Source of the DNA: Salinigranum rubrum
GTDB lineage: Archaea > Halobacteriota > Halobacteria > Halobacteriales > Haloferacaceae
NCBI RefSeq assembly: GCF_002906575.1
Contig: NZ_CP026310.1
Coordinates: 1 to 64,000, forward strand
DNA length: 64,000 nucleotides
Reading direction: 5' to 3'
The position numbers and the translations under genes were made by a program. The first letter of the stretch is position 1. Each line of letters begins with the position of its first letter. Under the pieces are notes generated by a model. That model searched no databases, was not told the DNA's origin, and saw only the letters and a list, made by a program, of their open reading frames with translations. This document shows, one piece after another, positions 1-64,000 of this stretch.

Positions 1-912
1 TTCGTAGAAGTTCATGCGTGAAGCCATCGGTTCCGGTGCGGCCGGCGTTCCTCGTAACTCCGGGTCGCTCCCGAGGATCACGATTCGGCCACCGTCGGCG
101 AGGACTCTGTGGATCTCACTGAACACTTCGATGGGGTTCGGGAGGTGACCGAGAACGCTGGTCATGGTTGCGCACGAGAACGTGCCATCTTCGAACGGCA
201 ACGCCTCGGCATCGGCCTCCCGGACATCGAGCCGTCCTGTCTCGACCGCGTCTCGGTTGGTCTGCTTCGCCAGCCGGACCATCTCCGGGCTATGGTCGAT
301 GGCCGACGCCCTGCAGCCACTTTCTAGGGCTTTGGCGAGAAGCACCCCACCTCCACAACCGACTTCGAGGAGGTGGTCGTCGGGCCCCAACGCGAGCTCC
401 TCTAATATAACACGGAAATTCGGGTAGTGATAGAGCGGATCGCCGTATTCTTCCCGGGCGGCATCACCTGTCGGTCGTCGCCCCTCGCGGTCGGTGAGCC
501 AATCGCCGAACGCGTCCGGTGACGTCGCGACGAGATGAGGAGCCACAACCTCCGTGGCAAACCAGCCGACCATGTCGGGACGGTTTTCGATCAGCTCGTC
601 GAGTCCACGATGCTCCATCGTGATCCGCGTCCCGCCATCGATCGAGTCGAATCGAAACGTGATCTCGGTCGTCGACGCTGGCTCCCAGGCCGCCGGTCGC
701 CATTCGAATTCGAGATCCTCGCCAGGGTTCCATGACGTCACCCGACCCACTTCGTACTCGCCTCGGGTGAAACGGCCGTCGGGTCCAGACTCGAATCCGA
801 ATCCAGAATCGTCGAGCGTCCAGGTGAGTTCGTCGACGAAGTACTCGAACGCGTCCCGAGGGCTAACGGCGATTTCCGCGCTCGTCCGAATAGAGGTTTC
901 GTCGTTCTCCAT
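1..912 (-). CDS. SRPBCC (AHSA1-like) domain fused to a SAM-dependent methyltransferase, cut by the window edge
   Basis: Reading down from the ATG at 910-912 gives 304 residues with no stop before the window edge, so the C-terminus is missing. Residues ~1-125 look like an SRPBCC/START ligand-binding fold (WRPAAWEPASTTEITFRF, then GGTRITMEHRGLDEL). Residues ~165-290 are a class I methyltransferase: SAM-binding motif LLEVGCGGGVLLAK, acidic loop SAIDHSPEMV, motif GTFSCATMTSVLGHLPNP and post-motif FSEIHRVLADGGRIVIL. The order binding domain then methyltransferase suggests the first domain senses or presents a hydrophobic substrate (inference). The DUF1772 gene lies 41 bp upstream on the same strand, so the two are probably co-transcribed. 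The substrate is unknown. Confidence 0.8.
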   Translation of the reverse strand, partial: MENDETSIRTSAEIAVSPRDAFEYFVDELTWTLDDSGFGFESGPDGRFTRGEYEVGRVTSWNPGEDLEFEWRPAAWEPASTTEITFRFDSIDGGTRITMEHRGLDELIENRPDMVGWFATEVVAPHLVATSPDAFGDWLTDREGRRPTGDAAREEYGDPLYHYPNFRVILEELALGPDDHLLEVGCGGGVLLAKALESGCRASAIDHSPEMVRLAKQTNRDAVETGRLDVREADAEALPFEDGTFSCATMTSVLGHLPNPIEVFSEIHRVLADGGRIVILGSDPELRGTPAAPEPMASRMNFYE

Positions 913-953
913 TTGCGTGCGATGATGTTGGCCTGATCTATCGTTTCGTGTGC

Positions 954-1478
954 TCAGAACGGCTCGACGAACGATGCACTGAGCGACAGGGTAGCTACGA
1001 CGTACAACACGAACGAGATGAATGCCGCAACCGTACGAACGTGGTTCCACCGCTTCCACCGGGCCCGAACTTCTTCCCACCCGGTCGGTGGCGACTCGAT
1101 CGACCATCCGGCGATGGTGTTGTTCATCGGGACGCTGACCAACAGAGTGACCCCGGCCGTCCCGACGAGATAGATCACGGTCCCGGCGAGGAACAACTGG
1201 CCGAACAGGGCAGTCCAGAGGCCCTCAATGAACACCAGAAACGCACCCACGGTCGGTACGATGATTGCGCCGCCGAAAGAAACGCCGAATAGCGGGTTCA
1301 GGATCTCCTCGTTGATCGATTGCATCACGCGGGTGTACGACGACGCCGAGAGCGTGTCGAGCGTCAGGACTACGCTCACTGAATAGGCAAAAAATAGCCC
1401 GGCCATGAGTCCACAAAGGATCGTGGACGAAGCCACTAAAAATACGACGAGCGGCTCCAAAGTGCCGATCAGACCCAC
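954..1478 (-). CDS. DUF1772 / anthrone-oxygenase-like membrane protein
   Basis: This is a 174-residue protein with four predicted membrane segments (about 8-32, 62-85, 88-110 and 148-170). The first helix region GLMAGLFFAYSVSVV and the NNTIAGW stretch are typical of DUF1772 proteins, which are related to anthrone oxygenases. Known family members are small integral membrane proteins, and the archaeal ones have no proven reaction. It is the first gene of a probable two-gene unit with the SRPBCC-methyltransferase fusion. A quinone or polyketide-like substrate shared by the two would fit but is inference. Confidence 0.75.
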   Translation of the reverse strand: MGLIGTLEPLVVFLVASSTILCGLMAGLFFAYSVSVVLTLDTLSASSYTRVMQSINEEILNPLFGVSFGGAIIVPTVGAFLVFIEGLWTALFGQLFLAGTVIYLVGTAGVTLLVSVPMNNTIAGWSIESPPTGWEEVRARWKRWNHVRTVAAFISFVLYVVATLSLSASFVEPF

Positions 1479-1634
1479 GGCGAATCACCACATCTCGTTC
1501 CCGCGATTCCATGTGGCTGGTGTCGAGACAATGGCGGCACCGGAACAGTTGTCTCCGATGTGTCGAGCTGAACCGAACGGGTATCCCTAGCTTTCCAACC
1601 ACGATGAATTGGGAGGCCGTCCGTGAGTTGGATA

Positions 1635-2375
1635 CTATTCATGCGAAGCCGGCACCACCGTCTTGAATCGGTCGTTCCACTCGACATCGACGAACTTGTC
1701 TGGATCCGTGCGGTTCATCGACTCGCGAGTAACGACTTCGAACGTCCGATTCGTTGCCTCTGGGGATACCAGTGCGGCAACCATGAGTCGAGCGACGTCT
1801 ACTCGTGGAACTGATCCGGTCATCGCTCCACCACCTTCCGCAAGGATGACCTCAGTACTCGGAGGGTCCCCCCTCAACCAGCCGGGACGGAAAATGATAT
1901 GATCGATATCGGAGTCACGGAGCGCCTGTTCCGCTCGTTCCTTGTCTCGGACCGCCCACCGAAGAACGAGTAATCGAGCCCAGAGCGGCATTCCCAGACG
2001 GGAGTTGCCGGCGCCAATGGAACTCTGGAAGACGAACTTGTGAACGGTCGTGTCCGCAGCTGCGTCAACCAGATTAATCACGCCGTCCCTGTCGATGACT
2101 CGGTGGGGTCGAAGAAGGCCGGTGGTAAGGCTTGAGCCGGCAGCAAAGAGGATCGCGTCACATCCCTCAACAGCCCTTCGGGCACCCACCGGCTCCAGCA
2201 AGTCACCGACCACGACCTCGTCGGCACCATTCGCCTGGAGTAATGTGCGGTTGTGCTCCGATCGGGTTAAGGCACGTACGTGCAACGAGGTTCTACGTAG
2301 TACTGCCAAGAGCTCGTGGCCGGTGCGACCACTCGCACCGGTGACGAGAACGCTTGATGGGGTTCGTTGGGTCAT
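1635..2375 (-). CDS. NAD(P)-binding SDR/NmrA-like protein
   Basis: The 246-residue product begins MTQRTPSSVLVTGASGRTG, a Rossmann glycine-rich loop at residues ~10-16. It continues with NADG-ADEVVVGDLL and FQSSIGAGN, typical of atypical SDR (NAD(P)H-binding, NmrA-like) proteins; IIFRPGWLRG follows in the usual place. The reading frame extends upstream to 2468, but the ATG at 2373-2375 puts the Rossmann strand at the normal distance from the start. Such proteins are either quinone/flavin reductases or redox sensors; the sequence does not decide between them. Confidence 0.8.
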   Translation of the reverse strand: MTQRTPSSVLVTGASGRTGHELLAVLRRTSLHVRALTRSEHNRTLLQANGADEVVVGDLLEPVGARRAVEGCDAILFAAGSSLTTGLLRPHRVIDRDGVINLVDAAADTTVHKFVFQSSIGAGNSRLGMPLWARLLVLRWAVRDKERAEQALRDSDIDHIIFRPGWLRGDPPSTEVILAEGGGAMTGSVPRVDVARLMVAALVSPEATNRTFEVVTRESMNRTDPDKFVDVEWNDRFKTVVPASHE

Positions 2376-2774
2376 ATTATTTCTTGGAATGCCGACAGTT
2401 GCAGGAAATAATGTCAATTTTGCACTATATTGGTCCTTGCAGTGATCGGTTAGCAGGCTGCGACGCACAAAATGGGTCCAAACTGAACAATCGTGAGGCC
2501 CGGAGCGAGCCGGAACAATCTAAGCAGCGCTACGATGACACCGAGGATCGACAATATTCCCGTATTCGCGTTCCATGCAAGGATTCGCCGATTCTTCATC
2601 GGAGTGAGTATGAGGCCGTCTACCTCTGGATTTAACGCCGAGCATGAACCCTACCTTTAAATTCGACCACCAGACCACTGTCTAGTGAGGGTGGAAATCG
2701 TGCTTGGTTTTAACGCACGGATTAGTACAGGTCAACCCTATACTCCGCCTGGATTCCCATATAATGGGGGTATG
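2376..2774. other. Intergenic stretch with a promoter-like element
   Basis: I see no gene here. The only recognisable sequence is copy 1 of the recurrent element (2636-2659). On the plus strand a GTG at 2685 opens a short frame beginning VRVEIVLGF, which faintly resembles the first strand of the HTH_10 regulators but ends after about 40 codons. It may be an N-terminal relic. Confidence 0.4.
2636..2659 (+). promoter_or_regulatory. Recurrent promoter-like element, copy 1
   Basis: Reads CGCCGAGCATGAACC followed by CTACCTTTA. It matches four other copies in the window (3567-3590, 13528-13551, 15772-15797, 19215-19238). The terminal TTTA resembles a haloarchaeal TATA box. No intact gene follows this copy. 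Confidence 0.55.
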
Positions 2775-3457
2775 TCACTCGATCACAGACTGAATAATCT
2801 TTGATTCTATCCGTCGGAGATGGTCTCCAATGGTCCCTTGTGACACGCCAATCTCGTCGGCCAATTCACGCTGTGTGACCCGCCGTGGTATCTCGTAGTA
2901 TCCCGCAGCAACTGCTTTCCGTACGACCTCTATCTGACGGTCGGTTAGCTGCGCTGCTGGGTCGTTCATCGATGGCTGGAAATCCCCAGTCTGTTTGAGA
3001 GTCAATTTCATCTCATCAGGAATGTTCGCAATCAACTGCTGGAGGGCGATATCTTCGCCGAAGAACGTAACCTGCAGTCCGTCCGCTGTCTCCACCATCG
3101 GCCAGTCAATACTGATTACCTCAGTGTCGAAGAGTTCGAGGAGTGCTCTCTCGAACTCCGCAGGCTCATAGTGAAGGTACGCCAGCCCTGTCTCCCCCCG
3201 GTCACGGTACAAGAGATTATCTCCGGGCTCTCTGATTCTAACCTCATAAGCTGTTCGGCATCCCCCCTGAACCGAAAGATCCCGACTGCGGTCCCATCTT
3301 TGAGAAGGTTGAGGTACCGTATCGCTTCCTGCGTCGCTATCAGCCTGTCATCGATCCACACCTCTCGCCGATTGATACCTCCTTCCTGCGAAAGCTGGTG
3401 GCAGAGGGAAGAAACGTGTTCTTCGGCCAGGGAGAGAACGATGGTCACGTATCTCAT
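2775..3457 (-). pseudogene. HTH_10 (Bat-like) transcriptional regulator, frameshifted in a G6 run
   Basis: Two overlapping frames together match the intact regulator at 15907-16587 from end to end. The first frame (from ATG 3457) covers MRYVTIVLSLAEEHV through CTVTGG. The second covers ETGLAYLHYEPAEFERAL through the C-terminal HTH (QRELADEIGVSQGTIGDHL). They are out of register by one base at a run of six G (plus-strand C6, 3194-3199); seven G would restore one 227-residue protein. Bat-type regulators bind DNA through the C-terminal HTH_10 domain. Without the missing base the product lacks its DNA-binding domain. It could be a true pseudogene, a phase-variable run or a sequencing error. Confidence 0.85.
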
Positions 3458-3795
3458 TGCTATGTGTGTTATTCGCTCGGAGAAACAGATTGTTCCATTA
3501 TCCATCGATTCTCGGGATGGAGCGTTTCTGTCACTATCATACGGAAGTGTGCGAACACTGTACACATAAAGGAGGCGTGCATGATTGCCGTAATAGCTGA
3601 CACAACTGATACGCTATCACCCTTGATGGAAACGCAAGCGATACCCTCGAGTAAACCACATCGGGACTCTTCGATGGAGACTACACGACGAATTGAACTC
3701 GTGAGTGTTGAGCATGGGAACCATGATCGCGAAGCCGATACCGAGGTACACAGACCGGAGCTGTGCGAATTGTCGCGAGACGGGGTCAGAATACA
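3458..3795. other. Intergenic, divergent promoter region
   Basis: Lies between the broken HTH_10 gene and the epimerase gene. It contains copy 2 of the recurrent element on the minus strand. It also holds a short minus-strand frame starting at the ATG at 3538-3540 (23 codons, beginning MIVTETLHPENRW), 27 bp downstream of the element's TTTA. Nothing else is recognised. Confidence 0.4.
3567..3590 (-). promoter_or_regulatory. Recurrent promoter-like element, copy 2
   Basis: On the minus strand it reads CGGCAATCATGCACG followed by CCTCCTTTA. It lies about 110 bp upstream of the HTH_10 gene starting at 3457, the same distance as copy 4 ahead of the sister gene at 15907. The TTTA is a likely TATA element. 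Confidence 0.6.
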
Positions 3796-4752
3796 ATGAG
3801 CCAACTCAGTGTCTTCATTGCCGGCGCGACGGGCGTGCTCGGTCGACGACTCGTTTCCCAATTCGCCGAGCGCGGTCACACCGTCGTTGGGCTGTCGCGA
3901 GACGAACGGGGCGACGAAATCGTCGAAGCGAATGGCGGTGAACCGCACCGAGCCGATCTATTCGACGAACAATCCGTCGTTCGAGCGGCCGAGGGATCTG
4001 ACGTCGTGATTCACGCGGCCACCGCGGTCCCGACAGAGAACCCTACGCCCGAGAAGTGGGATGTCCACCATCGAGTCTGGACTGAAGGGGTCGAGGCGCT
4101 CACCAAGGCAGCGGCGGAAGCTGGCGCCGACCAATATCTACAGCAGAGCATCGTCTGGGTAGCCCGGCAACCCGATGGGGAATCATTCGACGAAGAGTCA
4201 CGCGTAATCCCAGATCCGTCGACAGAGGCTGCCATCGAAGCCGAAGAGATCACCCGAGAGGCCGATTCGACCTACGATTTCGACGTGGGCATCCTCCGAT
4301 GCGGGTATTTCTACGCCCCAGATGCGTATCACACTCGGTCCGTTGGCGAAGGGCTCCTGCAGGGCGAACAGTCGATAATCGATGGTTCGGAGAACGCGAA
4401 GATCTCACGTCTCCATGCACATGACGCCGCCAGTGCGTTCGTCGCGGTTGGAGAATCTGGACGAAGTGGGCTCTGGCACGTCGTCGACGACGAACCAGTG
4501 AGCCCAGCCACGTTCTTCACCGAACTGGCAGACCGACTCGATGCACCCACGCCTGGACGAATGTCCGATGAAGAGGCTCGTCAAGAGCTCGGTGACGTTC
4601 AGGTGGAGCTGTTCACTCGACCGATGGAGACGTCGGCCGAGAAGTTACGGTCAGAAGTTGGATGGGAACCGACGTACGCGACGTACCGAGAGGGGTTGGA
4701 TCACGTCGTCGAAACGTGGCGGTCGGAAGGATACCTCCTTGAGGCATCATGA
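3796..4752 (+). CDS. NAD-dependent epimerase/dehydratase (extended SDR)
   Basis: The 318-residue protein has the cofactor loop FIAGATGVLGRRLV near the N-terminus, the strand motif DVVIHAATAVPT, and a SIVWVA...YFYAPDAYH region in the usual active-site positions. The start is the ATG at 3796, 11 codons inside the longest frame, which places the Rossmann strand directly at the N-terminus as in its paralog at 14245. The paralogs are highly similar along their whole length. The VOC gene downstream overlaps by 4 bp (ATGA), so the two form an operon. The family acts on sugar nucleotides or other hydroxy/keto substrates; nothing identifies the substrate here. Confidence 0.88.
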   Translation: MSQLSVFIAGATGVLGRRLVSQFAERGHTVVGLSRDERGDEIVEANGGEPHRADLFDEQSVVRAAEGSDVVIHAATAVPTENPTPEKWDVHHRVWTEGVEALTKAAAEAGADQYLQQSIVWVARQPDGESFDEESRVIPDPSTEAAIEAEEITREADSTYDFDVGILRCGYFYAPDAYHTRSVGEGLLQGEQSIIDGSENAKISRLHAHDAASAFVAVGESGRSGLWHVVDDEPVSPATFFTELADRLDAPTPGRMSDEEARQELGDVQVELFTRPMETSAEKLRSEVGWEPTYATYREGLDHVVETWRSEGYLLEAS

Positions 4753-5156
4753 ACGTCACCGCAATCGACCACGTGAACCTGCGAATCCCCGAAGGCGAGG
4801 TAGACGACGCAATCGAGTTCTACGAGGACAGCCTCGGGGCCGAGACGGAAAATCTCACGCGGTACGAGAGCGGCGAGAAGCCGTTCTTCTCGTTCAGACT
4901 GACAGAGATGAGTGTCGTCCATATTCGCCCCGTCGCCGACTTCAAGCGCCCTAGTGGCCAGAATTATGATCACCTTGCTCTCCTCGTCAAAGATTCCTTA
5001 GAAGACCTGAAGCAGCAGCTCGTCGACGCCGGGATTGACGTACTGCGTGAATCCGAACCGCTTGGGGCAACTGGCGTCGCCCCGGCCATCTACGTTCAGG
5101 ACCCGTTCGGGTACATAATCGAGATTAAAGAAGACCGTCTATCCGGAAACGCCTGA
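4749..5156 (+). CDS. VOC-superfamily (glyoxalase-like) protein
   Basis: A 135-residue vicinal-oxygen-chelate protein with the two beta-alpha-beta-beta-beta units: ITAIDHVNLRI-type start (NVTAIDHVNLRIPEG), second unit beginning YDHLALLVKD, and C-terminal DPFGYIIEIKE. His8, His77 and the Glu near residue 127 are in the positions of metal ligands in the family. Its ATG overlaps the epimerase stop codon, so it is translationally coupled. The function could be a glyoxalase, dioxygenase or small-molecule binding protein. Confidence 0.85.
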   Translation: MNVTAIDHVNLRIPEGEVDDAIEFYEDSLGAETENLTRYESGEKPFFSFRLTEMSVVHIRPVADFKRPSGQNYDHLALLVKDSLEDLKQQLVDAGIDVLRESEPLGATGVAPAIYVQDPFGYIIEIKEDRLSGNA

Positions 5157-5253
5157 TGCGGGTCATTCATCAGACTTCACGCTGTTCGATGACCGAACGG
5201 CGGAACAAGAGTAAGTCCGAACGGTCGCCGCGACGGGAGCTGTCTCATAAACC

Positions 5254-6120
5254 GTGACGTACGAAAACAAGGCCCAGCATCCACTGGTTGAGCTCATCCC
5301 GACTCGACGTGTCGTCGTCGAGTGGACTGTTCTCGGGACGGTGCTGACGCTCGTCGCCAGCTTCATCTTCAGTGGGGTGTACGCCGCTGGAACGGGACAG
5401 ACGGATGTCGGGTTTCAGATCAGCGATTTCGAGTCGGCCCTTGTCGAAGTCACCGGGGTGATCGTCCTCATCGTCGCAGTGCTCGGGCTACACGAGACGG
5501 TTCACGCCGGCGTGATCCGGCACTTCGGCGGCGATGTGTCGATTGGCGTCGGCATCGCTCAGTTCGTGCTGCCGTATGCATATGTGACCACGACGCAACG
5601 ACTCAAGCGGAACCAGTTCATCGTTGTCGCGCTCGCTCCGCTCGTCGTCATCACGGTGCTCGGTGTGCCGCTCATGATCATGTTGGATGCCGCGATTCTG
5701 ATCCTCCCGCTCGCACTCAACGTCGGGGGCGCGATTGGCGATCTTTGGATGGCCGGGATACTGCTCCGGTATCCGACGCACGTCGTCGTTGAGGATTCGG
5801 TGACTGGCGTGACGATCTACGGGCGGCCCGATGACGAATTGGCGGCGACGAGCGAGTCGGGCCTTCTGAGACGGGCCATTATCGGTACAGCCGGTGGATT
5901 CGGTCTCCTGTTGCTCGTCGGGTTATCCGCGCCCATTCTGGTGGGTGCCCTGGGTGTTGATGCCGTCACGATCGGTCTCCCAGGCTCACCGTGGAGCATC
6001 TACACGTTCGAGGGTTCAGCCGGGGAGTTCGATATGAACCTCAATTACGTTGGCCTGGTCGGGGCGAGTGTTCTTATCGGCTGTCTGTTTTCGATTGGGG
6101 CGCATTTTTTGAGAGGATAG
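5254..6120 (+). CDS. DUF3267-type membrane zincin-like metalloprotease
   Basis: The 288-residue protein starts at GTG 5254. It has a membrane helix at ~22-45, then HETVH at residues 80-84 inside a second hydrophobic segment, followed by further helices and a C-terminal membrane anchor. HExxH within a hydrophobic segment followed by HFGGDVSIGVG is the hallmark of DUF3267 (putative zincin peptidase, related to site-2-type membrane proteases). It stands alone between a VOC gene and an epimerase relic. Substrate and role are unknown. Confidence 0.75.
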   Translation: MTYENKAQHPLVELIPTRRVVVEWTVLGTVLTLVASFIFSGVYAAGTGQTDVGFQISDFESALVEVTGVIVLIVAVLGLHETVHAGVIRHFGGDVSIGVGIAQFVLPYAYVTTTQRLKRNQFIVVALAPLVVITVLGVPLMIMLDAAILILPLALNVGGAIGDLWMAGILLRYPTHVVVEDSVTGVTIYGRPDDELAATSESGLLRRAIIGTAGGFGLLLLVGLSAPILVGALGVDAVTIGLPGSPWSIYTFEGSAGEFDMNLNYVGLVGASVLIGCLFSIGAHFLRG

Positions 6121-6378
6121 ATGAGTAGCATCCTCGCCTGATGCGAGGGTTGTGGGTGCTGATAGTCTGCCTCAAGTAAGAGCGATAAACGATCGAGATC
6201 TTTGCCCGTTACCGCTTTCCGGTGGCGACTGACCCCTAGATGGGCGATTCGAGCTGAACCCTGAGGTCCACGGCCATTATTGCTAAATATCATATGTCTC
6301 GTTCGGTATATAGCGGAATACTCGTTCTGCTCTGCACCCTCCGATCAGTTGATATATTGACATAGATGATTATGCAAT

Positions 6379-7315
6379 TCAGACGAGGAAGTCGATTGAC
6401 GTCCATGCTTCTACGATCTGGTCGATTCCTTCCTTATGCGTAGAATATTCGGGCATCCAGCCGATATCATTCTTGAATGGGTCGTTAGATGTTGCCATTG
6501 GATTCGCTAGACGGTCCACTGTGAACTCCCCCAGTTCCCGGCGGGCATCCTCTTCTTGTACTCCCTTCGGTGTGAGTGCGTTAGCCGGTCGGCGAAGGTG
6601 GTACAGAATTCCGCGGCGCTCACTGGTTCATCATCCACAATATGCCACATACTGCATTGACTCGTCGCGGGAGCAGCGACGAACGCATTGGCCGCGTCAT
6701 CTACATGGATGCGTGAAAGCGCAGCATTTTTCGATCCAATAATGATGGGTCGGTTTCCGTGGACGAGGGGTCCCCCAACGTCCGTGTATGGGTTGCATCT
6801 GGAGCGTAAAACTGATCGCACCGTAGGATGCTCAGGTCGAAGTCGTGTTGCTCGGCAGCCGTGACGGCTATTTCTTCGGCGTCAACAGCGGACTCAGCCC
6901 TCGGGTTTGGGTGTTGGGTTGAATTTTTATCAAACGGGATCCCATCTGGTTGACGCGCCACCCAAACGATATTCTGTTGAATATACCGGTTGGCATTAAC
7001 TTCGGCTGTTGCTGCAATGAGTGTTTGAGTCCTTTCGCGTCGGATACGGTTGTTGATTGCCCATTTTCCGGCGTTGGATCATCTGTTGGAATCGCTGTGG
7101 CGGCGTGTATGACGACATCAGCTCCTGACGCAGCTTGAACAACCGACGCCGCATCGAAGAGATCGCCCTGACGGGGATCGCCCCCATGAGCTTCGACGAG
7201 TTTATTTTCCTCCTCGTCTCGGGGTGAGCTCGATCACGGTATGTCCGGAATCGGAGAACTACTTTACGAGTCGGTGACCGAGTACACCCGTCGATCCCGC
7301 AATAAACACCAGCAT
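6379..7315 (-). pseudogene. Degenerate third copy of the epimerase
   Basis: On the minus strand the segment keeps pieces of the epimerases at 3796 and 14245 in the correct order. It starts MLVFIAGSTGVLGHRLVK at 7315 and then hits an in-frame stop. Further pieces are MARQPDGIPFDKNS, FDLSILRCDQFYAPDATHT, SRIHVDDAANAFVA, MWHIVDDEPVSAAEF and finally EGIDQIVEAW before the stop at 6379. Several frameshifts and at least one stop codon separate the pieces. It is clearly non-functional. Confidence 0.88.
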
Positions 7316-7625
7316 GCTCCTCTCACCGTTTTGCTGGAAGAAATATGCACTGACCAGAAGCCGCCATTCATTCGATGAGCAGGCAGCTGTACCAGCTGAA
7401 TTGTGCCTGATGATACAGTCTTGCGTCGTCGAGAATACTCGAACGTGGACAGTTCGAGTGATTTGTGGGATTTCAATCGAAGGTTCTGACCACTGTGTAT
7501 CCGGCCCTGACGGTACTCCTGTTGCTGTAACCCAACAAAGCCTGTCCCCATTCGTGGAACACTCTATTGAATTCGGCTGCTGCGGGTTAGTACGGCATCA
7601 AAAGTGGGGTGCAAATCCTACCTCG

Positions 7626-7712
7626 GCTGTCGGGATTGGCATGTCACAAGGGACGGTCGGAGATCACCTCCGACTGCTCGAAATAGCGATCAATCAGTCT
7701 GCGATCCATGAA
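7626..7712 (+). pseudogene. C-terminal HTH relic of a Bat-like regulator
   Basis: About 29 codons read VGIGMSQGTVGDHLRLLEI then AINQSAIHE, matching the recognition-helix end of the HTH_10 genes at 2775 and 15907 (EIGVSQGTIGDHLRR). The flanking sequence of the open frame shows no similarity to the rest of the family. It is a fragment of a lost regulator next to the degenerate epimerase. Confidence 0.65.
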
Positions 7713-7815
7713 GCAGACGCTCATCCGATGATTCGACTTCGTTGACAGCTGAGGGTCCACCTCCCATCCGATTGCCGAAGAGACTGGGGACAAATTCTCT
7801 GGCATCCACTCCGAA

Positions 7816-8118
7816 CTATCTTCTCACAAAGCCAGGGGGTTCGGATCTCGGGGTTTCATTTGAACGTGCGGTAGAGTGATTCTGTGCAGGAGTGAGTTCG
7901 CCATCGACGATGACCATAGTTGCACCTCTCTCCGCGACGAGTGCGGAGAGTTCCACTACTTTTCCCGACCCGAAGTGAGTCGTCGAATCCTCGGGACGGA
8001 CCTGGATGATCTCGTGGACGATTATGTAACCGGCGGCTTCGGCAAGATCTCGTATCTCGTCAGTGTCCGGCGTGCCGGAATCAACGCGCTTTGCAATGAT
8101 TGCTTTTGTATCTGTCAT
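7816..8118 (-). pseudogene. HflX-type GTPase, N-terminal fragment
   Basis: The frame from ATG 8118 reads like the N-terminal domain of HflX: DTDEIRDLAEAAGYIIV, THFGSGKVVELSALVAE and ATMVIVDGELTPAQN. After residue ~80 the similarity stops abruptly. The whole GTPase (G) domain is absent within the remaining ~20 codons. HflX is a ribosome-associated GTPase of about 430 residues, so this is a truncated relic. Confidence 0.65.
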
Positions 8119-8604
8119 TCGTGGTTGTGACTACGTGTGCTCTCTGCGTACGATACGGCGACTCGATCCGTACCGAGCGCTCAGGAACTCGAAAACAGGA
8201 CCACCAGTCGGCGCTACCGAAACGGTCGGCAGGCCATCATGGTGATGATTGCAGCTTATCACCGATTTTTGTCGTGACGAGGCCGACAATCAACGGCGAT
8301 GAGATTCAACCGCCACCATCAGACGGGGCCCAGTTATAGGATAAAAGAGGTGGTCATCAATCGCTCTGTTAGTACCTTATGGACAACGATTAAAAGCGTT
8401 ATCTTTTACCGTGAGGGGTTTTGAGATGGGGCCTGCTAGATTCAGAAAAGGGCGGTCATACTCTCTGTTTCTACATCGGTACTGTGCGACTGATGGGCGA
8501 TGTCACCTCGGTACAATTTCGATATCTGATTAAATTCTCTCAATTCATTACCCAGTCAAACAGCTAATTCACCCATTTCACGGAATCTTCCCGTCCTCTC
8601 GATG
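8119..8604. other. Intergenic region, nothing recognised
   Basis: There are about 490 bp between the HflX relic and the downstream end of the HTH_10 gene. No coding frame with haloarchaeal character, repeat or RNA gene was seen. An AT-rich patch lies around 8380-8415. Confidence 0.35.
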
Positions 8605-9240
8605 CTACGGTACCGTCTCAGAGACGAATTGCTTGATAATTCGGCTTTCTGCCCGGTGGCGCAACCGGCTCATTGCCGAGACGTTGACATCAAGCGCTTC
8701 TGCCAGTCCCGTCAGCGTACACTCCCTGGGCGTGGCGTAGAAGCCTCGGTGGACCGCCTCGTTGACGAACTCCCATTGACGGTCGGTAAGGAGTTCTCTC
8801 GAGCCGTGGGACTGGGATAGCGAAACGACCTGGTATGGTGCGCCCGCCGATGCCAATGTCTCGGAATACTCCGTTAACCGTGCATGTGAGGCCGTTATCT
8901 CAGTCGAATACCACCCCTCTTGAAGCAGTACGGGTTGCTGAGGGATGATTCCCGAGGAGACGAGTGCGTCGTAGGTGTCCGAAACCGGAATCAAGAATTG
9001 GATGATTATGGCGTCTCCGTCGGCGTGGATCAATTCGAACGCACTCACCTCGGGATCCCCCTCAAAATGGCGCACAACGGCGTCTCCGTTGTCAGTCGTC
9101 ACCTCGACAATGTCGAAAATTTGGTCTTCTTGGGGCAAGGCCGATAGAATTCTGAACTCGGCGTCCGGGAACTCGGTCGACGTGTCGGCCAACCAGTCGT
9201 CTATCGGCGCGGCGTTGAGCCGGAGCTGGACGCGAGGCAT
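8605..9240 (-). CDS. HTH_10 family transcriptional regulator
   Basis: The 211-residue protein starts MPRVQLRLNAAP. The ATG at 9240 is chosen because it aligns with MPSARLKFKLPG of the paralog at 11286. The C-terminal segment (residues ~150-208) carries the HTH_10 signature: LLTDRQWEFVNEAVHRGFY, TPRECTLTGLAEALDV and HRAESRIIKQFV. A TATA-like CTTTATGTG lies about 25 bp upstream (around 9262-9272, minus strand), consistent with leaderless transcription. It is divergent from the nitroreductase-MFS operon and with the 11286 regulator flanks it, which suggests both control that operon (inference). Confidence 0.88.
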   Translation of the reverse strand: MPRVQLRLNAAPIDDWLADTSTEFPDAEFRILSALPQEDQIFDIVEVTTDNGDAVVRHFEGDPEVSAFELIHADGDAIIIQFLIPVSDTYDALVSSGIIPQQPVLLQEGWYSTEITASHARLTEYSETLASAGAPYQVVSLSQSHGSRELLTDRQWEFVNEAVHRGFYATPRECTLTGLAEALDVNVSAMSRLRHRAESRIIKQFVSETVP

Positions 9241-9323
9241 GACCTGCATTCGATGCCAGCCCACATAAAGGAGGAAAGTACTTCACGCGTGAACCCAGGG
9301 TCAACCACCGACTTGGTTCAGCT

Positions 9324-9962
9324 ATGGAATCAGGCATTCCCAAGCAGGTGCTATTCAGCGACGTTCACGAATATCGGTCGCCAAATTACGATATCGCGAC
9401 CCTCCTGCTGAACCGGTGGTCGCCACGTTCGATGACCGGTGAGTCGCTCGATGAGGCCGAGTTCATGCCGCTATTCGACGCCGCACGGTGGGCTCCCTCG
9501 GCGTACAACAGCCAACCGTGGCGGTTCCTGTATGCGATCCGGGGGAGCGAACATTGGGACGTCTACTTCGACCTCCTGTCGGAGTGGAATAAGCGCTGGG
9601 CGACTCAGGCGGCCTTGCTCGTCCTAATCGTCTCGAAGACGACGTTCGAGTACAACGGCGAACCGGCGCAGACGCACTCCTTCGACACGGGCGCTGCATG
9701 GGAGAACCTGGCTCTCGAAGGAGCCAGACGTGGGCTGGTCGTTCACGGGATCGGTGGATTCGACTACGAACGTGCGCGTGAGGTCCTCGCTGTGCCTGGA
9801 GACTTCGCGGTCGAGGCAATGGCCGCGATCGGCGTCCCCGGATCGGCCGCGGAACTCCCCGTTGAACTCCAAGAGCGCGAAACGCCGAGCGATCGGAAAC
9901 CGCTCGACGAGGTCGTCATCGAAGGGACGTTCGATGAGCATGGGGCTAGGGAGGACCAGTAG
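9324..9962 (+). CDS. Nitroreductase-family flavoprotein
   Basis: The 212-residue protein has the FMN-binding nitroreductase start RWSPRSMTGE at residues ~31-40, the dimer/FMN motif RWAPSAYNSQPWRFLY and the later TGAAWENLALEGARRGL. Family members reduce nitro groups, quinones or enones with NAD(P)H. The stop at 9962 is followed 2 bp later by the MFS transporter, so the enzyme and exporter are co-transcribed. Their pairing with two flanking regulators suggests detoxification and efflux of an electrophilic compound (inference). Confidence 0.9.
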   Translation: MESGIPKQVLFSDVHEYRSPNYDIATLLLNRWSPRSMTGESLDEAEFMPLFDAARWAPSAYNSQPWRFLYAIRGSEHWDVYFDLLSEWNKRWATQAALLVLIVSKTTFEYNGEPAQTHSFDTGAAWENLALEGARRGLVVHGIGGFDYERAREVLAVPGDFAVEAMAAIGVPGSAAELPVELQERETPSDRKPLDEVVIEGTFDEHGAREDQ

Positions 9963-9964
9963 CA

Positions 9965-11200
9965 ATGACCGAATCCACAGCAAACTCGCGGCTGGTGATC
10001 GGATCGCTGGTGCTGGCGGGTATGCTACCCGTCATGGGGTCGACGGCAATCTCGCCGGCGCTGCCGGCAATCCAGGCCGCTTACAATCAGACGCCGAACG
10101 CGGAGTTTTTGGTCCGGTTGATGCTGACGCTCCCGGCACTGTCGGTCGTCGTTTGCTCCCCTCTCGTCGGTGCCCTCGTCGACCGGTTCGGACGAACCGC
10201 GCCCCTAATCGTCTCGACTGGCCTCTTCGCACTGGCTGGCGGTGCAGGGTACGTCATCGACTCGTTGTACCTCTTATTGGCGTCGCGAGCGATTCTTGGA
10301 GTCGCTATCGGCGGAATCATGGTTACGTCCACGACGCTGATAACGGACTATTTCAACGGCGACAAGCGAGAATCCGTCCTCGGCTGGCAGGGCGCCGCGG
10401 TCAACCTCGGAGGTGCGTTCTTCCTAGTCATCGGCGGCGTGCTCACCGACTTCGGGTGGCGAGCGCCGTTCCTCGCGTATCTGTTCGCGTTGGTACTGCT
10501 ACCGCTCCTCGTGGTCTCGCTCCACGAGCCGAGGATCGAGGGGGAAGCGTCGGCGACCGAGACTCGTACGACGTTCGCGGAAGTACGCCGATTCCTCGAT
10601 GAAGTGCCGATCCTGACCCTCGGGACGATGTACATGATCACCCTGGTAGTATGCATCCTGTTCTATCTAATTCCAATTCAGTTGCCGTTCTATCTGGAGG
10701 TTGAGGCGGCCGTCACTGGCACCTTGGCCGGTACCATCCTCGCCACCTACAACATCTCAGGGATGGTCTTCTCCTCGCAGTTCCAGCGGCTCAACGCACG
10801 ATTTGGCCTCGTTTTACTGGTTGCCCTCGTGTTCGGACTGATGGGTACTGGCTACGTGATCATCGGGCTCAGTAGCGCGGCACTCGGCATCGTCCTTGGT
10901 CTCCTCGTCGCCGGCCTCGGCTGGGGACTGCTCATTCCGATCGCGAACACGTGGGTGTCCCAGTCGGTTACTCAGGCGCGACGAGGCCGGGCATTGGGCG
11001 GAGTTTCGAGCGTGATCTTCCTCGGCCAGTTCCTATCGCCGATCGTAAGCCAGCCGGTCATCGAGTGGGTGAGCCTGGCCAGTACCTACGGCTTAGCTGG
11101 ACTGGGGATGCTTCTACTCGCCGTCGTGTTCGTGATCGGAAATCGGTGGTACGAGTTGGGACATCAAGGAGCGTTGCGACCGTCGTCGGGCTCCCAGTAG
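9965..11200 (+). CDS. MFS transporter, probable drug/metabolite efflux
   Basis: The 411-residue protein has about 12 hydrophobic segments. It shows the MFS motif A loop GALVDRFGRTAPLI between helices 2 and 3 (residues ~67-80) and an N-terminal helix VLAGMLPVMGSTAISPALP typical of drug:H+ antiporters. Cytoplasmic loops are short and a central loop follows helix 6. It begins 2 bp after the nitroreductase stop. It most likely exports the substrate or product of that enzyme. Confidence 0.9.
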   Translation: MTESTANSRLVIGSLVLAGMLPVMGSTAISPALPAIQAAYNQTPNAEFLVRLMLTLPALSVVVCSPLVGALVDRFGRTAPLIVSTGLFALAGGAGYVIDSLYLLLASRAILGVAIGGIMVTSTTLITDYFNGDKRESVLGWQGAAVNLGGAFFLVIGGVLTDFGWRAPFLAYLFALVLLPLLVVSLHEPRIEGEASATETRTTFAEVRRFLDEVPILTLGTMYMITLVVCILFYLIPIQLPFYLEVEAAVTGTLAGTILATYNISGMVFSSQFQRLNARFGLVLLVALVFGLMGTGYVIIGLSSAALGIVLGLLVAGLGWGLLIPIANTWVSQSVTQARRGRALGGVSSVIFLGQFLSPIVSQPVIEWVSLASTYGLAGLGMLLLAVVFVIGNRWYELGHQGALRPSSGSQ

Positions 11201-11285
11201 CGCCGACTATCACTGGGACGACCCCGGGAAGTGAGCAGATCGAGCGTCTCGCAAGCATAGTAAGCTAGCGCATCAAAGGACAAAC

Positions 11286-11912
11286 ATGCCGAGTGCGCGG
11301 CTCAAATTCAAGCTTCCAGGGGGCCCATCGTCCATCTCGATAGCCAACCCGGACGACGAATTTCGGATACTGGCAACCCACCCGACAGTAACCGAACTGC
11401 GGGTGATTCTCCAAGTCCGAACGTCGGACACTGACGTCATCATCCGACAGTTAGACGATGCACAGTGGCTACCGTCCTATGACGTGCTACACGTTGACGA
11501 ACAGACCTTGCTCGTCGAGTACGCCCTCGGGTCACTCCCCTCGCTGTATCAGGCGATCCTCTCTTCTGGAAATATGCTTCAGTTTCCGATCGAGCTCAGA
11601 GACGGCTGGATGGTTTGCGACATAATCACCTCACACGAGCGGTTGTCGAAGCTCAAAGACGCATTAGAGGAGGAATCAGCCCCCTACGAGATCGGCTCGG
11701 TCATGCAGTCGACGGAGCCAGTTGGGCTACTGACTGACCGCCAACAGCGGTTCCTCGTCGAAGCCGTCAAGCGTGGATACTACGACTCGCCACGACAGTG
11801 CACGCTCACTGAACTCGCCGACGGAATGGACGTGAGTAAGTCTGCTGCGAGCGGTATTCTTCACCGGGCCGAAGGGCTAATCCTCAAGTACTGTATTGAC
11901 TTGTCGGTCTGA
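11286..11912 (+). CDS. HTH_10 family transcriptional regulator
   Basis: The 208-residue protein is paralogous to the regulator at 8605-9240. Its N-terminal domain shares ISIANPDDEFRILATHP with the other's EFPDAEFRILSALPQ. The C-terminal HTH_10 reads LLTDRQQRFLVEAVKRGYY, SPRQCTLTELADGMDV and HRAEGLILKY. It lies 85 bp downstream of the MFS gene on the same strand. Possible partner regulator of the nitroreductase-MFS operon. Confidence 0.88.
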   Translation: MPSARLKFKLPGGPSSISIANPDDEFRILATHPTVTELRVILQVRTSDTDVIIRQLDDAQWLPSYDVLHVDEQTLLVEYALGSLPSLYQAILSSGNMLQFPIELRDGWMVCDIITSHERLSKLKDALEEESAPYEIGSVMQSTEPVGLLTDRQQRFLVEAVKRGYYDSPRQCTLTELADGMDVSKSAASGILHRAEGLILKYCIDLSV

Positions 11913-12012
11913 GCCCACATGTCGGGCGGAGACGGCCGGGCGGCGCACCGATAGGCTACCTTCTGACATTGGTGTGGTTTTCAGATGATGGACAGCAGTC
12001 CGACACCGCATT

Positions 12013-12024
12013 TGAACATGTTCA
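12013..12024. promoter_or_regulatory. Palindromic operator candidate ahead of the first ABM gene
   Basis: The perfect 12-bp palindrome TGAACATGTTCA lies 132 bp upstream of the ATG at 12145. The same core lies 130 bp upstream of the second ABM gene. A second conserved block, ATCTGATG-CAA, follows 47 bp after the start of the palindrome here and 46 bp after it in the other copy. Confidence 0.6.
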
Positions 12025-12144
12025 CATCAACGCTGAGGTCATCAGCGTCCGTATGCCCTATCTGATGTCAAGCACTGTGACGACTGATACGATTTCCGAG
12101 TACGGCCCCGACCGACAAGCGGAACCACTGCGGTGGAGGAACGA

Positions 12145-12474
12145 ATGACGCAATCCGAATCCCACGTCATCCGGGTCGGCATCTACGCCATGCCCGACGA
12201 GGCGCGCGATGAGTTCCTCCGTCAACTTCTGAGCAAGGAGGACACGCTCAGAGCCCAGCCTGGATTCATCGAGGCTTCGGTACTCGAACAGTCAGGGGGT
12301 CCGGGTGAGTTCAACTTCGTGACGATCGCCGAGTGGGAGAACCAGGACGACTACGAAAACGCTCTGGAAACGATCGGTACCCGACACGAGCGTCACAATT
12401 TCGACCCCCAGGAGCTGTTCTCTAGGCTCGGAATCGAGGCGGATTTCGCGACATATACCCAAATTGACGGGTAG
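12145..12474 (+). CDS. Antibiotic-biosynthesis-monooxygenase (ABM) domain protein
   Basis: The 109-residue single-domain protein has the ferredoxin-like ABM pattern: VIRVGIYAMPDEARDEFL, then AQPGFIEASVLEQSGGPG and NFVTIAEWENQDDYENAL. A GGAGG at 12135-12139 sits 5 bp before the ATG at 12145, which supports this start over the in-frame GTG at 12133. ABM proteins are cofactor-free monooxygenases or heme/quinol-modifying enzymes. The tandem neighbour at 12849 is a clear paralog and shares upstream regulatory sequence. Confidence 0.85.
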   Translation: MTQSESHVIRVGIYAMPDEARDEFLRQLLSKEDTLRAQPGFIEASVLEQSGGPGEFNFVTIAEWENQDDYENALETIGTRHERHNFDPQELFSRLGIEADFATYTQIDG

Positions 12475-12715
12475 CGGAATCCACCCGGTTTTGTAGGTCC
12501 GGGTTCAGTTAGGGTGCGTCAAGCCAGTGGATCTGTCGTTGGCCCGTTCTTCGTTACGCCGGTTGATCAAGACTTTCTCTGACAGCTTTCCATCTGATCA
12601 AAATAAGCGGTCAAGGGTGCAATCTGCCCGAGTGAACGTGTGAGAGGAAATCAGCTGGAGTTCCAGCCGGAGGTTTCCAACCCGTCGACCCGCTCTGGCG
12701 CCGTGACGTCCGATG

Positions 12716-12733
12716 GCGTGAACATGTTCACGC
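12716..12733. promoter_or_regulatory. Palindromic operator candidate ahead of the second ABM gene
   Basis: The perfect 18-bp palindrome GCGTGAACATGTTCACGC contains the same 12-bp core as the site at 12013-12024. The core starts 130 bp before the ATG at 12849. It is a strong candidate for a dimeric repressor site. Confidence 0.65.
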
Positions 12734-12848
12734 GAATCTCGATGTCTGTTCCCGTCCAATGGACATCTGATGGCAACTCCAGAAATCATCAGACCGAGTA
12801 TCTCGTCCCGAAGCAGACGGCCGACCGGAATGGGTGGTGTCTGAACGG

Positions 12849-13220
12849 ATGAGCGACGGCCAGCCCGTCCACGTTTTTCGCGTCGACAAGTTCGTCGTTC
12901 CCGATGATGCACGGGACGAGTTCGTACGGGAACTCCGCCGGACGCACAACCTGCTCGCCGAACAGCCTGGTTTCGTCCAAGATTCCTTGCTTGAACAATC
13001 CGACGGTCCCGGTGAGTACAACTTCGTGACAATTGTCGAGTGGGAGAACCATGAAGCACTCGAGACGGCTCGAGACGTAATCTCGGCTCTGCACGAGCGA
13101 TCGGGCTTCGACCGTGAAGAGCTGTTCACCAGACACGATATCAGAGCAGACATCGCTGCGTATGCTCTGATCGGCGGGTCCAAGCTCACCACGGGAGGGG
13201 AGATACGGGACGCGAATTGA
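12849..13220 (+). CDS. ABM domain protein, tandem paralog
   Basis: The 123-residue protein is closely related to the gene at 12145. It has HVFRVDKFVVPDDARDEFV, AEQPGFVQDSLLEQSDGPG and NFVTIVEWENHEALETA, and ends with a ~15-residue tail the other lacks. The start at ATG 12849 is preferred over GTG 12834 because it matches the paralog's N-terminus. The duplicated unit includes the upstream palindrome, so the pair arose by duplication of gene plus promoter (inference). Confidence 0.82.
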   Translation: MSDGQPVHVFRVDKFVVPDDARDEFVRELRRTHNLLAEQPGFVQDSLLEQSDGPGEYNFVTIVEWENHEALETARDVISALHERSGFDREELFTRHDIRADIAAYALIGGSKLTTGGEIRDAN

Positions 13221-13258
13221 GGAGCTGAGGACACCATCCAATAGCTCTCTCACACCCG

Positions 13259-13313
13259 CTAGGATGAGGAATCAGGGCCTCTATCCGGTTGGAAGAGGTC
13301 GAACTGATTCCTG
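13259..13313 (-). pseudogene. C-terminal fragment of a VOC/glyoxalase gene
   Basis: The minus strand reads RNQFDLFQPDRGPDSSS and a stop, matching the end of the intact VOC gene at 16702 (GNQFDLFQPD). DNA identity is high over the same ~25 bp. Only the last 18 codons remain. Confidence 0.65.
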
Positions 13314-13527
13314 CAGAGATATTCGATCGGAACTCCCTTACCGCTGGGAACTGATTCGAGACGGATCGAACAGTTCGACTGTTTCCATGAACAGTAGCAA
13401 AATGAGATGCAATACAGTCGTCAATTCTCCAGAAGAGTATACCCAGTCAAAGTTCCATCTCGCATCGTCTTTTAGGAGCGAGCACTACTGACACCGTCCT
13501 GCATGAGTTTGTGGGTAGTACTAAAAA

Positions 13528-13551
13528 TAAACGTGGCGTGCATGCTTGCCG
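13528..13551 (-). promoter_or_regulatory. Recurrent promoter-like element, copy 3
   Basis: On the minus strand it reads CGGCAAGCATGCACG followed by CCACGTTTA. An ATG lies 24 bp downstream (13504) but its frame closes after ten codons. The element probably drove a gene that has been lost. Confidence 0.55.
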
Positions 13552-13857
13552 TAATACTCGAGGATAGATAGCCCGCTAGATCCAGTGATGCAAACGCGAG
13601 AAATCCCTTCGAATGGGTTCCAACGGATTTCAGATCCGCGACTCCACCCGAACTCAATTTCACAGCTCGGGGTGCCCGATGCCCGACTGTGAAACAATCA
13701 CCGAAGTTCTCGGTAGCGACGGATGATTGGTCATTCCCGCCGCGGGAGACGCTACTCGGGAGGGATTGAACCACTGGCCTGGGCCGCGATCAAGTACAAC
13801 GAACGAGTACCGCGCAGATATCCAAGACACGACTAACGATATCGAGACCAATATAGA

Positions 13858-14241
13858 ATGGAACAAGAACGCGTCAATCCGTGGGAGTGGCAGAGCGAGA
13901 TGGGGTACTCACAAGCGATCGAAGTGCGCCAGAGCGACCGCGTGCTGTACTGCGCCGGTCAGACCTCCATGGATTCCGAGGGGAATCCGGTCTATCCTGG
14001 CGACATTCGTGCACAGATTAACAAATATTTCGACAATATTAACCAGGTCCTGACAAACGCCGATTTCAAGCTTGCAGACGTCGTCCAGATCGATTGCTAC
14101 ACGACGGACGTCAACGGCCTGTTCGAACACTGGGATTTGATCACGGACCGTCTGGAACAGCCGACGTGTACGCTGCTCGGCGTGGAACGACTGGCGTTCC
14201 CGGAGTTGCTCGTCGAAATCAAGCCGACGGCGATGAGGTAA
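13858..14241 (+). CDS. RidA (YjgF/YER057c/UK114) family protein
   Basis: The 127-residue protein is of normal RidA length. It has RVLYCAGQTSMDSEGNPVYP, the helix AQINKYFDNINQVL, and the C-terminal VERLAFPELLVEIKPTA. That region holds the Arg and Glu positions used by RidA for enamine/imine hydrolysis. Known members deaminate reactive enamines or act on related substrates. The epimerase gene starts 3 bp after its stop, so they are co-expressed. In the 3.8-5.2 kb locus the same epimerase is paired with a VOC protein instead. Confidence 0.88.
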   Translation: MEQERVNPWEWQSEMGYSQAIEVRQSDRVLYCAGQTSMDSEGNPVYPGDIRAQINKYFDNINQVLTNADFKLADVVQIDCYTTDVNGLFEHWDLITDRLEQPTCTLLGVERLAFPELLVEIKPTAMR

Positions 14242-14244
14242 CCC

Positions 14245-15192
14245 GTGCAGGTCTTCATTGCCGGCGCAACAGGTGTTCTCGGTCGGCGGCTGGTTTCCCA
14301 GTTCACTGACCGGGGTCACCCCGTGGTTGGATTGACACGCGACGAGGACGGCGACGAGAGCGTCGTAACCAGAGGTGGCAAGCCACGTCGTGGGGATCTA
14401 TTCGACGAGGAATCAGTGATCAGCGCGAGTGAGGGCGCCGATGTCGTGATTCACGCGGCTACAGCGATTCCGACAGACGATCCGTCACCTGAGGACTGGG
14501 AAATCAACACCCGGGTGCGACGAGAGGGAACACAGGCACTCGTCAAGGCTGCAGCGAACGCCGGTGCTGATCAGTACCTCCAGCAAAGCATTGCGTGGGT
14601 CGCTCGGAAACCCGATGGGTCCTGGTTCGACGAGGAATCGCCCATCCAGCCGGATCCGTCGACGCAGTCGGCTATCGATGCCGAGGCGATCACTCACGAG
14701 GCCATGACGGATCACGACTTCGACATCGGAATCCTCCGGTGTGGGTACTTCTACGCGCCTGACGCCTATCACACACGCGTACATGGACAAGCCCTCCTAG
14801 AGGGTGAGCAGACGATCATCGAGGGCTCTAAGAGCGCGAGAATATCGCGGATCCACGTCCACGACGCCGCCAGCGCGTTCGTCGCTGTCGCCGAGGCTGG
14901 TCGAAGCGGACTCTGGCACATCGTCGATGATGAACCGGTGAGCGCCGCGGATTTCTCAAAGGAGTTAGGGAAACTGCTTGGCGCACCCGACCCGGAACAG
15001 ATTTCGGAGGAGGAGGCCCGTCGAGATATCGGTGACCGTCAAGTAGACCTCTACACTCGCCCGATGCCGACGACGAACGCGAAGATACGGTCCGAAATCG
15101 GCTGGGAACCGGAGTATCCGACGTATCGGGACGGACTGGAACAGGTCGTCGAGACGTGGCGAGGTGAGGGCACCCTCGCCGAAGCCGAATAA
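14245..15192 (+). CDS. NAD-dependent epimerase/dehydratase (extended SDR), second intact copy
   Basis: The 315-residue protein starts at GTG 14245 (MQVFIAGATGVLGRRLV). It is a close paralog of 3796-4752, sharing DVVIHAATA, DQYLQQSI-WVAR, ILRCGYFYAPDAYHTR and WHIVDDEPVSAADF. The GTG start gives the Rossmann strand no extension. It is co-transcribed with RidA. The degenerate copy at 6379-7315 makes three loci of this family in 12 kb. Confidence 0.88.
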   Translation: MQVFIAGATGVLGRRLVSQFTDRGHPVVGLTRDEDGDESVVTRGGKPRRGDLFDEESVISASEGADVVIHAATAIPTDDPSPEDWEINTRVRREGTQALVKAAANAGADQYLQQSIAWVARKPDGSWFDEESPIQPDPSTQSAIDAEAITHEAMTDHDFDIGILRCGYFYAPDAYHTRVHGQALLEGEQTIIEGSKSARISRIHVHDAASAFVAVAEAGRSGLWHIVDDEPVSAADFSKELGKLLGAPDPEQISEEEARRDIGDRQVDLYTRPMPTTNAKIRSEIGWEPEYPTYRDGLEQVVETWRGEGTLAEAE

Positions 15193-15462
15193 GCCCTCAC
15201 GCCATCGGTCACTCGGTATTCAGGAATCCCCCGTCGGGGTACATGTCTCCCGGCCGAGACACTGGAGACGCGCTGCTCGCCACGGCGCTCGCGGTATGAC
15301 TGTGGACGACTCGGTGTCGAGTTCGAGTGATTTTTGTCCAACCAATCACGAAACACCGCCACGATTCAAAAATATCGCGTTCATGCGCCAGTAGCCGTGG
15401 CTCTGGTGTTCATCATTTCCTCGCTCCAGGGTCGCCTAGATGTTGGCACCCTCTTGATCATG

Positions 15463-15735
15463 CTACGGCTTCACGTGTCGCGATTCGCTCCTTGAGAGCC
15501 GGTGACCCTTCCAGACGGTTCCGATGCCGCCGAGAATGGCGACCGTCCCGATGGCTGTCCATCGCATCGATCCGCCGGTGATTGGTTCGCAGTCTCCGAC
15601 GCACAGGAGTGGTTCGATCTCAACGAGTCCGAGTCCCTGCACCAGCCAGAGCGTCCCGAGGAACGCGACGATGGCGCCGAACCCTTGCACCCCCGTCGCC
15701 TTCGCATTCCCTACCGGCAGCATTCGTTCCGTCAT
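15463..15735 (-). CDS. Small two-helix membrane protein
   Basis: The 90-residue protein starts MTERMLPVGNA at 15735 (15723 is an alternative ATG). Two hydrophobic segments, GFGAIVAFLGTLWLVQGLGL and MRWTAIGTVAILGGIGTVW, flank a short loop with two cysteines (LLCVGDCEP). The tail is basic and polar. The family is not recognised, although codon use and clear membrane segments support a real gene. Confidence 0.55.
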   Translation of the reverse strand: MTERMLPVGNAKATGVQGFGAIVAFLGTLWLVQGLGLVEIEPLLCVGDCEPITGGSMRWTAIGTVAILGGIGTVWKGHRLSRSESRHVKP

Positions 15736-15771
15736 CACCAGTACCGATGAGGGCGTCGGCCTCGGCACTAA

Positions 15772-15797
15772 CGCCGAGCATGCACGCCACCTATTTA
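15772..15797 (+). promoter_or_regulatory. Recurrent promoter-like element, copy 4
   Basis: Reads CGCCGAGCATGCACG followed by CCACCTATTTA, the clearest copy. It lies 110 bp upstream of the intact HTH_10 gene at 15907. A short frame opens at ATG 15821, 24 bp after its last base. Confidence 0.62.
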
Positions 15798-15820
15798 CTA
15801 TCCCCCGACCTGCCGTCCGC

Positions 15821-15907
15821 ATGCGAGCCAGGCCATCGTGTGTGTTCCGCGAGCACGATTCGAGAAGACGGAAGGACTTCCACCGAGTCCCGCGCCCGGA
15901 GCGATAA
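15821..15907 (+). other. Possible leader ORF coupled to the HTH_10 regulator
   Basis: A 28-codon frame (MRARPSCVFREHDSRR...) opens at the position expected for a leaderless transcript from the TTTA at 15794-15797. Its TAA overlaps the regulator's ATG as TAATG. This could be translational coupling or chance. The broken sister gene at 3457 has a comparable short frame upstream, without sequence similarity. Confidence 0.3.
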
Positions 15908-16587
15908 TGCGGTACAGCACCATCATCATCTCGCTGGACGAACAGATCCGGTCAACCACCGACCAGCAGCTGCGGCGCGGGGTCGACGACCCGAGAGCGA
16001 TATGGATCGACGGATCGCGCGTCGCGACGCAGGAAGCGATACACTACATTAATCTCCTCGACGATGGATCCGTCGTCGGTGTCGCACAGTTCAGAGGAGA
16101 CGCCGCGCACCTCGCACGGATCCAGGAGGACGTTCCCCACATCATTTCATCCACCGTGACGGGTGGCGAGACGTGGCTGGGATACATGCACTACGAACCT
16201 GGCGACGTGGAACGCGCTATCCTCGAACGTCTGGACAGCGAGGCGATCAGCATCGATTGGCCGATGCGTGAAACCGATTCCGGACTCCAAGTGACGCTCT
16301 TCGGCGACGACGCTGCCGTACAACACCTGATAACGGCCCTCTCCGAAGACGTCAGCGTGTCGCTCGAACGGAAAGGGGAGTACGAACCGGAGATCGGCGA
16401 CCCGGGCGAACACCTCACCGACCGGCAGACAGAAATCGTCCGCACAGCACTCGCTGCAGGCTACTACGACATCCCGCGCCGCGCGACCCAACGAGACCTC
16501 GCCGCCGAACTCGGTGTCTCGCGCGGCACGATCGGTGACCATCTCCGCCGAGCAGAATCGAAGATCATCAGAGCCGTCTTGCAGTGA
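15907..16587 (+). CDS. HTH_10 (Bat-like) transcriptional regulator, intact
   Basis: The 226-residue protein starts MRYSTIIISLDEQIR. An N-terminal sensory domain (RAIWIDGSRVATQEAIHYI, VGVAQFRGDA, HYEPGDVERAILERL) is followed by the HTH_10 domain at residues ~165-225: LTDRQTEIVRTALAAGYYDI, RRATQRDLAAELGVSRGT and HLRRAESKII. The start is ATG 15907 rather than the longer frame from 15838, because the frameshifted paralog at 2775-3457 begins at the same residue. It may regulate the downstream VOC/RibD genes or its own promoter element; neither is shown. Confidence 0.88.
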   Translation: MRYSTIIISLDEQIRSTTDQQLRRGVDDPRAIWIDGSRVATQEAIHYINLLDDGSVVGVAQFRGDAAHLARIQEDVPHIISSTVTGGETWLGYMHYEPGDVERAILERLDSEAISIDWPMRETDSGLQVTLFGDDAAVQHLITALSEDVSVSLERKGEYEPEIGDPGEHLTDRQTEIVRTALAAGYYDIPRRATQRDLAAELGVSRGTIGDHLRRAESKIIRAVLQ

Positions 16588-16701
16588 CGCGATTCCGCAA
16601 CCCCCGTGAAGTCCCGGGCGACTGGTGCGTCCACGCTGCCACGGGACCTGTACGCAGACGCGAGTGGCCCTCGAAGGCGCGGGAGACAGCCTCCGCTGCC
16701 A

Positions 16702-17112
16702 TCAGGGCGGTGTTGTCGTGTTCGTGTCAGGCTGGAAGAGGTCGAACTGATTCCCGTAGCAGTCCTCGAAGGCGACGCCCACGCCGCCGGGGACTGACGT
16801 CGGCTCGCCGTCGAACTCGACGCCGCGCTCGGTCATGCGCTGGTAATCACGCTCGATGTCGTCCGAGGCGAACATGACGAGCGGTCGGTTCGCAGCCTGT
16901 CCACCGATCAACGCCTCCTGCGCAGGGGTGTCGGCTTCGACGAGTTCGAGCACCGTTTCGGCATCCTCGTTGGGAGCTACCGTGAGGTAGCGGAAATCGT
17001 CCCAGAGCTCCTCGTCGGACCGAACGACGAACCCCATTCGCTCGGTGTAGTACGCCAGGGCTTCGTCCTGATCCGCGACGAACACCGTGACCTGGAGTGC
17101 GGCAGTGATCAT
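16702..17112 (-). CDS. VOC-superfamily protein
   Basis: The 136-residue protein starts MITAALQVTVFVADQDEALA. It has the usual second half RPLVMFASDDIERDY and ends DCYGNQFDLFQPD. Its ATG at 17112 overlaps the stop of the upstream VOC gene (ATGA), so it is translationally coupled. The metal-ligand pattern is incomplete at the N-terminus (Gln rather than His in the first strand), so it may bind rather than convert its ligand. Confidence 0.83.
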   Translation of the reverse strand: MITAALQVTVFVADQDEALAYYTERMGFVVRSDEELWDDFRYLTVAPNEDAETVLELVEADTPAQEALIGGQAANRPLVMFASDDIERDYQRMTERGVEFDGEPTSVPGGVGVAFEDCYGNQFDLFQPDTNTTTPP

Positions 17113-17549
17113 GCGTCGTCCTCGGTTCGTTCCTCGGACGCGTCCAGACTCAACTGCCAGGACACGCCGAACTGATCGGCGATCCAGGCGTATTTCTCGC
17201 TGAACGGATACGATTCTAGCGGTATGAATACCTCGCCGCCGTTGGAGAGTTCTGCGAAGAGCTCGTCGATCTCCGCTTCCGTCTCGCAGTTGACGTAAAG
17301 GGAGACGGCTGGCGTGATGGTCCACTCGTGTTCGACGGTGCTGTCGATACACATGAACGGTTCACCGTCGAGCGTGAAGACGGCTTGTTGAATCGTCCCA
17401 TCGTCTCCGGCTTCGTCCTCGCCGTACCGGGTCAGACTGAGCACCTCCGAGTTCGGAAACACCGAGGTGTAGAAGTCCATCGCTGACTCGGCGTTGCCTT
17501 CGAAGGTCAGGAACGGTGTGATCGTGCGGCTGTGGGTCTGGGTCGTCAT
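17109..17549 (-). CDS. PhnB-like VOC protein
   Basis: The 146-residue protein starts MTTQTHSRTITPFLTFEGNA. It has the PhnB / '3-demethylubiquinone-9 3-methyltransferase' pattern: AESAMDFYTSVFPNSEVLSL, DGTIQQAVFTLDGEPFMCI and YAWIADQFGVSWQLSL. Despite the legacy name these are VOC proteins of uncertain reaction. It is the first gene of a probable operon with the VOC gene at 16702, and lies downstream of two RibD-type reductase genes on the same strand. Confidence 0.85.
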   Translation of the reverse strand: MTTQTHSRTITPFLTFEGNAESAMDFYTSVFPNSEVLSLTRYGEDEAGDDGTIQQAVFTLDGEPFMCIDSTVEHEWTITPAVSLYVNCETEAEIDELFAELSNGGEVFIPLESYPFSEKYAWIADQFGVSWQLSLDASEERTEDDA

Positions 17550-17622
17550 TGGGAGTTACGTGTCGTGGTGTAGGTGCGGTTGAGCTCGAACGTCGAGCGT
17601 GCTACGTCGTCGTATACCGCAG

Positions 17623-18213
17623 TCATTGGCTGCGATCCCCGTAGTCGGGTCGGTACGTGAGCAATACGTTGTCGGACGCGAACGTTCTGGTACTCAGCAG
17701 TTCGAGCTCGACCTCGTCGGGAAGCCCTGCGAACAGCGGTGTTCCGTCGCCGAGAACGACGGGATTCACCATCACCCGAAATTCATCGACCAGTCGGTCC
17801 GCGAGGAGCGACGCCGTCAGCTCGGAACTGCCGAAGATAGCCAGGTCGCCATCCGCTTGTTGTTTGAGCTTCGTGATTTCGTCAGGAACGTTATCGCTGA
17901 TCAGCGTCGTGTTATTCCAGTCTGCCGTCGACAGCGTCGTCGAGACCACGACCTTCGGAAGCTCGTTCATCCGTTCGGCGATGCGCGGGTCGTCCTCGGT
18001 TGCGGTCGGCCAGTAGCTCGCCATCAGCTCGTACGTGACTCGACCGAATAGAAGACAGTCGATCTCGTCGAGTTGTTCGGCGGCGAACTCGTTGAACTCG
18101 TCGTCCACGTTGTGCCAGGAGATATCGCGGTTTGGCCCTTCGAAGAACCCGTTGAGCGACGTGTTTTCGAAGGCGAACAGCGTCCGCTCCGTGGCTGGGT
18201 CAGTAGCAGTCAT
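17623..18213 (-). CDS. Dihydrofolate-reductase/RibD-C-type reductase
   Basis: The 196-residue domain starts at MTATDPATERTLFAF (ATG 18213). It shows GFFEGPNRDISWHN, LLFGRVTYELMASYWP, DLAIFGSSELTASLL and MVNPVVLGDGTPLF, the standard RibD C-terminal/DHFR-like fold. The frame is open upstream into the neighbouring gene, so an automatic call gives one 416-residue protein. The ATG at 18213 overlaps the stop of the upstream gene's original frame (ATGA), which shows that these were two genes. Confidence 0.8.
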   Translation of the reverse strand: MTATDPATERTLFAFENTSLNGFFEGPNRDISWHNVDDEFNEFAAEQLDEIDCLLFGRVTYELMASYWPTATEDDPRIAERMNELPKVVVSTTLSTADWNNTTLISDNVPDEITKLKQQADGDLAIFGSSELTASLLADRLVDEFRVMVNPVVLGDGTPLFAGLPDEVELELLSTRTFASDNVLLTYRPDYGDRSQ

Positions 18214-18873
18214 GGGTCTGGTTGGTCCGTCGACGTCGGGGTCATGTCGTATCGGAGGTGCGTGACGGTCGGTGAATCGACGACCTTCGTTATCTCGAGT
18301 GCTGCTGGTCCCCAACGCGTCGAACAGGCGTATCCCGTCGCCCAACAGCACCGGAACGAGGTGGATCTCGAGTTCGTCTAGCAGCCCCGCGTCGACGAAC
18401 TGCTGTATCGTCTGTGCGCTCCCGGCTACCGACACGTCTTCGTCGCCTGCGGCGTCAGTTGTGTGCCCGAGCGCGCGTTCGATGCCGTCTGTGACGAAGG
18501 CAAAGGTCGTTCCGCCGCCCGTGACGAGCGGCTCACGAGAGTGGTAGGTGAGGACGAATACCGGCGCTCGGAACGGTGGGTCGTCGCCCCAGTGGCCATC
18601 GAGCGGCGGATCGCACCACGGCCCGTCGTCGTTGCTGAACACCCGCCGACCCACCACGACTGCGCCGACGTCTTCGAACGTCTCCCGAACGATCTCGGAA
18701 TCGCGGTTGCGCTCGCCACCACCGAGCCCCTGCCGTTCTCGCCAGGTCGCCAGGTCGAACGCCCGCTGATGAAGCCGTTCGCCGTCGTCGCCGAGCGGTT
18801 TCTCCGGGCTGTCGTTCGGCCCGGCGACGTATCCGTCGAGCGACAGTGCAACGTCAGCGACGACGCGAGTCAC
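18210..18873 (-). pseudogene. RibD-C-type reductase, frameshifted into its neighbour
   Basis: From ATG 18873 the frame reads VVADVALSLDGYVAGPNDS, GAVVVGRRVFSNDDGPW and LLDELEIHLVPVLLGDGIRLF, a second RibD-C/DHFR-like domain. After GTSSTR (about 18295) the expected family tail is in another frame, LEITKVVDSPTVTHLRYDM, ending at a TGA (18210-18212) that overlaps the next ATG. A small deletion has moved the upstream part into the frame that runs into the downstream gene. The protein made would be a fusion with a scrambled linker. The catalytic domain itself looks complete, so activity is possible. Confidence 0.75.
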
Positions 18874-19350
18874 GTCTCAGCGCCTCCCGCGGCATGACGA
18901 TGTCTCTGCCGACTAACAGGCATTTTCATCGACGGCCACTCCGTGGGCGCACACAGTGCGAGACGCTCCTCACGACCAGGACGACTATCCAGTGGCTCGT
19001 CCACAGTACTGACGGTTCGCGATATCGACGCCACGTCTTCGACGCCCACGATTGGCTCGATGCGGTCGTTTCCGCGTCTTCGGGCTGGCCATACCTCTCC
19101 GAGATGCCCCATGAGTGCATCGCGGACGGTCACCGCTGTCGCGGTTGGGCTCCAGGCAGGCGTTGTCCGATTCACCATCGGAGACTGCGAGGAGCCGCTT
19201 GGCCCTGGCTGTTCCGCCGAGCATACACCCCACCTTTATCCCTTCCACTGTGCCGGCCGGAGTGTCTGTACGCGAGTCGAACTGAGGGACTTCGGCATAT
19301 CCGACTCGTGATTGTGTGATTGGGACTCGCTTGCACGACTGCCAGCGAGT
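18874..19350. other. Gene-poor stretch with a promoter-like element
   Basis: No convincing gene was found on either strand. Copy 5 of the recurrent element lies at 19215-19238. Frames on both strands are fragmentary and unlike any family I know. Confidence 0.4.
19215..19238 (+). promoter_or_regulatory. Recurrent promoter-like element, copy 5
   Basis: Reads CGCCGAGCATACACC followed by CCACCTTTA. No intact gene follows on the plus strand; an HTH_10 relic on the other strand lies just beyond. Confidence 0.55.
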
Positions 19351-19544
19351 TCAGCGGGCACCGGTCGCGCTGATGGCGTCGGTGAGGAGTTTGCGTTCGA
19401 CGTTGCGCAACGTCTTCGAAACGGCGACGTCCGAGATGCCGAGCGTCTCGCCCAGTGCGGCGTCGTGAACGTCGCGTCGTGCATCCGGGTCGCCTGAGTC
19501 AGTGGGCAGTCCGTCTGCCGCACGTCGAGCGAGAGGTAGTGCAT
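19351..19544 (-). pseudogene. HTH_10 regulator with a large internal deletion
   Basis: The frame from ATG 19544 begins MHYLSLDVRQTDCPLTQATR and HDATFTTPHW, a typical N-terminus of haloarchaeal HTH_10 proteins. It then joins, in a different frame, AALGETLGISDVAVSKTL and RNVERKLLTDAI, the recognition-helix end. Around 150 residues of the middle are missing. It is non-functional. Confidence 0.7.
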
Positions 19545-19644
19545 ACAGATGTAACCGATGACACGTACATTAACTCGGTCGAGTTTACCGCGTAGACTCA
19601 GAACAGGTCGCTAGTAATACTTCAAATACGGTCGGGTTCGCATG

Positions 19645-20052
19645 CTAACGAAGAGCGTCAAGAGACGTGGATTCGTGGGATGTCTCTGTGAGTGCAGTCG
19701 TAGTGGTTATAAACAACCGCACGTGCAGCAGGTGGTTGGTGTCAGGATCGCCGGCGGCGTACAGCCAGCACTGCTGGCCATTGATCCGAATCACCGTCTC
19801 GTCAACCGCGACCTGATTCGGACTTCGCCCGTCTGTAAGCTGTGACTCGGCCTTCTGGACCCAGTCGTGGACAGCCTTGTGCGAACGCTCGACACCCTGG
19901 GACTCGATGAGTGAGATGGTATTCGACAACGACAGCCCCGCGAGATGTGACTGAATACCGAGCTTCATCGCTGGCTCGGGTGCCTGCTCTCGCTCCACAA
20001 AATCCAAATCAATCCAGTCTGTATTCCCGGTGAGGCGGGCGATTTCTGCCAT
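19645..20052 (-). mobile_element. IS6-family transposase, 3' truncated
   Basis: From ATG 20052 the product reads MAEIARLTGNTDWIDLDFVE, KLGIQSHLAGLSLSNTISL, VHDWVQKAE and VAVDETVIRINGQQCWLYAA. This is the N-terminal DNA-binding part and first catalytic Asp (of DDE) of haloarchaeal IS6 transposases. After LHVRLF the sequence departs from the family and closes within ~20 codons, so the second Asp and the Glu are missing. I could not identify terminal inverted repeats. Confidence 0.8.
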
Positions 20053-20199
20053 AGACCAGCAAGAAATCATCCCGCCTCACTCTTCATCCTTAACTAAACA
20101 GGACCGTCATGAGCGATCCACTCGATCAGGTTCGGTGTCTCGTGGGGTCGAAAAACCGCGTACGAGTGCTTGAATACGTGTGAGGGAATCCGGTATCGA

Positions 20200-20967
20200 T
20201 CACCGGTTCGCGACTATCGAAGGCTGCATCTCCCCGTCATCCATCAACCCAGAGGTCGCGAACAGTCGTTCCAGTGCCCACGCTTCTGCCCGACGCAGGC
20301 GATATCGGAGCGTCGAGAGTGGGAGGTCAAGCTCCGTCGAGATCTCGTCCAGCACCGACTGTCGGGGTGTCTCGTAGTATCCCATTTGGAACGCCGTCTC
20401 CAGCGCCTGCCGTTGTTCGAACGGGAGTTCGGTGACGGAGGACTCTTGTCGTCTCCACTGGTCCGGGTCACCGATACGCTCTACGTCGACCGAAACGCCG
20501 TCCGGGAGTTCTTCATCAAGGAGATCACCGAATCCGCGCATGTCAGTATCGTTCGGCGCAAGTATCCGGTATCTGTACACGGCCCCCCGCTGTTCCGCGT
20601 CGAAGACGAGACCGGTCCCAAAATGCGAAAGCGCGAGGAACGTCACCGAGTGGCAATAACTGAGGTCGGAGACGTATTTGTAGATCACCCGTGCAGTCGG
20701 GTCGGATTCGAGCACCTGGTACTCGAATTCCGCGTCGCACGCGGGGTGAGGGAACGTGCAGTCGTTACAGATGTCCGGATTGAGATAAACCTCCTCGAGG
20801 GCATCCAGCGCCTCCGCTGGTCCAGACAGTCGGACGATTCGCCATCCCCCCTCCGGTGAGGCCGAGATGTCGAGCGACTTCGCGACCATCTCGGGATGCT
20901 CGATACACACGTCCATCACTGGATGCACCCCCACCTCGTACTCGAGACGTAGCACGTATTCGCGCAT
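20200..20967 (-). CDS. HTH_10 transcriptional regulator with a Cys-containing sensor domain
   Basis: The 255-residue protein starts [19 protein letters not shown]. This ATG at 20967 is preferred because a TATA-like GTTTATCCC lies ~25 bp upstream. The central part has [12 protein letters not shown], a four-residue-spaced cysteine cluster that could bind a metal or sense redox. The C-terminus has HTH_10: [35 protein letters not shown] and [18 protein letters not shown]. It is divergent from ilvD with about 100 bp between starts, so it may regulate ilvD (inference). Confidence 0.85.
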
Positions 20968-21067
20968 ACAGTACATGCCGTTTCGGAGGGATAAACTACA
21001 TTCGCCGGTGCGGCGGGTTGTAATAGTGCAACTCAAGGATTTTTCCCCGTTCCACAGTTGCGTCTGT

Positions 21068-22786
21068 ATGGTTAACGAACCAGACCCGAAATCAGACGAA
21101 CTCCGGAGTGCGGAGGTGACCGTCGGCCCACGAAGTGCCCCTGCCCGGGCGTACTTCAGGGCGATGGGCTACGATGACGAGGACTTCGCCGCCCCACTCG
21201 TCGGTATCGCGAATCCTGCAGCCGACCTCACGCCATGCAACGTCCACTTGACTGGTCTCGCTGACGCGGCGTTCGACCGGATAAATACAGTCGGCGGAAT
21301 GCCGGTTCGGTTCGGAACGATCACGGTGAGCGACGGTATCTCGATGGGGACCGAGGGGATGAAGGCGTCCCTGGTGAGCCGAGAGCACATCGCCAACAGC
21401 GTCGAGCTGGTGTCGTTCGCCGAGCGACTGGACGGGCTGGTTACCCTCGCTGGCTGTGATAAGAGCTTGCCGGGAATGATGATGGCTGCCGTCCGGACGG
21501 ATCTTCCGACCGTCTTCTGCTACGGAGGGACGGTCCGTCCCGGTAACTACCGTGGGCAGGACGTCACGATCCAGGATGTGTTCGAAGGTGTTGGTGCCCA
21601 CGCGAGTGGTGAGCTCTCTGAGGCCGACCTCAACGAACTCGAACGGAGCGCATGTCCCGGACCGGGTGCCTGTGCCGGCATGTTTAGCGCGAATACGATG
21701 GCTGCGCTGAGTGAGGCGCTCGGATTAGCACCGCTTGGCTCGGCGACGGCACCCGCCGAATCAGCTGAACGACTGGCTCAGGTTCGTGACGCTGGCGAGT
21801 TGGTCGTCGACTGCATCGAGAACGACCGTCGTCCGAGCGAGGTTCTCTCACGCCAGTCGTTCAAGAATGCGATTCGGCTGCAGGTCGCAATCGGTGGGAG
21901 TACCAATGGCGTGCTCCATCTCATTGCGATCGCCAGAGAGGCTGGCATTGAACTCACACTTGAGGATTTCGATCGGATTTCCGATCGAATCCCACACATC
22001 TGTAATCTCCGCCCTGGCGGCGAGTATACGATGTCGGACCTCCACGAGCAGGGGGGTGTCCCTATCGTTATTCGTCGACTCCTCGAAGCGGGACTCTTCG
22101 ACGGAGACGTGATGACAGTTACCGGCCGGACGATCGAAACCGACCTACGTCGCCTCGATCTGCCTCCAGATGAGGATGTCGACGACCCGGTCGTGCGGCC
22201 TATCGGTGATCCCATTCACGACCGCGGTGCACTCGTCGTTCTGACGGGGAACCTCGCCCCTGGTGGGGCGGTGTTGAAGATTACCGGGAGTGAGGCGTTT
22301 CGGCATGAGGGGACAGCCAGAGTCTTCGAAGGAGAAGAGCCGGCGATGGAGTGGGTTCAGGCCGGTAAGCTGGAGAGCGGTGACGTCATCGTCGTGAGAA
22401 ACGAAGGACCACGAGGTGGGCCAGGCATGCGTGAGATGCTTGGTATAACCTCGGCTGTTGTGGGACAAGGACACGAAGAGGACGTTGTGCTCGTCACTGA
22501 TGGCCGGTTCTCGGGCGCAACACGCGGGCCGATGATCGGGCACGTCTCACCGGAAGCCGCCGTTGGGGGACCGATCGCGGCCATCGAGAGCGGAGACACG
22601 GTTCGTGTCGATATTCCCAACCGAACACTTGGCGTCGACTTGAGCGCGAGCGAACTCGAAGAGCGACTCTCAAGATGGCATCCTCCACAAGCCGCGTATA
22701 CCGCAGGGGTTCTCGGAATGTATGCGACGCTGTTCGAGTCAGCCTCGAACGGAGCGATTACAAATCCGGGGCTAACAAAGAAGTAG
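21068..22786 (+). CDS. ilvD: Dihydroxy-acid dehydratase
   Basis: IlvD dehydrates 2,3-dihydroxy-isovalerate and -methylvalerate in valine, leucine and isoleucine synthesis, using an Fe-S cluster. The 572-residue product has normal length. Cluster ligands are seen at Cys57 (TPCNVHL), Cys130 ([14 protein letters not shown]) and Cys202 ([16 protein letters not shown]), with the C-terminal [12 protein letters not shown] active-site loop. The start is the ATG at 21068, since upstream in-frame codons overlap the divergent regulator. A small conserved gene starts 3 bp after the stop. No other branched-chain genes are nearby. Confidence 0.95.
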
Positions 22787-22789
22787 CGT

Positions 22790-23137
22790 ATGTCTGAAGA
22801 GATATCACTCGACGGACGGACGCTCGTTGGAGTCGCTAATGATGACGACGGAGAAGTCAGTGGAGATACCCGTTTCCAGTTCATGCAGAACGGCGAGCAA
22901 ATATACGCACGGTATTCAGGAGGCGTTATTCTTGATGGTCACTTAGTGGGGACATTCGATGGGCGTCACTGGGACGTCCGATACGTACAAATCAACGAGA
23001 GCGGAGACACAGCCACTGGCCACTCCTGTGGGGTTGTCTCACGACTTGATGACGGACGAGTAAGAGTCGAAGACGAGTGGGAGTGGGAATCGAAACCAGG
23101 ATCCGGTAAGAGTGTCCTTCAAGAACCCGAAAAGTAG
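22790..23137 (+). CDS. Conserved small protein, often mislabelled N-acetylglutamate synthase
   Basis: The 115-residue protein has the pattern of a widespread family of ~110 residues: DGRTLVGVANDDDGEVSGDT, IYARYSGGVILDGHLVGTF, INESGDTATGHSCGV and VEDEWEWESKPGSGKSVLQE. Databases often call this family 'n-acetylglutamate synthase', but no GNAT or amino-acid-kinase domain is present and the function is unknown. It begins 3 bp after ilvD and is probably co-transcribed. Confidence 0.75.
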   Translation: MSEEISLDGRTLVGVANDDDGEVSGDTRFQFMQNGEQIYARYSGGVILDGHLVGTFDGRHWDVRYVQINESGDTATGHSCGVVSRLDDGRVRVEDEWEWESKPGSGKSVLQEPEK

Positions 23138-24318
23138 ACACGAGCAGGTGGAGATCCACCAGTCGGAAGGAGGACGAAATGTGGCGGATTCATCCAAGTG
23201 GTGACGCGGAGGCCCCTTCCTCACCGAGCGAGAAAAGCGAGTGAGTACGGAGGGGTGGAAGCGCGTTCGTTTCGAGAGCGGACGCTTATAGCGACGAAGT
23301 CCGTCACTGAATTCGCTGGTAAACAATACCGCAATGTTCTAAACTCGCCGCGACAGCGCGCTCATGACCTCGAGCGCGTCAGTGACGATACGGAGGAGCA
23401 TCTCGGGGCTACATTGAAAACACGCACTCATGAATCGCGACGACTCAGCCGACGTCAGGTCCGATCGGTCATCCATGGGTTGTGTTGATCGAGGAACTGT
23501 GGCCGGCGGATTGGACCACCGGTCATGAAATCCAGTCGGATACGATGTTCGATCGGATCGATGGCAGGCGGTTCATCGTCGACGTTGTAGCAATGCTGCT
23601 GGTCAGTCTTCGCGAGCGCCCTCCCGGGCACGAGCGAGAGCGTGCCATAGGGAGGCTACCCAACCAGCACCGCGCGGCGTCTCATCGAGCGCAGCGAGGT
23701 GAGGCTTGTCGCACGAACGGAGTGAGTGCGACAGCGACCCGCCCGGAGCGAGCGGCCAGCTTTAAGCCGTTTCTCGTGTCCGGCCCGGACTGCGGGTCCG
23801 TGTCCAGGGCGACGGTCGTGAGCACGGCGAGTCACACCATGACTCGCCGCGCGGAACGACCCAACGCGCTGGCACGCGAAAGCCCGCGAGGGGCGCAACC
23901 GAAAACGCGCTTCATGCTGGCGTCGAGACCAGATTCACTTGAGCCCGGAACGCGGTCGAGTGACGAAGGAACGAGACCGCGACAGCCCGGTATGGTCGGT
24001 CGCGAGCGAAGCGAGGCGCGACCGCAGAGAGCGCCTCGGTAGCGAACGGTGACTGGAGGGAACCGTGAGCAAGCGGAGGGCGGCAGCGGCGAGCGGGGCG
24101 TGCCGTAACGAATCACTGGTCAAACGGCTACGTCGCTCGGCGAAGCAGCTGACCTCCTAGTGGACTTAGAAAGGGCGAGGCCGTCTCGTCACCGGGAGAC
24201 GTCGTCTCCCGAGCTAACGGGCGGTGTCGCCGCCCGTGAACGGCCGAGGGCTTTCAGGAGTCGTCGGCACTGGATACTCGGCGTAGCAGATCGTGGATGG
24301 CGGTCGCTCGGAGGCCGG
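23138..24318. other. Gene-free, hairpin-rich GC region
   Basis: No protein-coding frame looks real here. Between 23.6 and 24.25 kb I find hairpins at 23627-23646 (arms GGCACG), 23707-23733 (TGTCGCAC), 23825-23849 (CGGCGAGTCA), 23951-23981 (CGCGGTC), 23997-24024 (CGGTCGCG), 24193-24211 (CGGGAGACG) and 24218-24236 (CGGGCGG). Several loops are purine-rich and share a GAGCGAAGCGAG-like look. It may be a structured RNA, a relic of a mobile element, or a regulatory/nucleoid site. Confidence 0.6.
24177..24245. other. Three-helix RNA-like fold candidate
   Basis: An outer pair GGCCGT (24177-24182) with ACGGCC (24240-24245) encloses two perfect stem-loops at 24193-24211 and 24218-24236. Together they make a possible three-way junction. 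The strand of any transcript is not known. I could not match it to a known RNA family. Confidence 0.4.
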
Positions 24319-24888
24319 TTACTCTTCGAGGCGCTGGAGCAATTGCGCGACGTAGGGACTGTTCTCCCAGCTCCGATGTGGGCTGATGGTCGTAATCAGC
24401 GTTCGAGCCGCCTCGTGACTCAGATACCCGTTCCGAGCGTAGTCCACGATGAGCCGCGGGGTCGGGACGATTCGTGGGCCCTGTAGCACGGCGTGAATCA
24501 GCGGGAAGTTCGTCCCACCGAACTCGTCGGTGAGAAATCCGCCGACGGCGAGCGCGTTCGCGAGGACGATCCCGTCGGTTTCGCCGTCGTCGAGGCCGAA
24601 CGTCGGCCGGGAGTCCGGCGTCTCTTCGCGCTCGTAGGGATTCTCGACTGTGTAGTGGTTACGGGCTGCGAGGACATTGTTCGCAGCTGCGGCGTGGATA
24701 TCCTGATACTGCGTGATGTCGCGGAGCTCTGTAACGACTTCCGACGGCACGAACACGTCACACGAGGTGAGCAGGTACTTGAACGGGTCCGGAACGTCGG
24801 GCCCGACCGTTGCATCTGCACGGGGCACGGCGAGACTGACGAGCGCGCTGGTGTCGACGACGACCGTTCGCAGTCGCTGGCCGCTCAT
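24319..24888 (-). CDS. PIN-domain toxin (VapC-like)
   Basis: The 189-residue protein opens with the PIN strand RTVVVDTSALVSLAVP (first Asp). It then has a conserved Glu in VPSEVVTELRDI and the acidic cluster GLDDGETDGIVLANAL plus FLTDEFG. These are the metal-binding positions of PIN ribonucleases. It overlaps the antitoxin-like gene by 4 bp, in the order antitoxin-toxin. It is somewhat longer than classical VapC (~135 residues), having a C-terminal extension of ~50 residues. The substrate RNA is unknown. Confidence 0.85.
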   Translation of the reverse strand: MSGQRLRTVVVDTSALVSLAVPRADATVGPDVPDPFKYLLTSCDVFVPSEVVTELRDITQYQDIHAAAANNVLAARNHYTVENPYEREETPDSRPTFGLDDGETDGIVLANALAVGGFLTDEFGGTNFPLIHAVLQGPRIVPTPRLIVDYARNGYLSHEAARTLITTISPHRSWENSPYVAQLLQRLEE

Positions 24889-25250
24889 CGATCGTCGTCA
24901 CCGGTCTCGACCGCTGTCGCGTCGTCATCGTAGACGTCGACGTCGTCGGGGGGAGCGAGATCGAGTGGTTCGTCCTCGAGGTCCGCTTTGAGAAGACGGA
25001 GGCGCTGGGCCGTCTCGGCGCCGACCAACTGCTTGACCGTCTCGAACTCGAGCTGGCCGTCGTAGTACTTCGTCGCGACGAGTTCCTGAAACGTCTCGCT
25101 GTCGGCAGTGTCTTCGATGTACTCGCGAATCGCCTCGACAAGCAGATCCGTCCGATCCTTGTCGAAGAGATCCGCGATCGCGTCCAGCCGGTCGACGAGA
25201 TACTCCGGGGACTGGAAGTGAACCCGCCGCGGCTCGTCGCGTGCGCTCAT
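24885..25250 (-). CDS. Ribbon-helix-helix antitoxin (VapB-like)
   Basis: The 121-residue protein has an N-terminal ribbon-helix-helix: RRVHFQSPEYLVDRLDAIAD, then KDRTDLLVEAIREYI. An acidic tail (DDVDVYDDDATAVETGDDD) may wrap the toxin. The stop overlaps the toxin ATG. A perfect inverted repeat lies immediately upstream of its start, as expected for an autoregulated antitoxin. Confidence 0.85.
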   Translation of the reverse strand: MSARDEPRRVHFQSPEYLVDRLDAIADLFDKDRTDLLVEAIREYIEDTADSETFQELVATKYYDGQLEFETVKQLVGAETAQRLRLLKADLEDEPLDLAPPDDVDVYDDDATAVETGDDDR

Positions 25251-25251
25251 T

Positions 25252-25274
25252 CTATGTGCAAGTTATGCACATAG
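25252..25274. promoter_or_regulatory. Antitoxin operator
   Basis: A perfect inverted repeat with 9-bp arms CTATGTGCA and a 5-nt spacer starts 2 bp upstream of the antitoxin ATG. Two additional TGCACA half-sites follow at about 25295-25312. The position fits autorepression by the RHH protein. Confidence 0.75.
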
Positions 25275-25348
25275 TCTCATAACGGTTTCGGCGTATGCAC
25301 AGAGCTTGCACATCAGGGTGCCTGAAACAGGACACCCTCACGCCCGTC

Positions 25349-25660
25349 TCAGCCGTCGCCCTGTGTGTTCAGTTCGTCGAGGAACTGGCCAGCGGTCGTC
25401 CCGATACGAACGCCGTCGGTGTTGGACATTTCGAGGGTATGGGTGGCGGTCCGGAACGGAGTGCCATCGACAAGGACTCGATGAATGACGGTGCGGACAG
25501 GGCCAGTCCCATACCTGTCGACGACAGTCGCCATGAGCTCGTCGAGATTCCCATCTTGGTGATCTTCCCGGGGATGCTGGGCGCGCTCGAACACAAGTTC
25601 CACCACGTCGTCTACTGACGCGTGCTCTGGATTCTCGGTACGTTCACGAACGTCGAACAC
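25349..25660 (-). CDS. Small hypothetical protein
   Basis: A 103-residue acidic protein (MFDVRERTENPEHASVDDVV...) without membrane segments. It has a helical N-terminal half and a DRYGTGPVRTVIHRVL-like middle. I recognise no domain. It starts 18 bp after the TumE-like gene on the same strand and has haloarchaeal codon use, so it is probably part of that transcript. Confidence 0.55.
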   Translation of the reverse strand: MFDVRERTENPEHASVDDVVELVFERAQHPREDHQDGNLDELMATVVDRYGTGPVRTVIHRVLVDGTPFRTATHTLEMSNTDGVRIGTTAGQFLDELNTQGDG

Positions 25661-25678
25661 TCCACACGAGATGTGACC

Positions 25679-26113
25679 TTAGTCGCTCCAGAGGGCCGTG
25701 ACCCGGTCTTCGATCTCGTCGAGGACGAGAGTCACGACGTCACGATGGTCGTCCGACCACGATGCGTCCTCGCCGGGCGTCGGGGCGGTGGACGGGGGAT
25801 GGAAATGGTCCCGTGTATTGTGCGGATTCGGGTGCCGGTCCCACCGGCACTCCCAGTCGTGGGTCGCGTGCTGCTCTCGATAGTGGATTTTGAAGTCGTC
25901 GTTCGTGTACCAACGGATCGTCAACTGCGCCTCGTCGACGGCTGCCGGGTAGTACGACGGGGCAAAGACGACGTGGAGTGCTAGATGGCCGCCGGCGTCC
26001 GTGACGGTCGCTCGGGAGACCTGCCTCGTCGCTTGAAGTCGCGTCTGGAGGAACTCGAGGATTGGACGATCGATGGGGGCAGGGCTCCCGCCATCGCCTG
26101 TCGGTGGCACCAT
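25679..26113 (-). CDS. TumE-family toxin (DUF6516-like)
   Basis: The 144-residue protein has the conserved core LTIRWYTNDDFKIHYREQH followed by WECRWDRHPNPHNTRDHFHP, a His/Asp/Arg-rich segment that resembles the TumE toxin family. Haloarchaeal members sit next to a winged-helix partner, as here (8 bp spacing). TumE proteins are toxins of TumE/TumA modules; the exact target is not settled. The assignment is from remembered family features. Confidence 0.7.
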   Translation of the reverse strand: MVPPTGDGGSPAPIDRPILEFLQTRLQATRQVSRATVTDAGGHLALHVVFAPSYYPAAVDEAQLTIRWYTNDDFKIHYREQHATHDWECRWDRHPNPHNTRDHFHPPSTAPTPGEDASWSDDHRDVVTLVLDEIEDRVTALWSD

Positions 26114-26121
26114 CGAGCGGG

Positions 26122-26655
26122 CTACCCGGACGCCTGCTCGCGCTCGCCACCCGTGCGTTGCTGGCGCGCGCGTTCGTACCGGTCCCGCTCCTCGCGGGCG
26201 GTCGCCCAGTCGCCGAGGTCGCTGTACACGTCGTCGATGGTCCGCTTGTCGCTGTCCTCCGCAACGGCGACGGCGTCGACGGCGGCCGGTGACGCGGCGT
26301 CGTACGTCGTCTCGTACTCGGTGATGCGCGTCGTCAGCTCACGAACGCGATCCTGCAGGCCCTCGACGGAATGGTCGGCTGCGAGCTGGTTGATGCGTCG
26401 CCACTCAAAATACGCGTCATTCCGTTCGTAGGTGGCCGGATGGCCATCGTGTCTGGTGACGATTCCCAAATCGTCGAACCAGCCAAGATACTTCCGGGCG
26501 GTCTTGGGGTCACAGTCGGCGCTGTCGGCGACTGCGCTCGCCGTTGTCGGCTCGCGGGTTTGCAGGATGGTGCCGTAGATGCGTTGTTCGACGTCATCGC
26601 TGCTGAACGCATCCTCGAAGGAAGGCGGCTCATCGGTGGCGTCTGTCTCGGACAT
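26122..26655 (-). CDS. Winged-helix partner of the TumE-like toxin (TumA-like, DUF7342-type)
   Basis: The 177-residue protein has an HTH at residues ~25-80: ILQTREPTTASAVADSADC, then TARKYLGWFDDLGIVTRHD. A coiled-coil region VEGLQDRVRELTTRITEYE and a charged C-terminal tail follow. It is the upstream gene of the pair, as expected for an antitoxin-regulator. A TATA-like AACTATA lies ~25 bp upstream and an inverted repeat sits beside it. Confidence 0.72.
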   Translation of the reverse strand: MSETDATDEPPSFEDAFSSDDVEQRIYGTILQTREPTTASAVADSADCDPKTARKYLGWFDDLGIVTRHDGHPATYERNDAYFEWRRINQLAADHSVEGLQDRVRELTTRITEYETTYDAASPAAVDAVAVAEDSDKRTIDDVYSDLGDWATAREERDRYERARQQRTGGEREQASG

Positions 26656-26691
26656 ACTCGGGATTACAGGGTGAAGGATATAGTTCTTACT

Positions 26692-26710
26692 TCAGGGAAT
26701 AATTTCCTGA
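26692..26710. promoter_or_regulatory. Operator candidate of the TumA-like gene
   Basis: TCAGGGAATAATTTCCTGA is a near-perfect inverted repeat 37 bp upstream of the TumA-like ATG, next to its TATA-like element (about 26679-26686). It is consistent with autoregulation. Confidence 0.5.
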
Positions 26711-26744
26711 CTCGGTCGGGCTGAGATCCACAGGTTGTCAGTGC

Positions 26745-26787
26745 TTTAACCAACATCGGGTAATCCGCGTGTCTAATGTTGGTTAAA
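26745..26787. repeat. Origin-flanking inverted repeat, left copy
   Basis: Arms TTTAACCAACAT (26745-26756) and ATGTTGGTTAAA (26776-26787) are separated by 19 nt. Eleven bases of each arm recur with the same 19-nt spacing at 30412-30452, on the other side of the orc1/ORB region. The spacers are unrelated, so the arms look like protein-binding sites. Confidence 0.85.
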
Positions 26788-26802
26788 ACATCGCTCCTGA
26801 AA

Positions 26803-27126
26803 TCAGAGCTCTCGAGCTGGTTTTACGCAGAATCTGTCTTGAGCGCCGTCAACGTCATTCTGACCTACCTCACCGCCCAGTGACGACTGGTGTGTGAGTC
26901 GGCTGACCAGCTCGTCACGAACCGTTTCACGACTGACTGTCGTTTCGTGCCGACCGAGCCGCTCGTCGAAATACCGCTTCTGGAACCGTTGGCCGACGTC
27001 GTCGGTGACGATGTACTGTGTCCGCTTCACTCCCACAACGCTCGTCGAAACGAACTCGGCTCCGACGTCTTCGTGGGTGAGTTCGACGAGCGCACACAAC
27101 CACCGAGTTCCAGTATTTCCAGTCAA
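26803..27126 (-). CDS. Hypothetical protein next to the origin
   Basis: A 107-residue frame with plausible haloarchaeal composition (LCALVELTHEDVGAEFVSTS, VTDDVGQRFQKRYFDERLG). There is no membrane segment or recognised domain. Basic and acidic residues alternate, which would allow a DNA-associated role. It lies between the left inverted repeat and the left ORB cluster. Confidence 0.45.
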   Translation of the reverse strand: MTGNTGTRWLCALVELTHEDVGAEFVSTSVVGVKRTQYIVTDDVGQRFQKRYFDERLGRHETTVSRETVRDELVSRLTHQSSLGGEVGQNDVDGAQDRFCVKPAREL

Positions 27127-27320
27127 GCGGCGTCTTCGAGGTGACGTTTGGTGAGTATCGAGAGGAGACGAGGAGGGTCAGCGAACCGAGGAAGCAAGTC
27201 ATGGATCAGTGAATCAATGATTCAGTGATTTCTATAGTCGATTGAGATACTGCGTAACCAATGAATCGCGAATCTCATCGAGAAACTTGATAGAAAATAT
27301 ATAATTGTCAGACGTGCGGC

Positions 27321-27341
27321 TTACAACTCGAAAAAGGGGGG
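27321..27341 (-). repeat. ORB-like repeat, outermost left, inverted
   Basis: TTACAACTCGAAAAAGGGGG plus one G is the reverse complement of the consensus CCCCNTTTTCGAGTTGTAA. It faces the four repeats that follow. An AT-rich stretch (about 27285-27310), a candidate unwinding site, lies just outside. Confidence 0.8.
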
Positions 27342-27499
27342 TGTTCCTTCGAACGCGCAGTACCAGTGATGGACCGCTGCCAGACGACCAGTCTCTCGAT
27401 TATGGCATCTCCACGGTCCAGCCGTGGATTTCAGGTGGTCCGTTATGTCTCCGTGTACCCGATGCAACGAGCGAGTTCAGTCCAGAGAGAATGCTGTCT

Positions 27500-27687
27500 C
27501 CCCCCGTTTTCGACTTGTAATAGAACTGGTCCAGTGTATTCACTCCCCCTTTTCGACTTGTAACGGCTTCGTGATGCAAAGAGACCCCCCGTTTTCGACT
27601 TGTAATCTATGCCCCCTCAGCGGAGCTGTATTTCCTGATACGTAGCGAATCAGTTGACCGAGGACACCCCCCGTTTTCGAGTAGTAA
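27500..27687 (+). repeat. Left cluster of four ORB-like repeats
   Basis: Copies at 27500-27520, 27545-27563, 27585-27605 and 27667-27687, all in the same direction. Each is a run of C followed by TTTTCGACTTGTAA, with the last copy reading GAGTAGTAA. They sit immediately downstream of orc1. C-tract repeats with a TTTTCGA core beside orc1 are typical haloarchaeal origin recognition boxes. Confidence 0.82.
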
Positions 27688-27727
27688 GGCCAGGCAGGTT
27701 CGGCGTGTGTCGCGAGAGGACTTGATC

Positions 27728-29236
27728 TCAGTTGTCGTTGTGGAACCGCTTCATGTGCTCTCTGACGACAGCACGGATGGGCGCGTCCTCCTTCGCCAGG
27801 TCGGTGAATCGAGAGTCTTCCCGAATCGTGCTCATGATCGTCTCCGGAGACTCCGAGAGCGAGAAGTACATGTGGACACCCCGTCCACGACCCTTTCCTC
27901 GACGTTCAAAGTCAAGGACACCGTAGGTACTCTGCTCAGTGACGTGGTTAACGAACGTCTCACGGCTGTATCGATCGGCATCCATCGCATCAGCGATGAA
28001 CTGATACGTTTTAAAAGCGGGTCCGGCAGGAATCCACTCAGGGTTTCCTTTCGTGTAGTATGCAGTGGCAGCGACCGCGTAGATTGAGAGTTTCTTCTGC
28101 GTCGAGATACCACTGATATGACGAAGTTTCCGGTTTTCGGTGTACTTTTCCTGCGCTTCACGGACGGCAGGCTCGGTGACTGTATCCGAACCGCGACGTT
28201 CGGCGAGTTCACCAGCCCATCTGAGAAGATCGATCGCCTTCCGGGCATCACCGTGCGTCTGCGAGCCGAACGCGGCAACGAGCGGAATCACGTCATCCGC
28301 GAGCGAGCCTGGTTTGAACGCGTCTCGACGGTGCATGAGGATACTGCGGAGCTGCGTCGCGTCGTAGTCGTCGAAAAAGATGTCGTCGGGGTTGTACGAA
28401 CTCTGTGCTCGACTGTTGAGATCCTTCATGAAGTCGGCGTAATTGGTAATCGCCGTGAGCGAAATTGGGCCGTCGAAGTCTGCCAGACCGCGAGCTCGAG
28501 AGAGCTGATAGATCAGCGAGTTGTATTCGGCCTCCTGGTATGGACCTTCGAGCATGTCGATCTCGTCGAGAATGAAGATCACACCGTCGTAATACTCTCG
28601 CATGAGTTCGTAAAGTCGCTCAAGCTTCTGATCGGTCGAAACGCCCGTCTGCGGAACCCCCGGATCGACCCCCAGGTCGTCAGCGGCGCACTTGACCAGT
28701 CGGTAGACCGCACGGTCGGCCGTCTTCGGTCCCTCGCAGTTGATGGAGAGGACGCCGAACGTCTTGCCCTGTGACTCACAGAGTTCGACGATCTGCTTAC
28801 ACACCGCGTGGATGATGAGCGATTTGCCCGTTCCTGACGGTCCGCTCAACAGCATGTCTGGAATCCCTTCCTCGTGAAGAACGGGCTTGAGATTGTCGAC
28901 GACCCGGCCTAATTGTTCGTCACGTCCGACGATTCGGTCCTCGTCGATGATCGTATCCGAACGGACGAGGTCCTTGTTCGCGAAGACGCCACCGGATGAC
29001 TCAGTCTGTAGTCGTTCTCGAATCGAGATCCCACCGTCCTCGGTGCCGTTGGCAGAACTATCCACCTCGGTATCGGACTCCTGGTTCGCTCCGAACGTCG
29101 TTTGTGACGTCGAGGGGTCCTCCGGCTCTGACCCAGATGTCGAGTCTGCCGGTTCGGTTGAGCCCTCCGAAAAGTCTTCTTGGGACCGGCTGTTCCCAGT
29201 AGACTTCGAACTCTCAGGGCGCCCGTCTCGCTCCAT
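27728..29236 (-). CDS. Orc1/Cdc6-family replication initiator
   Basis: The 502-residue initiator binds ORB repeats and loads the MCM helicase (family knowledge). It has Walker A GPSGTGKS at residues 132-139, Walker B VIFILDEID at 219-227, a sensor-type ITNYADFMKDLNSR segment (residues ~257-270) and sensor-2-type GDARKAIDLLRWAGELA. A C-terminal winged helix (SRETFVNHVTEQSTYGVLDF) follows. The first ~85 residues are a Ser/Glu/Asp-rich low-complexity extension. A TATA-like TTTTATACTC lies ~25-30 bp upstream. ORB-like repeats on both sides make this an origin-linked initiator. Numbering among haloarchaeal orc genes cannot be given. Confidence 0.95.
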   Translation of the reverse strand: MERDGRPESSKSTGNSRSQEDFSEGSTEPADSTSGSEPEDPSTSQTTFGANQESDTEVDSSANGTEDGGISIRERLQTESSGGVFANKDLVRSDTIIDEDRIVGRDEQLGRVVDNLKPVLHEEGIPDMLLSGPSGTGKSLIIHAVCKQIVELCESQGKTFGVLSINCEGPKTADRAVYRLVKCAADDLGVDPGVPQTGVSTDQKLERLYELMREYYDGVIFILDEIDMLEGPYQEAEYNSLIYQLSRARGLADFDGPISLTAITNYADFMKDLNSRAQSSYNPDDIFFDDYDATQLRSILMHRRDAFKPGSLADDVIPLVAAFGSQTHGDARKAIDLLRWAGELAERRGSDTVTEPAVREAQEKYTENRKLRHISGISTQKKLSIYAVAATAYYTKGNPEWIPAGPAFKTYQFIADAMDADRYSRETFVNHVTEQSTYGVLDFERRGKGRGRGVHMYFSLSESPETIMSTIREDSRFTDLAKEDAPIRAVVREHMKRFHNDN

Positions 29237-29273
29237 AATAAACTCCCTCGGACTCCGAGTATAAAAACCTGGA

Positions 29274-29290
29274 CCCTTTTGGAGTAGTAA
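29274..29290 (+). repeat. Degenerate ORB-like repeat at the orc1 promoter
   Basis: CCCTTTTGGAGTAGTAA is a weak match to the ORB consensus, 38 bp upstream of the orc1 ATG. If bound by Orc1 it could serve autoregulation. Confidence 0.4.
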
Positions 29291-29370
29291 CTCGGTTGAT
29301 TCAGTCAGTATACGACCTACAGGCGCAAATCTCTAAATCGTCTCACAAACCGTCATCGGAATCTATCACT

Positions 29371-29515
29371 CCCCGTTTTCGAGTTGTAACAACCATCGGT
29401 ACCCGCCGGAATACATACCAGTACGACACATCCACACCCCCCGTTTTCGAGTTGTAAGAACGTGATATCACATATCACGAAGTCGTTCCCCTCACCCCCC
29501 GTTTTCGAGATGTAA
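29371..29515 (+). repeat. Right cluster of three ORB-like repeats
   Basis: Copies at 29371-29389, 29437-29457 and 29495-29515, each a C run then GTTTTCGAGTTGTAA (the last GAGATGTAA). They have the same orientation as the left cluster and lie upstream of orc1. Confidence 0.82.
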
Positions 29516-29731
29516 CGGAGCAAGCCGAGGACGAGAGTAGATGCAAGAAGCGTGGTACGTTGGACACGTTGCGTACCAGTCGTCCGTCTGTTGTAGGGCG
29601 ACTCTCGAAGCCGGGACGATGAAACTCGACCGGCATGAGTCAGACGTCTGCTGGCGTGAACGCGCGTGGACGGCTCCGAGAAGTCGTGTGGATCTCACGA
29701 ACCCGTTCACCTCGGGGCGGACCAACCCCCG

Positions 29732-29752
29732 CCCCCCTTTTTCGAGTTGTAA
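29732..29752 (+). repeat. ORB-like repeat, right side
   Basis: A C6 run followed by TTTTTCGAGTTGTAA. It shares the T5 variant of the two outermost inverted copies (27321 and 30082). Confidence 0.78.
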
Positions 29753-29863
29753 GTCCGCGAGACGGGGGAGGGGGTACTCGGCGGTGAGGTTGGTGAGAGA
29801 GTCCGTAAGTACCGGCGTCGGCAGGGAGAAACTCCATGTCCGCGATATTCACGAGTAGAATGA

Positions 29864-29953
29864 CTAGGAGAAAAACTTATTTATGATATATGCGTACCCT
29901 ACCCGTAGGATCGGACCTGTTTAGATCTAGTCTAGCAAACGCTAGACTAGATC
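29864..29953. other. AT-rich segment with a 30-bp inverted repeat
   Basis: An AT-rich stretch at ~29870-29890 is a candidate duplex-unwinding element. It is followed by a perfect inverted repeat, 13-bp arms GATCTAGTCTAGC (29924-29936 and 29941-29953) with a 4-nt spacer. It lies between the right ORB copies at 29732 and 30082. Confidence 0.65.
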
Positions 29954-30028
29954 GACAAACGAACCACTCGTGATCCGGAAGGAGCCAATTACTCAAGAAC
30001 CACCCGTCTGAAACGTCTTCTCGCGGTT

Positions 30029-30268
30029 CTAACCGAATAGACTCCCCGTCCACTTCTCAACCGCCACCTTCTGTCGTTGGTTTACAACTCGAAAAAGGGG
30101 GAGGGGGTTGTTCGTTCCGGGATCGACTTCTGCTCTCGTCGTCTTCCCCGGTTGGATCTGGCGGGCGTCTTCGGCGACGTCGTGAACGTACTCCCGAAGC
30201 GTCTCCATGTCCTCCCAGGCGTCTTCGAGCGTTTTCGCCTTAGCCGATGTAGACGACCTCGCGGTCAC
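30029..30268 (-). CDS. Small hypothetical protein overlapping an ORB-like repeat
   Basis: A 79-codon frame with a helical, acidic N-terminal half (AKTLEDAWEDMETLREYV, DVAEDARQIQPGK). Its C-terminal part is encoded across the ORB-like repeat at 30082. Composition looks coding but no family is recognised, and the overlap with an origin repeat makes a relic possible. Confidence 0.35.
   Translation of the reverse strand: MTARSSTSAKAKTLEDAWEDMETLREYVHDVAEDARQIQPGKTTRAEVDPGTNNPLPLFRVVNQRQKVAVEKWTGSLFG
30082..30101 (-). repeat. ORB-like repeat, outermost right, inverted
   Basis: TTACAACTCGAAAAAGGGGG, inverted relative to the clusters, as is the outermost left copy at 27321. Confidence 0.8.
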
Positions 30269-30411
30269 TTCTTTGGCGTCTCTGTTCGGGCGACTGTGAG
30301 TTGATAGTTCTATTCATGGGTCTGGTCGAAGGTCCTCGTTCGAGCACCCCTGCACCCTTCAGGGGGCGAAAAACTGTCATATGTTTGTAGAATGACGACG
30401 GAGATGTACTA

Positions 30412-30452
30412 TTAACCAACATCTTCTGCTCTTTGCGAGTCATGTTGGTTAA
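30412..30452. repeat. Origin-flanking inverted repeat, right copy
   Basis: Arms TTAACCAACAT (30412-30422) and ATGTTGGTTAA (30442-30452) with a 19-nt spacer. Arms and spacing are identical to the left copy at 26745-26787. Confidence 0.85.
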
Positions 30453-30697
30453 GATGGGTGGAGACAATCGGATTTCACTCCGCAGATGCTTTGTGCTCTG
30501 ACACACGGGAGAAACTTCGCATCCCGGAGCGTCTCAACATCCGTTCCGTCTCCGCGGATTGCAAGCACGTCGAGGTCGTACGTGAGTGTGTCAACTCGTT
30601 GAGGATCGACATCGATGACGGTGACATCGTGGCTCTTGGACAGTAACTCGGCGATCGTTGAGCCGACCTCGCCGACGCCGACAATCACCACATTCAC
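30449..30697 (-). pseudogene. TrkA-N (RCK) domain fragment
   Basis: From ATG 30697 it reads VVIVGVGEVGSTIAELLSKS, VTVIDVDPQRVDTL and LAIRGDGTDVETLRDA, a classic TrkA NAD-binding domain. After ~70 residues the family similarity ends and the frame stops. The rest of TrkA (RCK remainder and TrkA_C) is missing, so this is a relic of a K+-uptake regulatory subunit. It overlaps the right inverted repeat by 4 bp. Confidence 0.72.
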
Positions 30698-30929
30698 AAA
30701 ACGCTCACCCTTCTCGCAGCAATCGTTCCACGAGAGCCGTTCATATCTAGGTACTAGCAGGGGACAACAAATCCGTCTCCGTCCGAACTACTAGCCACTC
30801 CTACTCGAGCCATTCACTCTTCCGAAGGCTCGGTTACTGACATATTGGTGGTCCAGCTATATCCTGTCGCTATCCCGTAGTTTCGCTTTTAAATAAAGAC
30901 GGACGCTCCTTCACTGAATTACGAGACAG

Positions 30930-33371
30930 CTACTGGTTAGCGACCCGATCATCTCCGGTCGGCTGTCGCTGTGTCGTTAGCTGTTTGTAATACCGATAGA
31001 GGGGGAAGAACCGGTCCTCTATTCGCTGTGGGAGGCTCGTCTCGTTTGCATAGACAATCACGGGTATGCCCGCGTCTTCAGCCAATTCAATCACACGGTC
31101 GGGCGTGCTGCCAAAGACCCACCGCTTCAGATTCCGTGTCCGGGTCGCACCGATCACCAGTACTCCACCGTTCTCGGCGGCGGTTGAAACCAGTCCTTCG
31201 GCGACCGAGCCAGCACTGATATTATGCACCTCTATCGACGCTGTATCTGCGAGTTCAGAGAGAGTTTCCTCGGTATCCTCTGCCGTGCCCCCTTCGCCTG
31301 TCGGTGTGACGCTGATGATGTGAAGTTCGGACCCCGCTTTGCCCATCGCATTCACGAGCGAGAGAGCCGCTTCGTGATGAGGGCCGCCCCCAGCCCCGAC
31401 GTTCACAGTCGAGAGGTCCGTCGGATCCTCGAAACCATTCGCGTAGAGCACGTCACACGGAGCCTCAACCTCGACCTCCTGGGCAATCTGGGGATGTTCC
31501 TCCGGATACCCCATCAATATCAGATCCGCCTCGTCGTCGCGGGCTGTCTGTAGGATATCGAACGCAATGTCCCGACAGATGTGCCCCTCGATAGAGTAGT
31601 CGACGCCGATTTCCTCATCAGCTAGAGCATCTGTGATCTGTTCGACGCGCCCGTTCGCGTCGTCGACCACCATCTCACTCGGTGTCTGCTCCGGAACGTG
31701 GGTGACGTTGACGACCTGAATGACGGGTTGGTTCCCGTAGAACTGACCGAGTGTCGCCGCAAGCTTGACGTGCGTCACCGCGCGGTCGAGTCGACCGACG
31801 GGGACGAGGATACGGAACCGATCGCTCTCATCTTCTTCTGTCACTCCGGTTTCCGAACTGGCCGGAGCAGTGTCACCGTTGGTTTCGATCGGAGACCGGG
31901 CGGGGACCACTCGCTCGAAGAGTTCTTCGACGTCCGGCGCTCCGCCCCAGATGAGGTATACGGCGACAAGCGACGCCGTCAACAGGAGGCCCACAGCCAC
32001 CCCGATAGGTGGAAGGTTGTAGATTAGTGCGACGTTAGCGATAATGCCGAGTGCCGGAACGACAGGTACACCGGGCACCCGAAACCCGCGCTCGATATCG
32101 GGGTACCGTCGACGTGAATAGACGAGCGCCCCATTGACGACCGCGAGCGGCAACAGCAGGTTGAGTGTCGCAAATCCGGTCAATGCATTCAGTCCAAGAG
32201 AGAACTCTTCAATCGCGATGGAGACCCCAACCACACTCGTCTCGATACCGACCTGAATCGGCGCGAGAGCGCCGTGTTCACCCAAGAGCGTGATGAACGC
32301 AAGGACGAGCGCGACGATGACACCCGTCGCCGCTGCAGTGCTCCAGAAGGGCGTGCCGTACGTGGGATGGATGTACGATAACCGGCGAGGTGCCTGCCCT
32401 TGTCGCCCCATCAGCGAGCCGATTCCCGAAGCGGCGAGGATTGATGCATTCGAGGCCGAAACCATCGAGAAGATCGCCCCGGCGACAATGAGGTAGGTTC
32501 CGACAGGGACGCCCGCGATAGAGACCGGAATGAACGCTTGTGCCACCGCCCCCATCGCGGTTTCGCCGAGCTGGAGGATTTGATCCGGCGAACGTGCGAG
32601 CCGGTCAGCGACGTTCGTAATATTCACCATCGCCACAATTACGAACGCATAGAGCACTGTCACGGTCAGTATCGAAGCCGCGATTGCCCGTGGAACGGTT
32701 TTCCGGGGTTCGATAATTTCGCCGGCGGAGGCTGCAATCGCCGAAAACCCGAAAAACGTGATAAATGCGAGTGCAGCGACAGAAATAGTGCTGATTGGTT
32801 CGACCTCGAAACTCCCCGCAAACTCACCGAGTGCCGGACCGACTCCCACGCTGGCGAACATTCCCCCGATGAACAAGAGTAGGACAGCCACCTTTGCAGC
32901 GGTGACGACCACTTGGAAGGTCCCCGACTCTTCGGTCCCTCGCGCGTTTAGGGTGCCAAGGAGGATAGCAGTGAGGACGCCGAAGGTTCCGTGGGGAAGA
33001 AAGTGAAAGCTCTCGGGGATCAGAAACCGGAAGAACCACTCGTCCATCGTCGCCAAGTAGAACGCTGTCGTCCCGGTGTACCCCAGGAATAGCGACATAC
33101 CGATGCCGTAGGTCAGCAGATCCCGGTCTTCAAAAGTACGAGACGCGAATAGGTATCCGCCGCCGTTTTCGGAGTAGATCGAGGCGAATTCGGAGTAGCT
33201 AGCGGCAGTGATACCGGCGACAATAGCAGCGAGAACGAACGCAAGGACGGCAGTTGAGCCGATCTGAAAGACTGCAATCCCTGAAAGCGAAAAAATGCCT
33301 GCTGCGATCATCGTCCCCAATCCGATTGCGAAGGCGACTTTGAAGCCAAGAGTTCGCGTGTGCTCTACCAT
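30930..33371 (-). CDS. APC-family amino-acid permease with two C-terminal UspA domains
   Basis: The 813-residue protein has an APC core at residues ~1-480, about 12 helices, with LGTMIAAGIFSLSG in helix 1 and YSENGGGYLFA. Two UspA domains follow (residues ~525-665 and ~670-795). The first contains FRILVPVGRLDRAVTHVKLA and the second the nucleotide-binding pattern VLVIGATRTRNLKRWVFGST. The start is ATG 33371, 15 codons inside the longest frame, which begins the helix-1 leader as in the family. UspA tails are thought to gate or sense (ATP, stress). It is divergent from a truncated APC gene. Confidence 0.9.
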   Translation of the reverse strand: MVEHTRTLGFKVAFAIGLGTMIAAGIFSLSGIAVFQIGSTAVLAFVLAAIVAGITAASYSEFASIYSENGGGYLFASRTFEDRDLLTYGIGMSLFLGYTGTTAFYLATMDEWFFRFLIPESFHFLPHGTFGVLTAILLGTLNARGTEESGTFQVVVTAAKVAVLLLFIGGMFASVGVGPALGEFAGSFEVEPISTISVAALAFITFFGFSAIAASAGEIIEPRKTVPRAIAASILTVTVLYAFVIVAMVNITNVADRLARSPDQILQLGETAMGAVAQAFIPVSIAGVPVGTYLIVAGAIFSMVSASNASILAASGIGSLMGRQGQAPRRLSYIHPTYGTPFWSTAAATGVIVALVLAFITLLGEHGALAPIQVGIETSVVGVSIAIEEFSLGLNALTGFATLNLLLPLAVVNGALVYSRRRYPDIERGFRVPGVPVVPALGIIANVALIYNLPPIGVAVGLLLTASLVAVYLIWGGAPDVEELFERVVPARSPIETNGDTAPASSETGVTEEDESDRFRILVPVGRLDRAVTHVKLAATLGQFYGNQPVIQVVNVTHVPEQTPSEMVVDDANGRVEQITDALADEEIGVDYSIEGHICRDIAFDILQTARDDEADLILMGYPEEHPQIAQEVEVEAPCDVLYANGFEDPTDLSTVNVGAGGGPHHEAALSLVNAMGKAGSELHIISVTPTGEGGTAEDTEETLSELADTASIEVHNISAGSVAEGLVSTAAENGGVLVIGATRTRNLKRWVFGSTPDRVIELAEDAGIPVIVYANETSLPQRIEDRFFPLYRYYKQLTTQRQPTGDDRVANQ

Positions 33372-33524
33372 CCTTGGGGGCTCGGAATTCAATGTTAAAA
33401 AGTAACTTCGTTGCAAACTCTCCTGCCCTGTAGACTCGTCCGTTGTATCGTTTGTCTCTTCTGGTCACGGGAATTGAGGTCTTCTCTCTGACGAAACCGA
33501 TGAGGCCACCTACAATTCAAATAT

Positions 33525-33650
33525 ATGAGTGCGACTGGCGAGTCTGTTGGAAATGAGCTTGATAGAGATATCGGGCTCATTGGGGCGCTATCGTTGGGTG
33601 TCGGTACAATGATTGCCGCCGGCATCTTCCTGCTATCTGGCCTAGGCGTT
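33525..33650 (+). pseudogene. N-terminal fragment of an APC permease
   Basis: The frame starts MSATGESVGNELDRDIGLIG and continues LSLGVGTMIAAGIFLLSG, the leader and first helix of an APC-UspA type permease. Similarity stops sharply at residue 42, where foreign sequence begins. The rest of the gene is absent. Confidence 0.82.
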
Positions 33651-33892
33651 ATTGACATCCTCTCCACGCAAAAGCGCGAGGATTCCTCCGTTGGGGGTTC
33701 GGCTACCAGCCAACGGAGGCAACTTGTGGGTTCGTACGCATTTCTTTGGGACTGTCGTGAGAGTGTGGTTTCCCCAACCAATCGCGGTCGTCCCACTCGA
33801 ATCGCACGAGCCGTGCCATCGGTCTGAGTTCGCAATCGCTGTGTTCCCGAAGGAACGTCTCTGACGTCGTGAGATCGGCGTGCCCCTCGAAT
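33651..33892 (-). mobile_element. Possible IS200/IS605-type right-end relic
   Basis: About 240 bp separate two abruptly truncated genes. The minus-strand end reads GGAGGAATCCTCGCGC then TTTTGCGTGGAGAGGATGTC, which resembles the hairpin-containing right ends of haloarchaeal TnpB (IS1341-type) elements, where the omegaRNA is encoded. No TnpB coding sequence remains. The identification is from memory of such ends and is tentative. Confidence 0.4.
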
Positions 33893-34138
33893 CTACACGG
33901 GCAGATCGGGGACGATCACATGATGGGTCGTCACCAGGTTCGGGAGCACCCGAATCCACCACAACGCAGATTCGCCAGGACCGTGCAACATGATGATCGG
34001 TGGGCCATCACCACCTTCAGGCACCGCGGTCAAAACGCCAGCGAGCTGGAGGTGTCTCTCCGTGGCGGGGAGCTCGGCCAGCAGCCGAGCCCGGTCAATA
34101 TTATTGGTTTCAACAGACAAGTTATCACTTCGTCCCAA
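33893..34138 (-). pseudogene. Alpha/beta-hydrolase, N-terminal fragment
   Basis: The product reads LPATERHLQLAGVLTAVPEG, PPIIMLHGPGESALWW and [11 protein letters not shown] before stopping. HGPGES is the oxyanion-hole region of alpha/beta hydrolases and PDLP is the strand before the usual GHG loop. The nucleophile elbow and the rest are missing. Its start overlaps the methyltransferase stop by 14 bp, so it was the second gene of that operon. Confidence 0.75.
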
Positions 34139-34949
34139 TGGCGATGTTCACCGGGTTGTTCAACACAGCAGGGCCGCTTCCTCCAGCCCGCTCACGCAGC
34201 TTGGCATCCAGCGACTTCTGGACCGCGGCTGTCTGTTCCGTCGTTAGATCGGCGACCATCTCCGCCCCAATCGGATTGCTGGCGGTCACCCAGTCCCACA
34301 TCTGCGCACCGGATTCGAACTGCAACCGATGGTTCGTGGTCTCTATGCGGATATCTGTCAATCCTGAATCAACAAGTTTCTCGCGCAGTGTCTCGGGATC
34401 CGATACCTGGAACGGTAACGGCGGCGGATCCATCGGGAGGCCGACGAAACCGGGGACGACGGATTTGACTGCCTCGAGGAAGAACCCGAGGAACTCGATC
34501 TCGGATGGCGGCCCCATCGTGACGAGTAACACGCGACCACCGGGCTTGGTAACACGCGCCAGTTCGCTCAGCCCCTGTGAAAGGTCGGGAAACAGCATGA
34601 CGCCGAACTGTGAGCCGGCGACGTCGAAGGTGTCATCCTCGAGGTCAAGGTCCTGCCCATCCATGACATGGGCCTCCAGGTTAGGGAGTTCTTCTTCACG
34701 CGCCCGTGCTTCGAGCCGCTCGACCATGGCAGGAGAAATGTCCGTAGCCACCACTTCTGCGCCTGCACGAGCCGCGGGAATGCTCAACGCACCACTCCCG
34801 GCCGCGACATCCAGCACCCGCATGTCCCGGCGGAGCCCTACTAGCTGGAGGGCCTCCTCCGCGATGGGTATGTTCGATGGCGTGACGAACTCGTCAAACG
34901 CCGGTGCGATTTCGGTCCATGCGTCCCGGGTCTCCGCTCGTTCGGCCAT
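34125..34949 (-). CDS. SAM-dependent methyltransferase (UbiE/COQ5-like)
   Basis: The 274-residue protein starts MAERAETRDAWTEIAPAFDE. Methyltransferase motif I is VLDVAAGSGALSIPAA; VVATDISPAMVERL, DTFDVAGSQFGVMLFPD and VTKPGGRVLLVTMG follow in order. The C-terminal ~90 residues form a cap (MWDWVTASNPIGAEMV). ATG 34949 is chosen over 34961 by fit to the family. The substrate is unknown; the downstream hydrolase gene is truncated. Confidence 0.88.
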   Translation of the reverse strand: MAERAETRDAWTEIAPAFDEFVTPSNIPIAEEALQLVGLRRDMRVLDVAAGSGALSIPAARAGAEVVATDISPAMVERLEARAREEELPNLEAHVMDGQDLDLEDDTFDVAGSQFGVMLFPDLSQGLSELARVTKPGGRVLLVTMGPPSEIEFLGFFLEAVKSVVPGFVGLPMDPPPLPFQVSDPETLREKLVDSGLTDIRIETTNHRLQFESGAQMWDWVTASNPIGAEMVADLTTEQTAAVQKSLDAKLRERAGGSGPAVLNNPVNIAIGTK

Positions 34950-35150
34950 GATACTTCGCATCCCGGTACGCCCGCTGGTTGTATGTAAATTCCTAGTGAA
35001 ATATTTCTCCTCGTGAAGAAGATATCAGTTATCCAGATAGAACGGGAGTGAGGCTTGGCCCGGTGGATGGCCGCGAGTACCCGATTCGATCCCTGATCCC
35101 CGGAAATTACTGGTAGACGAGCGCACGGCCACCATCAGCCAAGACGATAG

Positions 35151-35975
35151 CTACGAGTGAGGGTCCGATGAGACGAGTGTCTCGGACGCCTGGGGCTCGA
35201 CCGGTCTCGCCTCGTCGCGGACGCGTTCGAAGGTCGAAATGGCCCACTCTCGGGCCGCCGGGTCGTCCGTATCGATAACCGCGGTCAGGGCCCCAGTTTC
35301 CGGATCGTGACAGCAAATGCCGGCGCGGTCGTCGACGATGCCCAGCCCGCACCGGGATCTGTCGGGGAGCGCGTCGTGGACGTACACGCGGCAGTGTTCA
35401 CAGGAGGCGGCCTCCATGACACGTTCGGGGTTCCAAGCGAACGTCTGCTCGAGCGCGGTCGGCGAGTAGACGTATTCGAGTTCCATCCCGTCGAGAACGG
35501 CCTGGCAGACCGTCTCGTTGTTGATCGATTTGAACACAATACTGTCGAACCCCCGCATTCGAGTGGTTCCCTCGATCAGGTGGGTCAGGCGCTCGATCGG
35601 TTCGTACGGGTAGCCCGGTCCGGGGTAGGAGACCACCGCATCGGCGAAGAGGTCAACGGAGAACCCCTCCATCTCTCGGGGGAGCCATTGCCAGACGTCG
35701 CGCAGTTTGCGCTCGATTTCCATCGCTTCTCGGAAATCGAGAAACCGTTCGGCCACGAACTCGCCCAGTGGTGTCAGTTCGTAGGTGGGCCCGTCCCGGA
35801 CGACCCATCGGCGGTCTTCGAAGTCAGAGAGAATCCGACTCATAGTCGGTGTCGAGGCTCCCGTCGCAGCACGAAGCTCCCGCCGTTCACGGACACCAGC
35901 GGTCAGTTCCTCCAGTACACCAACGCGGTGGTTCGATCGGGCGAGAAAGTCGATCTCTTCGATGGCTGCACCCAT
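35151..35975 (-). CDS. Winged-helix regulator with FilR1-type C-terminal domain
   Basis: The 274-residue protein starts MGAAIEEIDFLARSNHR. Its N-terminal winged helix (GVLEELTAGVRERRELRAAT, TPTMSRILSDFEDRRWVVRD) and central/C-terminal domain (AVVSYPGPGYPYEPIERLTH, then VYVHDALPDRSRCGLGIVDD) match the haloarchaeal FilR1/DUF1724-like architecture. The start at 35975 lies ~25-30 bp from a TATA-like element (CAGTATAATGG). The target genes are not evident; the next upstream locus is a gene relic. Confidence 0.82.
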   Translation of the reverse strand: MGAAIEEIDFLARSNHRVGVLEELTAGVRERRELRAATGASTPTMSRILSDFEDRRWVVRDGPTYELTPLGEFVAERFLDFREAMEIERKLRDVWQWLPREMEGFSVDLFADAVVSYPGPGYPYEPIERLTHLIEGTTRMRGFDSIVFKSINNETVCQAVLDGMELEYVYSPTALEQTFAWNPERVMEAASCEHCRVYVHDALPDRSRCGLGIVDDRAGICCHDPETGALTAVIDTDDPAAREWAISTFERVRDEARPVEPQASETLVSSDPHS

Positions 35976-36098
35976 GATGTGTGTACGTGTGCCACAGTAT
36001 AATGGATATCGACGCTCGTATTCCATGTCATGGTTGTCATCCAGTGCGTGTTGGTCGTTCCCCTGTGATCGACCGCTCCGTCTCACCCAGCACCTCGA

Positions 36099-36329
36099 TC
36101 ACAGATGAAGGCCATCGAAACCGGCGACAGGTCGTGCGTTGATGACGTACCCGCCAGCGGCCTGCGAGCGTAGCCACTCGCGGACGTACCGTTCCGCGGT
36201 GTCAGTCTCCTCGGCCAGTCCGCCCGACGTGAGCGGACTCGCCTTGTCGAACGTCTCGTACAGACCGAGTTCGTCGCCGATGACGACCAGTGGTGCAGCC
36301 GCCGTCGCGCCGATATCGTTGAGGCTGTC
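36099..36329 (-). pseudogene. Fragment of a methyltransferase with winged-helix N-terminus
   Basis: The segment IGATAAAPLVVIGDELGLYE, TSGGLAEETDTAERYVREW and LRSQAAGGYVI matches the dimerisation/winged-helix start of rRNA/O-methyltransferase-like SAM enzymes. No SAM-binding part follows. It is truncated on both sides. Confidence 0.6.
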
Positions 36330-36474
36330 TGTATCTGTTGATTCAGGAATCGGAATCCATCTGAGCCGGGACCGTGAACCCACAAACGGGTAGTACTGAT
36401 ATGCGAACGAATTAGACGCTCATATTGGCCATACTGTCCTGGCTACAATTTGTTCGCTCGTGTGTCCTCGAACA

Positions 36475-36793
36475 GTGAGGTCGATTTCCACAGATATCGC
36501 AGAGAAGCTCGGGCTGTCGTCAAGTACAGTTCGACCCCGCCTTAACAAACTGGAGGAGAGTGGGATTATCCGAGGAGATCACATCGATATCGATTATGAC
36601 CGGTGAACGGAACGTCTACGTGAACGCCATCGAGAAGGACCACGACGACCTCAATCGGATCAGTAAACAACTGGACGCAGTCGGCCTCAAGATCGTCGAC
36701 GAACAACCGATACGCGACGAGTACGTCTGTCCATACCACGGGTTTTTAGACGAAAGTGAAGAGTTGAACGCTCAACGTAGAAACAATCAGTAA
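36475..36793 (+). pseudogene. Lrp/AsnC-type regulator with internal deletion and frameshift
   Basis: First piece: RSISTDIAEKLGLSSSTVRP and LNKLEESGIIRGDHIDID, an AsnC HTH. It then jumps, in another frame, to TGERNVYVNAIEKDHDDLNR and SKQLDAVGLKIVDEQPIRD. The second piece aligns with TGRRNLHVLAVGESTRDLQR of the intact Lrp-TrkA_C protein at 55164. About 35 residues between are lost. It lies just upstream of the FNT-UspA gene, as the intact regulator accompanies an APC-UspA operon. Confidence 0.75.
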
Positions 36794-36958
36794 ATGAACG
36801 CTGTTGAGGGTACACGAGAGAGTCTTTATCAGAACCATGACAATGTCGCCCCCGACTAGCGTTACGAAGTAACCGATCTACTCCTACGGTATCATCGGAA
36901 CCCAGCGGGTCGACTGAGACGCAAACCACTTAGTCCGTGGGTTGCGGCACAAGATAGC

Positions 36959-38782
36959 ATGAGGGACTCCGAACGAACGGTGTCAGATCGGGATCATGAA
37001 CACCCTTCTAACAACGACATCCCCGTCACCGGTGAGGTTGTCCCGGATCTGTTCTCCTCCGATCAGGTGTTCCAACGGATCGTCGCCGACGCGGACCACG
37101 AGATCACGTCGGGCCTTCGCGAACTCTTCTTCGCCGCTGTCGCCGGCGGGTTCGCGATCACGATCACCTATCTGCTGTACGCCTCGATGTCTGCCGCGAC
37201 CGAAAGCGCACTCGCCGCCGTCCTGTTGTACCCGATCGGCTTCATCTACATCATCATCGGCGGCTACCAGTTGTACACCGAGAACACGCTCCCGCCGGTG
37301 GCGCTGACACTGGAACGCCTGGCCAGCGTTCCCGCGCTCTTTCGACACTGGCTGGTCGTGCTCGCGGGCAACTTCACCGGCGGGGCGATCGGTGCCGTCG
37401 TGCTCGCCTACGGGGGAGTCTTCAGCCCCGAGGCGGCGGCAGTCGCCGTCGACCTCGCCGAAAAGGGCATCGAGACGCCGGTGACAGCCCTCTTTTTCAA
37501 AGCTGCCTTCGCCGGCCTGATCGTCGCGGGTGTCGTCTGGATGAACTTCGCGGCTCGTGACACCGTCTCTCGGGTTCTCATCGTGTACCTCGCCTTCCTG
37601 GCGATACCGCTCGGAAACCTCTTTCACGTCGTCGTCTCGTTCACCGAGTCCGTCTATCTGATGCTCGTCGGCGGCCCGGGGATGATCACGGCGCTGACGG
37701 AGTTCGTCCTCCCGGTGCTGCTCGGTAACACACTCGGCGGTATCGTGCTGGTCACCATCGTCAACTACTATCAGACCAGCGAGCGGCGTCTCGAGATCGA
37801 ACGGTTCGAGCACGTTCGTCGCCTCTCGACGAGGGAGTGGGTGCTCGGCAGTCTCGCGGGCCGGTCGTACGTACCGGTCGTCGACACGCTCGGGGAGTTC
37901 GTCCGCGACCCCGACTCCTTCCGAATCCTGGTTCCGGTTGCGAACCCGCGAACGGAGGCCCCGATCATCGAGTTTGCCTGCGCGCTCGCGAGCGGTCACG
38001 AGAAGAGTACGGTTCACGCGGTTCACATCGTCCAGATCCCCTCTCGGATACCGATGGAATCCGACGGCCGCCACGGCCACGGCCGGATCACTCGCGAGTC
38101 GGCCCGCCTCATGGCGGACATCGAACGGCGCGTCGAGGGATACGACGTCGAGTTCGAGACCTCGACGATCGTCTCTTCACGCTCCTTCGAGGAGGTGTTC
38201 GACCGCGCGCGCCGGACTCGACCCGACCTCGTCGTGATCGGGTGGGGCGACCATCGACTGTGGAACGCCGCCCGCGCCGAACGTCCCCTCGACGAGCTGA
38301 CCAACCGCTTGCCTTGTGACTTCCTCGTCATCAAAAACGGGGAACTTGACACCTCTCGCGTGCTGTTGCCGACGGCCGGTGGGCCCGACTCGGATCTCTC
38401 GGCCGAGATCGCACGGACGCTCCAGTCGACGACCGACGCCGAGGTGTCGTTGCTCCACGTCGTCGACTCCGGCGAGCGTGAAGCCGGCGAAGCGTTCCTC
38501 ACCGAGTGGGCGACCGAGCGGGGTCTCGGTGACGCGACACTGCTCGTCGACGACTCCCGCGACGTCGAGGCGGCGATCGAGCATGCGGCTGCCGATCACA
38601 CGCTCGTGCTCATCGGTGCGACAGAGCGGGGGCTTCTCTCGCGTCTCGTCACGGATTCGTTGCACCTCGACGTCATCAACGAGGTCGACGCCTCCGTGGT
38701 ACTGGCAGAACGCCCCTCCGATCGACCGTTGAGAGATCGGCTGTTCGGACGCGGTCGACGCGAGAAGCGGGGACAGTCGTGA
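36959..38782 (+). CDS. Formate/nitrite-transporter (FNT) channel fused to two UspA domains
   Basis: The 607-residue protein has residues ~40-285 as an FNT-type membrane domain with six helices: LRELFFAAVAGGFAITITYL, VVLAGNFTGGAIGAVVLAYG, FKAAFAGLIVAGVVWMNFAA and VLLGNTLGGIVLVTIVNYYQ. Two UspA domains follow: FRILVPVANPRTEAPIIEFA (~320-460) and RVLLPTAGGPDSDLSAEIAR to GATERGLLSRLV (~462-590). These are the same cytoplasmic tails seen on the APC permeases. FNT proteins move formate, nitrite or other small anions. A USP-tailed FNT suggests direct control of anion flux by nucleotide or stress (inference). Confidence 0.9.
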   Translation: MRDSERTVSDRDHEHPSNNDIPVTGEVVPDLFSSDQVFQRIVADADHEITSGLRELFFAAVAGGFAITITYLLYASMSAATESALAAVLLYPIGFIYIIIGGYQLYTENTLPPVALTLERLASVPALFRHWLVVLAGNFTGGAIGAVVLAYGGVFSPEAAAVAVDLAEKGIETPVTALFFKAAFAGLIVAGVVWMNFAARDTVSRVLIVYLAFLAIPLGNLFHVVVSFTESVYLMLVGGPGMITALTEFVLPVLLGNTLGGIVLVTIVNYYQTSERRLEIERFEHVRRLSTREWVLGSLAGRSYVPVVDTLGEFVRDPDSFRILVPVANPRTEAPIIEFACALASGHEKSTVHAVHIVQIPSRIPMESDGRHGHGRITRESARLMADIERRVEGYDVEFETSTIVSSRSFEEVFDRARRTRPDLVVIGWGDHRLWNAARAERPLDELTNRLPCDFLVIKNGELDTSRVLLPTAGGPDSDLSAEIARTLQSTTDAEVSLLHVVDSGEREAGEAFLTEWATERGLGDATLLVDDSRDVEAAIEHAAADHTLVLIGATERGLLSRLVTDSLHLDVINEVDASVVLAERPSDRPLRDRLFGRGRREKRGQS

Positions 38783-39008
38783 CTGTCTGCTGTCGAACGC
38801 TGCACCACCCCCTTTGGTACTGATCGACCGTCGTGTCATTTTGACCTCATTATTCCCTGAGTAGACGGTCACCAACACGACTGAGGACGACGGTCGACCG
38901 ACCTCGAAGCGAGTGCAGTGGCGGCTCTATTCAGTTCTTCCACGAGTATTCGGGAAGGTCCAGCACCAGAACCAATACAGGCCAAAACAGACAGTAGTGA
39001 CGAAGGAG

Positions 39009-40139
39009 ATGTCAGTGCGCTCGCTCGGTCTACTGTTGTCTCTCGTTCTCCTTTCGACAGCCGTGTACACCACACCCGTCGGTGACCTGCACACAGACGA
39101 GAGACGAGAAGCCCTGACACCCGAGGAGACGGCCCTCGTCAGTCCCGACGGGACGAACAGTTATGTATGGCCATACACCAGTCGCAGCCAATCTGTGTCG
39201 GGGCGAACGCTAGCGCTCAATGTCGTCGTACTCGGTGATTCAGAGCAGGTACGACGAGTTCTCGTCACCAGATCGGATGCGAATTGGAGCGCGACTAACC
39301 GGAACACTCCTGTTCGAATCTCTCCGTGGCGACGAGCACACGGTTCTGTCCGATACACGTACCTGTCCCCCGATCGGAACGCATCGGGGCGATGGATACC
39401 CGCAGATTACCAGCTACACGTGGGGACGTACTTCGGACAGCGAACCCATCTCAGGGCCTACTCCAGTCGCTCCGGGAACTGGACTGCGTTGCAAACGCAC
39501 ACCGAGTATTGGGACTGGTTTCGGGTGCGTCACACGGTCACCGGCGTGGCTGCTGGTGCTCGGTTCGTTGAGCACGACCTGCGCGATGAACCGTTCGTTA
39601 CGAGAGTCACGCGGACCCACCATGGGCATCGCGGTGGAGGGAGCGGTGGCTGGTGGACCGTTATCGGGCTTGCCCCGGCACTCGTTTTGGTTGGCAGCGC
39701 TGCTCGGCTGAGCGATCAGTGGAGCCTCGAAGACGTCGCACTACCTGGTGCGCTTCTCGGCGTCGTCCTTGGAGTCCGTGGATGGGGTCTCGCGGCCGAA
39801 ACCGTGTTCCCCGGCGTGACGCCGAAGTTGTTCGTCGTAATCGGTTATCCGATATTAGCAGTCACCCCGCCAGTTCTCGTTACAGTCCTCGCGGCCGACC
39901 GACCGGCCAAACGCGTCGTTTCACTCACGGCTTCCGGATTCGCCACAGGGATCGTCTTAGATATGGCACTCGTCGGTGTCAGACGCGTCCCGACACGACT
40001 TGCCTATCATCGCGTGGCACTGGTCGCAGCACTCGTCGTTGTCGCGTTCGGTTCAGCACGTGGCCACAGACGTCTCAACCTCGTCGGCGTCGTGGCATGG
40101 TTGAGTTTGCTCGTTGCGTCCCTCCTAGGAGTCGTGTGA
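39009..40139 (+). CDS. Membrane protein with extracytoplasmic domain, unknown family
   Basis: The 376-residue protein starts MSVRSLGLLLSLVLLSTAVY at ATG 39009, with GGAG directly upstream. The signal-anchor helix is followed by a ~210-residue outside domain (LHLRAYSS-like repeat of RTHLRAYSSRSGNWTALQTH, YWDWFRVRHTVTGV). About six C-terminal membrane helices from residue ~245 follow (VIGLAPALVLVGSAARL, then VALPGALLGVVLGVRGW). No catalytic motif is recognised. It ends 5 bp from the convergent glycosyltransferase gene and may belong to the same surface-glycan locus. Confidence 0.65.
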   Translation: MSVRSLGLLLSLVLLSTAVYTTPVGDLHTDERREALTPEETALVSPDGTNSYVWPYTSRSQSVSGRTLALNVVVLGDSEQVRRVLVTRSDANWSATNRNTPVRISPWRRAHGSVRYTYLSPDRNASGRWIPADYQLHVGTYFGQRTHLRAYSSRSGNWTALQTHTEYWDWFRVRHTVTGVAAGARFVEHDLRDEPFVTRVTRTHHGHRGGGSGGWWTVIGLAPALVLVGSAARLSDQWSLEDVALPGALLGVVLGVRGWGLAAETVFPGVTPKLFVVIGYPILAVTPPVLVTVLAADRPAKRVVSLTASGFATGIVLDMALVGVRRVPTRLAYHRVALVAALVVVAFGSARGHRRLNLVGVVAWLSLLVASLLGVV

Positions 40140-40144
40140 CGGGG

Positions 40145-41725
40145 TCAGTCAGCCGTTCGATACACCACCACCCCGTCGTTTTCGTACACTCGTGTCCACG
40201 ACGGCGACCGTTCGAACGACCGCTCGAGGGTCCCGAACTGGGCGGCCGATTTCCCACGTATCGTGTACTGACCCTTTGGAAGATACACGTACTCCGGCGA
40301 GGCGTCGATCGATGTCGTCACTGATTCGACACAGGCAGCACTCTGACACCGCGAGACAGCTTCGTAGGCGGCCAACTGCCGTTCGTATGGCCCCGAACCA
40401 CGCCATTCGACACCCCACGGCCCGATCAAGAGCGTGCGGTCCGTGAGCGCTGGGAGCCACTCAGCGGCGTCACCGACGACGACGAACGTGGCATCCGGCG
40501 GCGTCTCGGAGGCGATCCACGTCATCGCGTCGAGTGATTCCGAGTCCAAGAACTCTGGCGTCGAAGGGTCGGTCGTGAGCGTCATTTCGTGAGCGAGATA
40601 CGCTCCACCGCTGGTAATTCCGACGAGGAGACAAGCCCCAACGAGAATCGTCCTGGCGTCGACAGTCGTTGCGACTCGCGTATCGACCGACTGAACTCGA
40701 TTCCCGAGATCGACGGCGACAGCAGCTAAGACGAGTGCACCCGTCGTGAAGACGAACCGTGGCTGTGCGAACAACAGTTCGGCAGTAACGGTCCATCCGA
40801 GGAGGAAGACGTCCCGGCGTACGATGTACAGATACACTGCACCGAGGATCGGGAGAAGTGCAAACGATACGCCGTCGAGGATGGTCGCGACGCCACCCCC
40901 GACACCGCCATGTGTGCCGCCCGCAGCGACAAATACGTCGAGCCCATGCGTCGTGACCACCCACACGAGCCAGGGGGACGCGATTGCGAGACCACCGAAC
41001 CCGACGACCGCTCCACGAACGAACCCCGCCACGGAGCGATCACGAGCCATCCACAGGGATAGATAACTCACGACGACGAACAGCGCGTACGTCGGGTGTG
41101 CGAGCAGCGTCGCACCGAAAGCAACGACCCCGAGGCCAATCGCACGTTTCGATCCCGTCTCGAACACGCGATAGCCGGCATAGATGGCGGTCAGCGCGTA
41201 CAGGAAGGCGAACGCGCGAACGACACCGCCGGCCGAGAGATGCCATTGGACCAGTTGGGGGTTCATCGCCACGGCGACACTCGCCGCTGTCCCTGCGGGT
41301 CGCGACCCCGTGTACTCGCGAGCGAAGAGGTACATCGGCACGAGTGACGCCAGCATTCCGACCGACGGGAGCAAACGCGCCACTGTCACAGGATCGGCAC
41401 CGAGGTCGAGCAGGGCGGCAAGCACGTAATACTGCAGTGGCGGATAGGCAAACGGAACACCATCCGCGGTGTATCCCGGTATTCGTGGTGGCAGACCGTA
41501 CCCGTGGGAGCTAATCTGCTCGGCAATCTGTGTGTAGAGCCCGGCACCGTAGGCTGGATACGGATTGGTCGCGAGGTAGACAACTACAGTAAGAAGTCCT
41601 GCTCCAAGGCCGAGTCCGAGCCAGGGGAGATCAGCACGGTCGATCGGACGGACAGGTGTGATTCCCTCCGTGAGTGGGGATGAGCGTTCGTCCGAGACGC
41701 CAGCTGGCATACCCCTCTCAGTCAT
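40145..41725 (-). CDS. GT39/ArnT-like membrane glycosyltransferase
   Basis: The 526-residue protein has about 11 membrane helices in the first ~370 residues and a soluble C-terminal domain. A first extracytoplasmic loop with YGAGLYTQIAEQISSHGYGL and VPFAYPPLQYYVLAALLDL resembles the Asp/Glu-containing loop of GT-C enzymes, although the usual acidic pair is not obvious. Such enzymes transfer sugars from polyprenyl phosphates to proteins or lipids outside the cell. Its ATG (41725) overlaps the stop of the upstream arylsulfotransferase gene, so the two are coupled. Confidence 0.75.
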   Translation of the reverse strand: MTERGMPAGVSDERSSPLTEGITPVRPIDRADLPWLGLGLGAGLLTVVVYLATNPYPAYGAGLYTQIAEQISSHGYGLPPRIPGYTADGVPFAYPPLQYYVLAALLDLGADPVTVARLLPSVGMLASLVPMYLFAREYTGSRPAGTAASVAVAMNPQLVQWHLSAGGVVRAFAFLYALTAIYAGYRVFETGSKRAIGLGVVAFGATLLAHPTYALFVVVSYLSLWMARDRSVAGFVRGAVVGFGGLAIASPWLVWVVTTHGLDVFVAAGGTHGGVGGGVATILDGVSFALLPILGAVYLYIVRRDVFLLGWTVTAELLFAQPRFVFTTGALVLAAVAVDLGNRVQSVDTRVATTVDARTILVGACLLVGITSGGAYLAHEMTLTTDPSTPEFLDSESLDAMTWIASETPPDATFVVVGDAAEWLPALTDRTLLIGPWGVEWRGSGPYERQLAAYEAVSRCQSAACVESVTTSIDASPEYVYLPKGQYTIRGKSAAQFGTLERSFERSPSWTRVYENDGVVVYRTAD

Positions 41726-43109
41726 CGTCGTTTCGCCTCCAGTGGGAGCCGGAGTTGCACCTGACCGCCCCACCAGCGGTACTCGAGTACGGTCCACGAA
41801 ACGAGGCTACTGAGGAGGATCACAAGCGCACCCATTTCGAGGAGGCCGACCCACCGTGGGAACAGGTACGATATCGCGTTAGCGATCTTCGGCGGGGGCC
41901 GAACTGCGAGCGCTCCCTCGCTTGAACCGTCTGTTGATGTGACCTGCCGCGAGGAGAGTTCAAGCGAGGCAGTACTCTCGCCGCCGGTACTCTCGTCGCC
42001 CGTGCCGAGGCGTTCCGCTTCGTACGGAAAACCAATCGAGGCAGTCCAGACGATTTCCCCTTCGCGATCGATTTCGAGGACTCGGTCGCCGTTGGAGTCG
42101 GTGATAAGTGTATGTCCGTTCGGGAGGCGGTCGGCGTCCCGGGGCCACTGAAGTCGGTCGTCGGTCCACGTCCAAGACTGGACCCACTTTCCTTCGTCGC
42201 GTTGATACTCCACGACGCGTCCGTTCTCCGAGTCCGCAACCAGAAGTGCCGGTCCCCACGTTCTGGCGGAATGTAATCCGGGTTGTGCTGCTCGTAGAGG
42301 GTCTCGTGGTCGCCGTCGCTTCCGAGCGTCCACTCCTCGCGCAGGCCACGCTCGGTATCGATGAAAACGACCTGATCCTGATTCCGAAGGCTCACCATGA
42401 CCGTCTCTCGGCCATCGATTTGGACGTATTCGACATCGTTGAGGTGAGTCCAGTCTTCGGGGAACGGACCGCCACTCTCGACATCGTAATCGGTCTGTGC
42501 GTCCCACTCCCACGCGACCAACTCGGTCGTCGTGTTGACGATGAAGACCCGGTCCCGCGCGATATCGGCGATCAAGAGTCGGTCCTCGTCGATCCGGTCG
42601 ACGTCGTGCCACCGGGTCGAGTGTTTGCTAGGCGTAACTCGACTGTACACGGTCGCTCGTTCGCCGGTGGTGAGATTGACTCGCTGAACCCCATTGCGCG
42701 TACAGACCGTTCCGTCACACTCCTCGGAGTCGAGATGGTCCGCGAAGACGAACTCGACGGTCGCGTTGGTCCCTGCGACGGGGTCGACGTCCCAGTACCG
42801 CGTATGCTCGTTCTCGTAGTAGTAGATGCTCCCATCAGGTGCAAACGCGACGAGTTCTGCTTGCGCCCGCGGTGCGTCGTTCTCGTCGGTGACGAACGCG
42901 TTCGAGTCGGTTGCGACGACTGTCGTGGACTCACGTGGGGCGACGACGGGAGTTCGGTCTCCGTTCCGAAACGCCTGCTCGACCGACGGATCTCCTGTCA
43001 CACGATTGTTTGTCCGATCGGCCTCCACGTAACCGATGGCCAGGGCTGCCGCGGAACAGAGGACAAGGAGTGCGAGTATGACGCGGGCGGTTCGCTTCGG
43101 GGGACCCAT
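41722..43109 (-). pseudogene. Arylsulfotransferase (ASST)-family protein, frameshifted
   Basis: From ATG 43109 an N-terminal helix (ARVILALLVLCSAAALAIGY) is followed by beta-propeller-type repeats: VAFAPDGSIYYYENEHTRYW, RWHDVDRIDEDRLLIADIA and EDWTHLNDVEYVQIDGRE. After QHNPDYIPPERG the family sequence continues one base out of frame: GPALLVADSENGRVVEYQRD, LPNGHTLITDSNGDRVLEID and a C-terminal membrane helix. One G is missing from a run (plus-strand C4, 42254-42257). Restored, the protein would have about 460 residues, anchored at both ends. Confidence 0.8.
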
Positions 43110-43140
43110 GACCGAACAAGTGACCACCGCTGTGTAAAAT

Positions 43141-43634
43141 CTACTGGGTCGTTCTACTCCGACGCGTTCGCTGTCGTACCACGAGGAGCGTACAGGCGAG
43201 CCAGAGTATCAGGCTGGCTTCGACGCCGTGGATCCCCACATCAATCCCGTATCTGACCGCTGTTATCGGTACAGCCACGGGACACCACTGGCAGTGAACG
43301 AATCCACGATGAGATGCGAACCGTAGCCGAGCGTGACGGCCGTCGAGAACAGAGAGAGAGACGATGGGTGTGGTCGCGAACGTCGCCACGACCAGATAGA
43401 AACGACGACCACAGCGCCACACAGCGGCGTATGCGTGATCCCACGATGAACGAGTGGGAACGACCAAGCCGGTGCGAACAGCAGGTCGATGTCCGGAAAA
43501 ATCGCACCAACGACACCAACAATCGGGGCGGGCTCTCGCATGACCGAGACGATGGTGTAACCGATCATCGCGTGGGTCAACACGGCGAACAGCACGTACA
43601 GACGGTGGTCGAAACCGGCCCCGTGTACCGACAC
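43141..43634 (-). pseudogene. YdjM/DUF457-like membrane metal-dependent hydrolase, frameshifted
   Basis: The product reads LFAVLTHAMIGYTIVSVM, VGAIFPDIDLLFAPAW, FPLVHRGITHTPLCGAVV and LGYGSHLIVDSFTASGVPWL. The HRGITH and DxDLL motifs and the SH-D pattern are typical of DUF457. A single missing C (near 43268-43269) causes a stop. In the next frame the family tail continues, ITAVRYGIDVGIHGVEASLI. Restored, it would be ~165 residues with four helices. Confidence 0.78.
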
Positions 43635-43770
43635 GGTCGTCGTTCGATCCGTGGTCGTATGAAGCCTCGCCAGACCCCGCTTGAGGACACCACTTCGGTC
43701 GTGGGAACTTCCCAGTCACAATCGATTTATGAATAGATATCCGAGTGACGACCTAGTAAGTGATTAACAG

Positions 43771-45562
43771 ATGACCCTCCCTGATACCCCCCGTCGGGCA
43801 ATCCTCGGCGCTCTCGGTAGCGGTATGGTTGCGCTCACGGGAGGGTGTCTGCGTCGCGTGCGGTCGCTCACGGGGTGGAACTCTGCCCAGCAAGTCCAGC
43901 TTCGAATCAAGACGGTTCCCGATGACGCCGATCCGTACGCGCTGCAACTTGCGCGCACAGTCGCCGATTGGTTCCGGACTGCTGGCATCGACACTGGAGT
44001 CGTCCCGATGTCCGAACAGGAACTGCACCGTCAGACGCTGTTGGGTAACGATTTCGACCTGTTCGTGATGCGTCTTCCGCCCCGGTTCCGCGACCCGGAC
44101 GGGCTGTACACGCTCCTTCACTCACGGTTTGCGGAAGACCCTGGCTGGCAGAACCCGTTCGGGTACGCGAATATCGACGTTGACGAGTTCCTCGAGACCC
44201 AGCGTCGAACCAACGGTACACGCCGTCGAGAGGCCCTCAGACGGCTACAGATGACGGTCACCCGGACGCAACCATTTACACTGCTGACCGTCCCTGACGA
44301 CATCCGGGCTGTTCGAACGACTAACTATACGAACTGGCGGGCGGCCAACCTCAGTTCTCCACTCGGCTATCTCCTGCTCGAACGAGCGTCTAGCGTCGAT
44401 GAGGAGGACGGGACGCTCCGAGTCGCTGTCACGGACCGGCGGGCGACGATGAACCTGAATCCACTCTCTGTCGAATTCCGACGGACTGGTGCTCTGACCG
44501 GTCTGTTGTACGACCCACTCGGGTACGTATTCGAGAATCGGTTGACACCGTGGCTCGCCGAGACCTGGGAGTTCTCCGAAACGAATCCACCTACCGCTCG
44601 AGTCACGCTCAGGGACGGGGTATCGTGGCACGATGGCGAACCACTCACCGCAGACGACGTGGCGTTCACGTACCGGTTACTCGCGGACACGACTCTGAAC
44701 TCGAGGGGGGACGAGGAGTCTGCCCCGTTCCCGTCGCCACGATACCGCGGTCGGAGTAGCCTCGTCGCAGACGGCGAGGTCATCGACGACACGACCGTGG
44801 AAGTGCAGTTCGATGACGTAACGCCGAGTGTCGCCCGTCGGGCGTTTACGATTCCGATTCTTCCGAAGCACATCTGGCAGGACCGAACGGATCCGGCATC
44901 GCTCGCCGGCATAAATGTCGGGTCAGTCACCGACGTTCTCGTTACGAATAACATCCCACCAGTCGGGAGCGGCCCGCTCAAGTTCGTTCGAAACACACCC
45001 GAGAGGAGGTCGTTCTCGAACGGTTCGACGACCACTTCTTACATCGGGGGACGGACCGACCAGTGGTCTCCCTGACCAGGTCAGTGACGTTGCATTCGAC
45101 ACGCTGTCCGTACGGGTCGCCGGGTCTGACGTCACGGCTGCTGAGATGGTGGCTGATGATACCGCCGACGCGACCGGGACCCCCGTGGGAGCGGACGCTA
45201 TCCCTCGTATCGGTCGCAGTCCTGACTCAGAACTTCTCATACAGCAATCTCACTCGTCGTACATCCTGGGCTATAATACGCGCAAGCAACACCTCAGTAA
45301 TCCGCGATTTCGCCATACGCTCGCCAGATTGATCGATGGGGAGTATATTGCAGACACCGTCATCGATGGATACGGACAGCCCGCAGTCGGCCCGCTCTGG
45401 GGCACTGAGTGGTACCCGGCGGAACTCGAATGGGCAGAGGACAACCCTCTCGCGGGATTTCTCGGAAACGACGGGGAACTTCATACCGATCGGGTCCGGG
45501 ATGCGTTCCGTGAGGCGGGGTACCGGTACGACGGCAGCAAGCTCATCGGAGGGAGAGCGTGA
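43771..45562 (+). pseudogene. ABC transporter substrate-binding lipoprotein (SBP family 5), two frameshifts
   Basis: Starts MTLPDTPRRAILGALGSGMV then ALTGGCLRRV, a Tat-like signal with lipobox Cys. The middle has the SBP5 pattern: PWLAETWEFSETN, LRDGVSWHDGEPLTADDVAF, TIPILPKHIW and PPVGSGPLKFV. Past 45004 the sequence continues one frame over as EEVVLERFDDHFLHRG. After a G5 run (45046-45050) it continues in the third frame, SGLPDQVSDVAFDTLSVRV to GGRA. Two single-base deletions explain this. Restored, the length (~597 residues) is normal for peptide/nickel-type binding proteins. Confidence 0.82.
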
Positions 45563-46419
45563 CGCTACTACAGGTCGTGTTGCAGGTGGTAGCCGTGGTC
45601 GTCGCTCTTCACGTAATCGGGCTGTACGTTTTCACCTCCGTTCGAGACGGCCGAACTGCGCTTCGAACCGCCCGAACGAACGCTCGTCGCGTCGCCCCGG
45701 CAGCAATGGTTCTCGGCGTCGTCCTCGTCGCGAACGGCCTCATCCGGGACGCCGGCGTTCAGCTCTCTTGGCTCATCGGGATCAACATCACCAGAGACAT
45801 TTATGCGGTTGAAGGGGAATTCGTCGCTACTGTACAGTCCTTTGCGACACCAGAACTGACGGCATTTTTCAGTTTCATGTACGTTTTCGGCTACGCGTTT
45901 TTGTTGACGTTTCCCGTTATCATGTACGTGTTCCACGAGGACAGAGTGCCGCTGATGACAACCATCGTGGCCTACAGTCTGAACTATGGACTGGGGCTCG
46001 TGTGCTACGTGGCGTTCATCGCTTACGGTCCACGGAATTTCATGCCTGAACTCGTCGACTCGCTCTTGTATGCGAGTTGGCCGCAGGCACAGCTTCTGAC
46101 CAGCCAGGTGAACGTCAACACCAACGTTTTTCCATCCCTCCACACCTCGCTGGCGGCGACGGTTACCATCATCGCCTATCGGTTTCGGGAGCCCCACAGC
46201 CGGTGGGTACCGATCGCAGTGTTCTTCGCAACTTCAATTGGGCTCTCGACGATGTATCTCGGGATTCACTGGCTGATCGACGTCGTTGCGGGGGTGGTCG
46301 TGGCCATCATAAGCGTCGCCGCGGCGTTACGGATAACGGAAAAAAGCACGTCTGGTCCTCACCAGCTGGTCAGTCTACGGATGACGATCAACCGCTGGTT
46401 GAAGAATATCAACCGATAG
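45559..46419 (+). CDS. PAP2/inositolphosphotransferase-like membrane phosphatase
   Basis: The 286-residue protein starts at GTG 45559, overlapping the SBP stop. It has six to seven helices. The PAP2 signature is split as usual: NVFPSLHTSLAATVTIIAY (catalytic first His) and MYLGIHWLIDVVAGVVV (second His and Asp). The N-terminal part with a long helix pair resembles Aur1/Ipt1-type enzymes, which use phospholipid headgroups. It could dephosphorylate a lipid carrier or transfer a headgroup for the neighbouring glycan genes. Confidence 0.85.
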   Translation: MTLLQVVLQVVAVVVALHVIGLYVFTSVRDGRTALRTARTNARRVAPAAMVLGVVLVANGLIRDAGVQLSWLIGINITRDIYAVEGEFVATVQSFATPELTAFFSFMYVFGYAFLLTFPVIMYVFHEDRVPLMTTIVAYSLNYGLGLVCYVAFIAYGPRNFMPELVDSLLYASWPQAQLLTSQVNVNTNVFPSLHTSLAATVTIIAYRFREPHSRWVPIAVFFATSIGLSTMYLGIHWLIDVVAGVVVAIISVAAALRITEKSTSGPHQLVSLRMTINRWLKNINR

Positions 46420-46484
46420 AACATCATACCAAGCCGTAGTAATCATGATCGTGGAGATACCTCACTCGATGGGTTTCTTGGGTG

Positions 46485-46662
46485 TCTTTCGTTATTCCGA
46501 GCATCGGAGTCGTTGTCGGCTCCGCTCTGGCCGCGATTCCAGCTGTCGTCGGCGTCGTAATTGGGAAACGACTTCGTACTAATCCTCCAGCAGTGGCGTC
46601 GAGGGGTCGTCCTCGGTCTGGTTACCGTCGTCGGAATCCGATTAGTGTTGAGTGGTCTCTGA
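46485..46662 (+). pseudogene. C-terminal fragment of a membrane protein
   Basis: Two pieces in different frames join into a hydrophobic tail: SIGVVVGSALAAIPAVVGVV and GNDFVLILQQWRRGVVLGLV then GIRLVLSGL with a stop at 46660-46662. The N-terminal part is absent. No family is assigned. Confidence 0.4.
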
Positions 46663-47491
46663 GACCGACTGCGTGCTTTCTGCCATGGAAGGCCAGCTCG
46701 GACGAGAGATGCAACACGCGTTCGAAGACGACGGAATCAACCTGGTCACGGGCACCGACTTCCAGCGCATCCGAACAGCAACGCCCGCCGGCGGGAGCGG
46801 TACGATCCAGTCGGGCGTCGCCGTCGAAACAACCGTCGAAGGCACCGAGCGGACAGTCACCGGCGACGCGCTGTTCGTCTCGACCGGTGTCCAGCCGAAC
46901 AGTGAGGGCATCGGCCTGGAAGCGGTGGGGGTCGAAACGAACCCCGACGGGACGATCCACGTCAACGAACACTTCCAGACAACCAATCCCGACATCTACG
47001 CGGCTGGCGACGTGATCGGCGTGCCGGAACTGGAGACCGTCGCCGCCAAGGAAGGCAACCACGCCGTCAAGAACGCCTTCGGCAACGAGGGTGTCACCAT
47101 CGACTACGACACGGTGCCAGCGGTCGTCTTCACGAGCCCTGAGGTCGCAACTGTCGGCACGACTGAGCTGGAGTACATGGAGGAACACGGGACCTGTTCG
47201 TGTCGGACCGTTCAGATGGAGGATGTCCCACGAGCGAAAGCGGTCGCAAACACAGACGGGCTCGTTCAGGTCGTGAGACACCACGAGACCGACGAGATCG
47301 TCGGGGTCCATATGGTCGGTCCCCGTGCAGCCGACATGATCATGGAAGCAACGCTAGCGGTGAAGTTCGGTCTGACAGTCGACGACATCATCGACACCGT
47401 CCACCCGTTCCCGACCTTCAGTGAGGCACTCAAACACGCCTGTCAGGCGTTCCGTCGCGATACCTCGATGATGAGCTGTTGCGTCGAGTGA
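46652..47491 (+). pseudogene. merA: Mercuric reductase (MerA)-like, 5' truncated
   Basis: The retained C-terminal ~275 residues have the FAD motif NPDIYAAGDVIGVPELE, the dimerisation domain VVFTSPEVATVGTTELEYM, HPFPTFSEALKHACQAF and the C-terminal Cys-Cys pair MSCCVE. The last feature distinguishes MerA from dihydrolipoamide dehydrogenase. The FAD-binding N-terminal half with the redox-active CxxxxC is missing and the upstream sequence belongs to another relic. Mercury reduction by this copy is not possible. Confidence 0.82.
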
Positions 47492-47623
47492 ATCCCCGGA
47501 CGGAACCCTCGTGACATTCGGCCCTTTCCTCGTGTAATCAAACTGTATCGACGCTCGTGTGATGACATTTCAGATCCGCGACGGTGTTTTAATACAACCC
47601 CGCCTGTGCTCAAGTGAGACTCG

Positions 47624-47863
47624 ATGCTGGAACTCTATCGGCTCCCTGGTTGTCCGTACTGTGCGAAGGTGGTGCGTATACTCGACGGGTTTGATCTGGA
47701 ATACAAGACTCATAACGTCCTGCCCTTCCGGTTCCTCCGATTCGAGGTGAAATCGGTGAGTGGGCAGTCCGGTGTTCCGGTTCTCGTCGATTCCGAACAT
47801 GGAATCGAGGGAATGGCCGAGAGTGACGACGTCGTCGGTTATCTCGAAAAGACGTACAGCTGA
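47624..47863 (+). CDS. Glutaredoxin/GST-N-like thiol protein
   Basis: The 79-residue thioredoxin-fold protein starts MLELYRLPGCPYCAKVVRIL. The CPYC active site is at residues 10-13, cis-Pro in SGVPVLVD, and the C-terminal helix MAESDDVVGYLEKTY follows. Such proteins reduce disulfides or low-molecular-weight thiol adducts. It lies 130 bp after the merA fragment, but no link is shown. Confidence 0.85.
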   Translation: MLELYRLPGCPYCAKVVRILDGFDLEYKTHNVLPFRFLRFEVKSVSGQSGVPVLVDSEHGIEGMAESDDVVGYLEKTYS

Positions 47864-47923
47864 CGTGGCCACCGGTTCTTGTCGAATAGTATATCCGGAG
47901 ACAGCATCGGCCGGGGCGGCCTG

Positions 47924-48286
47924 ATGATTCGAACGGAGGTCGTATTTGTCATTGCTGCGCTCACACTCGCTGGACTCTGGCACTCTCTTCGGCGTCGGAA
48001 TATGGTTGTCTCTCCCGCGATAATCGCTGCGGTGATTCCGTGGTTCGTTGCTGTCGGGGCGGGCGTCGCGTTCGTCCGGTCGATGAATGGTGTCGGTTCG
48101 TCTGGCTCGTCTTTCCAAAGTCCGATGGTGTACCTAACGGTGGGTACGTTCGTCGCCACTGTCTGGCTCGTCTTCGACGTACTCGATGTTCAAGATCGGC
48201 CACGGTGGACCGCGGTCTCCGGTGGCGTCCACGAGTTTTTTCCTCAACACTCGACGCAGTCCCATTGTTATCCGTTGAGTCCTTGA
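47924..48286 (+). CDS. Hypothetical membrane protein, possibly C-terminally truncated
   Basis: The frame from ATG 47924 (MIRTEVVFVIAALTLAGLWH) has three hydrophobic segments, the second VSPAIIAAVIPWFVAVGAGV and the third VYLTVGTFVATVWLVFDVLD. After WTAVSGG the sequence loses membrane character and ends. It resembles the start of a DUF63-like haloarchaeal membrane protein, but this is weak. It may be a fragment of a longer protein. Confidence 0.45.
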   Translation: MIRTEVVFVIAALTLAGLWHSLRRRNMVVSPAIIAAVIPWFVAVGAGVAFVRSMNGVGSSGSSFQSPMVYLTVGTFVATVWLVFDVLDVQDRPRWTAVSGGVHEFFPQHSTQSHCYPLSP

Positions 48287-48597
48287 GTACTATCCCCAAA
48301 TCCTGCACGTCGATGGCCCGAATGCTATTATTCGGATGATATTTGGATGGAGAACCCAACAAAAATTAAGAGGAGACCAAGGTAGCCCACCCAGTTGAGG
48401 TCTCGTCGAGAATCGGCAGAGAGTGCACAGTAAGACGAGCGACTATTCTAGCGAGAATACAAAACAGCCCGGCAAGCATGATGTATCCCGGCCACCGGGA
48501 GGTGTTTTCAGTCGGACCAACGTCTCTCCCAGACACGTTCAGACGATTGTACTGTAGTATCTAACAACTTTCGAGAGGAATACGGTTCTCAGAGTAT
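48287..48597. other. Intergenic, nothing recognised
   Basis: There are about 310 bp downstream of two convergent genes. No gene, repeat or RNA is seen; an AT-rich patch is at 48340-48370. Confidence 0.35.
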
Positions 48598-50841
48598 TCA
48601 GCCCAACAGCCGCTCCCGGATGGACCGAGCGTGCGGCCGTTCGGCGAGTAATACTGCCGTGTCGAGATCGTCGAGTACGGACAGCGTAAGCGATCCGCCG
48701 ACGATTCGGGAGAGTAAGCCCCGTTCCGTTGCTCCGACGATCACCAGCGTTCGCCCAGTCGCTGCGTTCCCGATCGCGGTTTCAATGTCTCCTGTCTCAA
48801 CCAGCAGTTCGACCTCGTCGAGTTCGTGGTCAGTAACCCATTCTTCGAGGAATTCTCGCCCCGTCGTTGAGTCGTCAGCCACATGGAGAACCGCGACATT
48901 CGCACCGACCGTCTCCTGAAGTGCCCGTGCGACCTCTGCAGACAGATCCGATGAGTGACCGCCTGCTGTCGGTAGGAGGATCTCGGTCGGATCGAATCCC
49001 CGCTCGTCGAGAACGAGAACGTCACACGGCAGCTCGTGGATCAACTCGTCGAGTCTCCCTTCGGCGCGGCCCCCAGCGAGATGCGTTCCTCGATGACCCA
49101 TAATGAGTCTGTCGACGTTGTGGCTCCGAGCCGCATCAAACACCTCGTCAAGCCCTTGATGCGAGAGGATCGTCCGTGTCTCGATTGGTACCCCGAGGTC
49201 GTCGGCGTCCGCACGGGCGTCGGCAAGTAGCTGGTCTGAGGTCTCAGAAATACGCCTGCGCTGGTCGGCGGCCGCGGCCAGCGAGGTCTGGTCCGGTACT
49301 TGGATCACGTGAGTCGCGAGAAGTCGACCGCCCTCGTGCTTCGCGAGCGCTGCTGCGAGAGCGACGAGTGCGTGTTCTGTCCGGGGGTTCGATAACGCCA
49401 CCATCGTCGTTGGGGCGTCTGAGTCTCTCCCCGCCCCGTTTGGTGCGACGGTGGCCGCTACGTCGACGACGGACGGGGGCAGTTCTCCCTCACGATCCAG
49501 AATGTATCGACCGAGGTGACCCTGCCTGTCTGTTTGGCGGCGTGCGTACGCGAAGTACCATACCACCGCAACGGTCACGAACACTGCCGACAGCGCCAGT
49601 TCCCGCTGGCCAACGAACGCCAGCAGTCCGACCGAGAGACCCATCCCGAGAATAGGAGTGAGAGGATACAACGGGACGGAAAACGCCGGATCGTAGTCGG
49701 GGTCGGTCTCTCGGAACACGATGAGTGCGGCGTTCATCAGCGCGTAGACGACCAGATGGAGGACACTCGCTGCTTTTGCGAGCACCTCGATGTCCTGCCC
49801 CAAGAGCGCGATGAACACGACGATCATCGCCCCAGTCAGGACGATTGACCGGTACGGTGTCGCGTACGAGGGGTGAATCTGGTTGAGCCAGTTGGTGACG
49901 ATCCGGTCTCGACCCATCGCGAAGTTGATCCGCGCCGAGGCGAGGATGGAGGCGTTCGCACTGGAGGCCGTCGCCAGCAGCGCACCGAGCGTCACGACGG
50001 TGACGGCGACGCCGGCGAGTCCACCGGGGAAGGCGGCCTGAGTGGCCTGAGTGAGCGGTGCCGTCTGGCTGAGATCGGGCCACGGGACCACGCCAAGCAT
50101 GATGCTCACGAGGATGGCGTAGACGACCGTCACGATGGCCACGCTCCCGATGACGGCAAGCGGCAGATTCCGCCCTGGGTTCTTCAGCTCCTCGGCGACG
50201 GTCGCGATCTTCGCGTAGCCGAGGAACGAGACGAAGATCAGCGCCGTTCCGGGGAGGATCGCGCCGTACCCGAGGGGTGCGAGCCCGCCGTCGCCGAGCA
50301 GTGTCCTGAGGTCGAATGAGAGCCATCCCTGGATCGCGAACAGCGCCAGAATCAACAGCAGGACCGTCACGATGACCGTCTGGACGCCGCCGGTCTCCTT
50401 GGCACCGATGTAGTTGACCCCGACGAAAACGACGCCGGCGAGGAGCGCCCCCACCTGGATATCCGAGAGGAAAAGGACGCTTGGAATCGGGAGCAGCGTC
50501 GTGAGGTACTGGCCGAAGCCGATGCTGTAGAACGCCGATGCGAACGCCAGCCCTATCCAATCGCCGAGGCCGGCGATCGACCCGAAGAGCGGGCCCAGGG
50601 CCCGGTTGACGTAGTAGTACCCACCGCCAGCTTTCGGCATCGCCGTCCCGAGTTCGGACACCGACAGCGCGTTGACCATCGCGATCAGCCCGCCGATCAC
50701 GAACGAGACGACGACCACGGGTCCTGCAGTACTGGCTGCGACCCCTGGGAGCACGAAGATTCCGGCCCCAATCATGGTGCCGATCCCGATGGTCAGTGCC
50801 GAGATCAGTCCGAGGTCCTTTGCGAGTTCCTCGTCGCCCAT
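48598..50841 (-). CDS. APC-family permease with two C-terminal UspA domains
   Basis: The 747-residue protein starts MGDEELAKDLGLISALTIG. Its APC core (~1-440) has IGTMIGAGIFVLPGVAAS in helix 1, AMPKAGGGYYYVNRALG and FVSFLGYAKIATVAEELKN. UspA 1 (~475-612) includes TMVALSNPRTEHALVALAAA and ILSHQGLDEVFDAARSHNVD. UspA 2 (~615-735) includes ILLPTAGGHSSDLSAEVARA and VIVGATERGLLSRIVGGS, with G-x2-G-x9-GS for ATP. Its ATG overlaps the stop of the upstream UspA gene (TGATG). Confidence 0.92.
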   Translation of the reverse strand: MGDEELAKDLGLISALTIGIGTMIGAGIFVLPGVAASTAGPVVVVSFVIGGLIAMVNALSVSELGTAMPKAGGGYYYVNRALGPLFGSIAGLGDWIGLAFASAFYSIGFGQYLTTLLPIPSVLFLSDIQVGALLAGVVFVGVNYIGAKETGGVQTVIVTVLLLILALFAIQGWLSFDLRTLLGDGGLAPLGYGAILPGTALIFVSFLGYAKIATVAEELKNPGRNLPLAVIGSVAIVTVVYAILVSIMLGVVPWPDLSQTAPLTQATQAAFPGGLAGVAVTVVTLGALLATASSANASILASARINFAMGRDRIVTNWLNQIHPSYATPYRSIVLTGAMIVVFIALLGQDIEVLAKAASVLHLVVYALMNAALIVFRETDPDYDPAFSVPLYPLTPILGMGLSVGLLAFVGQRELALSAVFVTVAVVWYFAYARRQTDRQGHLGRYILDREGELPPSVVDVAATVAPNGAGRDSDAPTTMVALSNPRTEHALVALAAALAKHEGGRLLATHVIQVPDQTSLAAAADQRRRISETSDQLLADARADADDLGVPIETRTILSHQGLDEVFDAARSHNVDRLIMGHRGTHLAGGRAEGRLDELIHELPCDVLVLDERGFDPTEILLPTAGGHSSDLSAEVARALQETVGANVAVLHVADDSTTGREFLEEWVTDHELDEVELLVETGDIETAIGNAATGRTLVIVGATERGLLSRIVGGSLTLSVLDDLDTAVLLAERPHARSIRERLLG

Positions 50842-51314
50842 CAGGTGCCCTCTACGTCGGGACGCTTCGTCCGCTGAATCGAATCCAATACGTGAGGCTG
50901 CTCCTCTGCGAGCGATAGCACGGGGAGTTCCGGATCGTTAACGAGACGTGCAGTTGTGTTGCCGGTGAGCAGACGAGCCAGTCGCCCGCTCCCCCGCGAA
51001 CGAAAGATGATCACCGTCGCTTCGACCGCATCTGCCGTCTCGACGATCGTCTCGGCGACGTCAGCGCCGAACACGATTCGTGTGTCGACGATCACGCGCC
51101 CGTCGAGTCGCGACTCAAACACCGAGAGAAACTCCCGAGCGTCGTCTCGACGTTTCTCCATGGGCGCTTTGTTGACGGCACCAGGTCTCGTTTCGATCAC
51201 GTGGATCAGCGTCGCCCGGTGAATCTCGTCGAGATAGGGCTCAAGCGCTGCCGCCGTCTCCACAACGTCCTCGTCATTCGCGACGGGGACGGCTACGTGC
51301 CGAAGTACAACCAT
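50841..51314 (-). CDS. Stand-alone UspA-family protein
   Basis: The 157-residue protein starts MVVLRHVAVPVANDEDVVET and ends with VEATVIIFRSRGSGRLARLL. The usual glycine-rich ATP motif is altered (RSRGSGRLARLLTGNT), so nucleotide binding is uncertain. It is translationally coupled to the APC-UspA permease, the same order as at 54580-54996/52322. Confidence 0.88.
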   Translation of the reverse strand: MVVLRHVAVPVANDEDVVETAAALEPYLDEIHRATLIHVIETRPGAVNKAPMEKRRDDAREFLSVFESRLDGRVIVDTRIVFGADVAETIVETADAVEATVIIFRSRGSGRLARLLTGNTTARLVNDPELPVLSLAEEQPHVLDSIQRTKRPDVEGT

Positions 51315-51777
51315 TCCGTCAGCCCCCCTCGTCGAGTGCGACCGGGAAGTTGACCGGAAACCGTCCCTGGCCGTTTCCAGTTCGTGTTGTTTCGTACTGC
51401 CGTCTCACGCGGAGATTTGAAAGAATCCCGATCACTGGTCTATCTCGGGATTGGCGACTGATTTCGATGCTGACCATGTGAGCCGCTGGTTGCGAGAGAG
51501 TATAATTACTCCGGTTTAATTTGACTTTTCGTGATATATGGGGTAATAATTTCTAATTTCGAATTAGCTTGTTCCGGGATGATTTATACTGGTGACTATC
51601 TAAACCGTGAACGGTCTGAACTCTACTATCTACCTGAATGACGGAGGCAGTGCAATGATGAGTTACGACTACAATCCGGTCCCCTTCAGTCGCTTTGTTT
51701 GGAGTGGTTCCATCTACACTCACAGTAGCAGGTGAGGAATGCATTACACGGGGTGTTCTCCTCGTGGGAGGGCCAAC
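51315..51777. other. AT-rich intergenic region
   Basis: About 460 bp without a convincing gene. A markedly AT-rich stretch (about 51500-51600) probably contains the promoter of the UspA-APC operon. No repeats are seen. Confidence 0.35.
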
Positions 51778-52209
51778 CTACGAGATCCCCGCAAACTCGA
51801 GGAGGAATCTCACACCAGTTTGAATCACGGTCAGTGCGGTTTCGTGTGTGTGACGGAGAAGAGCCGCACTCGAGCCGATGCTTATGCCTATGAGGAGGGC
51901 TGCAAATTGGTTTCCGACCCGCTGCAGGTCGTTCATGAGCAAGAGAACAAGGAGCCCACCACCGGCGAGTGTGATTGCAATTCCGGCGGCGAATCCGAGG
52001 AGATTGAATACCGGATCCGACGCTACCGAGAGAAACGGGTACGGCAATGTGATCAGTCCGGTCCACGTCAGCAGTGTCCCCAAGAGGACGTAACCGAGGA
52101 GGAGCGGGACAATCAAAATGATGCCATTCCGTCCCAGGCGAATTGCGATCCCCGCCGCGCGCTCTAAACATTCCGCGACGCGACCCGTCCAAGTTCTAGG
52201 GGCTCCCAA
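51778..52209 (-). CDS. Small membrane protein, unknown
   Basis: The 143-residue protein has three helices: IILIVPLLLGYVLLGTLLTW, LGFAAGIAITLAGGGLLVLL and QFAALLIGISIGSSAALLRH, separated by polar loops. No family is recognised. It lies between two APC-UspA operons on the same strand and may be a transporter accessory protein (inference). Confidence 0.6.
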   Translation of the reverse strand: MGAPRTWTGRVAECLERAAGIAIRLGRNGIILIVPLLLGYVLLGTLLTWTGLITLPYPFLSVASDPVFNLLGFAAGIAITLAGGGLLVLLLMNDLQRVGNQFAALLIGISIGSSAALLRHTHETALTVIQTGVRFLLEFAGIS

Positions 52210-52321
52210 TTCGACATTATCGCTCCATCGGTGAGAGACGTGGAGAACTCAGCTTAGGGCTAGCCATCCACAGATGTTGAGTGTTCGAATGTTCTATCCA
52301 CAACATAGCAATGCAGCCCCG

Positions 52322-54583
52322 CTAATCGCCGGTCAACCTGTCGAGAACTCCCCGTGCCCGCGGTCGCTCGGCGAGCAGGACGGGACACTCGATGTCGTCG
52401 ACGACTTCCAAAACGAGACTACCCCTGAACAGTCGGGAGAGCAAGCCCCGTTCGGTTGCCCCGATTATTACCATCGAGCTGTCAGCGGCCGCCCGTTCAA
52501 TCGCCGCCTCAACCTCGCCTGTCTCGACCCGGAGCGTGGCGTCACCGAGGCCGTGTTCCTCGGCCCACGCTTCGAGGAACGCCTCGCCCTCATCGCGTGA
52601 GTCTGCGACGTGCAGTAGGGTCACCTGTGAGCCGTACTCCCGCTGGAGAAGTTTCGCGACCTCCGCACTCAGATCGGAGTCTGGCCCGCCAGCCGTTGGG
52701 ACGAGGATCTCCTCAGGCTCGAAGCCACGATCCTTCATCACCAGGAAATCACAGGGGAGGACGTCGGTCAACTCGTCGAGTGCGCTCTCCACGCGCCCGG
52801 GCGCCCCATGAGTGTTGTCTTCCCAGCCCATCACCACGAGGTCGGCCTGATGGTCGCGAGCAGCGTCGAAGATCTCCTCGAATAACCGATGGGAGAGGAT
52901 CGTATGCGTTTCGACGTTGACCCCGAACGTTTCGGCGTCTCGCTTGGCCTTATCCAGTACCTTGTGGTAGTCCTCTTCGAGTTCATCAACGTGGTCGGCA
53001 GCGTACTGAAGCGCAGTCTGGTCGGGTGCGGTGACGATGTGGACCGCATCGACGGTCCCCCCGCGCTGTTTCGCAATCGCACTCGCCAACGTGATTAGAT
53101 CCTTCTCGGTTCGAGGGTTCGCCAGTGGGACCATAACCCGATACTCGCCGCCATCAGGCTGGGCCTTGCTTGCTGCCGACACAGCCGTCGCCGGCATCTC
53201 GTCGGCCCGGTTGAGAATGTATTGACTCAAGATTCCTTTTTTTTCGGCCTTGTTGCGAGCATAGGCCAGATACCAGACGAGTCCCCCAACGACGAACACC
53301 AGCGAGAGGCCGATCTCGATCGGCTCCATGAACGCGATCAGTCCGAACGAGCTGATCGCTCCCAACGCGGGGACAACCGGATACAGCGGCACCTCGAAAT
53401 CGGGCTGATACTCCGGGACGTCTGCCTCTCGCATCACGATCAACGCGAGGTTGAGTAGCCCGTAGACGATCAGGTGAAGGACGCTCCCGGCTTTGGCAAG
53501 TACCTTGATATTGCCGATCGCGATGAACAGGAGGATGAGTACTCCCGTGACGGCGATCGAGCGGTATGGCGTCGCGAAGTTCGGATGGATAGCGTTGAGC
53601 TTGTTCGAGATGAGTTTGTCCCGCCCCATCGCGAAGTTGATTCGTGACGACGCCAGGATCGAGGCGTTCGCGCTCGAGGCAGTCGCAAGGAGGCCAGCGA
53701 ACGTCAGCAGGCCGACGCCGATCCCTGCGATTCCTATTGTCCCGAACGCAATCTCCGCGACGTCGAGTACGGGCGTGGTGGTGAATTCTGGGCCGAGTTG
53801 ACGCCAGTTGATGACGCCCATCAGCACCACCATAATGATTGCGTACATGACCGTCACGATGAGGACGCTCCCAACGACTGCCAGCGGGAGGTTCCGTCCG
53901 GGGTTTTTCAGCTCCTCGGCGACGGTCGTGATCTTTGCGAACCCGAGGAACGAGACGAACACCAGTCCCGTTGCCGGAAGGATCGCGGTAGCTCCCCCCG
54001 TCTCTGTCGGGAAGAACGGCCGGAGCGTCGAGATGTCCGCCTGGAGGAACCCGAGTATCGAGAACAGCGTGAGAATCCCGACGAGGATCGTCACGATGAC
54101 GACCTGGACACTTCCGGTTTCTTTGGCACCGACGTAATTCACGGCGATGAACGCCGTTCCTGCCAAGAGGGCACCGAGCTGAAACTCAGACAGCCCGACC
54201 GGGCCAAGCGCGAGCGCGGGCAGCGGGAGGAAGGTAGCGAGATACTCGCCGAATCCCAGTGTGTAGAACGCCGAGGCGAAGGCCAGTCCCATCCAGTTGC
54301 CCCAGCCGGCGACCGACCCGAACAGTGGCCCCAGCGCGTGATTGACGTAGTAATAGCTCCCACCGGCTTTCGGCATCGCCGTCCCGAGTTCGGATGCCGA
54401 GAGGGCAGTAAATAGCGAGATGACACCCCCGACGACGAACGAAAGCGCGACCGCCGGACCTGCAGCTGCCGCTGCTTGACCGGGCAGGACGAAAATTCCG
54501 GCCCCGATCATGGTACCGACTCCGATAGTCAGCGCTGAGAGCAGTCCGAGGTCCTTTGCGAGTTCCTCGTCGCCTGCACTCAT
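52322..54583 (-). CDS. APC-family permease with two C-terminal UspA domains
   Basis: The 753-residue paralog of 48598-50841. Starts MSAGDEELAKDLGLLSALTI; helix 1 has VGTMIGAGIFVLPGQAAAAA, followed by AMPKAGGSYYYVNHALG and FVSFLGFAKITTVAEELKN. UspA 1 contains YRVMVPLANPRTEKDLITLA. UspA 2 contains ILVPTAGGPDSDLSAEVAKL and VIIGATERGLLSRLFRGS with the ATP-binding glycine pattern. Its start overlaps the upstream UspA stop by 4 bp. Probably a cation or amino-acid transporter; the substrate cannot be read from sequence. Confidence 0.92.
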   Translation of the reverse strand: MSAGDEELAKDLGLLSALTIGVGTMIGAGIFVLPGQAAAAAGPAVALSFVVGGVISLFTALSASELGTAMPKAGGSYYYVNHALGPLFGSVAGWGNWMGLAFASAFYTLGFGEYLATFLPLPALALGPVGLSEFQLGALLAGTAFIAVNYVGAKETGSVQVVIVTILVGILTLFSILGFLQADISTLRPFFPTETGGATAILPATGLVFVSFLGFAKITTVAEELKNPGRNLPLAVVGSVLIVTVMYAIIMVVLMGVINWRQLGPEFTTTPVLDVAEIAFGTIGIAGIGVGLLTFAGLLATASSANASILASSRINFAMGRDKLISNKLNAIHPNFATPYRSIAVTGVLILLFIAIGNIKVLAKAGSVLHLIVYGLLNLALIVMREADVPEYQPDFEVPLYPVVPALGAISSFGLIAFMEPIEIGLSLVFVVGGLVWYLAYARNKAEKKGILSQYILNRADEMPATAVSAASKAQPDGGEYRVMVPLANPRTEKDLITLASAIAKQRGGTVDAVHIVTAPDQTALQYAADHVDELEEDYHKVLDKAKRDAETFGVNVETHTILSHRLFEEIFDAARDHQADLVVMGWEDNTHGAPGRVESALDELTDVLPCDFLVMKDRGFEPEEILVPTAGGPDSDLSAEVAKLLQREYGSQVTLLHVADSRDEGEAFLEAWAEEHGLGDATLRVETGEVEAAIERAAADSSMVIIGATERGLLSRLFRGSLVLEVVDDIECPVLLAERPRARGVLDRLTGD

Positions 54584-54996
54584 TCCTCGGGCCCCTCCGG
54601 AATCGAGATGACTGGGCGATCTGCCTCGGTGATCAGCCGGAGAGATCGGTCACCCGACAACCACTGGACGATTCTCGCACCCCCGCGTGGTCTGAAGACG
54701 ATAGCATCTGCGTTGATTTCGTCTGCGACTTCGATGATTCCCTCGACGACATCCCGGCGGTACGTAATCTCCGTCTCCGCGTCGGGGAACGTCTCCCGAA
54801 AAGCGTCGAACGCCTCAGCGGCAACTTGTTCGGACTGTTCGACTGGCGTCTTGTCTGGCACTCCTTCACCTTTTTCGACGACGTGGAGAACGGTGATTTG
54901 GCTGAAGTCGTACGGTTTGAGAGTCTGCGCCGTCGTTCGTGCGTCCTCTTGGTCAGCGACTGGTACGAGTACGTGTCGGGTGAGTTGTGTAGTCAT
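54580..54996 (-). CDS. Stand-alone UspA-family protein
   Basis: The 138-residue protein starts MTTQLTRHVLVPVADQEDAR. ATG 54996 is chosen because it places the first USP strand at the N-terminus, rather than 55041. It ends ADAIVFRPRGGARIVQWLSG, so like its paralog at 50841 the GxxG ATP motif is replaced by RPRGG. It is coupled to the downstream permease and preceded 7 bp upstream by the zinc-ribbon gene. Confidence 0.88.
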   Translation of the reverse strand: MTTQLTRHVLVPVADQEDARTTAQTLKPYDFSQITVLHVVEKGEGVPDKTPVEQSEQVAAEAFDAFRETFPDAETEITYRRDVVEGIIEVADEINADAIVFRPRGGARIVQWLSGDRSLRLITEADRPVISIPEGPEE

Positions 54997-55003
54997 GTCG
55001 GTA

Positions 55004-55153
55004 TCAGTTGAGGTCGTAACGTGCAATATCGTCGGCACCACAGGCAGGGCACGTATCTTGGTTCTCGTCGAGCGTTGTTCCGCAATTCCGGCATTCGTAG
55101 ACGATTGATTCGTCGGCCAACCAGTATCGCAACCGCTGGACGAGTGAGACCAT
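55004..55153 (-). CDS. 49-residue zinc-ribbon protein
   Basis: A short frame from ATG 55153 encodes MVSLVQRLRYWLADESIVYE, then CRNCGTTLDENQDTCPACG and a short tail to a TGA at 55004-55006. The two CxxC knuckles 12 residues apart form a rubredoxin/zinc-ribbon-type site. It fits exactly between the Lrp-TrkA_C gene (10 bp) and UspA (7 bp), which argues it is a real member of the operon. Role unknown; perhaps a redox or zinc-responsive adaptor. Confidence 0.8.
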   Translation of the reverse strand: MVSLVQRLRYWLADESIVYECRNCGTTLDENQDTCPACGADDIARYDLN

Positions 55154-55163
55154 CTCGACCCAC

Positions 55164-55940
55164 CTACGACGACGCCTCTTGTTGCGACGGGCTCTGGAAC
55201 GCCTCGTACGCCCGAGCGTCGGTCTGGTGGTGCGAGAGTAACGTCACTATGTCGTCGGGCTTGATGACAGTATAGCCGTGTGGCATGATTTCCTCGTCGC
55301 CCCGCTCGATGGCGATAACGAGTGTATCCTCATCGAGCACCCCCGTCTGGTTGGCCTCCTCGAGCGACATTCCCACGACCTGAGCGTCGGACGAAACGTT
55401 CACGGTGAGGATTCTCGCATTTCCAGTAAGATCGATGAAGTCGTTCAACGCTGGCGCTCGGGGGCTATCGTCGGGGTTGAACGGCTCGTAGGGGTTGAAC
55501 AACTCGTCCTCGAGCAGGTCTTCGTCTTCGATTTCGATGCCGAGTTTCGAGAGACTTCGTGAGACCCGCTGAAGGTCTCTCGTGCTTTCGCCAACCGCCA
55601 GTACGTGGAGGTTCCGGCGGCCGGTCATTAACGAACGGACGTTGATCACGCCGGGGATAGTCCGTGCCTCGTGGGCCAGCGCCTCTCGCTCTGGGACGGG
55701 AACGTTACACAGGTAGAGATTCCTGAGGTTACTTCCGGCCGCCTCGAAGTCGATGTGTGTTCGATACCCCTGGATGATACCACAGTCTTCGAGTCTCTCA
55801 ATCCGATTGCGAACCGTCGCACCCGAAACGTCTGCGCTCTCGGCGATCGAAGTGGCTGTAGCCCGACCGTCTTGCATGAGGGAATAGATGATGCGACGGT
55901 CCAAATCATCGAGTCGGTACCCCTCTTCGTGAAGCGTCAT
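55164..55940 (-). CDS. Lrp/AsnC-type regulator with C-terminal TrkA_C (RCK_C) domain
   Basis: The 258-residue protein starts MTLHEEGYRLDDLDRRIIYS. Its N-terminal AsnC HTH is TSIAESADVSGATVRNRIER, the RAM-like part is GVINVRSLMTGRRNLHVLAV, and residues ~170-250 are a TrkA_C domain: ARILTVNVSSDAQVVGMSLE, ANQTGVLDEDTLVIAIERG and PHGYTVIKPDDIVTLLSHH. TrkA_C domains bind small ligands such as c-di-AMP or ions. As first gene of the operon with zinc ribbon, UspA and APC-UspA, it is the likely local regulator. Confidence 0.9.
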   Translation of the reverse strand: MTLHEEGYRLDDLDRRIIYSLMQDGRATATSIAESADVSGATVRNRIERLEDCGIIQGYRTHIDFEAAGSNLRNLYLCNVPVPEREALAHEARTIPGVINVRSLMTGRRNLHVLAVGESTRDLQRVSRSLSKLGIEIEDEDLLEDELFNPYEPFNPDDSPRAPALNDFIDLTGNARILTVNVSSDAQVVGMSLEEANQTGVLDEDTLVIAIERGDEEIMPHGYTVIKPDDIVTLLSHHQTDARAYEAFQSPSQQEASS

Positions 55941-56488
55941 GACCCTCGTCTCCGAGTCGATTTTAAAAATCGAAATTTTCCACCGTGTTTTTGACTCTCT
56001 CGCTTCATACTACTTCATCAGATTCGGAGGCACAAATAGCATATGGACAATCACTCATCGTATTTCTCTCCCGGGGCTCTACAGAGCGGGTTCATCCTGA
56101 TCGTCTACTATCCAAGACAACTCATGTAGGCGAATTCTTGGATAGTGGAACAAGAACGGACGTTCGAGAGTCGGTCTGAAGCAGTTCCCAGTCACGGATT
56201 CGGTCAAGTTCACGCATCACAGGCCCGCTATACCCTCTATAGTCTCAACTTCCACAGGATCCCAAAAGTCGAGACCAGTACTCTCAATGCATACGTACTC
56301 AGCTCCCATCCCTCAACTGTGGGTTTTACTCAGAGAGTTTCGTGGGTGTACTCCTCCTTCTAGCGTACTGATTGGGGGTCAAATCGGGGGTAATTGTGGC
56401 TGTAACGAAGGCTCAAGCTGATTCCAACGTTGCGTGCGGTCCCCCAAGCGAAACATATTAGCATATACTTGTATAAGCTATAGCTGAT
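55941..56488. other. Intergenic region between the transport and arsenic loci
   Basis: About 550 bp, divergent promoters at both ends. No gene or repeat is seen apart from the arsR operator at the right end. Confidence 0.4.
56460..56479. promoter_or_regulatory. ArsR operator/promoter candidate
   Basis: An imperfect palindrome with arms AGCATATAC and GTATAAGCT (8 of 9 positions paired, 2-nt centre) lies 9 bp before the arsR ATG and overlaps the AT-rich promoter. It fits autorepression by the ArsR-family protein. Confidence 0.6.
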
Positions 56489-56848
56489 ATGAGTAAGGGC
56501 ACAATCACTGACGAAACCGCGGAAGGGACCGACACCTGCTGTGCACCGCCCCGAGACATCGACTCGGACGCCATGGCCACGGACCTCCAACTACTGACCG
56601 CGATGGGGAACGACACGCGATACGAACTGCTTCGGCGCATCACGAACGCCGACGATGGCGTCTGCGTCTGCGATCTCGAAGCCGCAGTCGGAGTCAGCCA
56701 GAGCGCCGTCAGCCAAGCACTTTCCCGCTTGTACACCGCAGGACTAGTCACGCGCCGTAAAGAGGGGTCCTGGCGGTACTATGAACCGACTGAGACGACT
56801 GCTGCCCTCCTCGAAACACTCGACGACCTGCGAGGTACCCATGAGTAA
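56489..56848 (+). CDS. arsR: ArsR-family metalloregulator
   Basis: The 119-residue protein has the winged helix LLTAMGNDTRYELLRRITNA, CVCDLEAAVGVSQSAVSQAL and LYTAGLVTRRKEGSWRYYEP. Cys-Val-Cys at the start of helix 3 (DGVCVCDLEAA) is the classical ArsR/SmtB alpha-3 metal site. An extra Cys pair, DTCCAPP, near the N-terminus may add a ligand. It overlaps arsM by 8 bp, so it probably represses the arsRM operon and releases it on As(III). Confidence 0.9.
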   Translation: MSKGTITDETAEGTDTCCAPPRDIDSDAMATDLQLLTAMGNDTRYELLRRITNADDGVCVCDLEAAVGVSQSAVSQALSRLYTAGLVTRRKEGSWRYYEPTETTAALLETLDDLRGTHE

Positions 56849-57680
56849 CGATACTGATCCCGTAGCCGGTGACCGCGACCCCGAGGAGGCTCGGAAGATG
56901 GTGCGCGAACGCTACGGGACCATCGCTACGGACGGTAAGGACTGCTGTGTCGGTGTCGATGTCGCCGACCAGGGTGCGTGCTGTGACGGCAACGAAGACG
57001 CGACTGGGAGCGAACGCCTCGGGTACGATACGGACGATATCGCGTCGGTCGCCGACGGTGCAGACCTCGGCCTCGGGTGTGGAAACCCGAAGGCATTCGC
57101 CGAGATGGCACCCGGTGAGACAGTACTCGACCTAGGCTCAGGTGCGGGCTTCGACTGCTTCCTCGCTGCACAGGAGGTCTGTCCGGACGGCCGCGTCATC
57201 GGTGTCGACATGACACCAGAGATGGTCTCGAAAGCGAGAGAGAACGTCGCGAAGAACGACGCCGACAACGTCGAGTTTCGACTCGGCGAGATCAGCCACC
57301 TCCCCGTTGCCGATACGACCATCGATGTCGTTATCTCGAACTGCGTCATCAATCTCGCCCCGGAGAAACAGCTCGTGTTCGACGACGCCTATCGTGTCCT
57401 CAAGCCCGGTGGGCGCGTCGCCATCTCAGATGTCGTCCAAACCGCGCCGTTCCCCGACGACATCAAGATGGACCCGGACTCGCTAACTGGCTGCGTCGCC
57501 GGTGCGTCGACCGTTGCGGATCTCGAAGCGATGCTCGCCAGTGCCGGCTTCGAAGCGATCGAGATCGCGCCCAAAGATGAGAGCACCGAGTTCATCAGTG
57601 ATTGGGATGCCGATCGCGACCTCGGTGACTACCTCGTGTCGGCTACTATCGAGGCCCGGAAGCCACCACAAGATCGCTAA
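56841..57680 (+). CDS. arsM: Arsenite S-adenosylmethionine methyltransferase
   Basis: The 279-residue protein starts MSNDTDPVAGDRDPEEARKM at ATG 56841. SAM motif I is VLDLGSGAGFDCFLAAQE, then IGVDMTPEMVSKARENVAKN and VVISNCVINLAPEKQLVFDD. Conserved cysteines of ArsM are present: CCVG and ACCD early (~residues 33-50), the CV in SNCVINL, and TGCVAGA late, which together bind As(III). Methylation makes volatile or less retained arsenicals. Confidence 0.92.
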   Translation: MSNDTDPVAGDRDPEEARKMVRERYGTIATDGKDCCVGVDVADQGACCDGNEDATGSERLGYDTDDIASVADGADLGLGCGNPKAFAEMAPGETVLDLGSGAGFDCFLAAQEVCPDGRVIGVDMTPEMVSKARENVAKNDADNVEFRLGEISHLPVADTTIDVVISNCVINLAPEKQLVFDDAYRVLKPGGRVAISDVVQTAPFPDDIKMDPDSLTGCVAGASTVADLEAMLASAGFEAIEIAPKDESTEFISDWDADRDLGDYLVSATIEARKPPQDR

Positions 57681-57762
57681 CTAACAGAAAAGTACTGGCA
57701 GCCTTGCCCAGTTGGGAATTGTGCGATCCGGGGATCGAACGAACCCTCCGATTACGCCTACG

Positions 57763-58193
57763 CTACGGTTCGTCCGGATAGAACTCGTCGAACAACATCT
57801 CGACGCGTCGCTCTATGTCGTCACGAATATCGCGGACAGTGTCGAGGTCTTGCCCGTACGGATGTCTAACGCCCAGTCTCTAACGTCGACGTTCTCCGCG
57901 TCCAGTTCCAGCGTCGAACAGCCCATCGTGGCGACGACATCGCACGATTCGAACTCGTCAGTCGAAACCCCCCGCGGTGTCCGGTTCGAGAGATCGATGT
58001 CTCGCTCACGCATGACCGTGATCACTTCGTCGTGAACGCTTTCAGCCGGGTGTGAACCGCCGGTAAGGATCTCGATATTGTCCCCTCATTCTCGCCGGTC
58101 GCGTTCCCGCTCAGCGAACGCAGCCGACATCTGGCTACGCCCCGCATTCTGTACACACACAACCCCCAACTTCGTCGATGATGCTGTATCCAT
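57763..58193 (-). pseudogene. arsC: LMW-PTP-type arsenate reductase, broken
   Basis: From ATG 58193 it reads STKLGVVCVQNAGRSQMSAA (P-loop CxxNxxRS). It then meets TGA at 58086-58088 after RDRRE. The same frame continues IEILTGGSHPAESVHDEVIT, SNRTPRGVSTDEFESCDVV and the DWALD motif. One base is missing near 57863-57865, after which the tail RDIRDDIERRVEMLFDEFY is in another frame. Two lesions make it inactive. Its 5' side is fused to the ArdC fragment. Confidence 0.85.
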
Positions 58194-58235
58194 GGACAAT
58201 TCCCTCTTTGATACCGTGTTAAGCGCTCCTATGAG

Positions 58236-58544
58236 TATCGGCGCCCAGATCCAGATCGCCTGTTCGCCCTCTTTGACGTAGCGGTCGAACTCGTTTCGCC
58301 AGGTGTTGTACCCTGCAACCTTCGTCGCCTCCGGACACTGGAGTTCGATGAGGAGCGTATTTCGGTGTGAGTAGTCGTGGAATCGAGACTGGACGTCGAG
58401 CCACTGCTGGAACTCTTCGGTCGCCGTGGCTTCGTCGACGAGGTCGATGAGATCCTCGACCCATTCTTCTATCGTGCTGTGCATCTCGTCGCGTCGGGTG
58501 TCGGTGTCGCTGAACGACACCGGTGGGTAGTCACTCGTCGCCAT
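58236..58544 (-). pseudogene. ArdC-type N-terminal domain, truncated
   Basis: From ATG 58544: WLDVQSRFHDYSHRNTLLIE, PEATKVAGYNTWRNEFDRYV and KEGEQAIWIWAPI match the N-terminal domain of ArdC-like/zincin plasmid proteins of haloarchaea. After API the frame runs on into the arsC relic, giving a chimeric ORF. The metalloprotease part is missing. ArdC proteins are typical of plasmids and conjugative elements. Confidence 0.7.
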
Positions 58545-58694
58545 GATTTCCGTCGAGACGTCCCGATTCGGAACGCCCCGCACCCTGTCAGGGGCCGATA
58601 AAATGTACTGAGCGCAGAGTGGTTCGTGAGCTCTACTCAATCGAACCCGTCGCAAGCAAGTTCTCGCGAACCGCGTCACGGCTGGTCATCAGTT

Positions 58695-58864
58695 CCCGTT
58701 ATCGCTGATATTCGTCAGGGTACCAGTTCGTCGCAGTCCGAATCGAATTCGATGACGAGGAGCAGTACGAGCGGTTGAAAGCGTTGAAGAAACACCGTGG
58801 ATTGACGTGGAAAGGATTGCTTCTCGAAGGCGAGAAGAAGGTTCGGGAGGATATCCCGGAGTAA
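58695..58864 (+). pseudogene. Small VapB/CopG-like protein lacking a start codon
   Basis: The plus-strand frame reads VRIEFDDEEQYERLKALKKH and WKGLLLEGEKKVREDIPE to a TAA at 58862-58864. It resembles short haloarchaeal ribbon-helix-helix-like proteins, but no ATG/GTG/TTG lies between the preceding in-frame stop and the conserved part. Probably a 5'-truncated relic. Confidence 0.45.
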
Positions 58865-58904
58865 GCGTCTAACGTGGTTCGTGAAATGTAGTGTCGGATT
58901 CACG

Positions 58905-58922
58905 CCCGGCCTAAAGGCCGGG
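58905..58922. repeat. Hairpin, possible IS200/IS605 end
   Basis: Perfect stem with arms CCCGGCC and loop TAAA, located exactly where the DUF7342-like frame loses its family sequence. It resembles end hairpins of IS200/IS605-type elements. Could also be a terminator. Confidence 0.4.
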
Positions 58923-59162
58923 GTTCTCTCCGTGAATCAGGTAGGTGCCATGAGGCCCGCTTTCATCGCGTCGGAGAACCCTGTCAGTGACGAGACGCTG
59001 AAGAACGCGAGTGGTCGGTTCGTGTGACCACTCCGCTTCTGAGGCGATCCAGTTCTCCGTCCTGGGCTCTGAGAGCTGACGAGCGACCATCCGAACTCGG
59101 TCTTCCCCCGTGGTCTGGTTCTTGAGAAGCCCTCTATGTTTATCGTCTTCGTTCTCCGCCAT
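58911..59162 (-). pseudogene. DUF7342-like winged-helix protein, C-terminally truncated
   Basis: The 83-codon frame reads GEDRVRMVARQLSEPRTENW, then IASEAEWSHEPTTRVLQRLV, a winged helix like the N-terminal parts of haloarchaeal TumA/DUF7342 proteins. The last six codons (GENPGL) derive from the hairpin sequence at 58905-58922, so the native C-terminus is gone. Confidence 0.55.
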
Positions 59163-59313
59163 GCGCCAGCTTTCGAGTTGTATCTTGATATCGGTTGAGG
59201 AGATTCATCGTATTTCGAACTGCTGGTATAGGGGTTGACCGGGATACTATTGGAGTCACCGACGGCGCATCGAGCAACTTCTGAAGAGGGCTGTGGACTG
59301 CCGGTCAGTTACG

Positions 59314-59329
59314 CACGACTTCAGTCGTG
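59314..59329. repeat. Hairpin CACGACTTCAGTCGTG
   Basis: A perfect 7-bp stem with a 2-nt centre, 2 bp beyond the lipoprotein stop codon (59332-59334). It looks like IS200/IS605 end hairpins but may act as a terminator of the lipoprotein gene. Confidence 0.45.
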
Positions 59330-59331
59330 GG

Positions 59332-59832
59332 TCACTGACAAACGCGCTCCGTGTCGTAGTTGTGGACCGTGACGTCGATAGTCCACGACGCTTGCTCGTA
59401 GTCTGGGTTCCCGACGACCAGAACCGGGGCCTGCTCTCGCAGGTGCACGTGGTATCGGCCGGTGTTTGGGAACCGATACTCTTCCTCGATTCGGTCGCGG
59501 AACCCCGATTGATACTCGCCCTCGATATCGGAGTCTGCCGGCTTGATATGAAGTCTGACTTCCGCCTCGTCGTTAGTCTCCGTTGCCGAGACGACCGACA
59601 CCTCCAGTACGTCGCCCGCATCGACCTCGATGTACCACTCTTTTTCGTAGAAACTTGTCAGTCCCTCACCACGAAAGATCGGGATTGAACCGCGTCTAAC
59701 CCGTTCGTTGCGACAGTTTTCGCCCCCGCTATCGCTGCTACAGCCCGCGGTCGCGACGGCCACCAGCAGCGCTCCCATTCGCAACACACGGCGACGCGAC
59801 TTCGGGGTGCTGTCGCCAGGGAGAGAATTCAT
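59332..59832 (-). CDS. Secreted lipoprotein, unknown
   Basis: The 166-residue protein starts MNSLPGDSTPKSRRRVLRMG at ATG 59832. A twin-arginine signal (RRRVLRMGALLVAVATAG) is followed by a lipobox Cys. The mature part is beta-rich and acidic: YIEVDAGDVLEVSVVSATET, FPNTGRYHVHLREQAPVLVV. It resembles small extracellular beta-sandwich domains but no family is assigned. It is probably anchored on the outer face of the membrane. Confidence 0.75.
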   Translation of the reverse strand: MNSLPGDSTPKSRRRVLRMGALLVAVATAGCSSDSGGENCRNERVRRGSIPIFRGEGLTSFYEKEWYIEVDAGDVLEVSVVSATETNDEAEVRLHIKPADSDIEGEYQSGFRDRIEEEYRFPNTGRYHVHLREQAPVLVVGNPDYEQASWTIDVTVHNYDTERVCQ

Positions 59833-60063
59833 ATTCAATCAATATAGTCCAAATGTCATAACAGTATCTTCTGTTGAGGTGGCCCGCTCACGTGTGTGAC
59901 GACTGGGTGACAGAGGAAGGTGACTTTGAGAGGGACTACTGAGGGAGAGTGAGTTGTCGTTGGACGAACCCATAGAATCATGCTTGTTGTCACGTCATCT
60001 ATTGCCGATGCGACTGCTGTGCTCAGTGTATGAACAAGAGGGAGTCACTGAAGCTTCCGAGGT

Positions 60064-61809
60064 GTGTTGGACGTGCGACAACGGATAGTAGGAGTCGGGC
60101 TGGCCGCGATGAGCGTCTTTACCTCACAGCCAGTAGTACGCCTTCTTTCATCTGCTGAGTTACCAGAGGTCGGCATCACGCTCTTGATCATCGCTCTAAG
60201 CACGTCCAATGATGGCGTGATCGGAGTGCAACTTTCCTGGGTCTTTCTCGGCTACCTCGTCTACGCGCTTGTTCCGAAACTGTATCCCAAAGAGATGCAA
60301 CGACTATCAGTGACGGTCGGGTTCCGAGCCCTCACTGCGGTACTGACGGTGTATTTTGGCCTCGCTTTGACTGTCGGGTTGGGCCTGAGTCCCTCACAAG
60401 TTGCGTTTGGTCTCGTTGAGAGCGGAGTCGTTCTGGGCAATTTTTGGCGCGGAGTGATCGTCGGGACACTCGCATTCAGCATCTATCTCTCAGTTCTCCG
60501 TGATGAGCATCTCTTTGATGAAGAGAGTGTCGTGTTTCGAGCCTACTTGACGTTCGATACGTTCTCCGACGAGGCGATTGCATCCGAAAAACGCACGCTT
60601 AGAGCGGCACGGGAATTGCCGGACCACGTGCGTCGTATCGTACTCTCGTTGTACGACATTCCCTCAGGTGTTATCTTCGTCGGTCCCTGCTTTGGGGTTG
60701 GAATCGTCATTGGTGTCCTGAACACGTACTATCCCGTTCCGGAAGCGCTCTTTCTCTTCGGCGTCGTCGTGAGCTTCATCCCCACTGGTGGGCGAATCAC
60801 TCGGGTTCGTACGAATCTTGAATCTCGCCTGGTAGATAATACTGTCAACTCAATCCGCAATTTCAAAGGGATGCTGATGGTGGTCGTGAGCGGGCTTGGA
60901 CTCGGGTTCTGTGCGTACGTGTTAATCGGCAACCTTGGACTGACTACTGACACCGTTGGCAATCTCCTCGAGATAATCAGTGGGCAAGGATTCGACCACC
61001 CATCCGATGAGGCCGGTTGGACCGTTGCACGCAGTGCAGCCCTGAGTGCTGTGCTGCTGACCCCGTTCGTTTACAGCCTCATCGGGTTGCTGTATTGGTC
61101 TCGGCAGTTCTCACGGATACCAACGTTCGCTGAATATTGGGAGAGTGAAACGTACGACCTGCCCCCACCGGACGTACCCTCATCCCTCGCTACTCGGCCG
61201 AGGGGTGGCCTGCTTTTCGCCAACAGTCTGCTCCTGCTCGCCTCAGTGTTTGTCTGGCAGTTCTTCGATGAAAGTGCGTCACTCCTGGTGCTCGTAGGGT
61301 TCGATGTCGTCTGGTTCTTTCTTCTGTTTTTGGTACTGCAGTCGGTTCGCTACAGTTTCCACGGCGACCCGCAGCCGATCGAATCGGATGGTGAAGTCGT
61401 GTTTCTCGCTGCTATTGGACAGGCAATTTCGATTGCGTTCGCCGAAGGCCTGCTCAAAGGATACTTCTCAGATATCCTCGGGTCATATCCCGATGACGTG
61501 GAACTGGTCGTCGCGGTTATGGTTGGATTGCTCCTGATGATGATCATCATGCTGGCTAATGTCTGGGAGATGCCAGACAGACTTGCCGAACGGACTCACG
61601 AAGGGCAGACTGAGTCAGAAGAGAGTCTGTGGGCCTTGGTCGGGATTTGCGTCGTTCTGTTTTTTGTTTTCTATGCCGCGGCCGTTGTGGGGCTTGCTTC
61701 GTCACTTGACGTGGGTATCTACCTACTCGTAGTCGCGTATGTGCTGTTGCTGTGGTATATCGAATCTCACGTTATCCCTGACAGTGCGGGTGACGATGTG
61801 GACGCTTGA
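60064..61809 (+). CDS. Large polytopic membrane protein, unknown family
   Basis: The 581-residue protein has about 12 hydrophobic helices in two groups. The first, ~15-150, includes ITLLIIALSTSNDGVIGVQL. A cytoplasmic-looking region of ~70 residues (SEKRTLRAARELPDHVRRIV) follows, then helices from ~208 to the end. Start is taken as GTG 60064; ATG 60109 is an alternative. No transporter signature is recognised. It stands alone on its strand. Confidence 0.7.
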   Translation: MLDVRQRIVGVGLAAMSVFTSQPVVRLLSSAELPEVGITLLIIALSTSNDGVIGVQLSWVFLGYLVYALVPKLYPKEMQRLSVTVGFRALTAVLTVYFGLALTVGLGLSPSQVAFGLVESGVVLGNFWRGVIVGTLAFSIYLSVLRDEHLFDEESVVFRAYLTFDTFSDEAIASEKRTLRAARELPDHVRRIVLSLYDIPSGVIFVGPCFGVGIVIGVLNTYYPVPEALFLFGVVVSFIPTGGRITRVRTNLESRLVDNTVNSIRNFKGMLMVVVSGLGLGFCAYVLIGNLGLTTDTVGNLLEIISGQGFDHPSDEAGWTVARSAALSAVLLTPFVYSLIGLLYWSRQFSRIPTFAEYWESETYDLPPPDVPSSLATRPRGGLLFANSLLLLASVFVWQFFDESASLLVLVGFDVVWFFLLFLVLQSVRYSFHGDPQPIESDGEVVFLAAIGQAISIAFAEGLLKGYFSDILGSYPDDVELVVAVMVGLLLMMIIMLANVWEMPDRLAERTHEGQTESEESLWALVGICVVLFFVFYAAAVVGLASSLDVGIYLLVVAYVLLLWYIESHVIPDSAGDDVDA

Positions 61810-61851
61810 CAACCGTCCCGGCCTGAAACGTGACTACGAGACAAGCGCCTT

Positions 61852-62172
61852 TCAGAGATCAAGCAGCCTGCGAAGTCGAGAGAGGAGTCCAACCTGCATG
61901 CCGAAGATTCGTTCCATCTCCTCGTCGCTGAGCTCGAAGTCGAAGGTGTCGAAGTCCTCTTCGATACGAGTCCGGCTCGAAGCCTTGGGAATCGCGGTGA
62001 CCATCTCTTGTTGACTCAATCAGCGGAGTGCGACCTGCGCTGGCGGTCTTTCCGTACTGCTCGCCAATCTCCTTGAAAACCTCGTTTCCGATGACTCTCC
62101 CCTTGTCCAGTGGAGTGTACACGGTCAGAACGATACCGTTCTCGATGCAGAACTCGAGTATCTCGAACGAGG
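61852..62172 (-). pseudogene. Aldo/keto reductase, C-terminal relic
   Basis: Minus-strand pieces read EILEFCIENGIVLTVYTPLD and GNEVFKEIGEQYGKTAS, then after a frameshift and a stop QEMVTAIPKASSRTRIEEDF and FDFELSDEEMERIFGM. This is the second half of an AKR barrel including the NADPH-binding loop. The catalytic Tyr/Asp/Lys half is missing. Confidence 0.78.
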
Positions 62173-62302
62173 ACTGTGATGGGATCAGAAAGACGGTCGT
62201 TGCGAGGGAGATCGTCCCGAGTAAAAATCTAGTTTATATTGAATATAAAAGAACTAGTATTTAATCGATGCGAGATTGCCTACGTGAGCCGTTTTGAGAC
62301 GC

Positions 62303-63068
62303 TCACCAGTGTCTGCTTACGCCAAGTGAGACACCTGCAGCCGATGCAACCTCTTTTTGAGTCCTTTCCTCGCATTCTACCAGATAAATAACCGCTGCTG
62401 CTACGCCTGCTGGATTCCGTCCGATACTCAGGCCGGCTCTCTGAGATGCTCGTGTCAGTGTGATGTCACTAGTGACTGTAGCCTCATCACAGCCGAGTGC
62501 ACTGCAAATTCCCTCCACATAGGCCTCTGGAAGGCATTCTGTATCCTGAATTTGAAGCTCGCGTTGGATCTGTTTGGTGAGTTTTCCGATAATCCGAGGG
62601 TTCTCTCCGGTCCGAGAGGCGATTCGATTAATCGGGAGTGGCTCCCCCACCTGTCTGGTTGCCAAACACACCACGGCATTGATTTACCTCCTCTGTTCGC
62701 CGTCCCTCAATCAGACCCTGCTGGACCGCCTCTGCGTAGATTTCCGCAGCCTGCAACCGTACGTCAGACGAGAGATTGGCCCGCTCTCCGATGAACTCAA
62801 GATACTCGAGTGACATAGCAAGTCGGTGCTCTGTACTGTTCCGCGCCTTGTGAAACTCTGACCATCTCGGTTTCTTCTCCGGAACCTCTGCTACATCCAC
62901 ACCAACGTTTCTATGCTCACGGAGAGTCTCATCTAACCGTTCTTGATGAATAACGAATCCACACGCGTTACAGAACGCATCAATCTGCTCAAAGGATTCA
63001 TCAACAGGGCTCTCCTCGCACGCAGGGCAAACTAACCCACAATCCATGACGAATTTGCTGGGCACCAT
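62303..63068 (-). pseudogene. Transcription factor B (TFB), frameshifted
   Basis: The first frame has an N-terminal zinc ribbon, LVCPACEESPVDESFEQIDA and CNACGFVIHQERLDE, then WSEFHKARNSTEHRLAMSLE and LQAAEIYAEAVQQGLIEGRR. A single extra base in an A run (plus-strand T3, 62683-62685) shifts the rest: VVCLATRQVGEPLPINRIAS, NPAGVAAAVIYLVECEERTQ. The final helix region is short or altered. TFB recruits RNA polymerase to the TBP-TATA complex; haloarchaea have several. Its ATG follows directly on the nuclease stop. Confidence 0.8.
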
Positions 63069-63941
63069 TTAATCACTCGACCCTTGAGTTTCGCTGAGAC
63101 GATCCTGACTACGTAGCACCTGAGAATGTTGAACCGATGGTGAGGGTCCCCCCAGAGAAGCTGGCACTCCATCTGCAGCACAACTCGGACAATCCGGTAA
63201 CCATGACAGCGATTGCTCCCACTCAATCTCTCCCCACAGCTGTCGCTCTCCACATGCTTCGCAAATCCAGTCGTACACACCATGAGATCGGGCAAGGTCC
63301 GGATACTCACCTGCGATTTCTGGCGTAAGCTTTGTCTCCGGGTAAGCCTCTAAATACTCGACGAGCTTCTTCCGTGGATACTCGATTAACCCCGGGAGTA
63401 ACCCGACTGAGCCTACATCATTGTAACTCGTCTCACCCTGTCCGCAGCGCTCTCGGTATGAACAGAACTCACACTCCCACTGAAACGTCGGGTTCGGCGG
63501 TGGAAGTTCACTGTCCAGTCGATACGTGGTGTGCTGTACCGCCCACTCAACGACGGTGTCTGTCCAGAACTCCGGATCGAACTCCACATGAAAACACCTG
63601 AGGTCAAGCGACGTTCGTCCACCGTAGAGAATGACCGCGTCAGTGACCGACCGGTCGTACTTCTCAGACAACCCCCACATATACGCATGCGCCTGCGCAC
63701 GATGATGTCGATTCGGCGCGTCCACATTCTCCACCGACTGCTTCGTCTTAATCTCAGTCAGCAGCAGTGGCTCTCCACAACGAGACTCACTTCGGTTATT
63801 CCTTACTGATGGACTTGCTTCGCACCCTGTGCCTCTGGAGAGCGGCTTGAGTGAAATCCTGCGGTTTACGCGGAGTTGGTGGTCCGTGAGCGAACTTGTG
63901 AACTCGCATAGGCTCTGATAGCGCTGATGGTACTTACTCAA
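63069..63941 (-). CDS. PD-(D/E)XK nuclease, Cas4-like, with C-terminal zinc ribbon
   Basis: The 290-residue protein has a nuclease core with LLLTEIKTKQSVENVDAPNR (E-x-K of the PD-(D/E)XK site), QAHAYMWGLSEKYDRSV and a cysteine cluster, WECEFCSYRERCGQG, as in Cas4/AddB-like nucleases that hold an Fe-S cluster. A second cysteine set, WICEACGERQ with DCPSC, forms a C-terminal zinc ribbon. The N-terminal ~60 residues are less typical and may contain a lesion or the start may be further upstream. No CRISPR array is present. Confidence 0.7.
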   Translation of the reverse strand: MSKYHQRYQSLCEFTSSLTDHQLRVNRRISLKPLSRGTGCEASPSVRNNRSESRCGEPLLLTEIKTKQSVENVDAPNRHHRAQAHAYMWGLSEKYDRSVTDAVILYGGRTSLDLRCFHVEFDPEFWTDTVVEWAVQHTTYRLDSELPPPNPTFQWECEFCSYRERCGQGETSYNDVGSVGLLPGLIEYPRKKLVEYLEAYPETKLTPEIAGEYPDLARSHGVYDWICEACGERQLWGEIEWEQSLSWLPDCPSCAADGVPASLGGPSPSVQHSQVLRSQDRLSETQGSSD

Positions 63942-64000
63942 TCAGCCATTGACAGACTCAGTACTCTCGTCTTCATCCTGTGCGTCTGGTTCGTATAAAA

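Follow-up and report, generated by a model that had tools for sequence, protein, structure and literature searches.

Each of the two tandem genes for antibiotic-biosynthesis-monooxygenase (ABM)-fold proteins studied here in Salinigranum rubrum lies behind the same palindrome, which we predict with fair confidence to be the operator of a dimeric HTH_10 (bat-type) factor, most likely the one encoded at 11286-11912, in such a way that the ABM paralogues and this regulator would constitute a small co-regulated unit. Contig C2 (237 kb) carries these genes, and the window, that is, the whole stretch of DNA analyzed, is 64,000 nucleotides long. The features are the following.

8605..9264, minus strand: second HTH_10 regulator (PF04967), recognition helix NVSAMSRLRHRAE, of another type; divergent from nitroreductase/MFS genes
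9282..9293, no strand assigned: related element TTCACGCGTGAA, between HTH_10 8605 and the nitroreductase gene, in the promoter of HTH_10 8605
11286..11912, plus strand: HTH_10 regulator (PF04967, E 2.1e-16) with the SG-type recognition helix SKSAASGILHRAE, directly upstream of both ABM genes
12013..12024, no strand assigned: predicted operator 1, TGAACATGTTCA, 132 bp 5' of the ABM-1 ATG (12145)
12060..12071, plus strand: second block, copy 1, ATCTGATGTCAA; the genome has ATCTGATGNCAA only here and in copy 2
12145..12474, plus strand: ABM-1, ABM-fold protein of 109 aa (PF03992, E 1.8e-8)
12716..12733, no strand assigned: predicted operator 2, perfect 18-bp palindrome GCGTGAACATGTTCACGC, with the core TGAACATGTTCA at 12719-12730, 130 bp 5' of the ABM-2 ATG (12849)
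12765..12776, plus strand: second block, copy 2, ATCTGATGGCAA, the other genomic ATCTGATGNCAA copy
12849..13220, plus strand: ABM-2, paralogue of ABM-1, 123 aa (PF03992, E 5.8e-8), with a weak PDB match to SnoaB

The first-pass annotation had placed the palindrome core 132 and 130 bp before the two ATGs and described its extension to a perfect 18-bp palindrome at the second site. The coordinates bear out both statements; at site 1 the extended left half is imperfect (14-bp frame 12012-12025, TTGAACATGTTCAC). The whole-genome search that it had proposed found exactly two copies of the 12-letter palindrome TGAACATGTTCA in the 4.97-Mb genome, both ahead of the ABM genes, for a chance expectation of about 0.1 estimated from composition. 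Eleven other perfect CATG-centred copies of GTGAACATGTTCAC, from the wider genome collection, were rejected as operators, all of them being inside long ORFs and several reading VNMFT. A literature search with TGAACATGTTCA as a literal string returned unrelated papers only.

The assignment of both ABM proteins to PF03992 exceeds the curated cut-off (34.9 and 33.2 bits against 23.1), and the same holds for HTH_10 11286 in PF04967 (59.9 bits against 23.1), for which a comparison with solved structures gave no match. Upstream of this regulator are an MFS transporter, a nitroreductase and the divergent second HTH_10 gene (8605-9264), the start of which likely lies near 9241, and downstream of the ABM genes are RidA-like and NmrA/epimerase-like genes and another HTH_10 (15838-16587). 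ABM homologues at E<=0.001 were found in 2 of 197 genomes and in 9 of 391 Halobacteria-class genomes, with only one close homologue (genome G419), so a motif search at ABM orthologues alone failed. The nearest relatives are the haloarchaeal protein of G419 (54% identity to ABM-1), one from a Rhizobium plasmid (52%) and one from Nevskia (45%). This subfamily (12145-13220), nearly absent in haloarchaea, is otherwise bacterial at 45-52% identity, which suggests a transfer of the ABM genes between domains; a megablast of the region against plasmids gave no matches.

The palindrome belongs to an element that is not private to the ABM locus, but recurs at HTH_10 genes of several haloarchaeal families. 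This element, (G)TGAA-N4-TTCA(C), occurs a short distance ahead of many HTH_10 (bacterio-opsin-activator-type) genes in haloarchaea. For this, HTH_10 homologues were collected from 242 Halobacteria-class genomes, and the 300 bp upstream of 56 of them were scanned: GTGAA-N4-TTCAC with at most one mismatch was detected in 19 of the 56 (14 perfect, 5 with one mismatch), against none perfect and 0.4 with at most one mismatch in dinucleotide shuffles. A match at -12 in another region (L054), overlapping the start, was taken as chance. In 391 genomes, 12 of 14 distinct GTGAATATATTCAC sites were within 1.5 kb of an HTH_10 gene, compared with 1 of 48 sites of its asymmetric variants, which served as internal control. 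The sites of HTH_10 genes are mostly at -46 to -78, with a few near -150. In the upstream regions L033-L040, GTGAATATATTCAC or GTGAATCGATTCAC is directly followed by a TTTTTAAG-like TATA box, and a conserved CCGTRGTCTCR is present on the other side.

The window also shows the TGAA-N4-TTCA palindrome in intergenic position and adjoining an HTH_10 gene. In G419, the ABM orthologue and an HTH_10 gene point away from each other; the product of the latter is 44% identical to 11286, and GTGAAGGTATTCAC lies in the gap between the two genes. The intergenic site reads GTGAAGGTATTCACGCGAA, compared with GTGAACATGTTCACGCGAA at site 2 of the window. For the nearest relatives of 11286, examined in a later test set, CATG-centred versions were found between HTH_10 and NmrA or cupin genes, as GTAAACATGTTCAA in Haladaptatus salinisoli (HTH_10 62% identical to 11286), CTAAACATGTTTAC in H. 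pallidirubidus and GTAAACATGTTCAG in Natrinema zhouii, and SV-type relatives have CGAA-N4-TTCG instead.

This last difference follows the recognition helix. In a comparison of about 80 related regulator genes, the SG-type (SxxSG[VI]LHRAE) HTH_10s of the pooled set had TGAA-N4-TTCA upstream in 17 cases and CGAA-N4-TTCG in none, whereas those of KSTxS[VED] type had CGAA-N4-TTCG in 17 and TGAA-N4-TTCA in none; 11 of 28 SG-type genes had no perfect site in the scanned region. The split persisted after thinning at 70% identity (4:0 against 0:10, Fisher P=0.001) and at 55% (3:0 against 0:6, P=0.012). On a maximum-likelihood tree the operator label has to change at least twice: CGAA appears in a KST-SE clade that branches deep and, separately, in a nested KST-SV clade adjacent to 11286. 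Since CGAA occupies two separate clades, the helix tracks the operator better than overall kinship does, with few independent events; since as few as two changes suffice, shared ancestry accounts for much of the rule. The regulator linked to the window sites, 11286, has the SG[VI]LHRAE-type helix, and both window sites have T:A as outer base pair. We consider it somewhat more probable than its opposite that the residues after the conserved serine (SG or KSTxS[VED]) determine the outer base pair (T:A or C:G, respectively) of a common xGAA-N4-TTCx' operator, that the operators and regulons of many uncharacterised HTH_10s could thus be predicted from the protein, and that the ABM unit belongs to a T:A-class detoxification or redox regulon. 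A literature search found no description of a TGAA-N4-TTCA operator or of an HTH_10 helix code.

The recurrence at HTH_10 genes and the association of helix and operator lend comparative support to the earlier proposal of a regulatory module to which one of the HTH_10 proteins encoded nearby would bind. Two neighbours had been named as candidate binders, 8605 and 11286, of which 11286 is favoured by its SG helix (SKSAASGILHRAE), whereas the helix of 8605 (NVSAMSRLRHRAE) is of a different type, despite the presence of TTCACGCGTGAA in its own promoter. The TTCACGCGTGAA string overlaps the GTGAA-N4-TTCAC sites of four HTH_10 promoters (L033, L034, L058 and L169), an overlap that suggests a third half-site.

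For 11286 as the binder among 45 HTH_10 domains, what argues is its neighbourhood and its helix type. Several observations go against it. Its own promoter was scanned and has no such site. The ABM sites are at -130/-132, compared with -46 to -78 in the class, and they abut no TATA box, whereas the sites of the HTH_10-gene class abut the TTTTTAAG TATA box, a placement (about 45-80 bp plus TATA) that is typical of the TGAA-N4-TTCA class and not of each member. The SG-type genes that have no perfect site (11 of 28) and the small number of changes behind the helix rule weigh on the same side. Finally, at least 45 HTH_10 domain matches are present in the genome and another of these proteins could bind. 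The binder could then be 8605 or a copy from the 232-236 kb region, for example, and the ABM genes would be part of a wider, trans-encoded regulon. The contig C2, with 4.8% of the genome, holds 11 of the 45 matches, and near C2:232-236 kb there are fragmentary copies of SG type or close to 11286, with sites beside them. These copies are, however, broken into pieces, the helix of 8605 differs, and among the 30 HTH_10s of this genome with a helix read the SG type was found only in 11286 and one broken copy. Hence a binder other than 11286 seems unlikely to us.

The end of C2 carries two more sites, TTGAACATGTTTAC and GTGAACGTATTCAC, each adjoining an HTH_10 copy and ahead of an NmrA-like or glyoxalase-like gene. 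In this segment (C2:232300-236200; L058 10225-14669) the HTH_10 copies are fragmentary, one of them with 63% identity to 11286 over 82 residues, the NmrA-like gene is apparently split across frames and is accompanied by a glyoxalase-like gene, and there is a GTGAA-N4-TTCAC-like site at each. The cluster appears to consist of duplicates of the window cluster that are now decaying.

Inverted repeats of the size of this palindrome are a generic operator architecture, and a regulator of an unrelated family (ArsR, TrmB, TetR-like or other) could have a palindrome similar by chance. The statistical tie of the sites to HTH_10 genes (12/14 against 1/48; 19/56 against 0.4) and the matched variation of outer base pair and HTH_10 recognition helix make this explanation very improbable.

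The first-pass annotation had read the conserved spacing in diverged flanks as a sign of selection. The sequence between the blocks has indeed diverged: the regions from palindrome to ATG, apart from the 12-bp second block, align no better than shuffles, and neither does the sequence upstream of both palindromes. The two proteins are 51% identical, and only 10 of 25 fourfold-degenerate sites are equal in both genes, indicating that neutral sites in the two copies have become randomised after the duplication. These randomised sites, together with the diverged flanks, imply that the sharing of both blocks is not due to recency; a very recent, identical duplication, which would have undone the earlier reading, is thus ruled out. 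The data point to selection as what has kept both shared blocks, local gene conversion being less likely. Residual similarity without function, from tandem duplication or local gene conversion, fits with the genes being tandem paralogues that share only short blocks, but we give it hardly any weight, the synonymous sites being randomised and the flanks unalignable while 12/12 and 11/12 bases persist at near-constant spacing and other genomes have the same palindrome at genes that are not paralogues.

The second block, of the form ATCTGATG(T/G)CAA, begins 47 bp (ABM-1) and 46 bp (ABM-2) after the first letter of the palindrome, and the whole-genome search detected ATCTGATGNCAA in two copies, both at the ABM upstream regions. 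It had been described as part of one regulatory module with the palindrome; the block and its spacing of 46-47 bp are real, and its membership in the same module is only plausible, as it is specific to the ABM pair and was not seen at other homologues. The combined pattern of palindrome and ATCTGATG was searched in relatives and none had both, so the second block is not generalisable. It may be a core promoter or leader element of the ABM genes.

From these data we infer that a dimer of HTH_10 11286 would bind each palindrome and control the ABM gene behind it, one operator copy per gene putting both paralogues under one regulator, and that the recognition helix would read the outer base pair, which is T:A here and C:G in the denitrification motif. 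As with Bat and NarO, binding would probably activate an intrinsically weak archaeal promoter on a redox or electrophile signal. Activation is likelier than repression by 11286: its characterised relatives are activators, and the ABM sites have no good TATA box next to them. The genes found beside T:A-class sites, which include ABM, NmrA, glyoxalase, cupin, FMN-reductase-like, FAD-oxidoreductase, SnoaL-like, luciferase-family and MFS genes, suggest a response to electrophilic or redox-active compounds. In haloarchaeal genomes HTH_10 (bat-type) regulators number in the dozens, and for almost none of them is a DNA site known; a link between helix type and operator type would make this mostly orphan family testable, with predicted targets for each member. 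It would also place ABM genes with close bacterial homologues under a specific archaeal regulator.

The closest known system is that of the denitrification promoters. A passage of PMC5746218, citing Hattori et al. 2016, describes CGAA-X4-TTCG in those of Haloferax volcanii as essential for nirK transcription. In H. mediterranei, CGAAYATDKTYG precedes the start codons of nirK, nor and nosZ by 66-79 bp, and activity of the nos promoter fell most when the first C of CGAACATGTTCG was changed to T (PMC10062603). Bacterio-opsin activators have been proposed as the regulators of this motif (PMC11218638). Judged by its letters, the window element is a sister of the published CGAA-N4-TTCG motif, its T:A variant. 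Both window sites have the 12-bp inverted repeat xGAA-N4-TTCx' of the NarO-type motif, often with the same centre, and in both classes the sites cluster around an HTH_10 gene. The outer base pair is the only difference between CGAACATGTTCG and TGAACATGTTCA, C:G in the former and T:A in the latter, and it is the C-to-T change that reduced nos promoter activity (PMC10062603). The linked helices differ too, SG-type for the window class and KSTxS[VED]-type for the denitrification motif, and so do the neighbours, ABM, NmrA, glyoxalase, cupin, FMN-reductase and MFS-type genes in the T:A class as opposed to nir/nor/nos; at the window the targets are ABM genes rather than denitrification genes.

In Haloferax larsenii, Halobellus limi, Haloprofundus and Halorussus, the HTH_10 genes located in denitrification islands combine a KST-SE helix with CGAA-N4-TTCG sites, and in S. 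rubrum itself two of the three CGAACATGTTCG copies are at the starts of HTH_10 genes with KST helices. In the island of the Haloferax larsenii plasmid (L204), eight CGAA-N4-TTCG sites, from 890 to 11009, are arranged around one KST-SE-type HTH_10, which is likely the regulator of the published motif.

With regard to the proteins, the window ABMs share by Pfam the fold of SnoaB and the quinol monooxygenases, with a weak PDB match to SnoaB, but belong to a subfamily very rare in haloarchaea. HTH_10 11286 has the DNA-binding domain in common with Bat and DmsR, of a family for which an activator logic has been described (PMC11218638), and differs from them in having no PAS or GAF domain in Pfam.
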